Below, one piece after another: positions 1 to 64,000 of a stretch of 64,000 nt of DNA. Within the stretch, counting starts at the first letter, position 1. Every line of letters starts with the position of its first letter. Origin of the DNA: Pseudomonadota bacterium. GTDB taxonomy: Bacteria; Pseudomonadota; Gammaproteobacteria; Burkholderiales; Burkholderiaceae_C. The stretch lies in the NCBI GenBank assembly GCA_021847345.1, contig JAJZTW010000015.1, positions 1 through 64,000 on the forward strand. The letters are read 5' to 3'. A program made the translations under genes and the position numbers. The notes beneath the pieces are model-generated. The model was not told the DNA's origin. It was given only the letters and a program-made list of their open reading frames with translations, and ran no database searches.

Positions 1-925
1 CGGTCGACACCACGGTGAGCTTCAGGCCGGGAATGCGCACGTCGTAGAAGGTGTCGCCGGCGCCGTTGATGAAGCGCAGGCGCGAGACCTTGCCGGGCTT
101 GACCTGAGCCGTCCAGTTGCCGGCCGGCGTGGCGCCGTTGGCAAGATACGTCAGCGTGGCACCCGAGATGTCCGCCAGGTCTCCCCAGCTCATGCGCATG
201 CGCTGCCACATGGCGCGCTTGTCCAGCGCGGCGCGCAGGCCGTTGCGCTTGACGTCCTCGAAGAAGTCCACCGCCGTGGGCTCGTGGTAGTTGTCGAAGC
301 CGCTATCGACCTTGAGCTTGGCCAGCACGCGCATGGGATCCTCGTCCATCCAGTCCGACAGCAGCACCACGTGGTCACTGTCCGCCTGCACGGCGTGCCC
401 GTGCGCGGGATCGATGACGATCGCGCCGTAAAGCCCGGTCTGCTCCTGCATGCCGGCGTGCGAGTGGTACCAGAAGGTTCCCGACTGACGCACCTGGAAG
501 CGATAGACGAAGGTCTGCCCGGGCGCGATGCCGGCGAAGCTCAAGCCCGGGACCCCATCCATCTGGTAGGGCACGAGCATGCCATGCCAATGAATCGCCG
601 TCATGCGCGACATGCGGTTGGTGACGCGAATGGTCACCGTGTCTCCTTCGCGCCAGCGCAGCGTGGGTCCCGGCAGCGAACCGTTGACGGTGGTGGCCAT
701 GCGCGCGTGGCCGGTGAAGTTCACCGGAGTCTCGGCGATCACCAGGTCGAATTCGGTTCCGCGAAGCTCCGGGGCACTGCCCGTATGCGTGGTCGCGGCG
801 CGGCCCTGCGCCTGCGCGGCCAGCGTGGGCAGGCCGAGCAGCACGCCGCCGGCGGCCAGGCCCTGGACAAAGCGGCGCCGGGCGATTCCGGCACCACGGA
901 GCGCATCTGCGTATGAACGTCGCAT
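1..925 (-). CDS. copA: Copper resistance multicopper oxidase CopA (partial, C-terminus beyond the left edge)
   Basis: Reverse-strand frame open to the window edge: MRRSYADALRGAGIARRRFVQGLAAGGVLLG (Tat signal) ...TVNGSLPGPTLRWREGDTVTIRVTNRMSRMTAIHWHGMLVP...GTFWYHSHAGMQEQTGLYGAIVIDP, typical multicopper oxidase motifs. Missed by the ORF track because no stop codon lies in the window. Confidence 0.9.
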   Translation of the reverse strand, partial: MRRSYADALRGAGIARRRFVQGLAAGGVLLGLPTLAAQAQGRAATTHTGSAPELRGTEFDLVIAETPVNFTGHARMATTVNGSLPGPTLRWREGDTVTIRVTNRMSRMTAIHWHGMLVPYQMDGVPGLSFAGIAPGQTFVYRFQVRQSGTFWYHSHAGMQEQTGLYGAIVIDPAHGHAVQADSDHVVLLSDWMDEDPMRVLAKLKVDSGFDNYHEPTAVDFFEDVKRNGLRAALDKRAMWQRMRMSWGDLADISGATLTYLANGATPAGNWTAQVKPGKVSRLRFINGAGDTFYDVRIPGLKLTVVST

Positions 926-1042
926 GGATTCCTCAATTCTTGAAGGAATTCGCCGCGCGGCTGGTTCATACCGCGCGGACCGTTGTGGCGTGGATGCTGT
1001 CCACCCCGAGCAACGCATGCTAGAAACGCCATACTTGCCGGA

Positions 1043-1084
1043 GCATGACCGGCAGATGACGGTTTGGTCATCTGCCGGTCATGC
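1043..1084. repeat. Perfect 18-bp inverted repeat with 6-nt loop (GCATGACCGGCAGATGAC-ggtttg-GTCATCTGCCGGTCATGC)
   Basis: Read directly; lies between the Gly/Met-rich gene and copA. Confidence 0.95.
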
Positions 1085-1126
1085 CCACGGAGACTTCCCG
1101 GATGTCGCGCCGCGGTCGGCCCAAGC

Positions 1127-1906
1127 TCACTCGCCGAGGCTTTCGCGCTGCTGCGGAGTCAGCACCGCGTCGATCTGCCCGGCCGCCTCGAGGCGGTTGC
1201 GCAGCATCTGCAGCCGCAGGGTCGACAGCGCCGTGGCACGCTTCATGATGGCGTCGACATCGAGCTTGCCGCCGGTGGTCTGCCCCCAGGAGTCGAACAT
1301 GAGCTTGTGCATCGACTGCATCAGCGGCCACTGCTTGTCGAACAAGGCCTTCTCGATGCCCGCGACCTTGGTCCACTGCGCGTCACTGAGCCGGGGATTC
1401 ACGCCCCACCCGCCGTAGGCGCCGAAGCCGCCCATCATCCAGGGGCCCATGCCATAGCCGCCGTAGGCTCCCATCATGCCGGGCCCGAAGCCGCCGTAGC
1501 CCCCCATCATCCCCGGACCGAAGCCGCCGTAGCCCGCCATCATGCCCGGGCCGAATCCGCCATAAGCTCCATAGCCTCGCATCATCCCGGGGCCGTAGCC
1601 GCCATAGCCGCCGTAGCCTCCCATCATGCCGGGGCCGTAGCCGCCGTAGCCGCCATGTGCCCAGGGGCGCGGGTGCGTACCTGCCGGTCCACGCTGCCAG
1701 GCCCCGCCCGCATAGCCCGGCCCGTAGCCGCCCATCATTCCCGGGCCCATGCCATAGCCGTAGCCCGGGCCGTAGGCGTCGGACTGGGTGGCGGCCGCTG
1801 GAGCGCTGGCCGTGCCGGCAGCCAGCGCAGGAAGCGCGGCCGCGCCGAGGATCATCACGGGCGCGGCCACCAGGCCGAGCGCCAGACGCTTGTTCCACTT
1901 GAACAT
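1127..1906 (-). CDS. Periplasmic Gly/Tyr/Met-rich repeat protein with a Spy/CpxP-like C-terminal helical region
   Basis: Signal peptide MFKWNKRLALGLVAAPVMILGAAALPALA; repeated (Y/F)GPGMM-GGYGG units; C-terminus ...LSDAQWTKVAGIEKALFDKQWPLMQSMHKLMFDSWGQT...LTPQQRESLGE. Confidence 0.75.
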   Translation of the reverse strand: MFKWNKRLALGLVAAPVMILGAAALPALAAGTASAPAAATQSDAYGPGYGYGMGPGMMGGYGPGYAGGAWQRGPAGTHPRPWAHGGYGGYGPGMMGGYGGYGGYGPGMMRGYGAYGGFGPGMMAGYGGFGPGMMGGYGGFGPGMMGAYGGYGMGPWMMGGFGAYGGWGVNPRLSDAQWTKVAGIEKALFDKQWPLMQSMHKLMFDSWGQTTGGKLDVDAIMKRATALSTLRLQMLRNRLEAAGQIDAVLTPQQRESLGE

Positions 1907-1937
1907 GATTCGCTCCTTTGCGAACAGGCAATCGGAT

Positions 1938-2207
1938 TCAATGCAGGTCCAGGTCGGCGCGCCGGCGCTTGTACTCGTCGGCGTCGATCTCGCCCCGCGC
2001 ATATCGCTCGTCGAGGATGGCCCGCGCCGAGGAGCCGGAGGCCCTCGGCTTGGCGTGATGCCCGAGCATGCCGACGAACACGTCGCGCAGCAGCCCCGCC
2101 ACGAGTGCCACGACGACGACGACCAGCAGCAGCATGAAGACCCAGCCGAAACCGCCCATCATTCCGTAGCCCCACCCCCATCCGCCAGGGTGTCCGTACC
2201 ACATCAT
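1938..2207 (-). CDS. Small membrane protein with C-terminal SHOCT domain
   Basis: MMWYGHPGGWGWGYGMMGGFGWVFMLLLVVVVVALVAGLL...ARAILDERYARGEIDADEYKRRRADL; aaaggagaac upstream of start. Confidence 0.85.
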   Translation of the reverse strand: MMWYGHPGGWGWGYGMMGGFGWVFMLLLVVVVVALVAGLLRDVFVGMLGHHAKPRASGSSARAILDERYARGEIDADEYKRRRADLDLH

Positions 2208-2430
2208 GTCGTTCTCCTTTCGGTCGGTTCGCATCCAACGGTAGCGCCGCTCCGCCGGCATGTCGTTGACATGCCTTAAGCTCGCGCGCCTTGCCAGGCG
2301 CATCGCGCGCTGCTTCCGGGATGCCTGATACCCAGATTAGGATCCGAAGCCTGTCCCCCGGATGACCCGTCGATTACATTGACGTCATCTCGGGCCTGCG
2401 CAGTGGAGTGTGGGCAAGGACGGTACATCG

Positions 2431-3117
2431 ATGAAATTGCTCGTGGTCGAAGACGAGGCCAAGACGGCCGACTACCTGCGCCAGGGGCTGAGCGAGGCTG
2501 GCTTCATCGTCGATCTCGCTCGCAACGGCCTGGACGGGCACCACCTGGCGATGACCGGCGACCACGAGCTGATCGTGCTCGACGTGATGCTTCCCGACGT
2601 CGACGGCTGGCGCATCCTGCGTGCGCTGCGCGACGCCGGGCGCGACGTTCCGGTGCTGTTCCTGACCGCGCGCGACAGCGTCGAGGACCGCGTCAAGGGG
2701 CTGGAGCTCGGCGCCGACGACTACCTGGTCAAGCCCTTCGCCTTCACCGAGTTGCTGGCGCGCGTTCGCACGCTGCTGCGCCGCGGCCGCAACCCGGCGC
2801 AGGCCGACAAGCTGCAGGTGGCCGACCTGGTTCTCGACCTGCCTCGGCGGCGCGCCAGCCGTGGCGGCACGCGCATCAACCTGAGCAACAAGGAGTTCGC
2901 GCTGCTCGAGCTGCTGGTGCGGCGCCAGGGCGAGGTGCTGCCGCGCTCGCTGATCGCGTCGCAGGTGTGGGACATGAATTTCGACAGCGACACCAATGTG
3001 ATCGACGTGGCCATCCGGCGCCTGCGCGCCAAGGTGGACGACGCCTTCTCGCCCAAGCTGATCCACACCGTGCGTGGCATGGGCTACACCCTCGACCTGC
3101 CCGATGCCGACACTTGA
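2431..3117 (+). CDS. copR: Heavy-metal (copper) response regulator, OmpR family (CopR/CusR-like)
   Basis: [36 protein letters not shown] receiver domain plus winged-helix C-terminus; overlaps the downstream kinase gene. Confidence 0.85.
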
Positions 3118-4540
3118 GCCGGGCGCGGCCCGCATCGGGCGCCGCGCGCGCCGCCCGGCGTCGCTGGCGCTGCGCGTGACGGCGTGGGTCGGCCTCGCCA
3201 CCACGCTGATCTTCCTGGTCGCCGCGTGGGCGGTGGAAGTGTCGATCGAGGAGCATTTCGCGGGCCAGGACCTCGGGCAGCTTCGTCCGGTGGCGCAGAC
3301 CCTGCGCGTGGCCCTCGACGACGCGGCTGCCGGCGCCGGCAGCGAGGCGCTGCAACAGCGTTTCGCCGAGACCATCGCCGACCACCACGAGGTGTACTTC
3401 CGGGTCGAGGATGCGCATGGCCGCGTGCTGTTCGACGCGACGCCGCCGGGGCTCGCCGCGCGCGCGCGTGCCGACCCGGCCGTGGCGCAGCTGGACGCCC
3501 GCGCGCTGCGCATCTGGACCGCCAGCGGGCGCAGCTACCGAGGCGCGGTGCTGCGCATGGACCGCGACACCGTGATCCTGGCCACCGCCATCGACTACCA
3601 CCTGCGCTTCCTCGCCGCGCTGCGGCGCGCGCTGTGGCTCGGGACGCTGGGCGCCAGCGCCTTCAGCGTGCTGGTGGCGTGGCTGGCGGTGCGCCAGGGG
3701 CATGCGCCGATCCGACGCATCGGCGCGCGCATGCGCGAGGTCAGCTCGGAACACCTGGACGTGCGCCTCGACCCGGACAAGGTGCCGGTGGAACTGGCCG
3801 GGCTGGTCGTTTCCTTCAACGCGATGCTCGAACGCATCGGACAGAGCTTCGAACGCCTGTCGAATTTCTCCGCCGACATCGCGCACGAACTTCGCACCCC
3901 CGTCACCAACCTGCGCACCCAGACCCAGGTCGCGCTGTCGCGCGCGCGCAGTGCCGACGACTACCGGGAAATCCTCTACTCCAACCTCGAGGAGTACGAG
4001 CGCATGAGCGCGATGATCGGTGACATGCTGTTCCTGGCACAGGCCGAGCACCAGTTGATCCGGCCCGCGCAGGCCGAAGTGGACCTGGTCCCCGAGGTCG
4101 GCGAACTATTCGAGTACTTCGAGGCCTGGGCGGAGGAACGCGGAGTCGGGCTGGAGACCTTCGGCGAAGCCCCGCGAATTCGCGGCGACCGCGCGATGCT
4201 GCGACGGGCACTTTCGAATCTTTTGTCGAATGCGATTCGCCACAGCAAGGCTGGAGCCACGGTCAGCGTGCGCTTCGGCATCGATCCCGCCGGCTGGCTG
4301 GAAGTGCGTGTCGAGAACCCGGGGGTGGACATCCCGGCCGAGCACCTGCCCCACCTGTTCGAGCGTTTCTACCGCGTCGACCCTTCGCGCCAGCGCAACG
4401 GCGAAGGGGCCGGACTGGGGCTGGCCATCGTGAAGTCGATCGTCGAAGCCCACGGCGGGAGCGTGGGCGCGATGTCCGCCGCAGGGCATACGAGATTCTG
4501 GATGCGCCTGCCGCTGGCCCGATCAAGCCCGCGGCGCTGA
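3104..4540 (+). CDS. copS: Heavy-metal sensor histidine kinase (CopS/CusS-like)
   Basis: HAMP region, [30 protein letters not shown]-box, ATPase N/G boxes ([20 protein letters not shown]). Confidence 0.85.
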
Positions 4541-5104
4541 ATCTTCGAGACAGCGCCAGGGGCTCGCGGCGCCCGGAGCCGCGAAGCGGATCACCCTCCC
4601 GCTGAAACTGGCCAGGAACCGGGACTCGCCGACCGACGCATTCGACTCCCCCCACCGCGCCGGATCGCGCACATGGATGCAGCGAGGCTCCGCGGCGTCG
4701 AAGCCGCAGGCCACGACCAGATGCCCGCCCCGGCGCCCATCCTCGGGAAAGCCCAGGGTCACCGACGCAATGACCGGTCCCTGCAGCAAGGCCGCGCGCA
4801 ACTCGTCCGGCCCGTCGATGGCGCAGGCGCGGGCCAGGAGTCCACGGCGTTGCGCCATCTCCGCGAGCCCCGCGTGAATCCAGCCCTTGTCGCCGTAGGC
4901 GCCTTGCGTCACTCCTTCCGCCAGCAGTCCCGCATACGCCTCGTCACGCCCGGTGAAGAAGCGCACGATCATGCGCAGGCAGGCGACACCGCAACCGCGC
5001 TCGGCCCAGAACCCGGCGTCGCGCCCCTGGATGCTGAGCCCATGCGGCCATTCCTGATGACCGAAGCGCTGGGCGAAGCGCATCACGTCATGGTGCACCG
5101 ACAT
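4523..5104 (-). CDS. C39/papain-like cysteine peptidase-fold protein
   Basis: WAERGCGVACLRMIVRFF (Cys), GGHLVVACGFD (His), HVRDPARWG (Asp) catalytic-type triad spacing. Confidence 0.7.
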   Translation of the reverse strand: MSVHHDVMRFAQRFGHQEWPHGLSIQGRDAGFWAERGCGVACLRMIVRFFTGRDEAYAGLLAEGVTQGAYGDKGWIHAGLAEMAQRRGLLARACAIDGPDELRAALLQGPVIASVTLGFPEDGRRGGHLVVACGFDAAEPRCIHVRDPARWGESNASVGESRFLASFSGRVIRFAAPGAASPWRCLEDSAPRA

Positions 5105-5107
5105 GGC

Positions 5108-6382
5108 TCAATGCGCCTGAATGCAGCGCGCGAATTCTTCGCGCTCCCAAGCGCGGATGGCCAGCGCATCGGCTTCGAGCTGCTCGCGGCTGACATGGCA
5201 AAGATAGACCCCGCCGGGCTTGGACCCCAGGTCGACCGTGGGCAGCAGGCGATCGCCTTTTCGAAGCGCCATCCTGTGTCCATGGTAGGAGGCCAGGCTG
5301 CGGATCGGCTCGAGGTCGATATCTCGCAACAGCCGGCCTTCGACTCCGGAAATCAGACTGACCCCCATCGCCTGCAGCTTCAGGGGTTCGGCGCTGGGCC
5401 GCGCGCGTGCCCATTCGGGAATCAGATAGGCATCCACGACCTCGTCGATGTAGGAGCGGCCGAACACCCTCAGGCTGAGACAGGGATCCATGCCACCCGC
5501 CGGGCGGGTGGCCGTCTCCAGGATTCGTGGTCCCTGCGCGGTCATGATGATTTCCGTGTGCGAGGCCCCCCAGCGCACACCCAGCGCATCCAGCACCCGG
5601 GCGACGTAGTCGCGGATCGGCGCCATCGGCTCGGCGGACGCATCCTCCAGGATCTGGCGGTCATAGATCACGCGCCCGTTCGCATCGCCCTGGACCCGGC
5701 TTTTCACGGATTTCCAGATTTCCCGGAAATGGTGCTGTCCAGCGACGGAGACGGTATTGACGGCATATTCATCGCCGGCAAGGAAGCCTTGCACGACCAC
5801 GCCGCAGTTCGCCACACCGAACACGTTCCGGTTCGCGACGATCGAGGCCACCGCCCGACGCACGGCTTCGGCGTCATCGCACACCATCACGTGATCCGAC
5901 CCGGCACTGGCCGCGGGCTTCACGACCAGCCTCGGCGGCACGGGCCCCGGCGTGCTCCATACCTGCTCAGCACGCTCGTCGAAGTGGATCTGCCAGGGAA
6001 TCGGAACACCCGCCGCATCCAGGCATCGATGCATCGCACGCTTGTCCTGCCTTGCGCCAGGCCACGCAGCCGCATTGGCGGTCGCGACACCGAGGGCCAG
6101 CGCCAGTTCGTCGGCCAGGGAACTGCCGGTTTCCGCTCCGGCCAGCACATGGGACACGCGCAGGCCCTTCAGGCGCCGCACCACGCCGGCGAGGCCTTCG
6201 CGTGCATCGATGCAGTCGATGAAATCGCCCTGCTCCGCGCAGGCCATTCCTGGCGCGGGCTCGCAGGCGGTCCTCACATGAACCACGTCGATGCCCCGGC
6301 AGCGCAAGGCGGGCGGGAAATACGCACCGCTCGAGAATGCATCCACGACGGCCACCGTTGCATGGTTGTATCCAGCCCTCAT
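5108..6382 (-). CDS. ATP-grasp ligase (L-amino-acid ligase/BacD-like)
   Basis: LVVKPAASAGSDHVMVCDDAEAV, VVVQGFLAGDEYAVNTVSV, SHTEIIMTAQGPRILETATRPAGGMDP; ATGA overlap with the upstream MFS gene. Confidence 0.75.
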   Translation of the reverse strand: MRAGYNHATVAVVDAFSSGAYFPPALRCRGIDVVHVRTACEPAPGMACAEQGDFIDCIDAREGLAGVVRRLKGLRVSHVLAGAETGSSLADELALALGVATANAAAWPGARQDKRAMHRCLDAAGVPIPWQIHFDERAEQVWSTPGPVPPRLVVKPAASAGSDHVMVCDDAEAVRRAVASIVANRNVFGVANCGVVVQGFLAGDEYAVNTVSVAGQHHFREIWKSVKSRVQGDANGRVIYDRQILEDASAEPMAPIRDYVARVLDALGVRWGASHTEIIMTAQGPRILETATRPAGGMDPCLSLRVFGRSYIDEVVDAYLIPEWARARPSAEPLKLQAMGVSLISGVEGRLLRDIDLEPIRSLASYHGHRMALRKGDRLLPTVDLGSKPGGVYLCHVSREQLEADALAIRAWEREEFARCIQAH

Positions 6383-7623
6383 GTCCCGTCTCCCCTCGCT
6401 GTGTGAACACCATGGATCGATACCGCGACCATGAGAAATGCCGCCACGGACAGGGCCACCGCCAGACGCACGTCGAGCACGTAGAGCAATGCCGACGGAA
6501 CGGCGAGGCCGGCCAGGCCGGCGGCCGCCAGCAGGAAGGCGCGCCGGCTGAACTCCGACCCCATGCGTGCGGGATCCATGGCAGCCACCCATTCCAGGTT
6601 GAATCTCATGAACGCCAGCTCGAAGGCCACCATGAAGGCGAAATAGCTCAGGTAGCTGATTCGCGGCTCCCGAATCAGGAAGGCCAGCGCCAGCGCCGAC
6701 ACGGTTGCACCGGTGAGCCACAGCCAGGGCCGCTGGCACGAACGCCCCAGGCGAACAAAGCCGCTGGACAGCCAGGCACCGAGCAACACCCCCACGGTTG
6801 CCAGCGCGCTGACCACCCCGACCCCGGCAACCCCCTGGCCGAGGTAGCTCATCGGATAGGCGACCCGAATGGCATTGTGCAGACCCTGGAAGGCAGTGAT
6901 CACACCGAGCATGCCCAGCCAGTACGCTGCGCGCCGGCTCCTGGCATGTCGCGCATGTCGCGCGTGCACGGCCGGCAGGGTGCCGGGGGCCCCGGGAGGG
7001 TTCAGGTGGGCGGCGGACCGCGGCACCTTGACATGTCGCAACCCGATGGCCGTGATGCCGAACACGCCCGCGCTCCACGCCAGCAAGGCCACGGGGCCTG
7101 CGCTCGCGCCGATCAGCGAAAACACCACCCCGGCGGTGGCGGTTCCCACGATGCGCCGGAACTCCAGAGACGCGATGGCCTGGTCCGCGAGTTCGCCGCA
7201 GGGGCAGATGGTTCTGGCGGCCACCGACGCCGCGGCGCGGGTCAGCGCGTCGGTGAAGCCCCTCAGGCTCGCGAGGCAGACCGCGAGGGCCACGTTCGAG
7301 TGCCAGACCGCGATCGCGCAAAGCGCGAAAACCCCCACGCTGGCCATCTCGGACAGACTGGCGACGCGGGTCGGCGAGCGCCCCTCGGTCAGCCAGGCGA
7401 TGCCCCGAGGCCACAGCAGGGTCACGAGCCACTGGCCGGCGAAGACCAGCGAGGACAGCGCGACCCGCCCGGTCGCCTGGTCCACCCACACCGCCAGGGC
7501 GAGCAGGCCGAGCATCGACGCGGTACTGGAACCCTGCACCGCCCAGCAAAGGCCCTGGACTCCCCGGCCGCCGGGCTTGCTCGCCTTGCCGCAAGGCAGA
7601 AACCGCATCAGGAGACGCTGCAT
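6379..7623 (-). CDS. Major facilitator superfamily exporter
   Basis: Multiple hydrophobic helices across the ORF C-terminal about 414 aa starting MQRLLMRFLPCGK; start position approximate. Confidence 0.75.
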   Translation of the reverse strand: MQRLLMRFLPCGKASKPGGRGVQGLCWAVQGSSTASMLGLLALAVWVDQATGRVALSSLVFAGQWLVTLLWPRGIAWLTEGRSPTRVASLSEMASVGVFALCAIAVWHSNVALAVCLASLRGFTDALTRAAASVAARTICPCGELADQAIASLEFRRIVGTATAGVVFSLIGASAGPVALLAWSAGVFGITAIGLRHVKVPRSAAHLNPPGAPGTLPAVHARHARHARSRRAAYWLGMLGVITAFQGLHNAIRVAYPMSYLGQGVAGVGVVSALATVGVLLGAWLSSGFVRLGRSCQRPWLWLTGATVSALALAFLIREPRISYLSYFAFMVAFELAFMRFNLEWVAAMDPARMGSEFSRRAFLLAAAGLAGLAVPSALLYVLDVRLAVALSVAAFLMVAVSIHGVHTARGDGT

Positions 7624-7828
7624 CGAATCGAACACTCCAAGACCACCGCACTCGAACGGTCGTCGAACCAGGGCGAAGCAAGGGAAGGGGCTGGGGGAAT
7701 CACGCATCGCGCATGCATCGCGCGGTCCATCGCGCGGTCCATCGCGCCACGGACTGCGCCACCAGCGACACCCCGACGCCGCCGCCCCGACGCCGGCCTG
7801 GTTCGAGACCTCGTGGGTCGGGATCGCG

Positions 7829-8989
7829 TCAGCGCAGCCCACCGCGCAAATGCGTGGCACCGGCGAGTCGATCCCGCAACTCCATGCCGGGAAGGATCGG
7901 CAGCTCGGCCTTCCCGTCGCAAGCGGCAGGCTCGTGCACCACATGGCGCCATGGCACCAGCTTTTCCGCGTTGTCCGCGCTGGCCAGGATGGCGGCCAGG
8001 ATTTCCTCGTCCTCGATCCCCAGGGCATGCGCCGAAAGCATCAGGTTGCTGTTCTTCTGCACGCCGGGAATCGTGTTGATCTCGAGAAAAATGGGTTCAC
8101 CGCTCGCCTGCTCGACCAGGAAATCCGCTCGGATCGCTCCGTCGAAATCCAGAGCGGAGCAGATCGCATGCATGGCCTCGTGGATCGGACCGACCCATGG
8201 GTGGGACCGATCGACGATCGGCTGGAATTCCACCGACGGCCCGCGCGCGCAGCCCAGTTTCGACGGGCCGTCGTAGTACACCGCCGCGGGTTTGCACGCC
8301 AGCGGCGGCATCATCACCGCGCTGCCGCCGAAGTACAGCACCGGAACCGTCACGGCGACGCCCTCGACGAAGGGCTCGATGATGAAGTCCCTGAAACCCT
8401 GCCCGGCGTGCTCCGCCAGCGCCCGGGCAAACTCCGAGCGGCTGCTCACCAGGCTCAGGCCGATGCTGCTGCCCCCGAGACAGGCCTTGAGCATGAAGGG
8501 GAACGACGGGAGCCGATCGGGCACGCCCCACTCGGGCTTGACGCGCTGGCTCGGCAGGGTCCGCACCCGCGCGCCATGCAGCATGAGCTTCATCAGGCGC
8601 TTGTCCGCCGCGACGCCGCTGGGAGCCACGCCGCTTCCGGTGTAGGGAATGCCAAGATAGGCGAGCAGGCCCTGCAGATTGCCATCCTCGCCGAAGGGGC
8701 CGTGCGTATTGAGAAAGGCGGCATCGAGCCCTTCGAGCGAGGCGATGAAATCGGGCGCGGTGGGGTCGACCCACTCGCTGGATATGCCGATGTTGCCGAA
8801 GCTTCGGGTGATGTCCATGACCGAAAGCTGGCTGCTCGGCTTGTGGCGCAGATAGGTTCCGTCCTCCACCGACGTGGCCCCGTACAGCACGCCGACACGC
8901 CAGTTGCGCATCGAGGCCATCTTGTTCGCGATGCGCCTTCGGAACGCGTCGCGTTCCAGTTCCCACCACCCCATCAGCCCGCTCGGCAT
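7829..8989 (-). CDS. D-alanine-D-alanine ligase-like ATP-grasp protein
   Basis: WRVGVLYGATSVEDGTYL, LNTHGPFGEDGNLQGLLAYLGIPYTGSGVAPSGVAADKRLMK, LKACLGGSSIGLSLV, EINTIPGVQKNSNL; no cell-wall gene context. Start chosen at MPSGLMGWWE with AGGGGG upstream. Confidence 0.8.
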   Translation of the reverse strand: MPSGLMGWWELERDAFRRRIANKMASMRNWRVGVLYGATSVEDGTYLRHKPSSQLSVMDITRSFGNIGISSEWVDPTAPDFIASLEGLDAAFLNTHGPFGEDGNLQGLLAYLGIPYTGSGVAPSGVAADKRLMKLMLHGARVRTLPSQRVKPEWGVPDRLPSFPFMLKACLGGSSIGLSLVSSRSEFARALAEHAGQGFRDFIIEPFVEGVAVTVPVLYFGGSAVMMPPLACKPAAVYYDGPSKLGCARGPSVEFQPIVDRSHPWVGPIHEAMHAICSALDFDGAIRADFLVEQASGEPIFLEINTIPGVQKNSNLMLSAHALGIEDEEILAAILASADNAEKLVPWRHVVHEPAACDGKAELPILPGMELRDRLAGATHLRGGLR

Positions 8990-9420
8990 GTGCAGAACCC
9001 CCTGGTTGCAAACCTCGATGGCGCCCGGCGCCGGCATGGCTGCGCGTCGAACTTGCCTCTTGGAGCCCGCATCGCGACGAAAGTTTCCGGGCTTCGCGAA
9101 TGCCCACAGATGCGCGTGGGGCATTCGCGCGCTGCGCAGCGCAATTCACAGGCACGTCGAACGCGCACCGGATCCCGGGTTCATCTCGACGGGCGTGGTC
9201 GGCAGCGGCCCGCATGCCATCCAGGCATGCCATGCAGGCCGGGCCGTGGTCGGGTCGCAGCCGGGACTTGCCGCGTCATGCCACCGGCCTACCATGAGGG
9301 GCTGGCCAGCGAGGCTTGACGAGGCGCGCAGTCGCCAGTCTGCAACGCCAGCAGGACACTTCTTACAATCCGGGAAGCTCAGCAGCTATTCCTGCTTCCC
9401 GTAGCGAACATCAAAGCCCC

Positions 9421-10392
9421 TTGATCCGAACATTCCAGGCCCTTTGGATCGGGCTGCTTGTGCTGTGCACGTTGGGCGCATGCGCCCCACTGCAAGGCGC
9501 CGGTGGCCCACGAGCTTCCGAGACTCCCGCGCATGTCGACGTCAGCCCGACCCTGTCATGGTGGGACAAGGCCGGCGACCCCCTGCTGGCCCGCCTGATC
9601 GACGACGGGCTGGCAGCCGATGCGCGCCTGCGCCGCGAAGCCCAGGCGCTCGCCGCACAGCAGGCCCGGACTCGTCAGTGGCAATATCGCGTCGTGCAAT
9701 GGGTGGCTCGTACGCTGCACGAGGCGCCGCAGCCGACCGACGCGCTGGCGCTGCGACTGCAGGAGTCCCGGCTGCGCAAGGCCGCCCGCATCGCCCGCGC
9801 CTACGTCGATGTACGAAGCCTGCAGTCGAGACTGGCGTTGCGCCAGGCCTTCCAGGACCAGTTCCACGACGACGCCGACCTGGCTCGCTGGCGCCACGAG
9901 GCGGGGCTGGTGTCGGGAGTCGACAACGGGCTGGCGGCCACACTGGTCGGCGTCAACGCCAGCGCCCTCGGCACGACGCGCACCCGGCTTGCCGAGGCGA
10001 CGGCGGCGCTGGCGCGGCGCACCGGGCTGGCCAGCGCGCGGCTGGAGCTGATGCTGGACGACGGCGCCCGGGTGCCCCGCCTCGCCTGGCCCGCGGCACC
10101 GGCACCATGCCACGCCGCGGTGGTCGACCCGGCCGGGCTCGCCGGCGTGGAACGCGATGCCGAACGCACGGCCAGGGACGCGCGCGCCGCCTACCAGCTC
10201 GGCACCGGGGATTTCGCGACCCTGTACGTGGCGCAGACCGCCGTGGTGCATGCACGCGAGGCGAGCGTGGCCGAAGCGACGCGGCAGGCCCGCGCCGCAG
10301 TCGACGCGTGGACCGACCATGCCTTGCGCCTGCTGCACGGCGAGGCGCAACGCGGTGCTGCGAGCGCGCAGCACGGAGCCTGCGATGGCTGA
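9421..10392 (+). CDS. Short TolC/NodT-like outer-membrane-factor lipoprotein
   Basis: LIRTFQALWIGLLVLCTLGAC lipobox, SWWDKAGDPLLARLIDDGLAADARLRREAQALAAQQAR (NodT-like). Start uncertain (TTG at 9421; ORF opens at 9316). Confidence 0.6.
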   Translation: MIRTFQALWIGLLVLCTLGACAPLQGAGGPRASETPAHVDVSPTLSWWDKAGDPLLARLIDDGLAADARLRREAQALAAQQARTRQWQYRVVQWVARTLHEAPQPTDALALRLQESRLRKAARIARAYVDVRSLQSRLALRQAFQDQFHDDADLARWRHEAGLVSGVDNGLAATLVGVNASALGTTRTRLAEATAALARRTGLASARLELMLDDGARVPRLAWPAAPAPCHAAVVDPAGLAGVERDAERTARDARAAYQLGTGDFATLYVAQTAVVHAREASVAEATRQARAAVDAWTDHALRLLHGEAQRGAASAQHGACDG

Positions 10393-11578
10393 ACCCGTCG
10401 AGCCGTCCCAGGTCGACGCACTGCTGGGCGCGCGCCCGCGCAGCCGCGTGCGACGCTGGGTGAGCATCGGGCTGCTGCTGCTGGCCCTGGCCGTGGCGGC
10501 CACGCTGCTGTTGCGATTCCTGGAAGGCAATACCACGCCCTATTACATGGCGCCGGTGGTGCGCGCGGACCTGCGCCCGCAGCTGACCCTGGCCGGGCGC
10601 GCACGCCTGGCCGGCGAGACCACCGTGCGCGCGCCGCGCGACGCGCTGCTGCTCGCGCTGCCACAGGCGCCGGGGGATACGGTGGCACCGGGACAGGCAC
10701 TGGCGGTGGTGGACACCAGCGGCTTCGCGCAGGCCATCGCGGCGGACCGCTCCGCGCTGGCCGCAGCGCGTGAACAGCTGGCACGCGCGTGGGTCGACCA
10801 TGGGCTGGCGGCGAAGCGCCTGCAGCGCTACGACAAGGTCTGGCGCGAGTCGGACCAGCGCGTTCCATCGCTGAACGAGATGCAGGCGGCGCGCGCCGCG
10901 CTCACCTCCGCCGCCATCGAACTGCGACGCCGCCGCATCCTGGTGGGCGCCGCCCGCCGGCGCCTGGACGACGAGATCGCCGACCTGCAGGCCGCGCTGC
11001 CGCGCGCCCCCAGTGCCGGCGTGGTCGTGCAACGCCTGGTGGCCCCGGGAAGCCAGGTCCATGCCGGACAGCCGCTGCTGGAGCTCGCGCCGCTCGGCGC
11101 GCCGGCCCACGTGGTGGTGCCGCTGGACGCCGATGTCGGACCGCTGCCGGCGGGCATGCCGGCGCAGGTGCTGGTGGCCGGCAGCGGCGGCATGGAGCGC
11201 CCGGCCACGCTGCTGCGTGTGCAGACCAGCGCCACGGGACAGCGCGAGGCGGTGTTCGCGCTGGCACCCGACCCGCGACTTCCCCCCGCCGCGGCGGCGA
11301 CGGTCAAGATGACCCTGCCGCTCAGGCGCCACGTGCTGCTGGTGCCCAACGCTGCGCTTGCCTTCGCTCCGCATTGTTCGGCGCCAGCAGCGGGGAGCAG
11401 CATCTGCCTGCTCGACCGCGACGGCACGGCGCGCAGCGTGGAGATCGTCGCCGGCCCGAGTGACGGCCATCGCACGCAGATCCTCGGCGGGCAGGTGCGC
11501 CCCGGGCAACTGGCGATCATCGGCTGGCGCGAAGCGCCGGCGGCGTCGGCGCCGAAGGCGAGCGCCTCCAACCCCTGA
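10385..11578 (+). CDS. HlyD/RND-type periplasmic adaptor protein
   Basis: N-terminal TM helix, lipoyl-like halves (VVQRLVAPGSQVHAGQPLLELAPL), coiled-coil hairpin; overlaps the upstream ORF. Confidence 0.85.
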   Translation: MAEPVEPSQVDALLGARPRSRVRRWVSIGLLLLALAVAATLLLRFLEGNTTPYYMAPVVRADLRPQLTLAGRARLAGETTVRAPRDALLLALPQAPGDTVAPGQALAVVDTSGFAQAIAADRSALAAAREQLARAWVDHGLAAKRLQRYDKVWRESDQRVPSLNEMQAARAALTSAAIELRRRRILVGAARRRLDDEIADLQAALPRAPSAGVVVQRLVAPGSQVHAGQPLLELAPLGAPAHVVVPLDADVGPLPAGMPAQVLVAGSGGMERPATLLRVQTSATGQREAVFALAPDPRLPPAAAATVKMTLPLRRHVLLVPNAALAFAPHCSAPAAGSSICLLDRDGTARSVEIVAGPSDGHRTQILGGQVRPGQLAIIGWREAPAASAPKASASNP

Positions 11579-11609
11579 CGCGGACGTCCTGTCGCCCGCT
11601 TGCACGACC

Positions 11610-13139
11610 ATGACCTCCTCTGCTCCCAAGTTCACGCGCCGCCAGGCCGGCGGCGCCCTGGCATCGCTGGCCGCCGGCCTGGTGCACCCGGGCATGGCCT
11701 TCGCCGCAGGCGGCGGCCGCTGGGGTCCGCCCCGCCCGTTCTCCTGGGAACTGCTGGTCTCGCGCGCCGAACGCCTGGCCCGCAAGCCCTACGTGGCGCC
11801 GCGTCCGTCGGCGCACGCGGTCGACGGCTGGGATGCCTTCGTTCGCCTGACCTACGGCGCGGCGCAGGCCGTCACGGGCACGGTTCGCCTGTTCCCGACG
11901 CGGCGCGGCGTGGCCCCCTACGGCGTCTCGATTCACGTGGTCGACGGCGGCACGGCGCGCAAGCTCATCGACACCCGGGGCCTGTTCGGCGGCCAGCAGG
12001 TGGCCGACCCGGCCGGCTGGCGCGTGCTGGCCCCCGATGCGCGCACCGACTGGATGGCCTTCCTCGGCGCCTCGTATTTCCGCTGCTCGGGCACGGCCAA
12101 CCGCTACGGCCTGTCGGCGCGCGGGGTTTCGGTGGACACCGGCCTGCCCGGCCCGGAGGAGTTCCCGGCCTTCACCGACTTCTGGATCGAGCAGCCGTCG
12201 GACGACCGCGTGATCACGCATGCGCTGCTCGACGGGCCGTCGCTGAGCGGGGCCTACGCCATCGATACCGTGCGCCACGAAGGCGTGGACATGGTGCAGG
12301 ACGTGCGCTGCGCGCTGTTCCTGCGGCGCGACGTGCAACGCCTGGGAATCGCCCCGCAGACCAGCATGTTCCTGTACGACCAGACGCGCGCCGACGGCAT
12401 GCCGCACGCGCGCCCGATCGGCGACTGGCGCCCGCAGGTACACGATTCGGGAGGGCTGGCGATCCGCACCGGGACCGGCGAACGCATCTGGCGCCCGCTG
12501 CACAACCCGTCGCAGGCGCGCATGCATGCGTTCCGCGCCGATCACCCGCAGGGCTTCGGGCTCATGCAGCGCGACCGCGATTTCTCGCACTACGAGGACG
12601 ACGAACTGTTCTACGACCTGCGGCCTTCGCTGTGGGTGCAGCCGCAGGGTGACTGGGGCACCGGTTCGGTGATGCTGTACGAGATGGCTTCGATCTCCGA
12701 GACGGTGGACAACATCGGCGCGTTCTGGGTGGCCGACGAACCCGCCCGCGCCGGGCAGCGGCGCGACCTGGCCTACCGCCTGACGTGGACCTCGGCCGAC
12801 CCGAGCACCGACGCCAACGCGCATTGCAGCAATGTGTTCATCGGTCCGGCCGGCCCGACCGATACGCCGCCCGACCCGAACACCCGCAAGTACGTGGTCG
12901 ACTTCCACGGGGACGTGCTGGGCGGGCTGGACGACTCCAGCGGCGTGCAGGCGCTGACCGACCTGCCGGCCGCCGCCATCATGGACCTGCGCGCCCACCG
13001 CCTGCATGGCCGCAGCAAGGCCTGGCGCGTGATGCTGGACATGCGCCTGGCCGGGCTGGCGCAAAAGGAATTCCGCCTGTTCCTGCGACGCGGGGCCCAG
13101 GCGCTGAGCGAGACCGTGGTGGTCACGCTCGAGGCCTGA
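11610..13139 (+). CDS. opgG: Periplasmic glucan biosynthesis protein, MdoG/OpgG-OpgD family
   Basis: Tat-like leader then FSWELLVSRAERLARKPYVAP...DRDFSHYEDDELFYDLRPSLWVQPQGDWGTGSVMLYEMAS, characteristic of OpgG/OpgD. Confidence 0.9.
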   Translation: MTSSAPKFTRRQAGGALASLAAGLVHPGMAFAAGGGRWGPPRPFSWELLVSRAERLARKPYVAPRPSAHAVDGWDAFVRLTYGAAQAVTGTVRLFPTRRGVAPYGVSIHVVDGGTARKLIDTRGLFGGQQVADPAGWRVLAPDARTDWMAFLGASYFRCSGTANRYGLSARGVSVDTGLPGPEEFPAFTDFWIEQPSDDRVITHALLDGPSLSGAYAIDTVRHEGVDMVQDVRCALFLRRDVQRLGIAPQTSMFLYDQTRADGMPHARPIGDWRPQVHDSGGLAIRTGTGERIWRPLHNPSQARMHAFRADHPQGFGLMQRDRDFSHYEDDELFYDLRPSLWVQPQGDWGTGSVMLYEMASISETVDNIGAFWVADEPARAGQRRDLAYRLTWTSADPSTDANAHCSNVFIGPAGPTDTPPDPNTRKYVVDFHGDVLGGLDDSSGVQALTDLPAAAIMDLRAHRLHGRSKAWRVMLDMRLAGLAQKEFRLFLRRGAQALSETVVVTLEA

Positions 13140-13171
13140 GACGCCACGCCCGCCACGCCGAGCCGAGCGCG

Positions 13172-14989
13172 ATGCCCGCCGATCCCGCGATGTCCACGAC
13201 ACCCCCGATGCTGCCGCCCGAGGCGCCGCTGGACATGCCGATCCAGCGCTTCGACGGACCGCCGCCCGGCTCCATCGAGGTGCTGACCCAGCCGCATGGC
13301 ATGCTGGTCAAGCGCCTGCTGCTGATCACCATGACCGCGGTGCTGGCGCTGGCGGCCTCCACGCAATTGCGCATGGTGCTGGCGCGCGATCGCGTCGACG
13401 CGCTGGACATCGTGCTGCTGGTGGTGTTCGTGCCGCTGTTCGCGTGGATCTCCTTCGGCTTCGTGAACTCGGCGATCGGGTTCTTCAAGCTCATCAGCGG
13501 CGAGCATCCCGGATTCACCGCGGTGCCCAGCCCGGCGCAATCGCTGCGCCACCGCGTGGCCGTGCTGATGCCGGTGTACAACGAGGACGTCGAGGCCACC
13601 TTCGGGCGTGTGCGCACGATGGCCCGTTCCATCGCCGCCGCGGGCGGCGCCCCCTGGATCGACTTTTTCGTGCTCAGCGATTCGAGCGAGGACAACGGCA
13701 GGATCGAGCAGGCGGCCTGGCTCGAACTGGCGCGCACGGCGCCGATCGCGGTGTATTACCGGCGCCGCGAGCGCAACACGGCGCGCAAGCCCGGCAACAT
13801 CGCCGAATGGGTGCGTCGTTTCGGCGCCGCCTACGAGTGCATGCTGGTGCTCGACGCCGACAGCCTGATGAGCGGATCGGCCATCGTCGGCATGGCGTCG
13901 ATCATGGAAGTGCGCCCGTCGATCGGACTGCTGCAGACGGTGCCGATGATCACCAACGCGCGCACGCTGTTCCAGCGCTGGATGCAGTTCGCCAGCGAGG
14001 CCTACGGTCCCATCGCCACCGCCGGGCTGCTGTGGTGGTCGGGATCGGAAGCGAACTTCTGGGGACACAACGCGATCGTTCGCACGCGCGCCTTCGCGCA
14101 GAGCTGCGGGCTGCCCGAGTTGCCCGGCAAGCCACCGTTCGGCGGCTACATCCAGAGCCATGACATGATCGAGTCGGCCTTGTTGCGCAGGCGCGGCTGG
14201 GCGGTGCACATGGTGATGATCGACGGCAGCTACGAGGAATTCCCGCCGACGATCGCCGACTATGCCACGCGCGACCGGCGCTGGATGCAGGGCAACGTGC
14301 AGCACCTGCGCCTGCTGGGAACCTCCGGTCTGCATTGGGCCAGCCGGCTGCACCTGCTGCTCGGCGCGTCGGCCTACCTGACCTCGCCGGGCTGGCTGCT
14401 GCTGCTGCTCACCAGCGCGCTGCAGGTATGCTTCTCGCGCCAGGCGACGCTGGTGGGCATGTCGACCCCGTGGGTGCTGTGGCTGACCCTGCTGCTGTTG
14501 TTCGGGCCGAAGCTGATGGGCATGACCTGGCTGTTGTCGTCGGCGCAGCGCAGGCGCAGCTTCGGCGGCACGCTTCGCATCGTGCTGTCGGTGCTGCTCG
14601 ACATCCCGATGGCCGCGCTGATGGCCCCGGTCACCATGGTGACCCAGACCCGGGCGCTGGCGTCGATGGCCCTGGGAATCTCGTCGGGCTGGTCGGCCCA
14701 GGTGCGCGAGGCGCGGCGCATCCCTGTGCTGGCGGTGCTGCCCAACCTGCGCGAGCACCTGCTGCTGGGACTGGCATTCGCCGCGCTGGCCTTCATCGAT
14801 CCGGTCGTGGCTCTGTGGTTCTCGCCCATCACGCTCGGCCTGCTCAGCGCGCCGTGGTTGATCAGCTGGACCTCGAGCGAGCGCCTCGGCAGCGTGCTCG
14901 CGGGCTGGGGCCTGTTCCGCGTGCCGCCCCCCCAGATGGGCGAGCCGGACGGCCAGCAAGGGCCCGCAGCGGCAGCACGGCAGGCGTAG
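13172..14989 (+). CDS. opgH: Glucans biosynthesis glucosyltransferase H
   Basis: VAVLMPVYNEDVEATFGRVRTMARSI, FFVLSDSSEDNGRIEQAAWLEL, YYRRRERNTARKPGNIAEWVRRFG, membrane glycosyltransferase. Confidence 0.95.
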   Translation: MPADPAMSTTPPMLPPEAPLDMPIQRFDGPPPGSIEVLTQPHGMLVKRLLLITMTAVLALAASTQLRMVLARDRVDALDIVLLVVFVPLFAWISFGFVNSAIGFFKLISGEHPGFTAVPSPAQSLRHRVAVLMPVYNEDVEATFGRVRTMARSIAAAGGAPWIDFFVLSDSSEDNGRIEQAAWLELARTAPIAVYYRRRERNTARKPGNIAEWVRRFGAAYECMLVLDADSLMSGSAIVGMASIMEVRPSIGLLQTVPMITNARTLFQRWMQFASEAYGPIATAGLLWWSGSEANFWGHNAIVRTRAFAQSCGLPELPGKPPFGGYIQSHDMIESALLRRRGWAVHMVMIDGSYEEFPPTIADYATRDRRWMQGNVQHLRLLGTSGLHWASRLHLLLGASAYLTSPGWLLLLLTSALQVCFSRQATLVGMSTPWVLWLTLLLLFGPKLMGMTWLLSSAQRRRSFGGTLRIVLSVLLDIPMAALMAPVTMVTQTRALASMALGISSGWSAQVREARRIPVLAVLPNLREHLLLGLAFAALAFIDPVVALWFSPITLGLLSAPWLISWTSSERLGSVLAGWGLFRVPPPQMGEPDGQQGPAAAARQA

Positions 14990-15010
14990 CGCGCGACCGC
15001 GCAGGCGGTC

Positions 15011-15652
15011 TCACCGCGCTGCGAGCCAGGCGCGCAGCTCGGGCAGGATGGCCTCCGCGGCCCGGTAGCCGTGGGTCACCAGGCTGTAGGGGACATCGCC
15101 CCCGCGCCCGGCGATCAGGGTCGGGAAGCCGCGAATGCCACTGGCCTGGGCCAGGGCGAAATCGGCGCGCGTGTCCTGCGCCGCCTGCGGCGAGAGCCAG
15201 TCGCGCTCGAACTCGGCTGCGTCGACGCCGAGCCCGGATGCGATCGAGGACAGCACGGCCAGGTCGGTGACGTCCCGGTTGGCGGCATAGAACGCGTGCT
15301 GGATGTCGCGCAGCGCGCGCAGCGCGAGGGTCTCGCCGCGGCGGCGCAGCACGACCACGGCACGGCAGGCCGGCTCGGTGTCGTAGACGAAGCCGGGACG
15401 GTCGAAAAAACTCCAGTCGAAGGCCTGCCCGGTCATCGCGTGCACATGCTGCCAATGCTCGCGCACGTCGGCCCGGTCCGCGTCACGCATCGGCACACGG
15501 GTGCCGGGTCGCAGGCCGCCGAGCACCAGGCGAATCGGCAGCGCGTCGCCGAAGTCTCGCTGGATGGCGTGGATCACCGGGGAGAATCCCCAGCACCAGG
15601 AGCACATCGGATCGGCGAAGTACACCAGGTGAGGCGCAGTGTCGGCAGGCAT
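15011..15652 (-). CDS. DsbA-family (FrnE-like) thioredoxin-fold protein
   Basis: HLVYFADPMCSWCWGFSPVI CxxC motif; GIRGFPTLI cis-Pro motif. Confidence 0.85.
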   Translation of the reverse strand: MPADTAPHLVYFADPMCSWCWGFSPVIHAIQRDFGDALPIRLVLGGLRPGTRVPMRDADRADVREHWQHVHAMTGQAFDWSFFDRPGFVYDTEPACRAVVVLRRRGETLALRALRDIQHAFYAANRDVTDLAVLSSIASGLGVDAAEFERDWLSPQAAQDTRADFALAQASGIRGFPTLIAGRGGDVPYSLVTHGYRAAEAILPELRAWLAAR

Positions 15653-15873
15653 GAGGCTGGCGCGAAATGATGGGACGCGAAATTGTATTAACCATTCCAT
15701 TTCCACAAGACCCAGGCGAGAGCAGGCGCGCGACACCCTGGGCATGTCTCGAAAATGCGCGCGCTGCGCGCCCGCTCGCAAGGCGCAGGCACCCGCATGC
15801 ATCGTCCCGCTTGAATATGCGGCTATCCTTGCATGCAGGAATGCCCCGCGGCTGCAACCTGGAGAATCGCATC

Positions 15874-17961
15874 ATGGCCAGCGCCAAGCCTGCGCCCGTC
15901 TGCCTGTTCGAGGCCATGGTCAACGCCCAGGACGACGCCATGTTCACCGTCGATGGGAACGACGCCGTGTGCAGCTGGAATCACGCGGCCCAGCGCTTGT
16001 TCGGCTATGCGGCATCGGAGGCGCTGGGCATGCCGCTTGCCGAGTTGCTGGCGGAGCAACCGACGACCCCCGATGGGGGCGGCTCGGGCGACCAGGCGCT
16101 GAGCGCCCAGCGCGTGCTGCGCGACCGCCACGGCATGCTGCTGTCGGTGCTGGTGACGCGCACTCCGATCGGCGGCCCGGCGCCCGGCACGCTGGCCTCG
16201 CTGATCACCGTGCATTCCCTGCAGAGCACCCCCCTGCAGGGCGCGGACGCACCGCGGCAGCGCGCCATGAACGTCTACGAGTCGCTGGTCGAGGGCTCGG
16301 ACGACGCCATCGTGACCAAGACCCTGGCAGGCATCGTGACCAGCTGGAACCCGGGCGCGCAGCGCCTGTTCGGTTTCTCGGCGGCGGAGATGATCGGCGA
16401 GTCGATCACCAAGATCATTCCGCTGGACCGACTGCACGAGGAGGAAATGATCCTGCAGCGCATCGCCGCCGGCGAACGCGTGGAGCATTTCGAGACCGTG
16501 CGCACCCACAAGAGCGGCTCCCTGGTGCATGTCTCGGTGACCATCTCGCCGCTGCGAGATGCCGGCGGGCGCGTGGTCGGCGCGTCCAAGATCGCGCGCG
16601 ACATCGGCGAACGCATCCTGGCGGCGCAGACCATCTGGCGCCAGGCCAACCAGGACACGCTGACCAACCTGCCCAACCGCTCCGCATTCCGCCGCCAGCT
16701 GGAGATGGAGGTCGCTCGCGCCGAGCGCGAGAGCGGGCATTTCGCGCTGCTGTACGCCGACCTGGATCATTTCAAGATGGTCAACGACTCGCTGGGCCAT
16801 GACGCCGGCGACGCCTTGCTCGTGGCAGTGGCCAAACGCCTGCGCGCCGCGCTGCGTGGGTCCGACGTGCTGGCCCGCCTGGGCGGCGACGAATTCACCG
16901 TGCTGCTTCCCACGCTGGACGACCCGCTGGCCCTGCACACGGTCAGCTCGAAGTTGCACGATGCGCTGGCCGAGCCCTTCGCGCATGCATCGCACCCGAT
17001 CCACGTGTCGGCGAGCATCGGCATGGCGATGTACCCGCGCGACGGAACAAGTGCCGACGAACTGCTGCGGCATGCCGACCTGGCGATGTACGAGGCCAAG
17101 AACGAAGGTCGCAATCGCACCATCGTGTACGAGGCCTCGATGGACCAGCGCGCGCGCGGGCGCCTGCTGCTGGCCGGGGACCTGCGGCGTGCCGCGCAGC
17201 AGGGCGAGCTGTACCTGGCCTACCAGCCGGTGGTGCGCGTGAGCGACGGTGAAGCGCTCAAGTTCGAGGCGCTGATGCGCTGGCGGCACCCGGCATTCGG
17301 CACCGTGCACCCGGCCCGCTTCATCCCGCTGGCCGAGGAGACCGGGTTGATCCTGGAGCTCGGTGACTGGGTGTTCCGACGCGCGGCGCAGCAGGCGCTG
17401 CGCTGGTGCGAACTGCACGGCGCACCGATCCAGGTGAGTTTCAACGTCTCGCCGCTGCAGCTCACCGCCGACGTCGACCACACCGCGCATTGGGGCGCGC
17501 ATGTGCGCGACATCGGACTCGATCCCTCCCGGCTGGTGGTCGAGGTGACCGAGACCGTGATGCTCGACGATTCGCCACGCATCGCGCAGCGCCTGCGGGA
17601 ACTGCGCCGACAGGGATTCCAGGTCGCGGTGGACGATTTCGGCACCGGGGTGTCGAACCTGGCCGCGCTCAGTCGCATCGAGGTCGACTATCTGAAAATC
17701 GACCAGTCGCTGGTGCGCAAGCTGCCCGACGACCCGCGCAAGCTCGCCATCTGCGAGGCGATCGTCGCCATGGCGCATCGACTGGGCATCCAGGTCATCG
17801 CCGAAGGCATCGAGACCGACGAGGAACTCGAGCGCATCCGCGACATCCGCTGCGACTTCGCGCAGGGCTATCTGTACGCGCAACCGCAGGACGAAGCGCG
17901 CGCCACGCAGTGGCTGCTCGAGCAGCGCGAGCGGCGCGCCCTCTCGCGCGGCGACGCCTGA
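15874..17961 (+). CDS. PAS-PAS-GGDEF-EAL cyclic-di-GMP turnover protein
   Basis: LARLGGDEFTVLLP; LKFEALMRWRHPAFGTVHPARFIPLAEETGLI; two PAS-like N-terminal domains. Confidence 0.95.
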   Translation: MASAKPAPVCLFEAMVNAQDDAMFTVDGNDAVCSWNHAAQRLFGYAASEALGMPLAELLAEQPTTPDGGGSGDQALSAQRVLRDRHGMLLSVLVTRTPIGGPAPGTLASLITVHSLQSTPLQGADAPRQRAMNVYESLVEGSDDAIVTKTLAGIVTSWNPGAQRLFGFSAAEMIGESITKIIPLDRLHEEEMILQRIAAGERVEHFETVRTHKSGSLVHVSVTISPLRDAGGRVVGASKIARDIGERILAAQTIWRQANQDTLTNLPNRSAFRRQLEMEVARAERESGHFALLYADLDHFKMVNDSLGHDAGDALLVAVAKRLRAALRGSDVLARLGGDEFTVLLPTLDDPLALHTVSSKLHDALAEPFAHASHPIHVSASIGMAMYPRDGTSADELLRHADLAMYEAKNEGRNRTIVYEASMDQRARGRLLLAGDLRRAAQQGELYLAYQPVVRVSDGEALKFEALMRWRHPAFGTVHPARFIPLAEETGLILELGDWVFRRAAQQALRWCELHGAPIQVSFNVSPLQLTADVDHTAHWGAHVRDIGLDPSRLVVEVTETVMLDDSPRIAQRLRELRRQGFQVAVDDFGTGVSNLAALSRIEVDYLKIDQSLVRKLPDDPRKLAICEAIVAMAHRLGIQVIAEGIETDEELERIRDIRCDFAQGYLYAQPQDEARATQWLLEQRERRALSRGDA

Positions 17962-17965
17962 GCCG

Positions 17966-18211
17966 CTCACGAGAAAACGCAGGGCCGCCCCAAGTTTTCT
18001 CCACCCCACGGGGGATGAGGCCGGACAAGCTGCTGTGCCTGCGCACAGCAGCGCGCCGGCCGAATCCGAGCAGCCTGCAAGCTGCGAGGTGGAACGGGTC
18101 GGGCCCCAGGCCCGGCCCTGGGGGCACTCACGAGAAAACGCAGGGCCGCCCCAAGTTTTCTCGACCCCCACGGGGGGCGGGTCGGGCCCCAGGCCCGGCC
18201 CTGGGGGCACT
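17966..18211. repeat. Two-unit hairpin-rich direct repeat element
   Basis: ctcacgagaaaacgcagggccgccccaagttttctc...acccc at 17966 and 18127; cgggtcgggccccaggcccggccctgggggcact at 18095 and 18178. Confidence 0.9.
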
Positions 18212-18212
18212 C

Positions 18213-18605
18213 TCAGCGCGCCAGCAGGTCCTTCAGGCGCTCGATGTCGGCAGCGCAGGCGCGCTCCGCCGTGTGCTCGACATGGCGGTACAGGCGCACC
18301 AGTTCCTGCCCTGCCTCGGTCAGGCGGCTTCCGCCTCCATGCGCGCCGCCCTGTGCCGAGTCCACGGCGGGCGCCTTCAGGCAGGCGTTGAGCTCGTCGA
18401 GCAGCAGCCAGGCGCGGCGGTAGGACATGTCCAGGCTTTTCGCGGCCGCGGTGATCGAGCCGGTGCGCTGCACGGCCTCGAGCAGTTCGATCTTGCCCGG
18501 GCCGACCGCGACCTGGCCGTCGCGCGTGATGCGCAGCCGGAAGCGCACCAACGGTTCGGGGCTGGCAACAGGGCCGGCGGGCGGCGAGGACGGGGGTGGG
18601 GTCAT
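18213..18605 (-). CDS. ModE-like winged-helix regulator (N-terminal DNA-binding domain only)
   Basis: RLRITRDGQVAVGPGKIELLEAVQRTGSITAAAKSLDMSYRRAWLLLDELNACLKAPAV...GGGSRLTEAGQELVRLYR. Confidence 0.85.
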   Translation of the reverse strand: MTPPPSSPPAGPVASPEPLVRFRLRITRDGQVAVGPGKIELLEAVQRTGSITAAAKSLDMSYRRAWLLLDELNACLKAPAVDSAQGGAHGGGSRLTEAGQELVRLYRHVEHTAERACAADIERLKDLLAR

Positions 18606-18729
18606 CGTGGCGTCGCGCGGGGCGCGGGAACAAGGGGCGGTACGTCCGCAAGCATAGATCCTGCGTGCCGCGCGCAGGCGCGGGAAAATGGGGGACTTGC
18701 CCCAGTTGCCCACCGCCCCTGCACCATCC

Positions 18730-19947
18730 ATGTCCGACCGCGCCCAGCCCTCCGTATGGCGAGTTCCCGGCTTCGCCCGCTTCTGGATGGTGCGAGTCGC
18801 CCTCACCGGTGCCTACCAGGTGCTCGGGGTGGCCATCGGCTGGCAGATGTACGCCATCACCGGAAGCGCGCTGGACCTGGGGCTGGTCGGGTTGTTGCAG
18901 TTCCTGCCCCGCGTGGCGCTGGTGCTGCTCGCCGGCAGCGTGGTCGACCGCTTCGAACGCCGCGACGTGGTGGCCGCGAGCATGGCGCTGCAGGCGCTGG
19001 TGGCCGCGCTGCTCATGGCCGCGGCGCAGGGCTGGGGCCTGCACGCGGGACGCGGCCTGATCCTCGGCGCTTCGCTCGCGCTGGGTGCCTGCCGCGCCTT
19101 CGACATGCCGGGCATGCAGGCCATGCTGCCTGCGCTGGTGCCCGAAGCCCTGCTGGCGCGCGCCATCGCGGTGGCGGCCTCGGCGACGCAGGCGGCCACG
19201 GTGGTCGCGCCGGCCTTCGGCGGACTGCTGTACGCGCTGGGCGCGGGCTGGAGCTACGGCCTGACCTTCGCGGTCGACGCGGCCGGCGTGGCCGTTCTGC
19301 TGAGCCTGCCGCGCGCCGCGGCGGCGCAGACCACGCGAATCACCCTGGATTCCATGCTCGAGGGTGTGCGCCACATCCGGACCCATGCGGTGATCCTGGG
19401 GGCCATTTCGCTGGATCTGTTCGCGGTGCTGCTGGGCGGCGCGACAGCCCTGCTGCCCATCTACGCGCGCGACATCCTGCATATCGGACCGCTCGGCCTG
19501 GGCCTGCTGCGCGCGGCTCCCGCGGTGGGCGCGCTGGCCGTCGCGGCATGGCTGGCGCACCACCCGATCGAGCGCCACGCCGGGCGCCTGATGTTCGGCT
19601 CCGTGGCGCTGTTCGGACTGGCCACGCTGGTGTTCGGCCTGTCGCGCTCGGTGCCGCTGTCGATGCTCGCGCTGGCCGTGCTGGGCGGCGCCGACGTGGT
19701 CAGCGTGGTCATCCGCGGCACGCTGGTGCAGCTGCAGACTCCCGACGCGCTGCGCGGACGGGTCAACGCCGTCAACTCCCTGTTCATCGGCGCCTCCAAC
19801 CAGCTCGGCGAATTCGAGTCGGGACTCACCGCGGCCTGGTTCGGCGCCGTGCCGGCCGTGGTGCTCGGCGGCCTGGGCACGCTGGCCGTGGTCTGGGCCT
19901 GGCGCCGGCTGTTCCCGCAGCTGGCGCGCTACGACGCGCTGCGCTGA
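18730..19947 (+). CDS. MFS transporter (EntS/enterobactin exporter-like)
   Basis: FARFWMVRVALTGAYQVLGVAIGWQMYAITGSALDLGLVGLLQFLP...DALRGRVNAVNSLFIGASNQLGEFESG. Confidence 0.85.
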   Translation: MSDRAQPSVWRVPGFARFWMVRVALTGAYQVLGVAIGWQMYAITGSALDLGLVGLLQFLPRVALVLLAGSVVDRFERRDVVAASMALQALVAALLMAAAQGWGLHAGRGLILGASLALGACRAFDMPGMQAMLPALVPEALLARAIAVAASATQAATVVAPAFGGLLYALGAGWSYGLTFAVDAAGVAVLLSLPRAAAAQTTRITLDSMLEGVRHIRTHAVILGAISLDLFAVLLGGATALLPIYARDILHIGPLGLGLLRAAPAVGALAVAAWLAHHPIERHAGRLMFGSVALFGLATLVFGLSRSVPLSMLALAVLGGADVVSVVIRGTLVQLQTPDALRGRVNAVNSLFIGASNQLGEFESGLTAAWFGAVPAVVLGGLGTLAVVWAWRRLFPQLARYDALR

Positions 19948-19972
19948 CCTGCGGCGCCGCGGCGCGCCGGCG

Positions 19973-21340
19973 TCATGCGGCCAGCGCGTGGTCCGACTGC
20001 TCGCGCAGGTCGGCGCGACGCCCGGCGACGTACACCGCCGCGACGTTGCGCTCGTCGGCCAGGTGCATCCACGCGAACACGCGCTCGTGCAGGTCGCGTG
20101 CGAGTTCGACGCGATGGCGCTGCACGTCGCCGCTGGCCCAGCGCCACACCACCACGTCACCCCACGCACCCGGCTCGAAATGTCCGAGTTCCCCCTCCAG
20201 GTCCAGCGCGGCGGCCGCGCCACGCGTGACGGCGTACAGGCCGCGCCAGGCGCTCAGGCGCTGGCCCTGCAGCGCCAGCACCTTGTAGGCGTCGCCCAGG
20301 CTGCGCGCCTGGCACAGGCTGGTGCCGGCGCCGACATCGCTGGCCACGGCCACGCGCATGCCGGCGGCGTCGGCACGCGCCCAGTCGAACAGGCCGCTGC
20401 CCAGGAACAGGTTGGACGAAGGCGAGAACGCCACCGTGCTGCCGCGCTCGGCGAGCAGCGCGCGATCGGTGTCGTCGAGCCAGATGCCGTGCGCGAACAC
20501 GCTGCGCCGCCCGAGCAGCCCGAAGGCGGCGTAGACGTCGAGGTAGCTGCGGCTGGCCGGGTAGAGCTCGCGCATCCAGCGCACCTCGTCGCGGTTCTCG
20601 GCGACATGGGTCTGCAGGTACAGCGGACCGCCGCGCGGCATCGGCTCGCCCAGCAGGCGCCCGCACAGCGCCAGCTGGGCATCGCTGCTGGTGGGCGCGA
20701 AGCGCGGTGTCAGCGCATAGCGCAGGCGCCCCTGGCCGTGCCAGTCCTGGATCAGCGCACGACACTCGCGCTCGGCCTGCTCGACGTCGTCGCGAAGATC
20801 CTCGGGCGCGTTGCGGTCCATCAGCACCTTGCCCGAGACCAGGCACATGCCCTGCTCGCGCGCGGCCGCGAACAAGGCGTCGACGCTGGCGCGGTGCACC
20901 GTGGGGAACACCATCGCGCTGGTCGTGCCGTGCGCCAGCAGCGCACGCACGAAGCGCCGCGCGCCCGACGCCGCGTGGCGGGCATCGGCCCAGCGCGACT
21001 CGGCGGGGAAGGTGTAGCGTTGCAGCCATTGCAGCAGCTCGCTGCCGTAGGACGCCATCACGTCGAGCTGCGGCGCGTGCACGTGGGTGTCGATGAACCC
21101 AGGCAGCAGCAGATGCCCGCGCCAGTCCTCGCGCGGCCACTCCGGGCCTGGCGGGTCGTCGCCCGCGCGCAGCGCGGCCACGCGCCCACCCTCGAGCAGC
21201 AGCCAGCCGTCGGGTTCGAAATGCACGCAGGCGCCGGCGTCGGGGTCGACACCGGGGTCCGCGCGCAGGTACAGCAGGTCGCCGCGCAGCGCCACGCGCG
21301 ATGGCGCTGCCGCAGCCTGGGTGCTCGCCGTCGGCATCAT
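19973..21340 (-). CDS. guaD: Guanine deaminase
   Basis: LLLPGFIDTHVHAPQLDVMASYG, LYLQTHVAENRDEVRWMRELYP, SVFAHGIWLDDTDRALLAERGSTVAFSPSSNLFLGSGLF. Confidence 0.95.
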   Translation of the reverse strand: MMPTASTQAAAAPSRVALRGDLLYLRADPGVDPDAGACVHFEPDGWLLLEGGRVAALRAGDDPPGPEWPREDWRGHLLLPGFIDTHVHAPQLDVMASYGSELLQWLQRYTFPAESRWADARHAASGARRFVRALLAHGTTSAMVFPTVHRASVDALFAAAREQGMCLVSGKVLMDRNAPEDLRDDVEQAERECRALIQDWHGQGRLRYALTPRFAPTSSDAQLALCGRLLGEPMPRGGPLYLQTHVAENRDEVRWMRELYPASRSYLDVYAAFGLLGRRSVFAHGIWLDDTDRALLAERGSTVAFSPSSNLFLGSGLFDWARADAAGMRVAVASDVGAGTSLCQARSLGDAYKVLALQGQRLSAWRGLYAVTRGAAAALDLEGELGHFEPGAWGDVVVWRWASGDVQRHRVELARDLHERVFAWMHLADERNVAAVYVAGRRADLREQSDHALAA

Positions 21341-21348
21341 GACCCCGC

Positions 21349-22647
21349 TCAATCCGCCGGGAACAGCACGAAGCGCAGCAGGAACAGTCCGGCCACCACC
21401 CACATCGCCGGATGCACCTCGCGAGCGCGCCCGGTCAGCAGCTTGAGCGCCGCGTAGACGATGAAGCCGAACGCCAGGCCGTTGGCGATGGAATAGGTGA
21501 AGGGCATGACCAGCGCGGCGATCGCCGACGGCACCGCCTCGGTGACGTCGTTCCAGTCGATCTCCAGCAGCTCGCGCATCATCAACCCGGCCACGTACAG
21601 CAGCGCCGGCGCGGTGGCATAGGGCGGCACCACCGCCGCCACCGGAGCGAAGAACAGCGCGGCCAGGAACAGCACGCCGATGGTCACCGCGGTCAGCCCG
21701 GTGCGCCCGCCCGCCTGCACGCCGGATGCGCTCTCGATATAGGCGGTGGTGCTGCTGGTGCCCAGCAGCGAGCCGGAGAAGATCGCCAGGCTGTCGGCGA
21801 ACAGCGCGCGCCCCAGCCCCTCCTCACGGCCGTTGGACAGCAGCCCGGCCTTGCGGGCGAGCCCGGTCAGCGTGCCGGTGGCGTCGAAGATCTCGACCAG
21901 CACGAACACCAGGATGATGTGGAAAAAGCCCCCGCGCAGCGCGCCGGGGATGTCGAGCTTGAAAAAGGTCGGGCCGATGCTCGGGGGCATCGACACCAGG
22001 CCCTGGAAGCGCGTCAGGCCGAGCGCGATGCTGGCCGCGGTGACGGCGATGATGCCGATCAGGATCGCTCCGCGCAGCCGGAAGTAGTCCAGCACCGCGA
22101 TGAGCACGAAACCCAGCGCCGCGAGCAGTACCGGCAGGGTGTGCAGGTCCCCCAGCCCGACCTTGGTCGCCGGGTTGGCGACCACGATGCCCGCCCCCGA
22201 CAGCGCGATGATCGCCAGGAACATGCCGATGCCGGCGGCGATGGCGCTGCGCAGGGAGTGCGGAATGCCGGCCACCAGCCAGCGCCGGATCCCGGTGATG
22301 GTCAGCAGCACGAACACGCAGCCCGAGATGAACACCGCGCCCAGCGCCTGCTGCCAGGTGAAGCCCATGCCCTTGACCACGGTGAAGGCGAAGAACGCGT
22401 TCAGCCCCATTCCCGGCGCCAGCCCGATGGGCCAGTTGGCGAGAAAGGCCATGATGAAGGTGCCCAGCGCGGCCGCCAGGCAGGTGGCGATGAATACCGC
22501 GTTGTGGTCCATTCCCGTCGTCGACAGGATCGACGGATTGACGAAGATGATGTACGACATGGTGAGGAAGGTCGTGACACCGGCCATGATCTCGGTTCGC
22601 ACGTCGGTACCGTGCTCGCCGAGTTTGAACAGGGTTTGAAGGTTCAT
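21349..22647 (-). CDS. NCS2 family purine permease (adenine/guanine/hypoxanthine)
   Basis: MTFLTMSYIIFVNPSILSTTGMDHNAVFIATCLAAALGTFIMAFLANWPIGLAPGMGLNAFFAF. Confidence 0.95.
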   Translation of the reverse strand: MNLQTLFKLGEHGTDVRTEIMAGVTTFLTMSYIIFVNPSILSTTGMDHNAVFIATCLAAALGTFIMAFLANWPIGLAPGMGLNAFFAFTVVKGMGFTWQQALGAVFISGCVFVLLTITGIRRWLVAGIPHSLRSAIAAGIGMFLAIIALSGAGIVVANPATKVGLGDLHTLPVLLAALGFVLIAVLDYFRLRGAILIGIIAVTAASIALGLTRFQGLVSMPPSIGPTFFKLDIPGALRGGFFHIILVFVLVEIFDATGTLTGLARKAGLLSNGREEGLGRALFADSLAIFSGSLLGTSSTTAYIESASGVQAGGRTGLTAVTIGVLFLAALFFAPVAAVVPPYATAPALLYVAGLMMRELLEIDWNDVTEAVPSAIAALVMPFTYSIANGLAFGFIVYAALKLLTGRAREVHPAMWVVAGLFLLRFVLFPAD

Positions 22648-22786
22648 CGCTTGTCTCCTCTTGCGTTGTCGTGATGCGCGGCGTCTGCCGCGCCTGCCCG
22701 CGCGCGTGCAAGTACGTCACGCGGGACTGGAAAAGCGAAATGGCATGCGACGGGGTTGGTGGTCGAACGCATGGCGGGTCGGCCGT

Positions 22787-23701
22787 TCAGGCCACGGTCC
22801 GGCGCACCTGCTCGCGCAGCCAGCGGTGGCCGGTGTCGTGGTGGCTGCGCGCGTGCCACAGCAGGTAGTAGGTCAGCGGCGGGAAGGCCAGAGGACACGG
22901 CACGATGACCACCGGCAGCCCGGCCTGCACATAGCGCTCGCAATAGCGTCGGCCGGTGGTCAGCACCAGCAGGCTGCGTGCGACCATCCCCGGGATCAGG
23001 TTGAAGAACGCGCAGTGCACGGCGATGCTGCGGCGCATGCCCTGGCGCTGCAGGTACTGGTCGATCACTCCGTCGCCGGCCGCGCGCAGCGCGGTGGGCG
23101 CGATGTGCTCGGCCTGCAGGTACTGCTCGACGTCGAGTCCGCGCCGCGTCGCAGGATGGTCGCGCGCCACCAGGCACACGATCTCGTCGTCGATCAGCGG
23201 CGCGCGATGCAGGTCGGCCGGCGGCTCCAGCCAGTTGCCCAGCACCACGTCGGCCTCGCCGGCGGCCATCGCGCGCCGATAGTCGTAGCCCGGGTGCAGG
23301 CCCAGCACCTCGACCCCGCAGGCCGGCGCGTCGCGCTTGAGCCGTCCCACCAGCGCCGGCAGGAAGGCCGGGTCCAGGTAATCGGCGGCGGCGATGCGAA
23401 ACACCCGCGTGCTGGTGGCCGCATCGAACTGCGTTTCCCCGCCGCCGAGGTGCTGCGCCTGCCGCAGCAACTCGGCCATCGGCTCGATCAGCGCCTGGCC
23501 GCGCTCGGTCGGCACCATGCCCGAGCCGCTGCGCACGAGCAGTTCGTCGCCGCAGGCATCGCGCAAGCGGCGCAGCGCGGCGCTGACCGCCGGCTGGCTC
23601 ATGCCCAGGCGCAGCGCGGTGCGCGAGACGCTGGATTCCGTGAGTAGGGTGTGCAACACGCGTATCAGGTGCAGGTCGATCGAGTCCAGTGGATTGTTCA
23701 T
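22787..23701 (-). CDS. LysR family transcriptional regulator
   Basis: LIRVLHTLLTESSVSRTALRLGMSQPAVSAALRRLRDACGDELLVRSGSGMVPTERGQ. Confidence 0.92.
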   Translation of the reverse strand: MNNPLDSIDLHLIRVLHTLLTESSVSRTALRLGMSQPAVSAALRRLRDACGDELLVRSGSGMVPTERGQALIEPMAELLRQAQHLGGGETQFDAATSTRVFRIAAADYLDPAFLPALVGRLKRDAPACGVEVLGLHPGYDYRRAMAAGEADVVLGNWLEPPADLHRAPLIDDEIVCLVARDHPATRRGLDVEQYLQAEHIAPTALRAAGDGVIDQYLQRQGMRRSIAVHCAFFNLIPGMVARSLLVLTTGRRYCERYVQAGLPVVIVPCPLAFPPLTYYLLWHARSHHDTGHRWLREQVRRTVA

Positions 23702-23736
23702 GGCCTGGGAGTCAGCGACATGGGGTTGCAGGCATA

Positions 23737-23750
23737 TTTTGTATACAAAA
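23737..23750. promoter_or_regulatory. 14-bp perfect palindrome TTTTGTATACAAAA in the divergent LysR/xdhA intergenic region
   Basis: Read directly; AT-rich in otherwise GC-rich DNA. Confidence 0.7.
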
Positions 23751-23838
23751 CAGCATATGTCATCTCGCGACGTGCGTGGCCTAATCATTTTCGGCAATGG
23801 CGCCGGGCCCATCGGCGCGAACAGCTTTGCGGATTGCG

Positions 23839-25391
<1,553 letters not shown>

Positions 25392-25395
<4 letters not shown>

Positions 25396-27731
25396 ACCGA
25401 CGACTGAGCGCACACAGCGCCGTGGGCCTGCCCACGCCGCACGAATCGGCGCAGCTGCACGTGGCCGGCACGGCCGCCTACACCGACGACCTGCCGCAGC
25501 TCGAGGGCACGCTGCACGCCGCGCTGGGCCTGTCGCCACTGGCCCATGGGCGCCTGCTGGACATCGATGTGCGGCGCCTGCGCCAACAGCCCGGGGTGGT
25601 GGCCGTGTTCAGCGCGGCCGACATCGCCGGGCACAACGACTGCGGGCCGGTGCTGCACGACGACCCGGTGCTGGCCGATGGCACCTTGCGCTACGTCGGC
25701 CAGCCGGTGTTCCTGGTGGTCGCCGAGCAGCGCGAGCAGGCACGTCGAGCAGCGGCGCTGGCGCGCGAGGTGATTCGAGCCGAGCCGCTGCCGGCGGTAC
25801 TGGACGCGCGCCACGCGCATGAACTCGGCCAGTACGTGCTCGAGCCCATGCACCTGCTGCGCGAGAGCTCGCCCGGCGCGCTGGCGCGCGCGCTGGAGTC
25901 GGCGCCGCACCGTCTGCGCGGCAGCTGGTCCGTGGGCGGCCAGGAACAGTTCTACCTGGAAGGCCAGATCGCCTGCGCGCAGCCGCAGGCCGACGGCGCG
26001 ATGCGCGTGCTGTGCTCCACCCAGCACCCCAGCGAGATGCAGCATGTGGTGGCCGCGCTGCTGGGCCGCCCGCTGCACGACGTGATGGTGGAGTGCCGGC
26101 GCATGGGCGGGGGATTCGGCGGCAAGGAATCCCAGTCGGCGCTGTTCGCGTGCTGCGCGGCGCTGGCCGCCGCGCGCCTGCAGCGCGCCGTCAAGCTGCG
26201 CGTCGACCGCGACGACGACATGCTGATCACCGGACGGCGCCATGGTTTCGACTACGACTGGGACGTCGCTTTCGACGCCGGCGGGCGCATCCTCGGCTGC
26301 GAGGTCACGCTGATCGCCAACGCCGGGCACTCGGCCGACCTGTCCGGCGCGGTGATGACCCGCGCGCTGTGCCACCTGGACAACGCCTACCACCTGGCCG
26401 AAGTGGCCATGCACGGCTACTGCGCTCGCACCAACACGCAGAGCAACACCGCGTTCCGCGGCTTCGGCGGGCCGCAGGGCGCGCTGGTGATGGAGTACAT
26501 GCTCGACAGCATCGCACGCCACCTCGGGCTGGACCCGCTGCAGGTACGGCAGGCCAATTTCTACGACCCGACGCGGGTGCAGACCACGCCTTACGGCCAG
26601 CCGGTGCGTGACAACGTGATCGGCGATCTGGTGAGCCAACTGGTGCACGATGCCGACTACGCGTCGCGCAGGGTCGAGGTCGCGAACTTCAACCGCGGCA
26701 ACCCGGTGCTCAAGAAGGGCCTCGCGCTCACCCCGGTGAAATTCGGCATTTCCTTCAACGTTCCGCACTTCAACCAGGCGGGCGCTCTGGTACATGTCTA
26801 TACCGACGGCAGCGTGCTGGTCAACCATGGCGGCACCGAGATGGGCCAGGGCCTGAACACCAAGGTGGCCCAGGTCGTGGCCCATGAACTCGGGCTGGAT
26901 ATCACCCGCGTGCGCTGCACCGCCACCGACACGTCGAAGGTGGCCAACACCTCGGCCACCGCGGCGTCGACCGGGGCGGACCTCAACGGCATGGCGGCGC
27001 AGGATGCGGCCTCGCGCATCCGCGCACGCCTGGCGGAGCTCGCGGCCGGCCGCTTCGGCTGCGCGCCCGGGGATGTGCTGTTCGCCGGCGGTTGCGTGCA
27101 GGCCGGGGATGCCCGGATGGAGTTCGCCGACCTCGTCGGCATGGCCTACCGCGCGCGCGTGCAGCTGTGGAGCGAGGGTTTCTACACCACCCCCGGGTTG
27201 CACTGGGATCCGAAGGCGCTGCGCGGCAACCCCTTCTACTACTTCGCCTACGGCGCCGCGCTCAGCGAGGTGCTGCTCGACACCCTGACCGGCGAGTGGC
27301 GCCTGCTGCGCGCCGACCTGCTGCACGACGCCGGGCAGTCGCTGAACCCGGCCATCGACATCGGCCAGGTCGAGGGGGCGTTCATCCAGGGCATGGGCTG
27401 GCTGACCACGGAAAAACTGGTGTGGCACCCGAAGACCGGCGCGCTGCTCACGCACGCGCCGAGCACCTACAAGATTCCCACCGCCAACGACTGCCCGCCG
27501 GTGCTGCGTACGGCGCTGTTCGAGCGCCCGAACCCGCAGCCGACCATCCACCGCTCGAAGGCGGTCGGCGAGCCGCCGTTGCTGCTGCCCTTCTCGGTGC
27601 TGCTGGCGCTGCGCGACGCGGTGTCGGCCGTGGGCGAACACCGGGCGCAGCCCGAGCTGCTGGCGCCGGCCACGCCCGAGGCACTGCTCGACGCCGTCGA
27701 CGGCGTGCGGCGCGAGCTGCGGCAGGCCTGA
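25392..27731 (+). CDS. xdhB: Xanthine dehydrogenase molybdopterin-binding subunit
   Basis: VECRRMGGGFGGKESQSALFACCAALAA, TAFRGFGGPQGALVMEYMLD, VNHGGTEMGQGLNTKVAQV; ATGA overlap with xdhA. Confidence 0.96.
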
Positions 27732-27736
27732 GCGAC

Positions 27737-28543
27737 ATGGCCCACGCGCCGCCATGCTCCGTGGAGGTGCGCATCGCCGAGGTGCGCGGCTCGGCGCCCC
27801 GTGAAACGGGCGCCTGCATGCTGGTGGGGCCCGACTTCGAGCGTGGCTCCATCGGCGGCGGGCACCTGGAGTGGCACGCCCAGCGACGCGCCCGCGAGCT
27901 GCTTGCGCAATGGCGCGCCGAGCCCGGCCCCGCCGTGCGCGAGACCCACGCGCTGGGCCCGTCGCTGGGCCAGTGCTGCGGCGGGGTCGTGACCCTGGAG
28001 TACGCAGCCTCGGCGCTGCTTGAGCTGCCCCCGGCACCGCCGCTGTTCCACCTGCAACTGCACGGCGCCGGGCATGTCGGCCGTGCGCTGGTACGCCTGC
28101 TGGCCACGCTGCCCTGCCAGGTCGACTGGGTCGACGAGCGCGACGACGCATTCGCCGGCGCCGCACTCGACGGCGGACCCGGGCCGGCGTGCATTCGCCA
28201 GCTGGCGGTCGACGCGCCGCAGGCCGAGGTCGCGCTGGCCCCAGCGGGCGCCTTCGTGCTGGTCATGACCCACAGCCACGAGCTCGACGCCCGCATCTGC
28301 GAGGCCGCGCTGCGCCGCGACGACCTCGGCCTGGTCGGGCTGATCGGCTCGCGCACCAAGCGCGCCCGCTTCGAGCACCGCTGGCTCGCCCGCGGTCTCG
28401 CCCCGCAGGCGCTGCAGCGACTGGTCTGCCCGATCGGCATTCCCGGCATCACGGGCAAGCAGCCCGAGGTGCTGGCGCTTGCGGTGGCCGCGCAGCTGCT
28501 GCAGCGGGCCGACGCGACGCGGCCGGCACCGCTGCGGGCTTGA
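27737..28543 (+). CDS. xdhC: Xanthine dehydrogenase accessory protein XdhC
   Basis: RGSAPRETGACMLVG, GSIGGGHLEWHA, LGPSLGQCCGG, HGAGHVGRALVRLL, GLIGSRTKRARF. Confidence 0.95.
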   Translation: MAHAPPCSVEVRIAEVRGSAPRETGACMLVGPDFERGSIGGGHLEWHAQRRARELLAQWRAEPGPAVRETHALGPSLGQCCGGVVTLEYAASALLELPPAPPLFHLQLHGAGHVGRALVRLLATLPCQVDWVDERDDAFAGAALDGGPGPACIRQLAVDAPQAEVALAPAGAFVLVMTHSHELDARICEAALRRDDLGLVGLIGSRTKRARFEHRWLARGLAPQALQRLVCPIGIPGITGKQPEVLALAVAAQLLQRADATRPAPLRA

Positions 28544-28609
28544 TCGAAGTCGAAGCGCCACGGCACGCCATCAAGCACAATCGGGGAGTCAGCCACTAGA
28601 CCCCCGCCC

Positions 28610-29812
28610 ATGCGCCGTCGCCTGCTTTGGTCCCTGCTCGCCGCGTGCGTGCTTTCGTTGCTGGCGTGGTGGGGCGTGCAGCGCTGGCTGGGCCCACGGG
28701 TGGCCGCCTACCGCGTGCAGCAGCAGGCGCTGCTGCAGGACGTGGTGGCCACCGGGCGCGTGATCACGCCGTCGCGCGTGAACGTGGCCAGCGAGATCAC
28801 CGGCACCGTGCTGCGCCGGCTGGTCGAGCGAGGCGACCATGTGCGCCCCGGGCAGTTGCTGCTGCGCCTGCGCAACGACCAGGCCGATGCGCAACTCGCG
28901 CAGGCGCGCGCGGCGCTGGCCCAGCTGCTGCAGCAGACCCGCCCGCAGGCCCTGGCGGCACTTCGAAGCGCCGACTCCGCGCTGGCGCTGGCGCGCGCGG
29001 ATGCGCGCCGCGCTCGCGGGCAGGCCGCCAGTGGTGCCTTGTCGCAGCAGGCGCTGGAACAGGCCGAGCAGGCCGAGCAGGCGGCGGCGCAGCAGCAGCA
29101 CGCGGCGACCGCGGCCTGGCAAGCGGCGCGTCCCGGCGGCGCGCTGCAGCGCCAGCTGGAGGCCGCGGTGCGCTCGGCGCAGGCCGTCAGCGCCCGCTCG
29201 GACATCCGCTCCGAGGTCGCGGGCGAGGTGCTCACGCGCAATGTCGAGGTCGGCGACACCGTCACTCCCGGCCAGGTGCTGTTCACACTGGCCCGCGCCG
29301 GCGACACCGAGGTCTCGCTTCCGGTGGACGAGCAGAACCTGCGCAACCTGGCGCTGGGTCAGTCCGCGCAATGCCTCACCGACGCGTTCCCGGGGCGCGG
29401 CTTCGCGGCCCGGCTGGTGTTCATCGCACCGGCGGTGGACCCGAGCAGCGGCACCATCGAGCTGCGCCTGCGCGTGCCCGCGCCACCCGGCTGGCTGCGC
29501 CAGGACATGACCACGTCCTGCGACGTGGTCACGGCGCGCAAGGCGCATGCACTGGTCGTGCCGGACGATGCGCTGCGAGCGCGCGACGGCGACACCGCCC
29601 AGGTTTTGGTGCTGCAGCGCGGCAAGGCGCTTGCCCGCTCGGTGCGACTGGGCCTGCGCGGGCTGGTGGCGACCGAGGTGGTGCAAGGCCTGCGCGCAGG
29701 TGACGTGGTGATCGACGACCGCTCGATACGCGCCGGCCAGCGGGTGCGCGCGGCGCTGCAGGGCCTGCCGGCGATCGCCCCGGACGCCGGCGCGAGCGTC
29801 GCCGCGCAGTAG
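28610..29812 (+). CDS. HlyD/MacA-type periplasmic adaptor
   Basis: VVATGRVITPSRVNVASEITGTVLRRLVERGDHVRPGQLLLRL plus coiled-coil; start of a three-gene ABC export operon. Confidence 0.88.
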   Translation: MRRRLLWSLLAACVLSLLAWWGVQRWLGPRVAAYRVQQQALLQDVVATGRVITPSRVNVASEITGTVLRRLVERGDHVRPGQLLLRLRNDQADAQLAQARAALAQLLQQTRPQALAALRSADSALALARADARRARGQAASGALSQQALEQAEQAEQAAAQQQHAATAAWQAARPGGALQRQLEAAVRSAQAVSARSDIRSEVAGEVLTRNVEVGDTVTPGQVLFTLARAGDTEVSLPVDEQNLRNLALGQSAQCLTDAFPGRGFAARLVFIAPAVDPSSGTIELRLRVPAPPGWLRQDMTTSCDVVTARKAHALVVPDDALRARDGDTAQVLVLQRGKALARSVRLGLRGLVATEVVQGLRAGDVVIDDRSIRAGQRVRAALQGLPAIAPDAGASVAAQ

Positions 29813-29832
29813 CCAGCGCGGGCCCGCACATC

Positions 29833-31035
29833 ATGGGACTGTCCTGGCGCATCGCCTTCAACTTCCTGCGGGACGGCAAAGCGCAGACCCTGCTGATCAT
29901 CGGCGGCGTGGCGGTCGGCGCGGCGGTGATCGTGTTCATCACCGCGCTGGTCGACGGGCTGCAGGGCAACATCGTGCAGCGCACCCTCGGCACGCAGGCG
30001 CATATCGTGGTGTCGGCTCCCGACCTGCTGGCGCTGGCGGCCGCGCCGCCGCCGGGCACGGTGGATCTGCGGGCCACCGACGCGCGCCCGCAGCGCCTGC
30101 GCTCGATCAACAACTGGCCCGGCATGCTGCGCGTGCTGCAGGGCCTGTCCGGCGTGCGCGCGGTGTCGCCGATGGTCAGCGGACCGGCTTTCGCGCAGCG
30201 CGGCACCGCGGTGCGCGCCATCGCCATCCTGGGAATCGAGCCGCGACGCTATGTGCGGGTGATCCCGCTGGACCAGGACATCGTGCAGGGACACCTGGCC
30301 GTGGGCGCCAGCCAGGTCCTGGTCGGCACCAGGCTGGCGCAGGACCTGGGCCTGCGCGTGGGCGACAAGCTGCGCGTGCAGGGCGCGGCCGGCGGCTCGC
30401 AGGTGTTCGACGTCGCAGGGGTGTTCAGCCTGGGCGTTCGCGACCTCGACGAGCGCTATGTGTACATGGGTCTGAAGCCGGCGCAGTCGCTGCTCGGCCT
30501 GCCCGGCGGGGCGACCGAGATCGACCTCACGGTGCAGCATATTTTCGACGCGCAGCGAATCGCGGCGCGCATCGCCGCGCTCACCGGGTTGAAATCGGAA
30601 AGCTGGATGGACACCAATTCCCAGTTGCTCAACGCGCTGCGCTCGCAATCCCTGTCGAGCGCGCTGATCCGGTTTTTCGTCGGCCTTTCGGTGGCCTTCG
30701 GCATCGCCAGCGTGCTGGCGGTCAGCGTGGTGCAGCGCACGCGGGAGATCGGCATCCTGCGCGCCATGGGGGCGACGCGCCAGCGCATCCTGGCGGTGTT
30801 CCTGTACGAGGGCGCCGCGGTGGGCTTCGCCGGCTCGACGGTGGGAGCCGCCGCGGGAGGCGCGATGGTCTGGGCCTTCAACACCTACGGCCCCGGGCTG
30901 TTCTACGTGCCGGTGCCTCCGGCGCTGGTGTTCGAGGCGGTGGCGCTGGCCACGCTGGCCGGCGTGGCGGCGGCCGCGCTGCCGGCGCTGCGCGCCGCGC
31001 GCCTGGACCCGGTGGTGGCCATTCGCTATGTCTGA
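29833..31035 (+). CDS. ABC transporter permease (FtsX/MacB/LolC-like)
   Basis: [40 protein letters not shown]...[29 protein letters not shown]. Confidence 0.9.
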
Positions 31036-31750
31036 ATCCGCCTCCCCCCATGTGCTGCGCCTGCAGGACCTGCGCAAGTCCTACCAGGTCGGCACCGCAC
31101 TGGAAACCGAGGTGCTGCACGGCATCGACTTCGAGCTGCGGCGCGGCGAGTTCACCGCGCTGGTCGGCCCCAGCGGCTCGGGCAAGACCACGCTGCTCAA
31201 CCTGATCGGCCTGCTCGACACCCCCACGTCCGGCGAGCTGTACCTGCTGGATCGTCCCACGCGCGAGCTGGACGACGCGGCGCGCACCGCGCTGCGCGGC
31301 GGCTCGATCGGATTCGTGTTCCAGTTCCACCACCTGATCCAGGCCTTCGGCGTGCTGGACAACGTGCTCATGCCGGCGCTGGTGCAGGGTGCGCGGCGCA
31401 GCGCGGAACTCGAACGACGCGCGCTGGAGCTGCTCGAAGCCGTGGGCCTGGGAGCGCACGCGCACAAGCGCCCCTCCGAGCTGTCCGGCGGCCAGCAGCA
31501 GCGGGTGGCCATCGCCCGCGCGCTGCTGACACGCCCGCCCCTGGTGCTGGCCGACGAGCCCACCGGCAACCTGGACACCCACAGCGCCGACGACGTGTTC
31601 GCGCTGCTGCGCCGCTTCAACCGCGAGTTCGGCTGCGCGGTGCTGGTGGTCACGCACGACCCGCGGCTGGCTCATCGCTGCGACCGCATCGTCGACCTGG
31701 TCGACGGCCGGCTGGTCGGCGACCGGGCGATCGTCGCCGAGGCGGGCTGA
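31028..31750 (+). CDS. ABC transporter ATP-binding protein (LolD/MacB-like)
   Basis: [20 protein letters not shown] Walker [33 protein letters not shown] signature and Walker B. Confidence 0.95.
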
Positions 31751-31786
31751 GGCGCGTGACCCGGCGCCTGCAGGCCGAGCCGGCGA

Positions 31787-32398
31787 TCAGCCGGCCGCGG
31801 CGAGGCTTCGCGCCACCTGGCGCGCCAGGTGCTGCGCCGCGCGGCGCCACATGGTCTGGTTGTCGGCCTTGACCTCGAGCGTGTAGTCGCCGACCACCGA
31901 TCCGCGGCGCGGATCGATGAGCCGGGCCTGCAGGTACAGGATCAGGTCGCTGACCTTGCGCACCGACGCGCTGAGCACGTAGTCGGCGCCGGCGCTGCGC
32001 CCCAGGCGCAGCAGGCAGGGTCCGCAGCTCGACGGATGGGCGTAGTCCCCGGCAAGTTCGCGTTCGTCGCGGCGCACTGCCGGGGTGTCGAGCATGCGCA
32101 CGCCGGGCGCGGCGTTGCGCAGCGCCTGTTCGAACTGTCCCGGCATGCTGCGCAGCCAGTCGGCCTGCCACTTCAGCAACTGCGGGCGCTGGTCGATCGA
32201 CGTGTCGAAGAACTCGAAGGGCAGCACGATTATGCGTTGCTGGCGCGCCGTGGCCGCAGGCGCGGGCGGTGCGTCGCCGGCGGCATGGGACGCGGGCGCG
32301 GCGAGCAGCGCGCACAGCGCCAGCAGCGCCGCGCGGACCATGGCGAAGCGGCGGTGGCGACGCGGGGCGGGATTCGGCGGCAACGTCAGTGGGGGCAT
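31787..32398 (-). CDS. DUF2380-like secreted protein
   Basis: Signal peptide MVRAALLALCALLAAPASHA; RIIVLPFEFFDTSID...GADYVLSASVRKVSDLILYLQARLIDPRRGSVVGDYTLEVKADNQTMWRRA. Confidence 0.65.
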   Translation of the reverse strand: MPPLTLPPNPAPRRHRRFAMVRAALLALCALLAAPASHAAGDAPPAPAATARQQRIIVLPFEFFDTSIDQRPQLLKWQADWLRSMPGQFEQALRNAAPGVRMLDTPAVRRDERELAGDYAHPSSCGPCLLRLGRSAGADYVLSASVRKVSDLILYLQARLIDPRRGSVVGDYTLEVKADNQTMWRRAAQHLARQVARSLAAAG

Positions 32399-32898
32399 GG
32401 CGACGGCTCCTGGATGGGCCCGGCCGTGCACGCCGCGGTCGACGAGCGCCGGGACGCGTCGGCCCAGTGTATGCCTGCCCCGGCGCATACGCCGAAGCGC
32501 CGAGCGCGGATGCCGATACGTGTGGTTGCATCCCGCCGGGCACGGCTACGGGCGCCGGCATGCCTGGACAACGGTCGCGATTGTCCTCGTAGAGAGCAGT
32601 CCCGCACATTTTGTTGCAGATATCGTTAGGGCTTCGGTTTTTTTGTTGGTTTTTGCTCTGGACTCGACAAGCCGTGCGCGCAAGAATGGGCCGGAGGCTT
32701 CTGGCTCACACAGCGTCGTCCGCACCGGACAGGGCACGACCAAGACCCTAGACGCGGGAACCATCGGGAGCCCCGGAACACACGCACCCCGACGGGGTGC
32801 GGCAGGCAGCGCCGGCCAAGGGGGGCCACGCGGAGCATGGCGTGAGCGAGCGCCGCGGCGTTCCGGATGAAGATGGTTCGAATCCGAGGAGACCGGAG

Positions 32899-34875
<1,977 letters not shown>

Positions 34876-34904
34876 CGGCGCGCGGCCTGTGCGCCGCGCC
34901 TTTC

Positions 34905-34936
34905 CACTGTGTTGCAGGCGCTGGAGCAAACTGTTC
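34905..34936. promoter_or_regulatory. Candidate upstream activator site (cACTGTgTTGCaggcgctggaGCAAACTGTtc)
   Basis: TTGC-N10-GCAA dyad flanked by direct ACTGT repeats, about 90-120 bp upstream of the -24/-12 element. Confidence 0.4.
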
Positions 34937-35023
34937 CGCGCCGCGCCGCGCCGACCCGGCGCGCGCGCATGGCTGGCGCCGCGCCCCCTCGGAGAGCCTG
35001 CGCGACAGGCGCCTCGAGCGAAC

Positions 35024-35039
35024 TGGCACGGAGGTTGCT
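35024..35039 (+). promoter_or_regulatory. Sigma-54 (-24/-12) promoter TGGCACGGAGGTTGCT upstream of xoxF
   Basis: Full match to the TGGCACG-N4-TTGC(A/T) consensus, about 140 bp upstream of xoxF and downstream of a sigma-54 activator gene. Confidence 0.85.
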
Positions 35040-35048
35040 CACTGCGTT

Positions 35049-35145
35049 CCCGAGACCCTCAAGATCTCTCGGGCAAGCGCGGGTCCGTCCCGCGCCTTCC
35101 CGACCCCGCGACGGGGGAGCTCAGAGCCGCAGTCGGGCGACTGCG
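35049..35145 (+). other. Structured xoxF 5' leader: four consecutive hairpins
   Basis: CCCGAGA/TCTCGGG (35049-35073), GCGCGGG/CCCGCGC (35077-35095), CCCCG/CGGGG (35104-35116), CGCAGTC/GACTGCG (35128-35145); all arms perfectly complementary. Confidence 0.7.
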
Positions 35146-35177
35146 ACTTCGTTCACTCGCTAGAGGAGACAACTGCC

Positions 35178-37022
35178 GTGTACAAGTTCGTCAAGTCCGC
35201 AAGCCGCAAGGCGGCCCTCAAGCCCAGGTGGCTTGCAGGTGCCGCGCTTGTCGCTTTCGCCTCCGCCGGCATGATGGCGGCGCAGGCGCAATCCATCGGG
35301 GAAATGTCCGGCAACCCCGACAACTGGGTCATGCCGGCCGGCAACTACGCCAACTGGCGCTACAGCAAGCTCGACCAGATCACCACCAGCAACGCCAAGG
35401 ACCTGCAGCCGGCGTGGACCATGTCCACCGGGACGCTGCGCGGCCACGAAGGCCAGCCGCTGGTGATCGGCGACATGATGTACTACGAGACCCCGTATCC
35501 CAACCACGTCTACGCGGTCGATCTCAACGACCCGGACCACAAGGTGGCCTGGGAATTCACGCCGCCGCCGAACCCCAACGCACCGCCGGTGGCCTGCTGC
35601 GACGTGGTCAACCGCGGCCCCGGCTACTACCCGGGCAACGGCGGCGAGGTGATCGTGGCCGCGCTCGACGGCATGATCTACTCCCTCAATGCCAAGACCG
35701 GCGCGGTCGACTGGAAGTTCCAGAACGGCGACCCGAAACTGGGCCAGACCGTGACGGCAGCGCCGCAGGTGTTCAAGAACATCGTGCTGGTGGGCATCTC
35801 GGGCGGTGAATACGGGGTCAACGGCTACATCACCGCGCTGGACGCCAAGACCGGCAAGATGCTGTGGCGCGGCTACAGCAACGGCCCCGACAAGATGACC
35901 CTGATGAACCAGGGCGGCGAGCAGACCATCAACGGAGCCACGCAGGAGCCCGTCGGTCCCGACTCCAGCCTGAAGACCTGGAAGGGCGACGAGTGGAAGG
36001 TCGGCGGCGGCACGACCTGGGGCTGGTATTCCTACGACCCCAAGACCGACCTGGTCTACTACGGCAGCGGCAACCCGGGGACCTGGAACCCCTCGCAGCG
36101 CCCCGGCCTGAACCGCTGGTCGATGAGCATCTGGGCACGCAACCTGCAGACCGGCGCGGTCAAGTGGGTGTACCAGATGACCCCGCACGACGGTTGGGAC
36201 TATGACGGGGTCAACGAGATGGTGCTGTTCGACGCCCACGTCGACGGCAAGACCGTCCCGGCGCTGGCGCACTTCGACCGCAACGGCTTCTCCTTCGTGC
36301 TCGACCGCGACAACGGCAAGCTGATCGCGATCCACAAATACGACCCGTCCGTGAACTGGGCCAGCGGCTTCAACATGAAGACCGGCATGCCCAACCTGGA
36401 CGAGAAGTACATGACCCACGCAGGGGTCAACGTGAAGGGGATCTGCCCGTCCTCGCAGGGCGACAAGGACCAGCAGCCGGTGTCCTTCGACCCGCAGACC
36501 GGGCTGTTCTATGCGCCGCTGAACCACCTGTGCATGGACTACCAGGCCTTCAAGGTCAAGTACCTGGCCGGCTTCCCCTTCGTGGGCGCCATCGTCAACA
36601 TGAAGCCCGGCCCCGGCGGCTATCGTGGACGCTACATCGCCTACGACCCGGTCACCGGCAAGACCGACTGGCAGATCCACGACACCTTCCAGGACTGGGG
36701 CGGCTCGCTGACCACCGCCGGCGGCGTGGCCTTCTACGGCACGCTCAAGGGCGACTTCCGCGCGGTCGACGCGAAGACGGGCAAGGTGCTCTACAGCTTC
36801 CACTGCCCGTCGGGGATCATCGGCAACCCGATCACCTACATGCATGACGGACGCCAGTACGTCGCCGTGCTGAGCGGTGTCGGCGGCTGGGCTGCGATCG
36901 GGATGACCAACAACCTGCACAAGGCCACCGCCGGCCTGGGCGCGGTGGGTCTGAACGCCAGTCTCAACCAGTACACCCAGCTGGGTGGCACGTTGATGGT
37001 CTTCGCACTGCCCAAGACCTGA
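35178..37022 (+). CDS. xoxF: Lanthanide-dependent PQQ methanol dehydrogenase XoxF
   Basis: WANWRYSKL-type N-terminus (GNYANWRYSKLDQITTSNAKDLQPAWTMSTG), VACCDVVNRG vicinal Cys, GGEYGVNGY, YYGSGNPGTWNP, and GWDYDGVNEM carrying the extra Asp diagnostic of XoxF; GTG start with GAGGAG upstream. Confidence 0.97.
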   Translation: MYKFVKSASRKAALKPRWLAGAALVAFASAGMMAAQAQSIGEMSGNPDNWVMPAGNYANWRYSKLDQITTSNAKDLQPAWTMSTGTLRGHEGQPLVIGDMMYYETPYPNHVYAVDLNDPDHKVAWEFTPPPNPNAPPVACCDVVNRGPGYYPGNGGEVIVAALDGMIYSLNAKTGAVDWKFQNGDPKLGQTVTAAPQVFKNIVLVGISGGEYGVNGYITALDAKTGKMLWRGYSNGPDKMTLMNQGGEQTINGATQEPVGPDSSLKTWKGDEWKVGGGTTWGWYSYDPKTDLVYYGSGNPGTWNPSQRPGLNRWSMSIWARNLQTGAVKWVYQMTPHDGWDYDGVNEMVLFDAHVDGKTVPALAHFDRNGFSFVLDRDNGKLIAIHKYDPSVNWASGFNMKTGMPNLDEKYMTHAGVNVKGICPSSQGDKDQQPVSFDPQTGLFYAPLNHLCMDYQAFKVKYLAGFPFVGAIVNMKPGPGGYRGRYIAYDPVTGKTDWQIHDTFQDWGGSLTTAGGVAFYGTLKGDFRAVDAKTGKVLYSFHCPSGIIGNPITYMHDGRQYVAVLSGVGGWAAIGMTNNLHKATAGLGAVGLNASLNQYTQLGGTLMVFALPKT

Positions 37023-37052
37023 GTCGAGCCTCCCTTGTGGCAATGACGGAGC

Positions 37053-37090
37053 GGGGCCACGTCGCGCGGTTTGGATGTGGCCCTTTTTTT
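37053..37090 (+). terminator. Rho-independent terminator downstream of xoxF
   Basis: GGGGCCAC-loop-GTGGCCC followed by TTTTTTT. Confidence 0.85.
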
Positions 37091-37158
37091 CCTACTACAA
37101 GCAACGCATTGCCCGCTGGTTGCCGCTGATGGTTCGGTATTTCAACGAGGAGGCTCTG

Positions 37159-37965
37159 ATGAACATGCTTCGACCCTCACGCCTGCTGGCCGCCATGGCG
37201 GCCTGCGCGGGCCTGCTGTACGCCGGCGGCGCACTGGCCGCCAAGCCCCTGCGCGTGTGCGCGGACCCCGACTACCTGCCCTATTCCAACCAGGCCGGAC
37301 AAGGCTTCGAGAACAAGGTCGCCGAACTGGTGGCCAAGTCCCTGGGCCGGCCGCTCCAGTACGTCTGGTCGAGCTACCGCCAGCCCGGCGGCTTCGACAA
37401 CTTCCTCGCGCTCAACCTGGACAAGGGCAAGTGCGACGTCGTGATGGACATCCCCTACGGCGACCCGGAGGAGACCTACACCCGTCCGTACTACGGATCG
37501 ACCTACGTGTTCGTGTGGAAGAAGTCCCACGACTACGACCTGTCCAAGGGACTCGACTCGCCGATCCTGCGCAAGGTGCGGATCGGCTTCGAAAGCGGCA
37601 CGCCGCCCGAGATGGGCCTGAAGATGCGCAACCTGTTGCTCGGCGCCAAGCCCTTCGACACCGCGGAAAAGCGCGGCGTCAGCCCGGCGTCGACCCTGCG
37701 CGCGGTGCAGGACGGCAAGGTCGACGTGCTGCTCACGTGGGAGCCCGCGATCGGCGCATCGATGAAGAAGTTTCCCGACCTGACCATGGCGCGGGTGCCC
37801 GACACCAACGCGCTGGGCAGCCCCGAGCGCTACCTGTTCTTCATGTCGATGGCAGTTCGCCCGAAGGACAAGGCCTTGAGAAACCGGATCAACCAGGTGA
37901 TCGCCAGCCACAAGCCGCAGATCGCCCAGATCATGGACGACTACAACGTGCACATCCTGCGCTGA
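37159..37965 (+). CDS. xoxJ: XoxJ-like periplasmic substrate-binding-fold protein associated with XoxF
   Basis: Signal peptide; KPLRVCADPDYLPYSNQAGQGFENKVAELVAKSLGRPLQYVWSSYRQPGGFDNFLALNLDKGKCDVVMDIPYGDPE; directly after xoxF. Confidence 0.9.
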   Translation: MNMLRPSRLLAAMAACAGLLYAGGALAAKPLRVCADPDYLPYSNQAGQGFENKVAELVAKSLGRPLQYVWSSYRQPGGFDNFLALNLDKGKCDVVMDIPYGDPEETYTRPYYGSTYVFVWKKSHDYDLSKGLDSPILRKVRIGFESGTPPEMGLKMRNLLLGAKPFDTAEKRGVSPASTLRAVQDGKVDVLLTWEPAIGASMKKFPDLTMARVPDTNALGSPERYLFFMSMAVRPKDKALRNRINQVIASHKPQIAQIMDDYNVHILR

Positions 37966-38068
37966 GCAAAGACTCGCCGGGCCGGTGCCCCGACCACCGT
38001 TCACGCCACGCGGCCGGGCTCGTCACCGGCTCGACTCCTTCCCGACCTTCGCGCAAAACATTCTCATC

Positions 38069-38842
38069 ATGTCTTCGATCCATCCCTCTTCCTTCTCTCC
38101 AACCGGCGCGCGACGCGCGCTGCGCCGCGGTCTGCTCAGCCTGTCCCTGCTCGCCGCCGGCGCGCTGGGCTGCAGCGCCCAGGCCGCCGACATGGCCACG
38201 CTGGGCCAGCAGGTCGCCAAGGGCAGCGACTGCCTGTCCTGCCACGCGGTGGACCACAAGGTCGTGGGCCCGGCCTTCGACGCCGTCGCCGCCAGGTACG
38301 CCGGCAAGCCCGGGGCCAAGCAGATGCTGATGGACGCCGTGAAGAACGGCCACGTCGGCACCTGGGGCAAGATCCCGATGCCGCCCCACCCCCAGCTGTC
38401 GCAGAAGCAGCTCGACGAGGTCATCACCTGGGTCTTGTCGCTGAAGTCGGCGAAGGCGGCCGAGCCCAAGCCGGCCGCGGCAAAGACCTACAGCTACGAC
38501 GTGGCGGGCAAGACCGTGCACCTGGACTTCCCGGTGTTCGAGCACGGATCCAACGGCAAGGTCACGAAGGCCGTGTTCCGCGGCTACGAGCTGTGGAATT
38601 CCTACTGCTTTCGCTGCCACGGCGTCGACGCCACCGGCTCCGAGTACGCGCCCGACCTGCGCAAATCGGTGCTCAACGGCATGAGCTCGCAGCGCATGAC
38701 CTCGATCGCCATGACGGGCATCAAGGCCAAGGGGATGCCGTCCTGGGCGGGCTTCTTCGACCCCGGGCAGTTGCAGGACATCTACCAGTACGTGGCGGCG
38801 CGCGCCTACAAGCTGGTGGCCGAGGGAACGCCGGCGCAGTGA
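38069..38842 (+). CDS. Diheme cytochrome c (c551-type domain fused to XoxG/c-L-type domain)
   Basis: Two CxxCH motifs: GSDCLSCHAVDHKVVGPAFDAVA and WNSYCFRCHGVDATGSEYAPDLRKS; signal peptide. Confidence 0.85.
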   Translation: MSSIHPSSFSPTGARRALRRGLLSLSLLAAGALGCSAQAADMATLGQQVAKGSDCLSCHAVDHKVVGPAFDAVAARYAGKPGAKQMLMDAVKNGHVGTWGKIPMPPHPQLSQKQLDEVITWVLSLKSAKAAEPKPAAAKTYSYDVAGKTVHLDFPVFEHGSNGKVTKAVFRGYELWNSYCFRCHGVDATGSEYAPDLRKSVLNGMSSQRMTSIAMTGIKAKGMPSWAGFFDPGQLQDIYQYVAARAYKLVAEGTPAQ

Positions 38843-38912
38843 ACGCACCTCGAGCCCCGGCCGGCGCACGCGGCCGACCGGCTCGTGTCATCATTTGGGG
38901 GAACGACCCGCC

Positions 38913-38967
38913 GGGCGCGCACCTGACCGTGCGCGCCCTTGTCGCGCAGACGCACGCTCGAGCGTGC
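38913..38967 (+). promoter_or_regulatory. Leader hairpin (10-bp stem GGGCGCGCAC/GTGCGCGCCC) followed by 16-bp palindrome GCACGCTCGAGCGTGC upstream of the TonB receptor
   Basis: Read directly at 38913-38938 and 38952-38967. Confidence 0.6.
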
Positions 38968-39001
38968 CGCAAGGCGGATCGCAACCCCCCGGAGGAGACT
39001 C

Positions 39002-41152
39002 ATGTCGCATCAGCGGTTTCACGCTCCCGTGCCCTCGCACGGCCTGCAGGCATTGCGCCCGCGCACCCTCGTCGCCGCGCTGCTCGGCGTCGGCCTCGCC
39101 AGCGTGCCCTGCGCGTACGCCGCCGCAGCGGCGGCGCCGGCGGTACCCGTGGCGAGCGCGCCGACGCAGCAACTGCAGACCGTGACCGTGCAGGGCGTGG
39201 CCTACGGCGCGCAGGCGGTACGCCTGCCCTCGACCATCTCGGTGCTGGGGCGTCGCGACCTCACCGAGGGGCAGCAACGCGTGAACCTGTCCGAGACCCT
39301 CAACCAGGTACCCGGCCTGGTGGTCAACAACCGCCAGGACTACGCGCAGGACATGCAGCTGTCGATCCGCGGCTTCGGCGCCGACTCCCCCTTCGGCGTG
39401 CAGGGCGTGCAGATGAGCCTGGACGGCATCCCGCTGACCATGCCCGACGGCCAGGGCCAGTCGCAGACCATCGACCTGCCGATGATCGGCGCGATGAAAA
39501 TCATCAAGGGCCCGTTCGCGGCGCTGTACGGAAACGCCGCCGGCGGCGTGATCCAGGCCTACACGATGGATGCGCCTCGCCCCCCGGCGGCGAGCCTGTC
39601 CACCTGGCTCGGCGCCTGGAACAGCCAGCAGACCACGCTGATCGGAGGCGGCAGCAGCGGCAAGGTCGACGGCATCGCCGGGCTGACCGACTTCCACACC
39701 GACGGCTGGCGGGAGCACAGCGCAGCGACACGCCGTCAGTTCAACACCGTGCTGCATTGGAACGCCGGCGACGACGATCGCTACACGCTGGTGTTCAACG
39801 CGCTGAACCAGGACGCGCAGGACCCCGGCGGACTCAATGCCGCCGAGTACGCGGCCGATCCGCGCCAGGTCGATCCGGGCGCCCTCAAGTTCGACACCCG
39901 CAAGAGCGTGCGCAACCGCCAGGCGGGCGTGAACTGGCAGCACCGCTTCGATGCCGCCGACACGCTGCAGCTCAGCGCCTATGGCGGCACGCGCAGCATC
40001 ACGCAGTACCTGCCGTTTCCGGGAACCCCGACCAGCTCGGCTGGCGGCGTGGTCTCGCTGGCCGACACCTTCGGCGGCACCAACCTGACCTGGTCGCACA
40101 GCGGCGAGCTGGCGGCGCGCCCGTACACACTGGCAACCGGACTGGACTACGGTCGCGAAAACGAGTTCCGCAAGGGGTACGAAAACCTCTACGGGGCGCA
40201 GGGAGCCCCGCGCAACGACCAGTTCAACACGGTCGACAACATCGCCGAGTTCGTGCAGGCGAACTGGGAGCTCACTCCGACCGTGTCGCTCAGCGGCGGG
40301 GTGCGCCACGACGCCGTGAATTTCAACTCGATTCCGGGCAGCGAGGGCCTGTCGGCTGCCGGCACCGGCGGCGGCGCGCGCTACTCCAGCACGGACCCGG
40401 TGATCGGCGTGCTGTGGAAGGTCGACCGCCACAATCGCCTGTACGCCGATTACGGCCACGGCTTCGTCACGCCGACCTTCTACCAGCTGGCCTATCGGCC
40501 CAACAACCAGCCGGGCCTGAACTTCGCGCTGCAGCCGATGCACCTGCACAACAGCGAGGTCGGCTGGCGCGGGGACTTCGGGCGCGTGCACGCTCAAGCG
40601 GCGCTGTACTACGTGACCACCGACAACGAAATCGTGGGCGCCAACGACAACGGTCGCACGGTCTACTCCAATGCCGGCGGCACGCGGCGCTACGGCGCCG
40701 AGCTGAGCCTCGACGCACGCCTGCCGCAGCACCTGGAAGGCCGCGTGTCGTTCAACGCCATCCACGTGCGCTTCGACAGCGGCTCGCTGTCCGGCAACAC
40801 CCTGCCCGGCGTGCCGAGCGAGCAGTTGTACGCCGCCCTGACCTGGCGTCCGCCGCTGCAGTCGGCCGCGCTGCAGGGCTTCTACACCCGCGTGTCGATG
40901 CTGGCGCGCTCGCGGGCCTACGCCGACAACGCGAACACCGCCTGGGCGGCGGGCTGGGCCAGCTTCGACTGGGCCGCCGGGGTCGAGCAGCACCATGGGC
41001 CGTGGAAGCTGTCCGAGTTCGTTCGCGTCGACAACATCGCCGATCGCACCTACGTGGGGGCGCTGGTGATCAACGACAGCAACCAGCGTTTCTACGAAGC
41101 GGCTCCCGGACGCAACGCCAGCGTCGGGGTCGAGATCAACCGCAGTTTCTGA
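39002..41152 (+). CDS. TonB-dependent receptor, PqqU (YncD)-like
   Basis: SIRGFGADSPFGVQGVQMSLDGIPLTMPDGQGQSQTIDLPMIGAMKIIKGPFAALYGNAAGGVIQ and C-terminal YVGALVINDSNQRFYEAAPGRNASVGVEINRSF closely resemble E. coli YncD/PqqU as remembered. Confidence 0.8.
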   Translation: MSHQRFHAPVPSHGLQALRPRTLVAALLGVGLASVPCAYAAAAAAPAVPVASAPTQQLQTVTVQGVAYGAQAVRLPSTISVLGRRDLTEGQQRVNLSETLNQVPGLVVNNRQDYAQDMQLSIRGFGADSPFGVQGVQMSLDGIPLTMPDGQGQSQTIDLPMIGAMKIIKGPFAALYGNAAGGVIQAYTMDAPRPPAASLSTWLGAWNSQQTTLIGGGSSGKVDGIAGLTDFHTDGWREHSAATRRQFNTVLHWNAGDDDRYTLVFNALNQDAQDPGGLNAAEYAADPRQVDPGALKFDTRKSVRNRQAGVNWQHRFDAADTLQLSAYGGTRSITQYLPFPGTPTSSAGGVVSLADTFGGTNLTWSHSGELAARPYTLATGLDYGRENEFRKGYENLYGAQGAPRNDQFNTVDNIAEFVQANWELTPTVSLSGGVRHDAVNFNSIPGSEGLSAAGTGGGARYSSTDPVIGVLWKVDRHNRLYADYGHGFVTPTFYQLAYRPNNQPGLNFALQPMHLHNSEVGWRGDFGRVHAQAALYYVTTDNEIVGANDNGRTVYSNAGGTRRYGAELSLDARLPQHLEGRVSFNAIHVRFDSGSLSGNTLPGVPSEQLYAALTWRPPLQSAALQGFYTRVSMLARSRAYADNANTAWAAGWASFDWAAGVEQHHGPWKLSEFVRVDNIADRTYVGALVINDSNQRFYEAAPGRNASVGVEINRSF

Positions 41153-41153
41153 A

Positions 41154-41179
41154 ACCGGCCGGCCGCCCGCGCGGCCGGT
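41154..41179. terminator. Possible stem-loop terminator after the TonB receptor gene
   Basis: ACCGGCCG...CGGCCGGT inverted repeat immediately after the stop codon; no T-run. Confidence 0.4.
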
Positions 41180-41200
41180 CCACCAGGCAGGAGGCAAGCC

Positions 41201-41515
41201 GTGATCCAGATCAGCGTGATGTACCCGGACCAGCCCGACGCACGGTTCGACATGACCTACTACACCGAGATCCACCTGCCCCTGGTGCAACGCCTGACCG
41301 GCCCGGCCTGCCGCAAGGTGGCCGCGCAACGCGGAGTGGCCGGTGCGCGCCCCGGGTCGCGTCCGGCCTATGTCGCGATGGGGCACCTGTACTTCGACTC
41401 GGTGCCGGAGTTCGAGCGGGCCTTCGCGCCGCACGCCGAGCAGATCCTCGGTGACCTGCCCAATTTCACCAACCTGCAGCCGACCATCCAGATCAGCGAC
41501 GTGGTGGTGGACTGA
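41201..41515 (+). CDS. EthD family protein
   Basis: ISVMYPDQPDARFDMTYYTEIHLPLVQRLTGPA...YVAMGHLYFDSVPEFERAFAPHAEQILGDLPNFTNLQP. Confidence 0.85.
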   Translation: MIQISVMYPDQPDARFDMTYYTEIHLPLVQRLTGPACRKVAAQRGVAGARPGSRPAYVAMGHLYFDSVPEFERAFAPHAEQILGDLPNFTNLQPTIQISDVVVD

Positions 41516-41529
41516 CAGCTCGCGCCGCC

Positions 41530-42114
41530 ATGTACCCCGCAGCGCAGACCGACCCACCGGCGCACGGCGACGCGCCGCGCCTGGCGTGGGGCCTGACCGG
41601 CTCCGGGCACTGGCTGCGCGAAACCCTGGACTACCTGCGGCAACTCGACGGCGTGGACCTGTTCCTGACCCGCGCCGCCGCCGAGATCCTGGCCCAGTAC
41701 GGATACGGGCTCGACGCGCTGCGCGAGCGCATGCGGGTGTACCAGGACCGCACCGCCAGCGCGGTGCCGGTCGGCTTCCTGTACGGCGCGCACTATCACA
41801 CGCTGGTCATCGGCCCGGCGACATCGAACACGGTGGCCAAGTGCGTGGCCGGAATCTCCGACACGCTGGTGACCAACCTGTACGCGCAGGCCGGCAAGTG
41901 CCGCATACCCAGCATCGTGTTCGCCTGCGACACGCGCCCGACCGAGATCTCCGAGGCGCCGGGACGCACCGTCACGCTGTACCCACGCCCGGTGGACCTC
42001 GACAACACGGCGCGCCTGGCGCGCATGCCGCTGACCCGGGTGACCGAAGACTTCGATTCCCTCAAGGCTGCCGTCGGGCAGCGACTGGCATGTCTTCGCA
42101 CATCCTGTTCCTGA
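41530..42114 (+). CDS. Flavoprotein, DmrB/AfpA-like (putative dihydromethanopterin reductase)
   Basis: LAWGLTGSGHWLRETLDYLRQLDGVDLFLTRAAAEILAQYG...YHTLVIGPATSNTVAKCVAGISDTLVTNLYAQAGK. Confidence 0.75.
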   Translation: MYPAAQTDPPAHGDAPRLAWGLTGSGHWLRETLDYLRQLDGVDLFLTRAAAEILAQYGYGLDALRERMRVYQDRTASAVPVGFLYGAHYHTLVIGPATSNTVAKCVAGISDTLVTNLYAQAGKCRIPSIVFACDTRPTEISEAPGRTVTLYPRPVDLDNTARLARMPLTRVTEDFDSLKAAVGQRLACLRTSCS

Positions 42115-43496
42115 CCGGGCACCTCGCGCACGAGCCGCTTCGCCGCGTGCTCGGCGACATGGGCGACGCCGGATTCCGCTGGACCGTGCACGACCTGGGC
42201 CTGCAGGTGGCGGCGCTGATGACCGCGGACATGATCGCACGGCGCCTGCACGACACCTTCGGCGCCGACCGCATCATCGTCCCCGGGCGCTGCCGGGGCG
42301 ACCTCGACGGGCTTTCGCGCAAGCTGGGCGTGCCGGTCGAGCGCGGCCCCGACGAACTCGCAGACCTGCCCGAGTTCTTCGGCCGCGCCGCGCGGCGGGT
42401 GCGCCTGGAGCGCCACGACGCGCTGATCTTCGCCGAGCTGACCGACGCGCCGCGCATGGACGTCGACGCCATCGTCGCGGCCGCCTGCGCACTGGCCGCC
42501 GACGGTGCCGACGTCATCGACCTCGGCTGCCTGCCGCAGACCGGCTTCGCGCATCTGGAGCAGGCCGTGCGTGCGCTGCGCGCCCGCGGCCTGCGCGTCA
42601 GCGTCGACTCGCAGGACCCGGGCGAACTCGCGCGCGGCGCGCGCGCCGGCGCCGACTACCTGCTGTCGCTGAACCTGGACACCCTGGAACTGGCCTTCGA
42701 GACCGACGCGGTGCCCGTGCTGGTGCCGTCGCCGGGCGGCGGCCTGGACAGCCTGCTGCGCGCGATGGAGCGCCTGGAGGCACGCGGCAAGGCCTATTTC
42801 GCCGACCCCATTCTCGACCCGCTGCCCTTCGGCTTCACCGACTCGCTGGTGCGCTACCACGAGCTGCGCCGGCGCGCGCCCGAGGCCCCCATGCTGATGG
42901 GCACCGGGAACATCTCCGAACTCGTGGAGGCCGACACCAGCGGCATGCATGCGCTGCTGCTGGGCATCATGTCCGAGCTGCGCATCGGCGCGCTGCTCAC
43001 CACCCAGGTCAGTCCGCACTGCCGCAGCGCGGTGCGCGAGATCGACTACGCCAGGCGCCTGATGTGGGCCGCGCGCGAACTGCGCAGCCTGCCCAAGGCA
43101 CTGGGAGACGGCCTGCTCGGCATGCACCACCGCAAACCCTTCGTGCAGGACGAGGCACAGATCCGGGAGTTCGCGGCGGGAGTGCGCGACCCCAACTTCC
43201 GCATCCAGCTCGGCCCTTCGGGCATCCACGTGTACAACCGCGACGGCCTGCGCACCGGCACCGACCCCTTCGAATTGTGGCCGTGCCTGGGGGTCGGGCA
43301 CGATGCCTCGCACGCCTTCTACCTGGGCGTGGAACTGGCAAGGGCGCAGATCGCCTGGCAGCTGGGCAAGCGCTACGCGCAGGACGAACCGCTGCGCTGG
43401 GGCTGCATGGTGCCGGCGCCGTCCGACGACGCCGGCGACGCGCAATGCGCTCCGGGGCCGACCCGCCGCCACACGCCCGAGGAGTCGCCATCGTGA
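42090..43496 (+). CDS. Dihydropteroate-synthase-like H4MPT biosynthesis protein
   Basis: DGADVIDLGCLPQTGFAHLEQAVRALRARGLRVSVDSQDPGELARGARAGADYLLSLN; within the H4MPT cluster. Confidence 0.8.
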   Translation: MSSHILFLTGHLAHEPLRRVLGDMGDAGFRWTVHDLGLQVAALMTADMIARRLHDTFGADRIIVPGRCRGDLDGLSRKLGVPVERGPDELADLPEFFGRAARRVRLERHDALIFAELTDAPRMDVDAIVAAACALAADGADVIDLGCLPQTGFAHLEQAVRALRARGLRVSVDSQDPGELARGARAGADYLLSLNLDTLELAFETDAVPVLVPSPGGGLDSLLRAMERLEARGKAYFADPILDPLPFGFTDSLVRYHELRRRAPEAPMLMGTGNISELVEADTSGMHALLLGIMSELRIGALLTTQVSPHCRSAVREIDYARRLMWAARELRSLPKALGDGLLGMHHRKPFVQDEAQIREFAAGVRDPNFRIQLGPSGIHVYNRDGLRTGTDPFELWPCLGVGHDASHAFYLGVELARAQIAWQLGKRYAQDEPLRWGCMVPAPSDDAGDAQCAPGPTRRHTPEESPS

Positions 43497-44110
43497 ACCC
43501 CGGCATGGACCCCGGCGCCGACGACAGCGGGATCACCGAGGCGCTGGTCGGAACCCTCGCCGCCGACGGCGCCACGCACCTGGCGCCGCTGGGCTTTCGA
43601 CGCCAGCGCGAATATGTGGTGCTGGCGCCCTTCCACCCGTCGCGCACGCTGGACAACCTGCGCGAGCGCGGCGTGGCCTCGATCAGTCACGTCTGCGACG
43701 TGCGCGTGTTCGCCGGCTGCCTGACCGGGCGCCGTGACTGGCCGCTGCTGCCTTGCGAGAGCGTTGCCTGCGCACGCCTGGCCGATGCCGTGACCCACCA
43801 GGAGCTTCGCGTGCTGCACATCGACGAAAGCGACCCGCAGCGCCCGCGCTTCGTGTGCCGCGAACTGCTGCTGCGGGCGCACGGCCCGTGGCCCGGCTAC
43901 AACCGCGCGCAGGCCGCGGTGCTCGAGGCCTGCATCCTGGTCAGCCGCCTGCAACTGCTTCCCGTCGACCGCATCCGCGCCGGAATGGAGCAGCTCGCAG
44001 TCGCGGTGGACAAGACCGCCGGGCCTCGCGAGCGCGAGGCCTGGCAGTGGCTGCTGCAACGCGTGCAGGAATTCGACGCGGCGCGGGCCCAGGTGGAGCC
44101 GGCACGATGA
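43493..44110 (+). CDS. DUF447-family protein of the H4MPT cluster
   Basis: Flavin-reductase-like fold; ITEALVGTLAADGATHLAPLGFRR..., NNLRERG-type motif; GTG start uncertain. Confidence 0.7.
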   Translation: MNPGMDPGADDSGITEALVGTLAADGATHLAPLGFRRQREYVVLAPFHPSRTLDNLRERGVASISHVCDVRVFAGCLTGRRDWPLLPCESVACARLADAVTHQELRVLHIDESDPQRPRFVCRELLLRAHGPWPGYNRAQAAVLEACILVSRLQLLPVDRIRAGMEQLAVAVDKTAGPREREAWQWLLQRVQEFDAARAQVEPAR

Positions 44111-44871
44111 ACGCGACACGTCTGCAGCAACTGCGACACGACGCGACGCCCGGCTGGCTGGCCAGCGTCACCGACGCGCGCGAGGCGCTGCTGGCGCGCG
44201 ACGCAGGCGCCGACGTGCTCGACGCCAAGAACCCGCGCGCCGGTGCCCTGGGCGCGCTGCCGCTGCACACGGTGCGCGAAATGCGTGCCGCGCTGGGCCC
44301 GCGCCCGCTGCTCAGCGCCACCACCGGCGACCTCGTCGACATGCCGGCGCGAGACCTGGCCGACGCGTCGCGCGCCCTGCTCGATGCCGGCGTCGACGTG
44401 GTCAAGATCGCACTGTATCCGGCCAGCTCGCTGGCCGATTGCATCGACGCGCTGGCGCCGCTGGCGCGCCGCCACGCGCTGGTCGGCGTGCTGCTGGCGG
44501 ACCGGCTGCACGGGCCCTGCGCGCCGCAGCACCTGCACGGGCTGCTGGGCGCCATGGCGCGCGCACACTGGGCCGGCGTCGTGCTCGACACCGCCGACAA
44601 GTCAGCCGGCGCGCTGCCCGAGCGCATGCCTGCGCCAGGCCTGCGCGAATTCATCGCTCACGCACATGCCCATGGCCTGTTGTGCGGGCTCGCCGGCTCG
44701 CTGCGCGCGCATCACGTCGGGGAGCTCGCGCCGCTGCGCCCCGACCTGCTCGGATTCCGCGGCGCGCTTTGCAGTGCAGCGCTGCGCACTGCCGGACTGG
44801 ACGCCACTCGCGTGGCCGAGGTCGCGGCGGCGATGCGCGCCGTCGCCCAGGCGCCGGCGCGCGCGGCCTGA
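44107..44871 (+). CDS. MfnB-like (5-formylfuran-3-yl)methyl phosphate synthase
   Basis: WLASVTDAREALLARDAGADVLDAKNPRAGALGALPLHTVREM...LSATTGDLVDMP; ATGA overlap with upstream gene. Confidence 0.85.
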   Translation: MNATRLQQLRHDATPGWLASVTDAREALLARDAGADVLDAKNPRAGALGALPLHTVREMRAALGPRPLLSATTGDLVDMPARDLADASRALLDAGVDVVKIALYPASSLADCIDALAPLARRHALVGVLLADRLHGPCAPQHLHGLLGAMARAHWAGVVLDTADKSAGALPERMPAPGLREFIAHAHAHGLLCGLAGSLRAHHVGELAPLRPDLLGFRGALCSAALRTAGLDATRVAEVAAAMRAVAQAPARAA

Positions 44872-44916
44872 AGCGTGCCAGGCGGGTGCCGGGCGCGCGC
44901 ACGGGGAGACACCGAC

Positions 44917-45375
44917 ATGCACACCCGAAGACGCACGGTATTGCAATGGGGAACGACCGGGGGACTGCTGGCGCTGGGCCTGCACGCGCCCGGCGCGGCG
45001 GCCTACCAGCCCGACGCATGGCCGGCAGGCCTGTTCAAGGCCACCAGCCTGCGCGCCATCGCCGACGGCCTGGGGCTGCGCCTGCTGCGCAGCGACGCGG
45101 TGCGCGTGACGGGCCCGCACATCGCCGAGATCGGCGCCGCCGTGCCGGTCGGCGTGGAGTGCACCTCGCCGGGCGTCGACCTGCTCGGGCTGGCGGTGCC
45201 GAAAAACCCGGTCGCGCTGGTCGGGCTGTTCGAGCTCGAGGCCGACGCCGAGCCACAGGTGGCCACGCGCATCAAGATGGCGCAGAGCTCGCATGTCTAC
45301 GGACTTGCGCGCAGCGGCGGCTCGCTGCTGTACGCGCGCAAGATGATCAAGGTCACCGTGGGTGGCTGCGGCTGA
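44917..45375 (+). CDS. soxY: SoxY-like sulfur carrier protein
   Basis: Tat-like leader MHTRRRTVLQWGTTGGLLALGL; C-terminal KVTVGGCG swinging-arm Cys. Confidence 0.85.
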   Translation: MHTRRRTVLQWGTTGGLLALGLHAPGAAAYQPDAWPAGLFKATSLRAIADGLGLRLLRSDAVRVTGPHIAEIGAAVPVGVECTSPGVDLLGLAVPKNPVALVGLFELEADAEPQVATRIKMAQSSHVYGLARSGGSLLYARKMIKVTVGGCG

Positions 45376-45404
45376 GGCCGCAGCCACCGCTTCAGGAGAC
45401 TTCC

Positions 45405-45731
45405 ATGCCGGAAACGACCCTGCTTGCCCCGCGCATGCGCGCCACGCGCCAGGACGGCCACGTGGTGGTTCGCGCGCTCATGTTCCACGACGAGGACACC
45501 GGACTGACCCGCGACGAGGTCACGGGGCAACTCATTCCCGCGCATTTCATCCAGCGCGTGCTGTGCACCGTCAACGGCAAGCCGGTGCTGCGCTGCCTGT
45601 GGGGCATCGCGATTTCGAAGAACCCGTTTCTCGAGTTCCACCTGCGCCAGGCGCGCACGGGCGACGTGGTGGCGCTGGAGTGGTTCGACAACGAAGGCAT
45701 GCACCAGCGCGTGAGCACCACGGTGCCGTGA
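45405..45731 (+). CDS. soxZ: SoxZ-like carrier protein
   Basis: PRMRATRQDGHVVVRALMFHDEDTGLTRDEVTGQLIPAHFIQRVLCTVNGKPVLRCLWGIAISKNPFLEF. Confidence 0.88.
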   Translation: MPETTLLAPRMRATRQDGHVVVRALMFHDEDTGLTRDEVTGQLIPAHFIQRVLCTVNGKPVLRCLWGIAISKNPFLEFHLRQARTGDVVALEWFDNEGMHQRVSTTVP

Positions 45732-45755
45732 ATCAGGGGCTCGCGGGCTGCCCGC

Positions 45756-46154
45756 TCAGTCGTCGAACTTGACATGCGCGAAGCGAGCGTCGTCGGGCGT
45801 GCCCTCGAGCGCGCTGCCCTCGACGCGCCCTGGGCGCCAGGCGACGACCTCCTCGATCTTGCGCGCGAGTTCGAAGTCCTTGTCGGTCACGCCCTTCGCG
45901 CTGTGGGTGACCAGCTTGACGGTGACGAAGGCGTAGGACACGGTGAGATCCGGGTGGTGCCAGGCCGCCTCGGCCAGGTGGGCCACCGCGCCGACCACCA
46001 TCACCGTCGATTTCCAGCCGCTGGTGCGGTACTTGCGCCGGATCCAGCCATCCTCGTAGCTCCAGTGCGGGAGTTCAGCGCGCAGTCGAGCGTCGATCTG
46101 CTCGGGGGTGTAGACCTCGGAACTCGAATCCGATCCTCGCCATGTTGTACTCAT
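45756..46154 (-). CDS. 4a-hydroxytetrahydrobiopterin dehydratase (PCD/DCoH) homologue
   Basis: YRTSGWKSTVMVVGAVAHLAEAAWHHPDLTVSYAFVTVKLVTHSAKGVTDKDFELARKIE. Confidence 0.88.
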   Translation of the reverse strand: MSTTWRGSDSSSEVYTPEQIDARLRAELPHWSYEDGWIRRKYRTSGWKSTVMVVGAVAHLAEAAWHHPDLTVSYAFVTVKLVTHSAKGVTDKDFELARKIEEVVAWRPGRVEGSALEGTPDDARFAHVKFDD

Positions 46155-46238
46155 TCCATCCTCCCTTCGCGACATTGCTTGCTGCGATAGACGGATGCTG
46201 CCACGACTGGCCGAATTTCGCACAGACGCCAACCGGCT

Positions 46239-47597
46239 TCAGCAGGCGACATCCCGCGCCGCACTGGCGAGTTCCTCGACGATCCGCGGCACCCAGTCGA
46301 GCTGTTCGGGCTTCATCAGGCAGGCGCGCAGCCCCAGCCATTCCGGGCCATCCCAGGCCATGCCCGCGTCGGCCGCGGCCGCGGCTCCCGGCAAGCGGGT
46401 CAGCGACAGGTGCAGCCCGGCGGCGCGCGCGCGCTGCTGCACCGCGCGCGCGCCGCGCGACGCCTGCTGAACGCCGCCGGCGCGCACCCCCCAGGCCACC
46501 ACGTCGAGCTGCGGCTGCGGCAGGACCACCCAGGTCGGGTCGGCGCTCAGCGCACGCCACAGTTGCAGCGCGGCGGCATGCGAACGCTCCAGGCCGCTGG
46601 CGAACGCGCCACCCCGCACCATCGGCAGCACGCGCAGCGTGGCCCACAGCGCGGCAGCGGCGGCCCCGGGTCGCGAACACTCCAGCGCGATGCGACCCAG
46701 ATGGGGCTGCGTGGGGTCGTGATAGGCGTAGTCCGCCTGATGCGCGTAGTGCCGGCCCAGCGAGCGGTCGCGCAGCAGCACGCAGGCGCAGCCGTAGGGC
46801 TGCAGGCCATGCTTGTGCGGATCGACCACGATGGAATCGGCTTCGCGCAAGGCGTCGAGACTTCGCCGCGTGTCGGCGTCGAGGTTGCCCGCCAGCGCGT
46901 GGTAGCCGCCGTAGGATGCGTCGGCATGCAGATGCAGCCCACGCTCGGCGCACAGGGCCGCGATCTGCGCCAACGGATCCACCGCGCCCAGCGCGGGCGT
47001 GCCCAGCGTGGCCACCACGCAGGCCACCTCGCCGCGCTCGAGCACGCGCCGCAGCGCCTGCGGCAGCATGCGCCCGCACGCATCCACCGCGACCGGCTCC
47101 CAGGCCATGCCGAGCATGCTCGCATGGCGCGCGTGACAATAGTGGGCCTGGGTCGACCCCACCACCAGCGGCACGCCGCCGGCAACTGCCCCGGGTTGCT
47201 CGAGCCAGCTCTCGCGGGCCAGCCACAAGGCCTCCAGGTTGGCCACCGTGCCGCCACCGCACAGGTGCCCGAGCGCATCCGGCCAGCCGAACAGGGCGCC
47301 GAGCTGGCGCACGCACTCGAGTTCCATCGAGGAGGTCGCCTCGCCGCCATCGAAGGCATGGTTGTTGAACTGTCGGTGCAATACCTGGGCATAGGCCAGG
47401 CGCGCAACCTCGTGCGGAGGCTTGCGCATGTGCGCCAGGTACAACGGGTGCGCGCAGTCGGGCTCCGCGCGCAGGCGCTGTTCGAGATGACGCAGCACCT
47501 GGCGCAGCGCGGGCGCCGGCGGCGCCGCTTGCGCCATGCGCGAGCGGCGCCAGGATCGGGCCTGGCCGGCGTCGCGCGGGTCCGGGAATTCATGCAT
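46239..47597 (-). CDS. PLP-dependent decarboxylase (MfnA-like tyrosine decarboxylase for methylofuran)
   Basis: SMELECVRQLGALFGWP, GGGTVANLEALWLARE, LHLHADASYGGYHAL, DSIVVDPHKHGLQPYGC (PLP Lys). Confidence 0.8.
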   Translation of the reverse strand: MHEFPDPRDAGQARSWRRSRMAQAAPPAPALRQVLRHLEQRLRAEPDCAHPLYLAHMRKPPHEVARLAYAQVLHRQFNNHAFDGGEATSSMELECVRQLGALFGWPDALGHLCGGGTVANLEALWLARESWLEQPGAVAGGVPLVVGSTQAHYCHARHASMLGMAWEPVAVDACGRMLPQALRRVLERGEVACVVATLGTPALGAVDPLAQIAALCAERGLHLHADASYGGYHALAGNLDADTRRSLDALREADSIVVDPHKHGLQPYGCACVLLRDRSLGRHYAHQADYAYHDPTQPHLGRIALECSRPGAAAAALWATLRVLPMVRGGAFASGLERSHAAALQLWRALSADPTWVVLPQPQLDVVAWGVRAGGVQQASRGARAVQQRARAAGLHLSLTRLPGAAAAADAGMAWDGPEWLGLRACLMKPEQLDWVPRIVEELASAARDVAC

Positions 47598-48243
47598 GGC
47601 CGTCGAGCTCCGGCTGCACGCGGGAAGCCGGCGACGCCGGCGTCGGCGCCCCGACCAGTTGTGCCAGCAGTCCATGTTCGGCGCGCTGCAGCCAGCGCAC
47701 CGGCAGTTCTCCGGCCTGCCGCCCGAACGCGCGGTCGACCGCCCCCGCGGCTGCCACCTCGTCCCAGTCGCCCGGCGGGCGCGAGACCGACTTGACGAGA
47801 ACCAGCCCGGCAGCTCCGAGGTGACGGGCCAGCCACGCCGCGAGACTGTCGGAGCTCATGTCCCAGCAAGGCTCGATGCCCGCGCCGCGTTGCCCCAGGC
47901 GCAGCGGCAGCCACACCGGCGTGCAGCCGCGGCGAAGCGCGCGTTGCATGTCACGCATGGTGGCGCAGGGCTCGATCCCGGGCTGCATGGCGCAGCATTG
48001 ACGCGCGTACATTTCCATTCCCACCAGGGCCATTTCGTGCGCGGCGACATCGTCGAAGCGCCAGCGCGCCTGCGCGCGGCGCACGGCATCGGCATACGCG
48101 CCGCCGCCACCGACCAGCACCACGCGCGGCGCCAGCGCCACGCAGGAGCGAAGCCACGGCGCAAGCTCGTCGGCCTCGCCCAGGCTGCCGCCGAGCTTGA
48201 TCACCCAGGGCGCGCCGGGCGTGGAGTCGGGCGCGGGCTTCAC
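47590..48243 (-). CDS. Amino-acid-kinase-fold protein (MfnE-like)
   Basis: WVIKLGGSLGEADELAPWL, VLVGGGGAYADAVRRAQ; GTG start; overlaps neighbour genes. Confidence 0.78.
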   Translation of the reverse strand: MKPAPDSTPGAPWVIKLGGSLGEADELAPWLRSCVALAPRVVLVGGGGAYADAVRRAQARWRFDDVAAHEMALVGMEMYARQCCAMQPGIEPCATMRDMQRALRRGCTPVWLPLRLGQRGAGIEPCWDMSSDSLAAWLARHLGAAGLVLVKSVSRPPGDWDEVAAAGAVDRAFGRQAGELPVRWLQRAEHGLLAQLVGAPTPASPASRVQPELDGHA

Positions 48244-49301
48244 GTCCGGCGCCCCAGGTAGAGCAGACCGACCGCCACCGCGGGGGCGCAGCGATCGGCC
48301 CAGGCGAGCGCGGGCTGGGCCTGCAGCCCCAGCGCCGTGCAATAGGGCCAGACCTGGCGCCCCAGGCGGTGCGCCAGGCGCTCGACCACGAAGGCACCGA
48401 CGCCGGCCGCGACCACCGGTGCGTGCGCGGGCAGCCCGCTGCGCTCGAGCACCCGGCGCGCCGCGGCCTCGATGCGCCCGAGCTGGACGTCGGCAAACCA
48501 GGCCGCCAGCGCCTCCCAGGTCTCGGGGGCATGGTCGCCGGCGTCGCAACCGACCATGCGCGCCAGGCGCTGGGCGCTGGCCGGCGCGGTCTTCGCGGCA
48601 CCGTCGGCGGTGTCGTGCTGGTCGGCGCCGTCGGGCAGCCAGCCGAGCACGCGGTAGACATCGGCGGTGGTGGCGAACAGTTCGGCCATCAGCGCGACGT
48701 GGCGCCCGCCCACCGGAGCCGATTCGCCCAGCGCCATCAGCGGAGTGCGAACCGCGCCGGTGTAGACGAGTTCGCCCAGCGCCAGCCGGTCGCTGTCGCA
48801 ATGCCCCTCGGCCAGCACGCGCCCGGCCGCCACGGGCACGATGTCCACCGTGGTGCTGCCCATGTCGACCAGCAGCGCATGATCCATGCGCGCGGCCAGC
48901 GCGCGCGCGCTGGCGTGCCAGTTGTTGGAGGCCGCCAGTTGCGGGCGCGCGCGCACCGCGGGGCCGCGCAGCCAGCCGCCGTCGGCGGCGTAGAAGTCGA
49001 CCCGGCGCGCTCCCAGATGCTGCTCCAGCGCGTCCACCAGGCTGCGCACGCCGTGCTCGCGCGTGGGAAACAGGTCGGCCATTTCTCCGGTCATGGTCAC
49101 CGCGTGGGCCACTGGCGAGCGCGGGCATTGGCGAGTCAACACCTCGTCGATGGCGCGGTGCAGCTGCTCGACCCCGCGCCACAGCGCGCATGGGCGCTGG
49201 CATACGTCGCGCAGCGCGCCGCCGGCGTCGAAGCACGACACCTTCAGATGGGCGCCGCCGACGTCCCAGCCCAGCACCGTCTCAGGTCGTCGTTGCGGCA
49301 T
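48240..49301 (-). CDS. H4MPT-linked C1 transfer pathway protein (hydantoinase/acetate-kinase-like fold, MfnF-like)
   Basis: VLGWDVGGAHLKVSCFD, MTGEMADLFPTREHGVRSLVDALEQHLG, LLVDMGSTTVDIVPV. Confidence 0.82.
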   Translation of the reverse strand: MPQRRPETVLGWDVGGAHLKVSCFDAGGALRDVCQRPCALWRGVEQLHRAIDEVLTRQCPRSPVAHAVTMTGEMADLFPTREHGVRSLVDALEQHLGARRVDFYAADGGWLRGPAVRARPQLAASNNWHASARALAARMDHALLVDMGSTTVDIVPVAAGRVLAEGHCDSDRLALGELVYTGAVRTPLMALGESAPVGGRHVALMAELFATTADVYRVLGWLPDGADQHDTADGAAKTAPASAQRLARMVGCDAGDHAPETWEALAAWFADVQLGRIEAAARRVLERSGLPAHAPVVAAGVGAFVVERLAHRLGRQVWPYCTALGLQAQPALAWADRCAPAVAVGLLYLGRRT

Positions 49302-50301
49302 GTGCGAGCTCCACGCGCACGTTGCGCGACGGATGCGCCGGCGCGGGCAGGTGCGGCAGGTCCAGCAGCGCACGGGCCGGGTTCAGGCCCAGCGTCTCGC
49401 GCAGTCCGGCATACGACAGCGTGGCCCGCGGGTTGACCTCCAGCACCACCGGGCCGGCGGGGCCGAGCACCAGGTCGACGCCGGCGTGCCCCCACAGGCC
49501 GGCAAGCGCGCGCGCCACCGCGGCGGCCAGGCGGGCCAGCGTGCCGTCGGCGTCGCCGCATGCGCCCACCGTCACGCCATGCAGGCGCAGGACTCCGTCC
49601 TGTTCACCGATCCACTGCCGGTTGACGCTGAGCAGGCTCGCCCGGCCGTCGGCGCACAGCAGCGACAGCGACAGCGGCGTGCCCTCCACCCAGGGCTGGT
49701 ACACCGCGCGTTCACCGAGTTCGGCCTGCCCCCAGGCCCAGGCCCGGTCGGCCGTGTCGAAGCGGCGCTGCCCTTCACAGCCCACGCCGTCGTCGGGCTT
49801 GACGACCACGCCTGCGCGAACCAGGGCGCCGCCGCGCCACACGCGCGGGTCGCGCAGCGTGGGCACGCAGGGAACGCCGTGCGCGGCCAGCCACTGCGCG
49901 CATTGGATCTTGCTCGAGCACAGTCGCACGGTGGCCACGTCGCTGCCCAGCAGGCGACATCCGGCGTCGAGGGCCTGCCGGCTCAGCGTGGCGAGCTGGT
50001 CGCCGGTTTCCGGTGCCGTGAGCCACACGGCGTCACTGCGCGCCAGCTCGCGCTGCAGGACCTGCGGGAAGGCGCCGGCGCGCACCCCATGCAGCTCGAT
50101 TCCCGCGGGCGTGTCAAGGCACAGACGCGCATCGAGCAACGAGCTCACGCGCAGTCCGTCGGCGAGTTCCGGCGCCTCCAGCAGCGCGGCGAGGTCGGCC
50201 AGCTGTGCCTGGCGCATGCACTCGGCGTCGGCCAAAATGGCGGGCAGCGCAAGCTCGGACCATGCGCCGCCGGTGAGCGTTTCAACGTGCAGGAGTTTCA
50301 T
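49282..50301 (-). CDS. ATP-grasp ligase (MfnD-like tyramine-glutamate ligase)
   Basis: VVVKPDDGVGCEGQRRFDTAD, YQPWVEGTPLSLSLLC, DLVLGPAGPVVLEVNPRATLSYAGLRETLG. Confidence 0.75.
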   Translation of the reverse strand: MKLLHVETLTGGAWSELALPAILADAECMRQAQLADLAALLEAPELADGLRVSSLLDARLCLDTPAGIELHGVRAGAFPQVLQRELARSDAVWLTAPETGDQLATLSRQALDAGCRLLGSDVATVRLCSSKIQCAQWLAAHGVPCVPTLRDPRVWRGGALVRAGVVVKPDDGVGCEGQRRFDTADRAWAWGQAELGERAVYQPWVEGTPLSLSLLCADGRASLLSVNRQWIGEQDGVLRLHGVTVGACGDADGTLARLAAAVARALAGLWGHAGVDLVLGPAGPVVLEVNPRATLSYAGLRETLGLNPARALLDLPHLPAPAHPSRNVRVELAHAATTT

Positions 50302-50998
50302 GTCCCGTCTGCTGCGAATCATTCCGGTACTCGACCTGCTCGGCGGGCAGGTGGTGCATGCCCGCCAGGGCCGGCGCGAGCAGTACCGGCCGCTGCGAAG
50401 CCCGCTGGCGCCGTCCGGCAGCGAGCCGCTGCAGGTGCTGCAGGGCCTGCTCGCGCTGCATGGCTTCGATACCGTATACCTCGCCGACCTCGACGCCCTG
50501 CAAGGCGCCGCGCCGCATCGCGAGGTGCTCGAGCGCATGCGCGCGAGCCATCCGCGCCTGCGCCTGTGGGTGGACGCCGGCGAGCACACGGCCACCCTTG
50601 CCGACGAATATGGCATCACCGGGGTGTTCGGCACCGAGACCCTGGCAGCCCCGCCGAGCGCGCCCGCGAAGCACCCCTGGGTGCTGTCGCTGGACTTCCG
50701 CGACGGACTGCCGCTGGGCGAGCACGCGGCCGCCTGGCTGGCCGCCCCCGGCTGCTGGCCCGACGACGTGGTGGTGATGAGCCTGGAGCGGGTCGGCGCC
50801 GCCGACGGCCCCGACCTGCCTCGCCTGCGCGAGCTGCGCGCACGGGCCCCGCACGCGCGCTGGCACGCCGCCGGCGGCGTGCGCGACGCGGCCGACCTGC
50901 GGCGATTGCGCAACCTGGGGCTTCATGGTGCCTTGCTCGCGTCGGCGCTGCATGACGGGCGCCTGGGCGCCGCGCAGCTGCGGCGCCTGGCGCTTTGA
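50300..50998 (+). CDS. HisA/HisF-like (beta/alpha)8 protein of the H4MPT cluster
   Basis: IIPVLDLLGGQVVHARQGRREQYRPL, DTVYLADLDAL, WHAAGGVRDAADLRRL. Confidence 0.8.
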   Translation: MSRLLRIIPVLDLLGGQVVHARQGRREQYRPLRSPLAPSGSEPLQVLQGLLALHGFDTVYLADLDALQGAAPHREVLERMRASHPRLRLWVDAGEHTATLADEYGITGVFGTETLAAPPSAPAKHPWVLSLDFRDGLPLGEHAAAWLAAPGCWPDDVVVMSLERVGAADGPDLPRLRELRARAPHARWHAAGGVRDAADLRRLRNLGLHGALLASALHDGRLGAAQLRRLAL

Positions 50999-51006
50999 AT
51001 GCCGCG

Positions 51007-51648
51007 TCAGTTGTGCGCCGCGAACGGGTGCCCGGTCGAGGCCTTCTTCGCCACGACCTCGGAGGCCTTGGGCTGGCCCGAGATGGCTCGCGCGATGGCC
51101 TCCTTGGTCGCCTGGTAGTTGTAGTCCTGGATCTTCGCGTCGTCGGCCGCCAGCCAGTGGATGAACACGCCGACGCAGATGAACACATCGTCGGCCTCGT
51201 CGGCCGGAATGGTTCCGTTCTCGACGCTGTCGGCGACCGCCATCGCGACGCCGCGCTGGGCCGGGCCGAACATCTGCACCGCCTGCTTGGCGCCCTTGAT
51301 CGTGACCTTGTTGAACATCATGGTGTTGGGCTTGCAGGGCAGGTTCGGCGCCACCACCGCGAGCAGGCTGGTGAAGCCGTCCTTGTTGTTGACCAGGCCC
51401 TGGCAGAACGCGGCCTCGACGGCGCTTCCGCGCGGGCCCATGATGAGGTCGATGTGCGCCACCTCGTTGCCGTCGCCCACCAGCGACTCGCCCACCATCA
51501 CGCGATTGATCTTGCTCATGCTCTTCTCCTTGGTTGCAACCGACCCGGGTTTACCCTGTGCAGCCGCTGACGCCGGATCCACGCCCTGCGACTGGTCTGC
51601 CCGCGGATTCGCGAACAGGCTCTTGATCTCATCCCATAGGCTCGTCAT
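51007..51648 (-). CDS. fae: Formaldehyde-activating enzyme Fae, with possible 43-aa N-terminal extension (internal start at 51519 gives the canonical 170-aa form)
   Basis: [80 protein letters not shown]; in-frame upstream ATG overlaps the preceding stop as ATGA. Confidence 0.9.
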
Positions 51649-52562
51649 GCCTTCCCTGCCTCCCCTTGTGGTGATCCGGAACCGCTGCCGGCGAGCGCCT
51701 GCCCGGCGGCGCCAAGGCGCTCGGCGAGCAGCGTGGCCACCGTCAGGTCGGCACTTGTTCCGGGGTTGATTCCGCGCTGCCGGCAATCGCGGTCGAGTCG
51801 ATGCAGCGCCTGCTGCCAGTGGGCACCGGCCAGCACATCGCTGCGACAGCGGCGCGCCTGCTGGCGCAGTTCGCGCGCGCACGAGGCACCGTGCTTGCGC
51901 GCCACGTGGCTGTCGTCGAATGCACAGAGGAAGTCCAGGAAGGTCAGCGCCACGGCGGCGCACTCCCGGCCCCGGCGGGCGCGCTCGCGGCGCAGCGCGG
52001 GCAGCCCGAGATCGAACACGTCCGCGTAGTCCGTGACGTACTGGGCGGCGACGAGGTCGCGCGCGGCGGCCTCGCGCATCGCCTGCAGCAGGCTCGCCTG
52101 CGCCGGCTGCCGCACGTCGTGGCGCGCGCTGTGTCCGAGCCCGGCCGGCTCCGCCAGCGCGATGGCCTCGAAGGCGCAGCTCGCGTCGTGCACGTCGAGC
52201 TCGCGCAGGCTGCGGCCCAGCGCCAGGCGCAGGTCCGCCGACGCCTCGCCGCGTTGCCAGGCATGCAGCAACGGCGCGCACAGCAGCACGATTCCCAGGT
52301 TGGTGTTGCAGCCGACCTCGGCCCGCGTGGCACGCACCGCATGCAGCACGCGCTCGCCGATGCTCAGGCCGAGGCAGGCCAGCGGCGCCGCGCTGACGCG
52401 CGCGCTGCGCAGGAAATCGCGCGCCGTCATGCCGTGCGCGGGCCCGCCCACGCGCACGTTGCCGGGCTTGGCGCAGGCCACGTCGGCATGACAGGCGATG
52501 CGGTAGGCCTGCATGGCGCGGCGCTCGAGCGCCGCGGCGCCGTCGTGGTGCGGGTGGCCCAT
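51645..52562 (-). CDS. Triphosphoribosyl-dephospho-CoA synthase (CitG)-like protein of the H4MPT cluster
   Basis: [43 protein letters not shown]...[19 protein letters not shown]. Confidence 0.8.
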
Positions 52563-52574
52563 GCTCGAGGCTCC

Positions 52575-53477
52575 TCAGGCCAGGCGCCGCCGCGCGGGGG
52601 CGCAGCGCTGCAGGAAATCGCGCACCAGCGCGTCGGCGATGTCGACGTCGGTCTGCCCCTGCAGGCCCTTCCAGGCCGGGATGCTGTTGACCTCCAGCAC
52701 CTGCAGGCGCCCCTGGGGGTCGTGCATCAGGTCGACCCCGGCGTAGTCCATGTCGAGCGCCTGGCAGGCGGCGAGCGCCAGCTCGGCCAGCCGCGGGTCG
52801 GGCGGCGCCGGCAGGCAGCGCGCGCCCTGCGCGACGTTGTGCACCCAGCCGCTGCCGCGCCGGGTCATCGCCGCGCACACGCGTGCGCCGACGACCAGCA
52901 CGCGGTAATCCTGGCCGCTGCCCTGGCGCGGGCCGATGTAGCGCTGCAGGTAGTACACCGAGCCGGCGTCGAGTTCGGGAAGCGCATCCCCGGCGGCGAT
53001 GCGCCGCAGGCCGACGCCCTGGGAGCCGAACAGCGGCTTGAGCACCAGCTCCTCGCCACGCGCGGTCTGCCGCAGCACGACGCGCCGGGCCTGCGCCGCC
53101 GATTCCACGGCCCAGGTCGGCGGCGTCGGCACGCCGGCGGCGTGCAGCAGCAGGCTGGTCATCGCCTTGTCCACGCTGACCTCGATGGCGCGCGCCCGGT
53201 TGTACACCGGCACGCCCAGCGCCTGCAGCGCATGCAGCACATCCAGGCGCAGCACGACCTGCTCCAGGCCCCCGCCCGGCACTCCGCGCACGAAGGCGCC
53301 GTCCGGCAGGCCGTCGCCGAAGCCCGGAATTCGCAGCCCGGCCGGGTGCGAAAGGTCCACGCGACAGTCGCGCAGCGACACCGTGCGAAGCAGGCAGCCG
53401 TGACTGGCGAAGGCTCGCCGCAGGCGGGCGCCGTGCCAGCCCGGCTCGTCGCTGAACAGGACCATGCGCTGCTTCAT
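52575..53477 (-). CDS. RimK-like ATP-grasp ligase (H4MPT glutamate ligase-like)
   Basis: [95 protein letters not shown]. Confidence 0.85.
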
Positions 53478-54487
53478 GCGAAGGACCTCTGCAGCAGCTC
53501 GGGCGCCAGATGCCCGGCATGGAAGCTGCGACCGCTGGACAGCGAAGTCACGCTCACGCGTGCCGGTGCGAACAGCAGCGGATCGATCTTGTAGAAGTCG
53601 TGCCCGGCGGCGCGGAACACCTCGGCGAAGGGGCGTCCGTAGTCCTTCGACGCGTCGCTGGGCAGGCCGCGCGCGAGCTGCTCGGCCTCGTCGTCGCCGC
53701 AGGCCACGAACAGATGCACGCGACCACCGAACAGGATGGCGTCGTTGCTGCGCCCCATCGCGCTGAGAAAGTCGGCCGACGGCGGGCACAGCGGCGCGCT
53801 GCCCAGGCCGTCGACCACGCGCGAGAGGTCGAAGCCCAGGTAATGCGCCTTGTGCAGCGCCACTTCGAGCACGCGCGCGACCACCTGCACCGAGCCGGCC
53901 AGGCTGGTGGTCGGCGTCAGCACGATGCTCAGGCGCTGCGGCTGCACGCCGCATTGCTCGGCCACGCGGTCGAGCAATGGCAGCGGGGGCTGCTTGTCGG
54001 TCTCCAGCACGAGGCAGGCATCGTCGGCGCGATCGGCATAGCCGAGGTCGGAGAACAGGCTTTCCTTGCAGGCCAGCGCACGCGCCGGCCCCGAGCCGAG
54101 GGCGAAAAAGCCCTGCCGGCCCTCGCCATGCGAAAGGCTCCAGCCGGCGTACTGGCTGCCCAGGCAGGCCAGCACCGGCTGCGCGGTTCGCACCTGCAGC
54201 TCCCAGGGCCATTCGGGGTGGGGCCCGCTGCAGCTCAGGCCCACCGAACCCAGCCCCCCGAGGCAGATCTCGGCGATTCGCCGCCCGGCCTCGATGCCGC
54301 CGCGCGCGTGGATTCCCGCATCGATCAGGCGCACGCCGTTGTCCAGGCGCTGCACCAGCAGGCGCAGCGCGCCGGCCTGCTCGACGAGCTGCTCGACCAG
54401 CGGCGCGGCCAGCCGGCTGACACTGGGCGCCTGCGCGCCGTCGCCGGCCGCGGCATGCGCCGCCGGCTTGCTCGAATCCGGATTCAT
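53474..54487 (-). CDS. mch: Methenyltetrahydromethanopterin cyclohydrolase
   Basis: [92 protein letters not shown]. Confidence 0.95.
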
Positions 54488-55683
54488 GCGCAGACTCCCG
54501 ATGAGGCAGCGGCCTTGTCGGCCAGCGCGGGCGAGTTCGGTTCCCGCAGGCGGCGCTCGACGCTGCCTGCGCGCGCCGCGGCCAGCGCCGCCGCGCGCGC
54601 CGGAGCGATATGGCGGGCATGCACCGTGCACAGCGGCGAACCCGCGGCGATGTGCTGCCCGGCCGGCGGAAGGTCGCGGCACCATCCCGGCCAGCGCATG
54701 TCCTCGGGCACGCACAGCTCGCGCGACGCATAGGCCACCGCCAGCGCATGGGCTCCGCCGGCATGCACGGGTCCGTCGGGCAGTTCCCCGTCGCAGGCGC
54801 GCAGATGCCAATCCAGCAGCGGCGGCATGCCGCCCAGGTCCCACAGCTCGACCGTGGCCGTGGGGCGCGGATTGAGCTCGAGCAGCTGCGCGCGGGCGCC
54901 GTCGACCACGAAGTCGAGCCCGCACATGCCGCGCAGGCCCAGGCGACGCACCAGGCGCTGCGCGGCGCGCAGGAGTTCGGCGCGCGGAGCGGCGGGCAGC
55001 GCCACCGGCGCGCTGGCTCCGCTGAATGCGAAGGGCCCCGGGGCGGTCGCCGTCACCGGCAGCATGCGGTTGAAGCCGATCACGCGCAGGCTGGCGCCAT
55101 CGGCGACGAACAGCAGCGAGTACACGGGGCCGTCGAGCTGACGCTGCGCATACCAGACGGGGCCGGCAAGCGCCTCGCCGGGCGCCAGTTCGCGCACGTG
55201 CAGCCCCCCGCTGCTGGCTGCGCGCTTGGCCAGCCAGCGTCCGTGGCGCGGCGCGCCGTCCCAGGCGACTTCGGGATGCGCGATGCGCAGCTCGCGCAAG
55301 AGTTCGAACCATTGCGCAGGGTGCGCCAGCAGATCCCACACCTGCGGATCGTTGCCGGCGAGTCGATGTTCGCGAGCCAGCTCGCGCAGCACCCAGGAGC
55401 CGGACTCCAGCCCCGAGCCGACGACCAGCGTCAGCCCGCCGGCGGGAGCCAGGCGGCGCACCGCCCGCAGCACGGATTGCCCATCGAGCCCGCCATCCGC
55501 CGCGAGCTCGGCAGCGTGCCAGCCGTGGGCGGCGGCGCGGGTGTCGATGTCCCCGTACGCGTCGACGGCCAGCGCACGCCGGCCCGCGCGCTGCGCGGCG
55601 CGCACGAGCATGCGCGCGCTGGTCGACACGACCAGCACGGGCGGCCTGGCATCGCGCCGGCCTTGCGCCTGCTCAGGCGACAT
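54484..55683 (-). CDS. ATP-grasp protein of the H4MPT cluster, function unassigned
   Basis: WLAKRAASSGGLHVRELAPGEAL, YAQRQLDGPVYSLLFVADG, GLDFVVDGARAQLLELNPRPTATVELWD; ATGA overlap with mch. Confidence 0.8.
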   Translation of the reverse strand: MSPEQAQGRRDARPPVLVVSTSARMLVRAAQRAGRRALAVDAYGDIDTRAAAHGWHAAELAADGGLDGQSVLRAVRRLAPAGGLTLVVGSGLESGSWVLRELAREHRLAGNDPQVWDLLAHPAQWFELLRELRIAHPEVAWDGAPRHGRWLAKRAASSGGLHVRELAPGEALAGPVWYAQRQLDGPVYSLLFVADGASLRVIGFNRMLPVTATAPGPFAFSGASAPVALPAAPRAELLRAAQRLVRRLGLRGMCGLDFVVDGARAQLLELNPRPTATVELWDLGGMPPLLDWHLRACDGELPDGPVHAGGAHALAVAYASRELCVPEDMRWPGWCRDLPPAGQHIAAGSPLCTVHARHIAPARAAALAAARAGSVERRLREPNSPALADKAAASSGVCA

Positions 55684-56587
55684 GGCGTCGCGCCTCGGCC
55701 AGGCACTCGGCATAGCCGAGATATTGCGCACCGTCGGCCTGGCGCATGAGCTGCAGCAGCGCCTGCTGGGTGCGGTACTTGACGTTGCCGATGGCAAGTG
55801 CACCGATTCCCAGCACCGGGCGCCCTTCGCGGCCGGGCAGCGCCAGTTCGCGCGCATCGTCGAAAGCGCCGACGGTCTCGATGCCGGCCGGCGGCACGGC
55901 GTTGACGTCGGCGGCCACGCGCAGCCGCGGCGCCGCCAGCAGATCCCGCTCGCAAAGCACCTGCACGCCGGCACGCGCCACCGCCAGCACCACGTCGACG
56001 CCTTCCAGCACCGACGCACGCTGCGCGGGGTCCTCGCTCCAGGCGACGCCGGTGTATGCGCCGGCCGCGCGCAGCAGCAACTCGTCGACGGCCACCTGTG
56101 CGCGATCCGCGCCGGCGTGGCTGGCCACCTGCACACGTGCGCCCGCCTGCGCGGCAAGCGCCGAAGCCACCAGGCCGACCGGGCCGGTGGCGCCCAGCAC
56201 CAGCACGCAGGCTCCGGACAGCGAGATGTCGAAGCGGCTGGCCAATGCGTGTTCCACCTTGGCGATCATGGCCGCGGCGGTCGTGTAGGCGCCGCTGGGG
56301 TCGGCGAACACCGACACCTCGAACGGCGGCACCATCGCCGCGCGCGAGGCCTCCAGCATGTCGGCGGCCAGCCACGCGTCACGCCCGCCCAGGAACAGCG
56401 CGGTACGGCGCACGCCGCGCGGGCCGCGGGAGAAGATCGCATCCTGGGTGAACGCGGTGATGTCGTCGGGGCCGACGCCGGCATACGGAATCACGGCATC
56501 CCAGCCTGCGTCATACGCCATGTTGACGTCGAAGGGACTGACCCGCGGGCCCGGCGTGGCAAAGTGCAGCAGATAGGGTTTTTCCAT
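55673..56587 (-). CDS. mtdB: NAD(P)-dependent methylene-H4MPT dehydrogenase
   Basis: MEKPYLLHFATPGPRVSPFDVNMAYDAGWDAVIPYAGVGPDDITAFTQDAIFSRGPRGVRRTALFLGGRD, VLVLGATGPVGLVASALAAQAGA. Confidence 0.95.
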   Translation of the reverse strand: MEKPYLLHFATPGPRVSPFDVNMAYDAGWDAVIPYAGVGPDDITAFTQDAIFSRGPRGVRRTALFLGGRDAWLAADMLEASRAAMVPPFEVSVFADPSGAYTTAAAMIAKVEHALASRFDISLSGACVLVLGATGPVGLVASALAAQAGARVQVASHAGADRAQVAVDELLLRAAGAYTGVAWSEDPAQRASVLEGVDVVLAVARAGVQVLCERDLLAAPRLRVAADVNAVPPAGIETVGAFDDARELALPGREGRPVLGIGALAIGNVKYRTQQALLQLMRQADGAQYLGYAECLAEARRHVA

Positions 56588-56631
56588 GGTCGAAACTCGG
56601 AAACGGAAGGTTCGATCGCCCCCGCGGCGCG

Positions 56632-57681
56632 CTACGCCGACCACGCCGCGAAGGCCGCGGACTGCGCGCGTTGCGGGACGGCTTCGGGAACCAGCACTTC
56701 GACCCGTGCCGCGCTGGCGCGCGTGGCGCACACGCTGGGCTGCAAGCCGCGCAGCTCCGGGTCGGCCTGCAACTCGGCGAGCAGTCGCTGCGCGTGCTGC
56801 GCGCTGGCCGCCAGCGCGAAACCCGTCGGGCCCCACGAGGTCTGGCCGACGGCCGCCGCGCCGGATCGGCGCAGCAAATCGAGTGCGCGGCCCACCGTGG
56901 CGCTGGCATAACGCCCGCCCTGGGCCGGCGCGAAGTGGTCTCCGACGCAGTCCTGCAACTCGGTCAGCGCGGCGCCGAAGGCGTCGATGTCGGCTTCCGC
57001 GAGCGACGGCAGCAGTTGCATCAGCACCAGGCGGCAAAGGCGCTCGGCATGCCGTTGCGCAAAGCGCGGCAGCGCGGCGAAGGCACCCTTCTCGGCGCCG
57101 CCGCTGAGCCCCTGGTGGGCGGGGTCGAACAGCAACACCCAGCGCCAGGCCGGCGGCACCTGCAGGCGCGCGATCAGCGGCGGCAGCGCGTCGCCTTGCG
57201 GCGCGCGCCCGCCATCGACCACGAAGCCGCCGTGATCGAAGGCGCCGATACCGATTCCCGAACGGCGGCCGCGATCGAGTCGCGCGGCGAGCTCGCGAGT
57301 GTCCAGCGGCAGGCGCAACAGCCGCGCCAGCGCGGTGCCTACGGCCAGGCTCAGCTGGGTCCCCGAGCCGAGACCCACATGCTCGGGAAGCGCCTGCTCG
57401 ACCTGCAGCCGCACGCCGTCCGTCAGCCCGGCATCGCGCAGCAGGGCCTGGGCGACGTCGCGCGCGCGCCGCGCCTGCTCTCCCTGCACTTCGAGCCCGG
57501 CGGCGCGGCGCGCGCTGACCACCGTGCCCAGGCCTTCCACCGCCACGCCGAGGCTGCCGAAACTGCGACCCAATCCGCCGTGCAGGTCGAAAAAGCCGAG
57601 GTGCAGGCGAGCCGGAGCGCTCACGCGCACGCAGCCGGGCTGCGCCGGGTGTGCACTGGAGGAGGAAGGGGGACGAATCAT
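56632..57681 (-). CDS. Beta-ribofuranosylaminobenzene 5'-phosphate synthase (GHMP family, MptG-like)
   Basis: VRVSAPARLHLGFFDLHGGLGRSFGSLGVAVE, LPEHVGLGSGTQLSLAVGTALARL, RRSGIGIGAFDHGGFVVDGG. Confidence 0.9.
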   Translation of the reverse strand: MIRPPSSSSAHPAQPGCVRVSAPARLHLGFFDLHGGLGRSFGSLGVAVEGLGTVVSARRAAGLEVQGEQARRARDVAQALLRDAGLTDGVRLQVEQALPEHVGLGSGTQLSLAVGTALARLLRLPLDTRELAARLDRGRRSGIGIGAFDHGGFVVDGGRAPQGDALPPLIARLQVPPAWRWVLLFDPAHQGLSGGAEKGAFAALPRFAQRHAERLCRLVLMQLLPSLAEADIDAFGAALTELQDCVGDHFAPAQGGRYASATVGRALDLLRRSGAAAVGQTSWGPTGFALAASAQHAQRLLAELQADPELRGLQPSVCATRASAARVEVLVPEAVPQRAQSAAFAAWSA

Positions 57682-57780
57682 GGCGTGCATCGGGTCAGGG
57701 TCCGTCCCCCTGAAGCAAGGGACATGCCATCGACCCGCCGCCCGAGGCTTCCTGCGCGCGGCGCGGCGCCGGGGCCGGCG

Positions 57781-57803
57781 CGGCGTGACACTGTGTCACG
57801 CCG
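57781..57803. promoter_or_regulatory. 23-bp perfect palindrome CGGCGTGACACTGTGTCACGCCG in the mptG/fhcB divergent intergenic region
   Basis: 11-1-11 inverted repeat; another GTCACGCC half site about 30 bp to the right. Confidence 0.75.
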
Positions 57804-57930
57804 ATCTGCTGCGAGTTGCAACACAAAGCCACGTCACGCCCGCGCGCGCGCGTGCGGCCCCGGGCGACGCGTGCTGGCATGGAACGTGCACGAGGCTCGT
57901 TCGACCGTTTGCCCCAGGCTGCCCACCCCG

Positions 57931-59193
57931 ATGACCAAGGAATCTCTGGTTTGCCCCTTCTGCAGTCTCCTGTGCGACGACCTGCGGGTCGACGTGCAGG
58001 ACGGACAGGCGCAGGTGCTCGCGCAGGGGTGCGAGCGCGCCCGCAAGCTGTTCCCGGTGCCGGCCGCGGCCGCGGCCGTGATCGACGGACGCCCGGCCGA
58101 GCCGCGCGATGCGTTGCTGCACGCCGCCAGGCTGCTCGCGCGTTCCCGTCGGCCGCTGCTGAGCGGCCTGGGCTGCGACATCCACGGCCTGCGCGCGGCG
58201 GTACGGCTGGCCGAGCGTGCCGGCGCGCACCTGGACCACATGCATGCCGCGGCGCAGTTGCGCAACGTGCTTTCGCTGCGCCGCGGCGGCTCCATGCTCA
58301 CCACCTTGTCGGAACTGCGCAACCGCGCCGACGTCGTGCTGATGGCCGGTACCGTGGCCGGCGGCGCGCCGCGCCTGTTCGAGCGTTGCCTGGGCCCCGA
58401 GGCCCAGGGTCTGTTTGGCGAACTGCACCGGCGGGTCCTGGTCGTCGGCTCCCCTCTCCTCCGGCCGCGCCGATGGCCTGCCGGTGCAGAGCTCGCCATC
58501 GAATGCGCCAACGAGGCCCTGCCGGAACTGTTCGGACTGCTGCGTGCACGCGCGGCCGGTGCGCGGCCGCGCGTGCGCGAGTGGCGCGGCATCGACATGC
58601 AGCGCATCGACGCCCTGCTGGACGCGCTGCGGGGCGCGCGCTATGGCGTGCTGGTCTGGGACGCCGGGGAGCTCGACCATGCCGATGCGGACCTCACGGT
58701 TCGCGCGATGCTGGACCTGGTCACCGAGCTCAACGCGAACACGCGGTGGTCGGCGCTGCCGCTGGGTGGCGACGACGGTGGAGCCAGCGCCCAGCAGGTC
58801 TGCACCTGGCTTGCCGGCTACCCGCTGCGCATGGGCTTCGTCGACGGCGTGGCGCGAAGCGACCCGCGCCAGCGGACCACGTCGCAGCTGCTGGAGCAGC
58901 AGGCCTGCGACCTGCTGCTGTGGATCAGCGCACTCGATCCGGCGCGCCTGCCGCCGCGCGCCGCCTGCCCGACCATCGTGCTGGGGCGAGCCGACATGCA
59001 GCCGCCCGCCGGAGTCGAGGTGTTCCTTCCGGTGGCCGTTCCCGGCGTGCAGGCGCCTGGCGCGCTGACCCGTGTCGACCAGGTCGTGACCCTGCCGCTG
59101 GCAGCGCCCGCGCCAGCCGCGCTTCCGGGCGTGGCCGAGGTCCTGGGGCACATGCAACGAATGCACCAGGAGCTGCGCCATGCTGCGGCTTGA
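57931..59193 (+). CDS. fhcB: Formyltransferase/hydrolase complex subunit B (FwdB-like)
   Basis: LVCPFCSLLCDDLRVDV...AQGCERARKLF; GGSMLTTLSELRNRADVVLMAG. Confidence 0.92.
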   Translation: MTKESLVCPFCSLLCDDLRVDVQDGQAQVLAQGCERARKLFPVPAAAAAVIDGRPAEPRDALLHAARLLARSRRPLLSGLGCDIHGLRAAVRLAERAGAHLDHMHAAAQLRNVLSLRRGGSMLTTLSELRNRADVVLMAGTVAGGAPRLFERCLGPEAQGLFGELHRRVLVVGSPLLRPRRWPAGAELAIECANEALPELFGLLRARAAGARPRVREWRGIDMQRIDALLDALRGARYGVLVWDAGELDHADADLTVRAMLDLVTELNANTRWSALPLGGDDGGASAQQVCTWLAGYPLRMGFVDGVARSDPRQRTTSQLLEQQACDLLLWISALDPARLPPRAACPTIVLGRADMQPPAGVEVFLPVAVPGVQAPGALTRVDQVVTLPLAAPAPAALPGVAEVLGHMQRMHQELRHAAA

Positions 59194-60859
59194 CAACGCC
59201 AGGGTGGTCGACCCCGTGCACGGCCTGGACGCCGCGCCGCGCAGCCTGTTCGTGCGCGAAGGCCGCATGGTGGCCGACCCCGGCCCGGACGAATCGGTCG
59301 ACCGCAGCATCGACCTGCAAGGCGCGCTGGTCATGGCCGGCGCGCTGGACATCCACACCCATATCGGCGGCGGCAAGATCAACGTCGCCCGCGGACTGCT
59401 CGACGAAGACCACCAGCTCGGCCTGCGCGCGGGCGAGCAGCTGCCCGACGGCTCCTGGATGCACGCCGCCTGCGGCCATGCCACGCCCACCACCTGGGCC
59501 ACCGGCTATCGCTACGCCGAGATGGGCTACACGGCCTGCTTCGAGCCCGCGATGCTGCCGCTGGGGGCGCGCCAGGCGCACATGGAGCTGGCCGACACGC
59601 CGATGGTCGACAAGGGCGCCTACGTCATGCTGGGCAACGACGACTACCTGCTGCGCCTGCTGGCGCAGGGCGCTCCCGCCGCGCGCGTGGCCGACTACGT
59701 CGGCTGGATGGTGCGCCATACCCAGGCGCTTGCGGTCAAGGTGGTGAACCCCGGGGGAATCTCGGCCTTCAAGTTCAACCAGCGCGCGCTCGACTTCGAC
59801 GCCCGCCACCCCTACTACGGAGTCACTCCGCGCCAGGTGCTGCAGGCGCTGGCGCGCGCGGTGCACGAACTCGGCCTGCCGCATCCGCTGCACGTGCATG
59901 CCAGCAACCTGGGCGTTGCGGGCAACGTGGCCAGCACGCTGGCCACGATGGAGGCGGCCGAGGGGCTGCCGCTGCACATCACGCACATCCAGTTCCACAG
60001 CTACGGCACCGAGGGCGAGCGCAGGTTCTCGTCGGCGGCCGAGGCCATCGCCGACGCGGTGAACCGGCTGCCCAACATTTCGATCGACGTCGGCCAGATC
60101 CTGTTCGGGCAGACCATCACTGCGTCGGGCGACACGATGGCGCAGTTCGCCAATCACCGGCATGCCGACCCCAAGGCCTGGACCTGCATGGACATCGAGT
60201 GCGACGCCGGCTGCGGCGTGGTCCCGTTCCGCTACCGCGACAAGCAGTTCGTCAACGCGCTGCAATGGACCATCGGGCTCGAGCTGTTCCTGCGCGTGAA
60301 CGATCCATGGCGGGTGTTCCTGACCACCGACCACCCGAACGGCGCGCCCTTCACCAGCTACCCCCATCTGATGCGCCTGCTGATGGACCGGGATTTCCGC
60401 AATCGCCAGCTCGACGCGCTGCATGCCGACGTCGCCTCGCACAGCCAGCTGCGCGCGCTGCAACGCGAGTACAGCCTGTCGGAGATCGCCATCATCACGC
60501 GCGCCGCGCCGGCCCGGGCGCTGGGTCTGCACGACCGTGGCCACCTCGGTCCGGGAGCGGTGGCCGACATCGTGGCCTATCGCGAGCAGGACGACGTCGA
60601 GGCCATGTTCGCCCGCCCCACGCACGTGTTCAAGGACGGCGAGCTGATCGTTCGCGACGGCCGCGTGGTGCGCGCGGTACAGGGCCGCGTGCACACCGCC
60701 GAGCCCGAGTTCGACCCTGCCGTGGAGCGCGAGCTCGACGAATATTTCGGGCGCTACATGACCCTGGGCCTGAACAGCTTCAAGCTCGGCGACGACGAGC
60801 TGTGTGCCTGCGGCACGCCAGCTCCGCTGCGCCACGCCTGCCGCCGGAGGCAGGCATGA
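59180..60859 (+). CDS. fhcA: Formyltransferase/hydrolase complex subunit A (FwdA-like amidohydrolase)
   Basis: LDIHTHIGGGKINVARGLL, GISAFKFNQRALDFD, HVHASNLGVAGN, HITHIQFHSYGTEG, FLTTDHPNGAPFTSYPHLMRLLMD. Confidence 0.97.
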   Translation: MLRLDNARVVDPVHGLDAAPRSLFVREGRMVADPGPDESVDRSIDLQGALVMAGALDIHTHIGGGKINVARGLLDEDHQLGLRAGEQLPDGSWMHAACGHATPTTWATGYRYAEMGYTACFEPAMLPLGARQAHMELADTPMVDKGAYVMLGNDDYLLRLLAQGAPAARVADYVGWMVRHTQALAVKVVNPGGISAFKFNQRALDFDARHPYYGVTPRQVLQALARAVHELGLPHPLHVHASNLGVAGNVASTLATMEAAEGLPLHITHIQFHSYGTEGERRFSSAAEAIADAVNRLPNISIDVGQILFGQTITASGDTMAQFANHRHADPKAWTCMDIECDAGCGVVPFRYRDKQFVNALQWTIGLELFLRVNDPWRVFLTTDHPNGAPFTSYPHLMRLLMDRDFRNRQLDALHADVASHSQLRALQREYSLSEIAIITRAAPARALGLHDRGHLGPGAVADIVAYREQDDVEAMFARPTHVFKDGELIVRDGRVVRAVQGRVHTAEPEFDPAVERELDEYFGRYMTLGLNSFKLGDDELCACGTPAPLRHACRRRQA

Positions 60860-61785
60860 TCCGCGGCGGGGTGCGCATCGACGACACCTTCGCCGAGGCC
60901 TTCGGCATGAAGGCCGCGCGCGTGCTGGTCACTGCCGACACCGCATCCTGGGCCCGCCAGGCCGTGGCGTCGGCGTGCGGCTTCGCCACCTCGGTCATCG
61001 GCTGCGGCTGCGAGGCGGGCCTGGAGCGCGAGCTCGACCCCGGCGAAACCCCCGACGGGCGGCCCGGCGCGGCCATGCTGCTGTTCGCCGTCTCCGGCGG
61101 TGAGCTGGCCAGGCAGCTCGAGCGGCGCATCGGGCAGTGCGTGCTGACCTGCCCGACCACCGCGGTGTTCAGCGGCGCCGACGCCGCCGACGGCGGCGAG
61201 CCGATCGCGCTCGGGCGCAACCTGCGTTATTTCGGCGATGGCTGGCAGATGTCCAAGGTGCTGGCGGGCCGGCGCTACTGGCGCGTGCCGGTGATGGACG
61301 GCGAATTCCTGATCGAAGAGAGCACGGGAGTGCTCAAGGGCATCGGCGGCGGCAACGTGCTGGTGCTGGCGCGCCAGCGGGCACAGGCCCTGCACGCATG
61401 CGAGGCCGCCATCGAGGCCTGCCGCTCGCTGCCCGGCGTGATCGCGCCATTCCCCGGCGGAATCGTTCGCTCGGGATCCAAGGTGGGCTCGCGCTACCCC
61501 AAGCTTGCCGCATCGACCAACCATGCGTTCTGCCCCACGCTGCGCGGAGCGGTCGACGGCGAGCTCGATGCGGCGACCGCAGCGGTCATGGAGATCGTGT
61601 TCGACGCCGTCGACGACCAGGCCATGCGCGCGGCCATGGGCGCCGCGATGCGCGCGGTCTGCGACATCGGTGCCGATGGCGGGGTGCTGCGCATCAGCGC
61701 CGGCAACTACGGTGGCAAGCTGGGCAAGCACCACTACCACCTGCGCGAGATCCTGGAGCAGCAAGCCGGGGGGGGGCGTCCATGA
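60856..61785 (+). CDS. fhcD: Formylmethanofuran:H4MPT formyltransferase (subunit D)
   Basis: RIDDTFAEAFGMKAARVLVTADTASWARQAVASACGFATSVIGCGCEAGLER, GEFLIEESTGVLKGIGGGN, GSRYPKLAASTNHAFCPTLR. Confidence 0.97.
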   Translation: MIRGGVRIDDTFAEAFGMKAARVLVTADTASWARQAVASACGFATSVIGCGCEAGLERELDPGETPDGRPGAAMLLFAVSGGELARQLERRIGQCVLTCPTTAVFSGADAADGGEPIALGRNLRYFGDGWQMSKVLAGRRYWRVPVMDGEFLIEESTGVLKGIGGGNVLVLARQRAQALHACEAAIEACRSLPGVIAPFPGGIVRSGSKVGSRYPKLAASTNHAFCPTLRGAVDGELDAATAAVMEIVFDAVDDQAMRAAMGAAMRAVCDIGADGGVLRISAGNYGGKLGKHHYHLREILEQQAGGGRP

Positions 61786-62594
61786 CCCGGGTGCTCACGC
61801 TGCGCGAGGGCGTGCTGCCGCCCGAGGATCTGTCGCTGCTGGCGCCGCGAAGCCTGGCCGGGCTGCCCGCGCCGGCCGTCGAGCGCCTGCCGCTGGGCAC
61901 GGGCGAACCCAGGGCGCTGGCCGAGTACTTCGAGCTGCACGAGGAGGGAGCGGCGAACGACGAGCTGCTGGTCGTGCGTACCGCGAGCGCGCGCCTGCGC
62001 GGCCTGGGGCGAGGGCTCGATGGCGGCTGCCTGCGCATCGAGGGCCATGCCGGCGCCATGCTGGGGCGCGACATGCGCGCCGGCGAAATCGTGGTCGACG
62101 GCGACTGCGGCGATTTCGCCGCCAGCGGCATGCGCGGCGGGCGCTTGCGTGTGCTCGGCGACGCGGGCGATTTCCTGGGCGGCGCGCTGCCGGATACGCG
62201 GCAGGGCATGAACGGCGGCGAGGTCGTGGTGCACGGCCGCGCCGGAGACCGCGCCGGCTGGTGCATGCGGCGCGGCCTGATCCTGGTCGGCGAAGGCTGC
62301 GGCGCCCACTGCGCCGCGGGCATGCTCGCCGGCACCCTGGTCACTCCCGGCTGCGCCGGCACGCCGGCGCTGGGCCTGCGCCGCGGCAGCCTGGTGATCA
62401 CGCGCCAGGCCCCGGCACTGGCGCCGACCTTCAACCCCGGCGGCGAGGTCGACCTGGTGTGGCTGCGCCTGCTGGCGCGCCACGCCGGCGCCTGGCTGCC
62501 CGAGCTGCTCGAGTCGCACCCGCGCGCACTGCGCGTGTGCGGCGACCTGGCCTGCGGCGGCAAGGGCGAGATCATGCTGCCGTGCCCACGCTGA
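61782..62594 (+). CDS. fhcC: Formyltransferase/hydrolase complex subunit C
   Basis: GxxxGxxM-type repeats: GGCLRIEGHAGAMLGRDMRAGEIVVDGDCGDFAASGMRGGRLRVLGDAGDFLGG. Confidence 0.95.
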   Translation: MTRVLTLREGVLPPEDLSLLAPRSLAGLPAPAVERLPLGTGEPRALAEYFELHEEGAANDELLVVRTASARLRGLGRGLDGGCLRIEGHAGAMLGRDMRAGEIVVDGDCGDFAASGMRGGRLRVLGDAGDFLGGALPDTRQGMNGGEVVVHGRAGDRAGWCMRRGLILVGEGCGAHCAAGMLAGTLVTPGCAGTPALGLRRGSLVITRQAPALAPTFNPGGEVDLVWLRLLARHAGAWLPELLESHPRALRVCGDLACGGKGEIMLPCPR

Positions 62595-62629
62595 CCCATT
62601 GCCCCAGAACCTGTTGAGCGGAGTACGAC

Positions 62630-63124
62630 ATGCCCCTGCCCCTGAGCGCCGCCCCCGAAACCGAAACGGCGCGCCAGCCCGCGGCCATGCCCGCCGGCGA
62701 CTGCGACGCGGTGTACCTGCGCGGGTTTCGCGGCCAGACCATCATCGGCATCCGGGACAACGAGCTTCACGAGCCTCAGACGGTGGCGATCGACCTCGTC
62801 GTCGGGCGCGCGCGCCTGCAGGCCTGCCGCTCCGACGACATCGCCGACACCGTCGACTACAGCGCCTTGCGCAAGTGGCTGCTCGGCTACCTGCAACACC
62901 ACGGCCAGCGCCTGCTGGAGGCCTTCGCCGCGCGCCTGGCCGACCGTGTCCTGGAGGAGTTCCATGCCGACTGGGTGCAGGTATCGGTGGCCAAGCCCAG
63001 GCGCTACCCGGACGTGGAGGAAGTCGGCGTGCGCATCGAGCGCAGGCGTCAGCGCGAGCACGAGCGCGGCCAGGAGGCCGACATCCTGCGCCTGATCGGC
63101 GGCGGCATGTCGGCACGCCCCTGA
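62630..63124 (+). CDS. Dihydroneopterin aldolase-like protein
   Basis: VYLRGFRGQTIIGIRDNELHEPQTVAIDLVVGRA...DIADTVDYSALRKWLLGYLQHHGQRLLEAFAARLADRVLEEF. Confidence 0.9.
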   Translation: MPLPLSAAPETETARQPAAMPAGDCDAVYLRGFRGQTIIGIRDNELHEPQTVAIDLVVGRARLQACRSDDIADTVDYSALRKWLLGYLQHHGQRLLEAFAARLADRVLEEFHADWVQVSVAKPRRYPDVEEVGVRIERRRQREHERGQEADILRLIGGGMSARP

Positions 63125-63299
63125 GCGCGCGCCGGAGGGCGCGGGCGAGGGGCGCGGCGACGCCGCGCGTGCCAATCTCCGGCAAGCCATGTACCCTTGG
63201 GGCCTCGAGCGGTGCGCAGACGCCGCCAGGACAACGACAAGAAGAGCACACACCACCCGCCGCGTCCCGGAAACCATCCCGAAGGTTCCCCGAACGATC

Positions 63300-63941
63300 A
63301 TGGAAGTCAAACTCGACAAGCGCTATCCCCTGGAGGTCGACGCCGAGCGCGCATGGACCCTGCTGAGCGACATCCGCGCGCTGGCCGGCTGCATGCCCGG
63401 CGCGCAGATCCTCGAACAGCTCTCGGACAACTCCTACAAGGGCGCGATGAAGGTCAAGGTCGGGCCGGCGCAGGCCCAGTTCGGCGGCACCGTGGACGTG
63501 CTCGAACTCGACCCTGCCGCGCGCCGCCTGGTACTGCGCGGCAAGGGCGCCGACAAGGGCGGCTCGTCGGCATCGATGGAGCTGCACGCAGTCATCGAGC
63601 CGTCGGCCGACGCGCCCGGGCAGGCGGTGCTGCACGGCGACGCGCGCATCGAGGTCAACGGCAAGTTCGCGCAGTTCGGCGCCCGCATGATGGTGCAGGT
63701 CTCGGAACTGCTGCTGGGACAGTTCGTGCAGAACTTCCGCAATGCTGCGCAGCAACTCGCCGCACCCGCGCAGCAGGACGCGGCGCACAGCAACGGGCAG
63801 GAGCCGCAGGCGCAGGCGGCGCCGCAGTCCGGCGCCGCCGCGCAGGCGCCGCGCCAGGCTGCCGGCGAGCTCAACGGGCTGGCCATCCTGTGGGCGCTGA
63901 TCAAGCACTGGCTGGGCAGCCTGTTCCGCAAGGGATCCTGA
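63300..63941 (+). CDS. CoxG-like SRPBCC domain protein (carbon monoxide dehydrogenase subunit G family)
   Basis: VDAERAWTLLSDIRALAGCMPGAQILEQLSDNSYKGAMKVKVGPAQAQFGGTVDVLELD plus C-terminal membrane-anchor-like tail. Confidence 0.88.
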   Translation: MEVKLDKRYPLEVDAERAWTLLSDIRALAGCMPGAQILEQLSDNSYKGAMKVKVGPAQAQFGGTVDVLELDPAARRLVLRGKGADKGGSSASMELHAVIEPSADAPGQAVLHGDARIEVNGKFAQFGARMMVQVSELLLGQFVQNFRNAAQQLAAPAQQDAAHSNGQEPQAQAAPQSGAAAQAPRQAAGELNGLAILWALIKHWLGSLFRKGS

Positions 63942-64000
63942 CGCCGTCGGCGCCGCATCGCCAGCCCCCTCGTTTCGGGGAAGCGCGCTCACGCGCGCCG

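Follow-up and report, generated by a model that had tools for sequence, protein, structure and literature searches.

Gene cluster around xoxF and the receptor gene

In the window, by which the whole analysed stretch of 64,000 nucleotides is meant, a gene for a TonB-dependent receptor of the PqqU type occupies positions 39002–41152 of the forward strand and encodes 716 aa from an ATG start, its reading frame being open from a TTG at 38939. The initial annotation had described a PqqU-like receptor, and an open reading frame was found at exactly the coordinates it gave, with the quoted motifs SIRGFGADSPFGVQGVQMSLDGIPLTMPDGQGQ, KGPFAALYGNAAGGVIQ and VINDSNQRFYEAAPGRN all present in the product. 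Immediately 5′ and on the same strand lies a run of xoxF, xoxJ and cytochrome c genes. The first of these (35178–37022) encodes a lanthanide-type PQQ methanol dehydrogenase of 614 aa (TIGR03075, 657 bits), which starts at the GTG after AGAGGAGA and harbors the WDYDGVNE motif of lanthanide-type enzymes. It is followed by an xoxJ-like gene for a periplasmic binding protein (37075–37965, +), whose match to TIGR03871 (MoxJ_2) reached 189 bits, under the cut-off of 212, and by a gene for a di-haem c-type cytochrome in the xoxG position (38069–38842, +), recognized by two CxxCH motifs and by Cytochrom_C and Cytochrome_CBB3 matches. Ahead of xoxF, a sigma-54-dependent transcriptional regulator is encoded at 32797–34875 (+; DhaR/PrpR/NtrC-type models, best 294 bits); its true start is probably slightly downstream, and the gene is kept 5′ of xoxF in three related loci (L037, L038 and L045).

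On the 3′ side of the receptor gene, the forward strand encodes an EthD-family small protein (41201–41515; TIGR02118, 99 bits, over the cut-off) and a flavoprotein of a C1 gene island (41530–42114; PF02441), after which the pterin-linked methylotrophy genes continue with DUF6513, 4-HFC-P synthase, ATP-grasp and AA kinase. The EthD-family gene, placed here between pqqU and the C1 genes, also adjoins pqqU in L037, L043 and L045 and is found farther downstream of it in L042 and L044. A scan of 34800–43600 returned neither sigma-70 promoters nor forward-strand terminators, a result of limited weight where the genome is GC-rich; we infer that xoxF and pqqU are co-transcribed.

The initial annotation had placed the receptor in a position taken in other methylotrophs by lanthanide receptors such as LutH. 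This was inaccurate, since lutH of M. extorquens AM1 (META1p1785) belongs to a lut cluster and is not beside xoxF1 (META1p1740; PMC7391723), whereas the pqqU of the window is part of the xoxF cluster. LutH of Methylorubrum and LanA of Methylotuvimicrobium are, like the window receptor, TonB-dependent receptors serving XoxF metabolism; however, the window receptor fits PqqU far better than any other modelled receptor family. A TonB receptor is also drawn in the xoxF3 gene clusters of Acidobacteria and Gemmatimonadetes (PMC10875860), although these clusters involve another XoxF clade and other phyla, and their receptor type was not assigned to PqqU. No earlier report of an xoxF–pqqU cluster was found in the literature searched. 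PqqU is of a known kind, and the clade and its gene context are new.

Assignment of the receptor to PqqU

The window receptor aligned over its full length with E. coli K-12 PqqU/YncD (BLASTP, 36% identity, 694 columns, 408 bits), which points to a common fold family. The top PDB sequences were those of PqqU/YncD (6v81, 411 bits; 9c4o, 410 bits; PMC12124388), and the next one, a haem receptor, scored 27 bits, PqqU being the only strong relative among the PDB sequences. Likewise, the NCBIfam PqqU model gave 523 bits and the runner-up model 172, a gap of 350 bits. This score is below the curated cut-off of 1200 bits of that model (NF041535), a narrow PqqU equivalog, which was judged too narrow because the Burkholderiales PqqUs encoded beside pqq genes also miss it, with 642–682 bits, while the E. 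coli protein reaches 1312. An AlphaFold2 run with a 16-sequence alignment gave a model of the receptor with a mean pLDDT of 48, which was set aside.

In addition to a quick tree of 86 rows, a careful tree was built, in which all PqqUs were split from nine other receptors at 100/100. The window clade formed its own branch inside the PqqU assemblage, also at 100/100, the window receptor thus being placed inside and not outside the PqqU clade. This clade is deep and a long branch leads to it, so that a changed substrate is possible. The long branch is one of the points that would favor the alternative that a relative of PqqU has been turned into a receptor for lanthanides or lanthanophores serving XoxF, in the manner of LutH or LanA.

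The residues that contact PQQ argue against such a change. The PqqU signature consists, in E. coli numbering, of Y99 (F or W allowed), R304 and R365, and K274 and R536 are also important in the E. coli protein (Munder et al. 2025, PMC12124388). The window receptor carries F131, R331 and R390 at the three signature positions and also keeps K301 (K274) and R552 (R536), its pocket residues being Q116, F131, Q153, K301, R331, Q335, R390, Y498 and R552. At the eleven sites checked, the letters are identical in the window receptor and in all 16 relatives (L037–L052), the signature being kept in all 17 clade members, and the signature set is absent from BtuB, FhuA, FepA, CirA, FecA and the four other receptors of the host. 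On the other side, the window receptor departs from E. coli PqqU in having Tyr in place of N477 and Leu in place of Q310, both outside the signature. The binding-residue signature, the phylogeny and the closest solved structures altogether bore out the PqqU assignment of the initial annotation, and the product of 39002–41152 is, as judged from its sequence, a PqqU-family importer, which differs from E. coli PqqU in its identity level, in its separate clade and in its gene being part of a quinoprotein cluster.

The same pocket bears on the cargo. For PqqU homologues that have Glu in place of K274, Munder et al. proposed import of a PQQ–metal complex (Ca or Ln), carrying cofactor and metal together (PMC12124388). 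However, Lys is retained at this site in the window receptor and in each of its 16 relatives, and the K274-bearing E. coli structure shows no metal with PQQ (PMC12124388), which leaves uptake of such a complex by the window receptor very unlikely.

PQQ synthesis and gene order in the host and its relatives

The window carries no pqqABCDE genes, as had been noted, but this does not hold for the genome. In a profile search of the assembly to which the window belongs (G000, 93% complete), pqqC and pqqE exceeded their cut-offs, and contig C8 was found to carry the full operon in the order pqqA-B-C-D-E, with a PqqA of 24 residues read by eye. PqqB, PqqC and PqqE are conserved at 82–93% in three related MAGs, and pqqC and pqqE occur in a fourth. 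Contamination was considered an unlikely source of these genes, since the four nearest relatives have the operon too, with 82–93% identity where it was read. The host, which makes its own PQQ, unlike E. coli, has five alcohol-dehydrogenase-type quinoproteins in its genome; rpoB was not found in G000 or in its close relatives G200, G202 and G206, probably owing to an assembly gap.

Since the host has a complete pqqABCDE operon, the proposed dependence of the strain on community PQQ was not supported. A PQQ auxotroph needing community PQQ for methylotrophy would agree with a window devoid of pqq genes and with the existence of clade relatives without them, one of which (G208/L045) has the xoxF cluster; however, the operon on contig C8 and its presence in the four nearest relatives make auxotrophy of this strain extremely improbable, and the host probably does not need to scavenge PQQ. 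Genes for PQQ synthesis that are missing from one stretch should not be taken as auxotrophy.

The receptor most probably imports PQQ for XoxF and the other quinoproteins, supplementing synthesis by the host. A PqqU-type TonB-dependent transporter of the outer membrane would capture free extracellular PQQ with high affinity and pass it to the periplasm, where apo-XoxF and the other quinoproteins of the strain would be loaded. Since the host has pqqABCDE, the importer would here supplement synthesis, leaked PQQ being recaptured and community PQQ taken up, although PQQ synthesis by the host itself also weakens this reading. From the sequence comparisons we infer both PQQ transport by the receptor and its role in recapture. 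The PqqU-type receptor would probably be the sole source of PQQ in several relatives that lack pqq genes.

A genome scan yielded 16 related receptor loci at 59–97% identity, mostly from MAGs labelled Proteobacteria, together with the isolate Thiomonas sp. FB-6. Of the 15 clade loci that could be assessed, the window among them, 14 have a quinoprotein gene 5′ of pqqU on the same strand, separated from it at most by genes for the binding protein, the cytochrome or, in Thiomonas FB-6, T2, which is a second TonB receptor family and not PqqU by model. L040 and L046 are truncated by the ends of their contigs, yet the accessory genes are present. The linked enzyme is of the XoxF type, at 87–92% identity to that of the window, in L037, L038 and L045, and its last 26 residues are seen in L043. 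The remaining linked quinoproteins are a different, exaA-like enzyme (34–39% identity to the window XoxF); an ExaC-type acetaldehyde dehydrogenase is encoded ahead of it in L042, L047 and L049, and the end of one is seen in L050 and L052. Among the other PqqU loci of the order, an adjacent quinoprotein on the same strand was found in 1 of 60 and a nearby one in two; the Fisher value for 14/15 against 1/60 (4e-13) represents a contrast between clades and not independent events, because the clade was gathered by query similarity and its members are related. In 14 of these 60 other Burkholderiales loci (L057, L068, L073, L075, L085, L088–L091, L096, L101, L103, L111 and L112), no more than about 9 kb separates pqqU from pqqB/C/E. 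This is a larger number than the four Burkholderiales genomes for which synteny of pqqU with pqq genes was reported under different criteria (PMC12124388).

ExbB/ExbD-type genes were observed directly 3′ of pqqU in two relatives, at L047 (12177–14616) and L050 (6692–8269). Those of Thiomonas FB-6 are of the ExbB/TolQ and ExbD/TolR types and are accompanied by a possible TonB, which was picked out by eye and matched no model. These genes are perhaps a dedicated energiser of the importer.

Genes pqqC and pqqE were present in 4 of the 15 relatives (G200, G201, G202 and G206, those nearest the window) and were not found in the genomes of the other 11, which include the isolate Thiomonas sp. FB-6 and are for the most part MAGs, with some noise to be expected. 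Since rpoB was found in all 11, gross incompleteness is not the reason for this absence. By this search, G204, G209 and G211–G214, which lack pqqC/pqqE, have exactly one quinoprotein each, which by its coordinates is the one adjacent to pqqU. A single pqqU-linked quinoprotein without PQQ synthesis is what would be predicted if that enzyme were supplied with PQQ imported through the receptor. The idea of PQQ scavenging, which failed for this host, is thus plausible for those relatives in which pqqC/pqqE are missing and pqqU adjoins a quinoprotein gene.

Another arrangement was found in L039 (MAG ZJ1.bin49), which is collinear with the window except that it lacks the segments corresponding to 31745–38974 (regulator, xoxF, xoxJ and cytochrome) and to 41201–45748 (EthD and C1 genes), with pqqU retained between them. 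The gaps flanking pqqU look like two deletions. The genome retains pqqABCDE and has three further quinoproteins, of which none gave an XoxF-like score, so that, barring mis-assembly, pqqU has been kept here without XoxF.

Cofactor, lanthanide and the T2 receptor

Besides the long branch, lanthanide import by the receptor would be favored by its gene adjoining xoxF and by the lanthanide-type DYD motif found in all linked quinoproteins of the clade. Because all of them are DYD, the neighbourhood alone cannot separate PQQ from lanthanide import, and the metal type of the linked enzymes was rejected as a discriminator. However, the intact pocket with its retained K274 equivalent, the persistence of pqqU in L039 and the loss of PQQ synthesis from genomes that retain the quinoprotein, which fits PQQ import, all argue against this alternative. 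It is further opposed by T2, which is encoded next to pqqU in seven relatives and at another place in the genome of the host: with this receptor present, pqqU would not need to carry the metal. The repurposing for lanthanides that the initial annotation had offered as an alternative is, accordingly, unlikely.

The host T2 gene stands alone, not beside pqqU, on the reverse strand of contig C9 of G000 (5837–8287, L121). T2 adjoins pqqU in L040 (3822–4169, cut), L041 (5700–8033), L042 (12017–14269), L044 (4646–6892), L047 (7697–9967), L048 (8107–10377) and L052 (5585–7696). No close solved relative of T2 was found among the PDB sequences. In Paraburkholderia largidicola, a relative at 40% identity is encoded within a methylotrophy island, next to pqqBCDE and fhc genes, and T2 relatives also adjoin pqq genes in L068, L075 and L096. 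T2 would be a better candidate for lanthanide uptake than pqqU. It can be proposed, tentatively and with considerable doubt, that the PqqU clade is part of Thiomonas-like quinoprotein operons in which it is paired with a lanthanide-importing T2, the enzyme and both importers forming one module. If this is true, the PqqU–T2 module would enable cells that make no PQQ to oxidize alcohol or methanol with lanthanide-type enzymes.

Published surveys of PqqU sought linkage with PQQ synthesis rather than with PQQ-using enzymes. Thiomonas sp. FB-6 is a named isolate in which pqqU adjoins the gene of the one quinoprotein and neither pqqC nor pqqE was found. With pqqU fixed beside a PQQ-using enzyme, in hosts with and without synthesis of the cofactor, cofactor sharing in lanthanide-type alcohol oxidation becomes directly testable.
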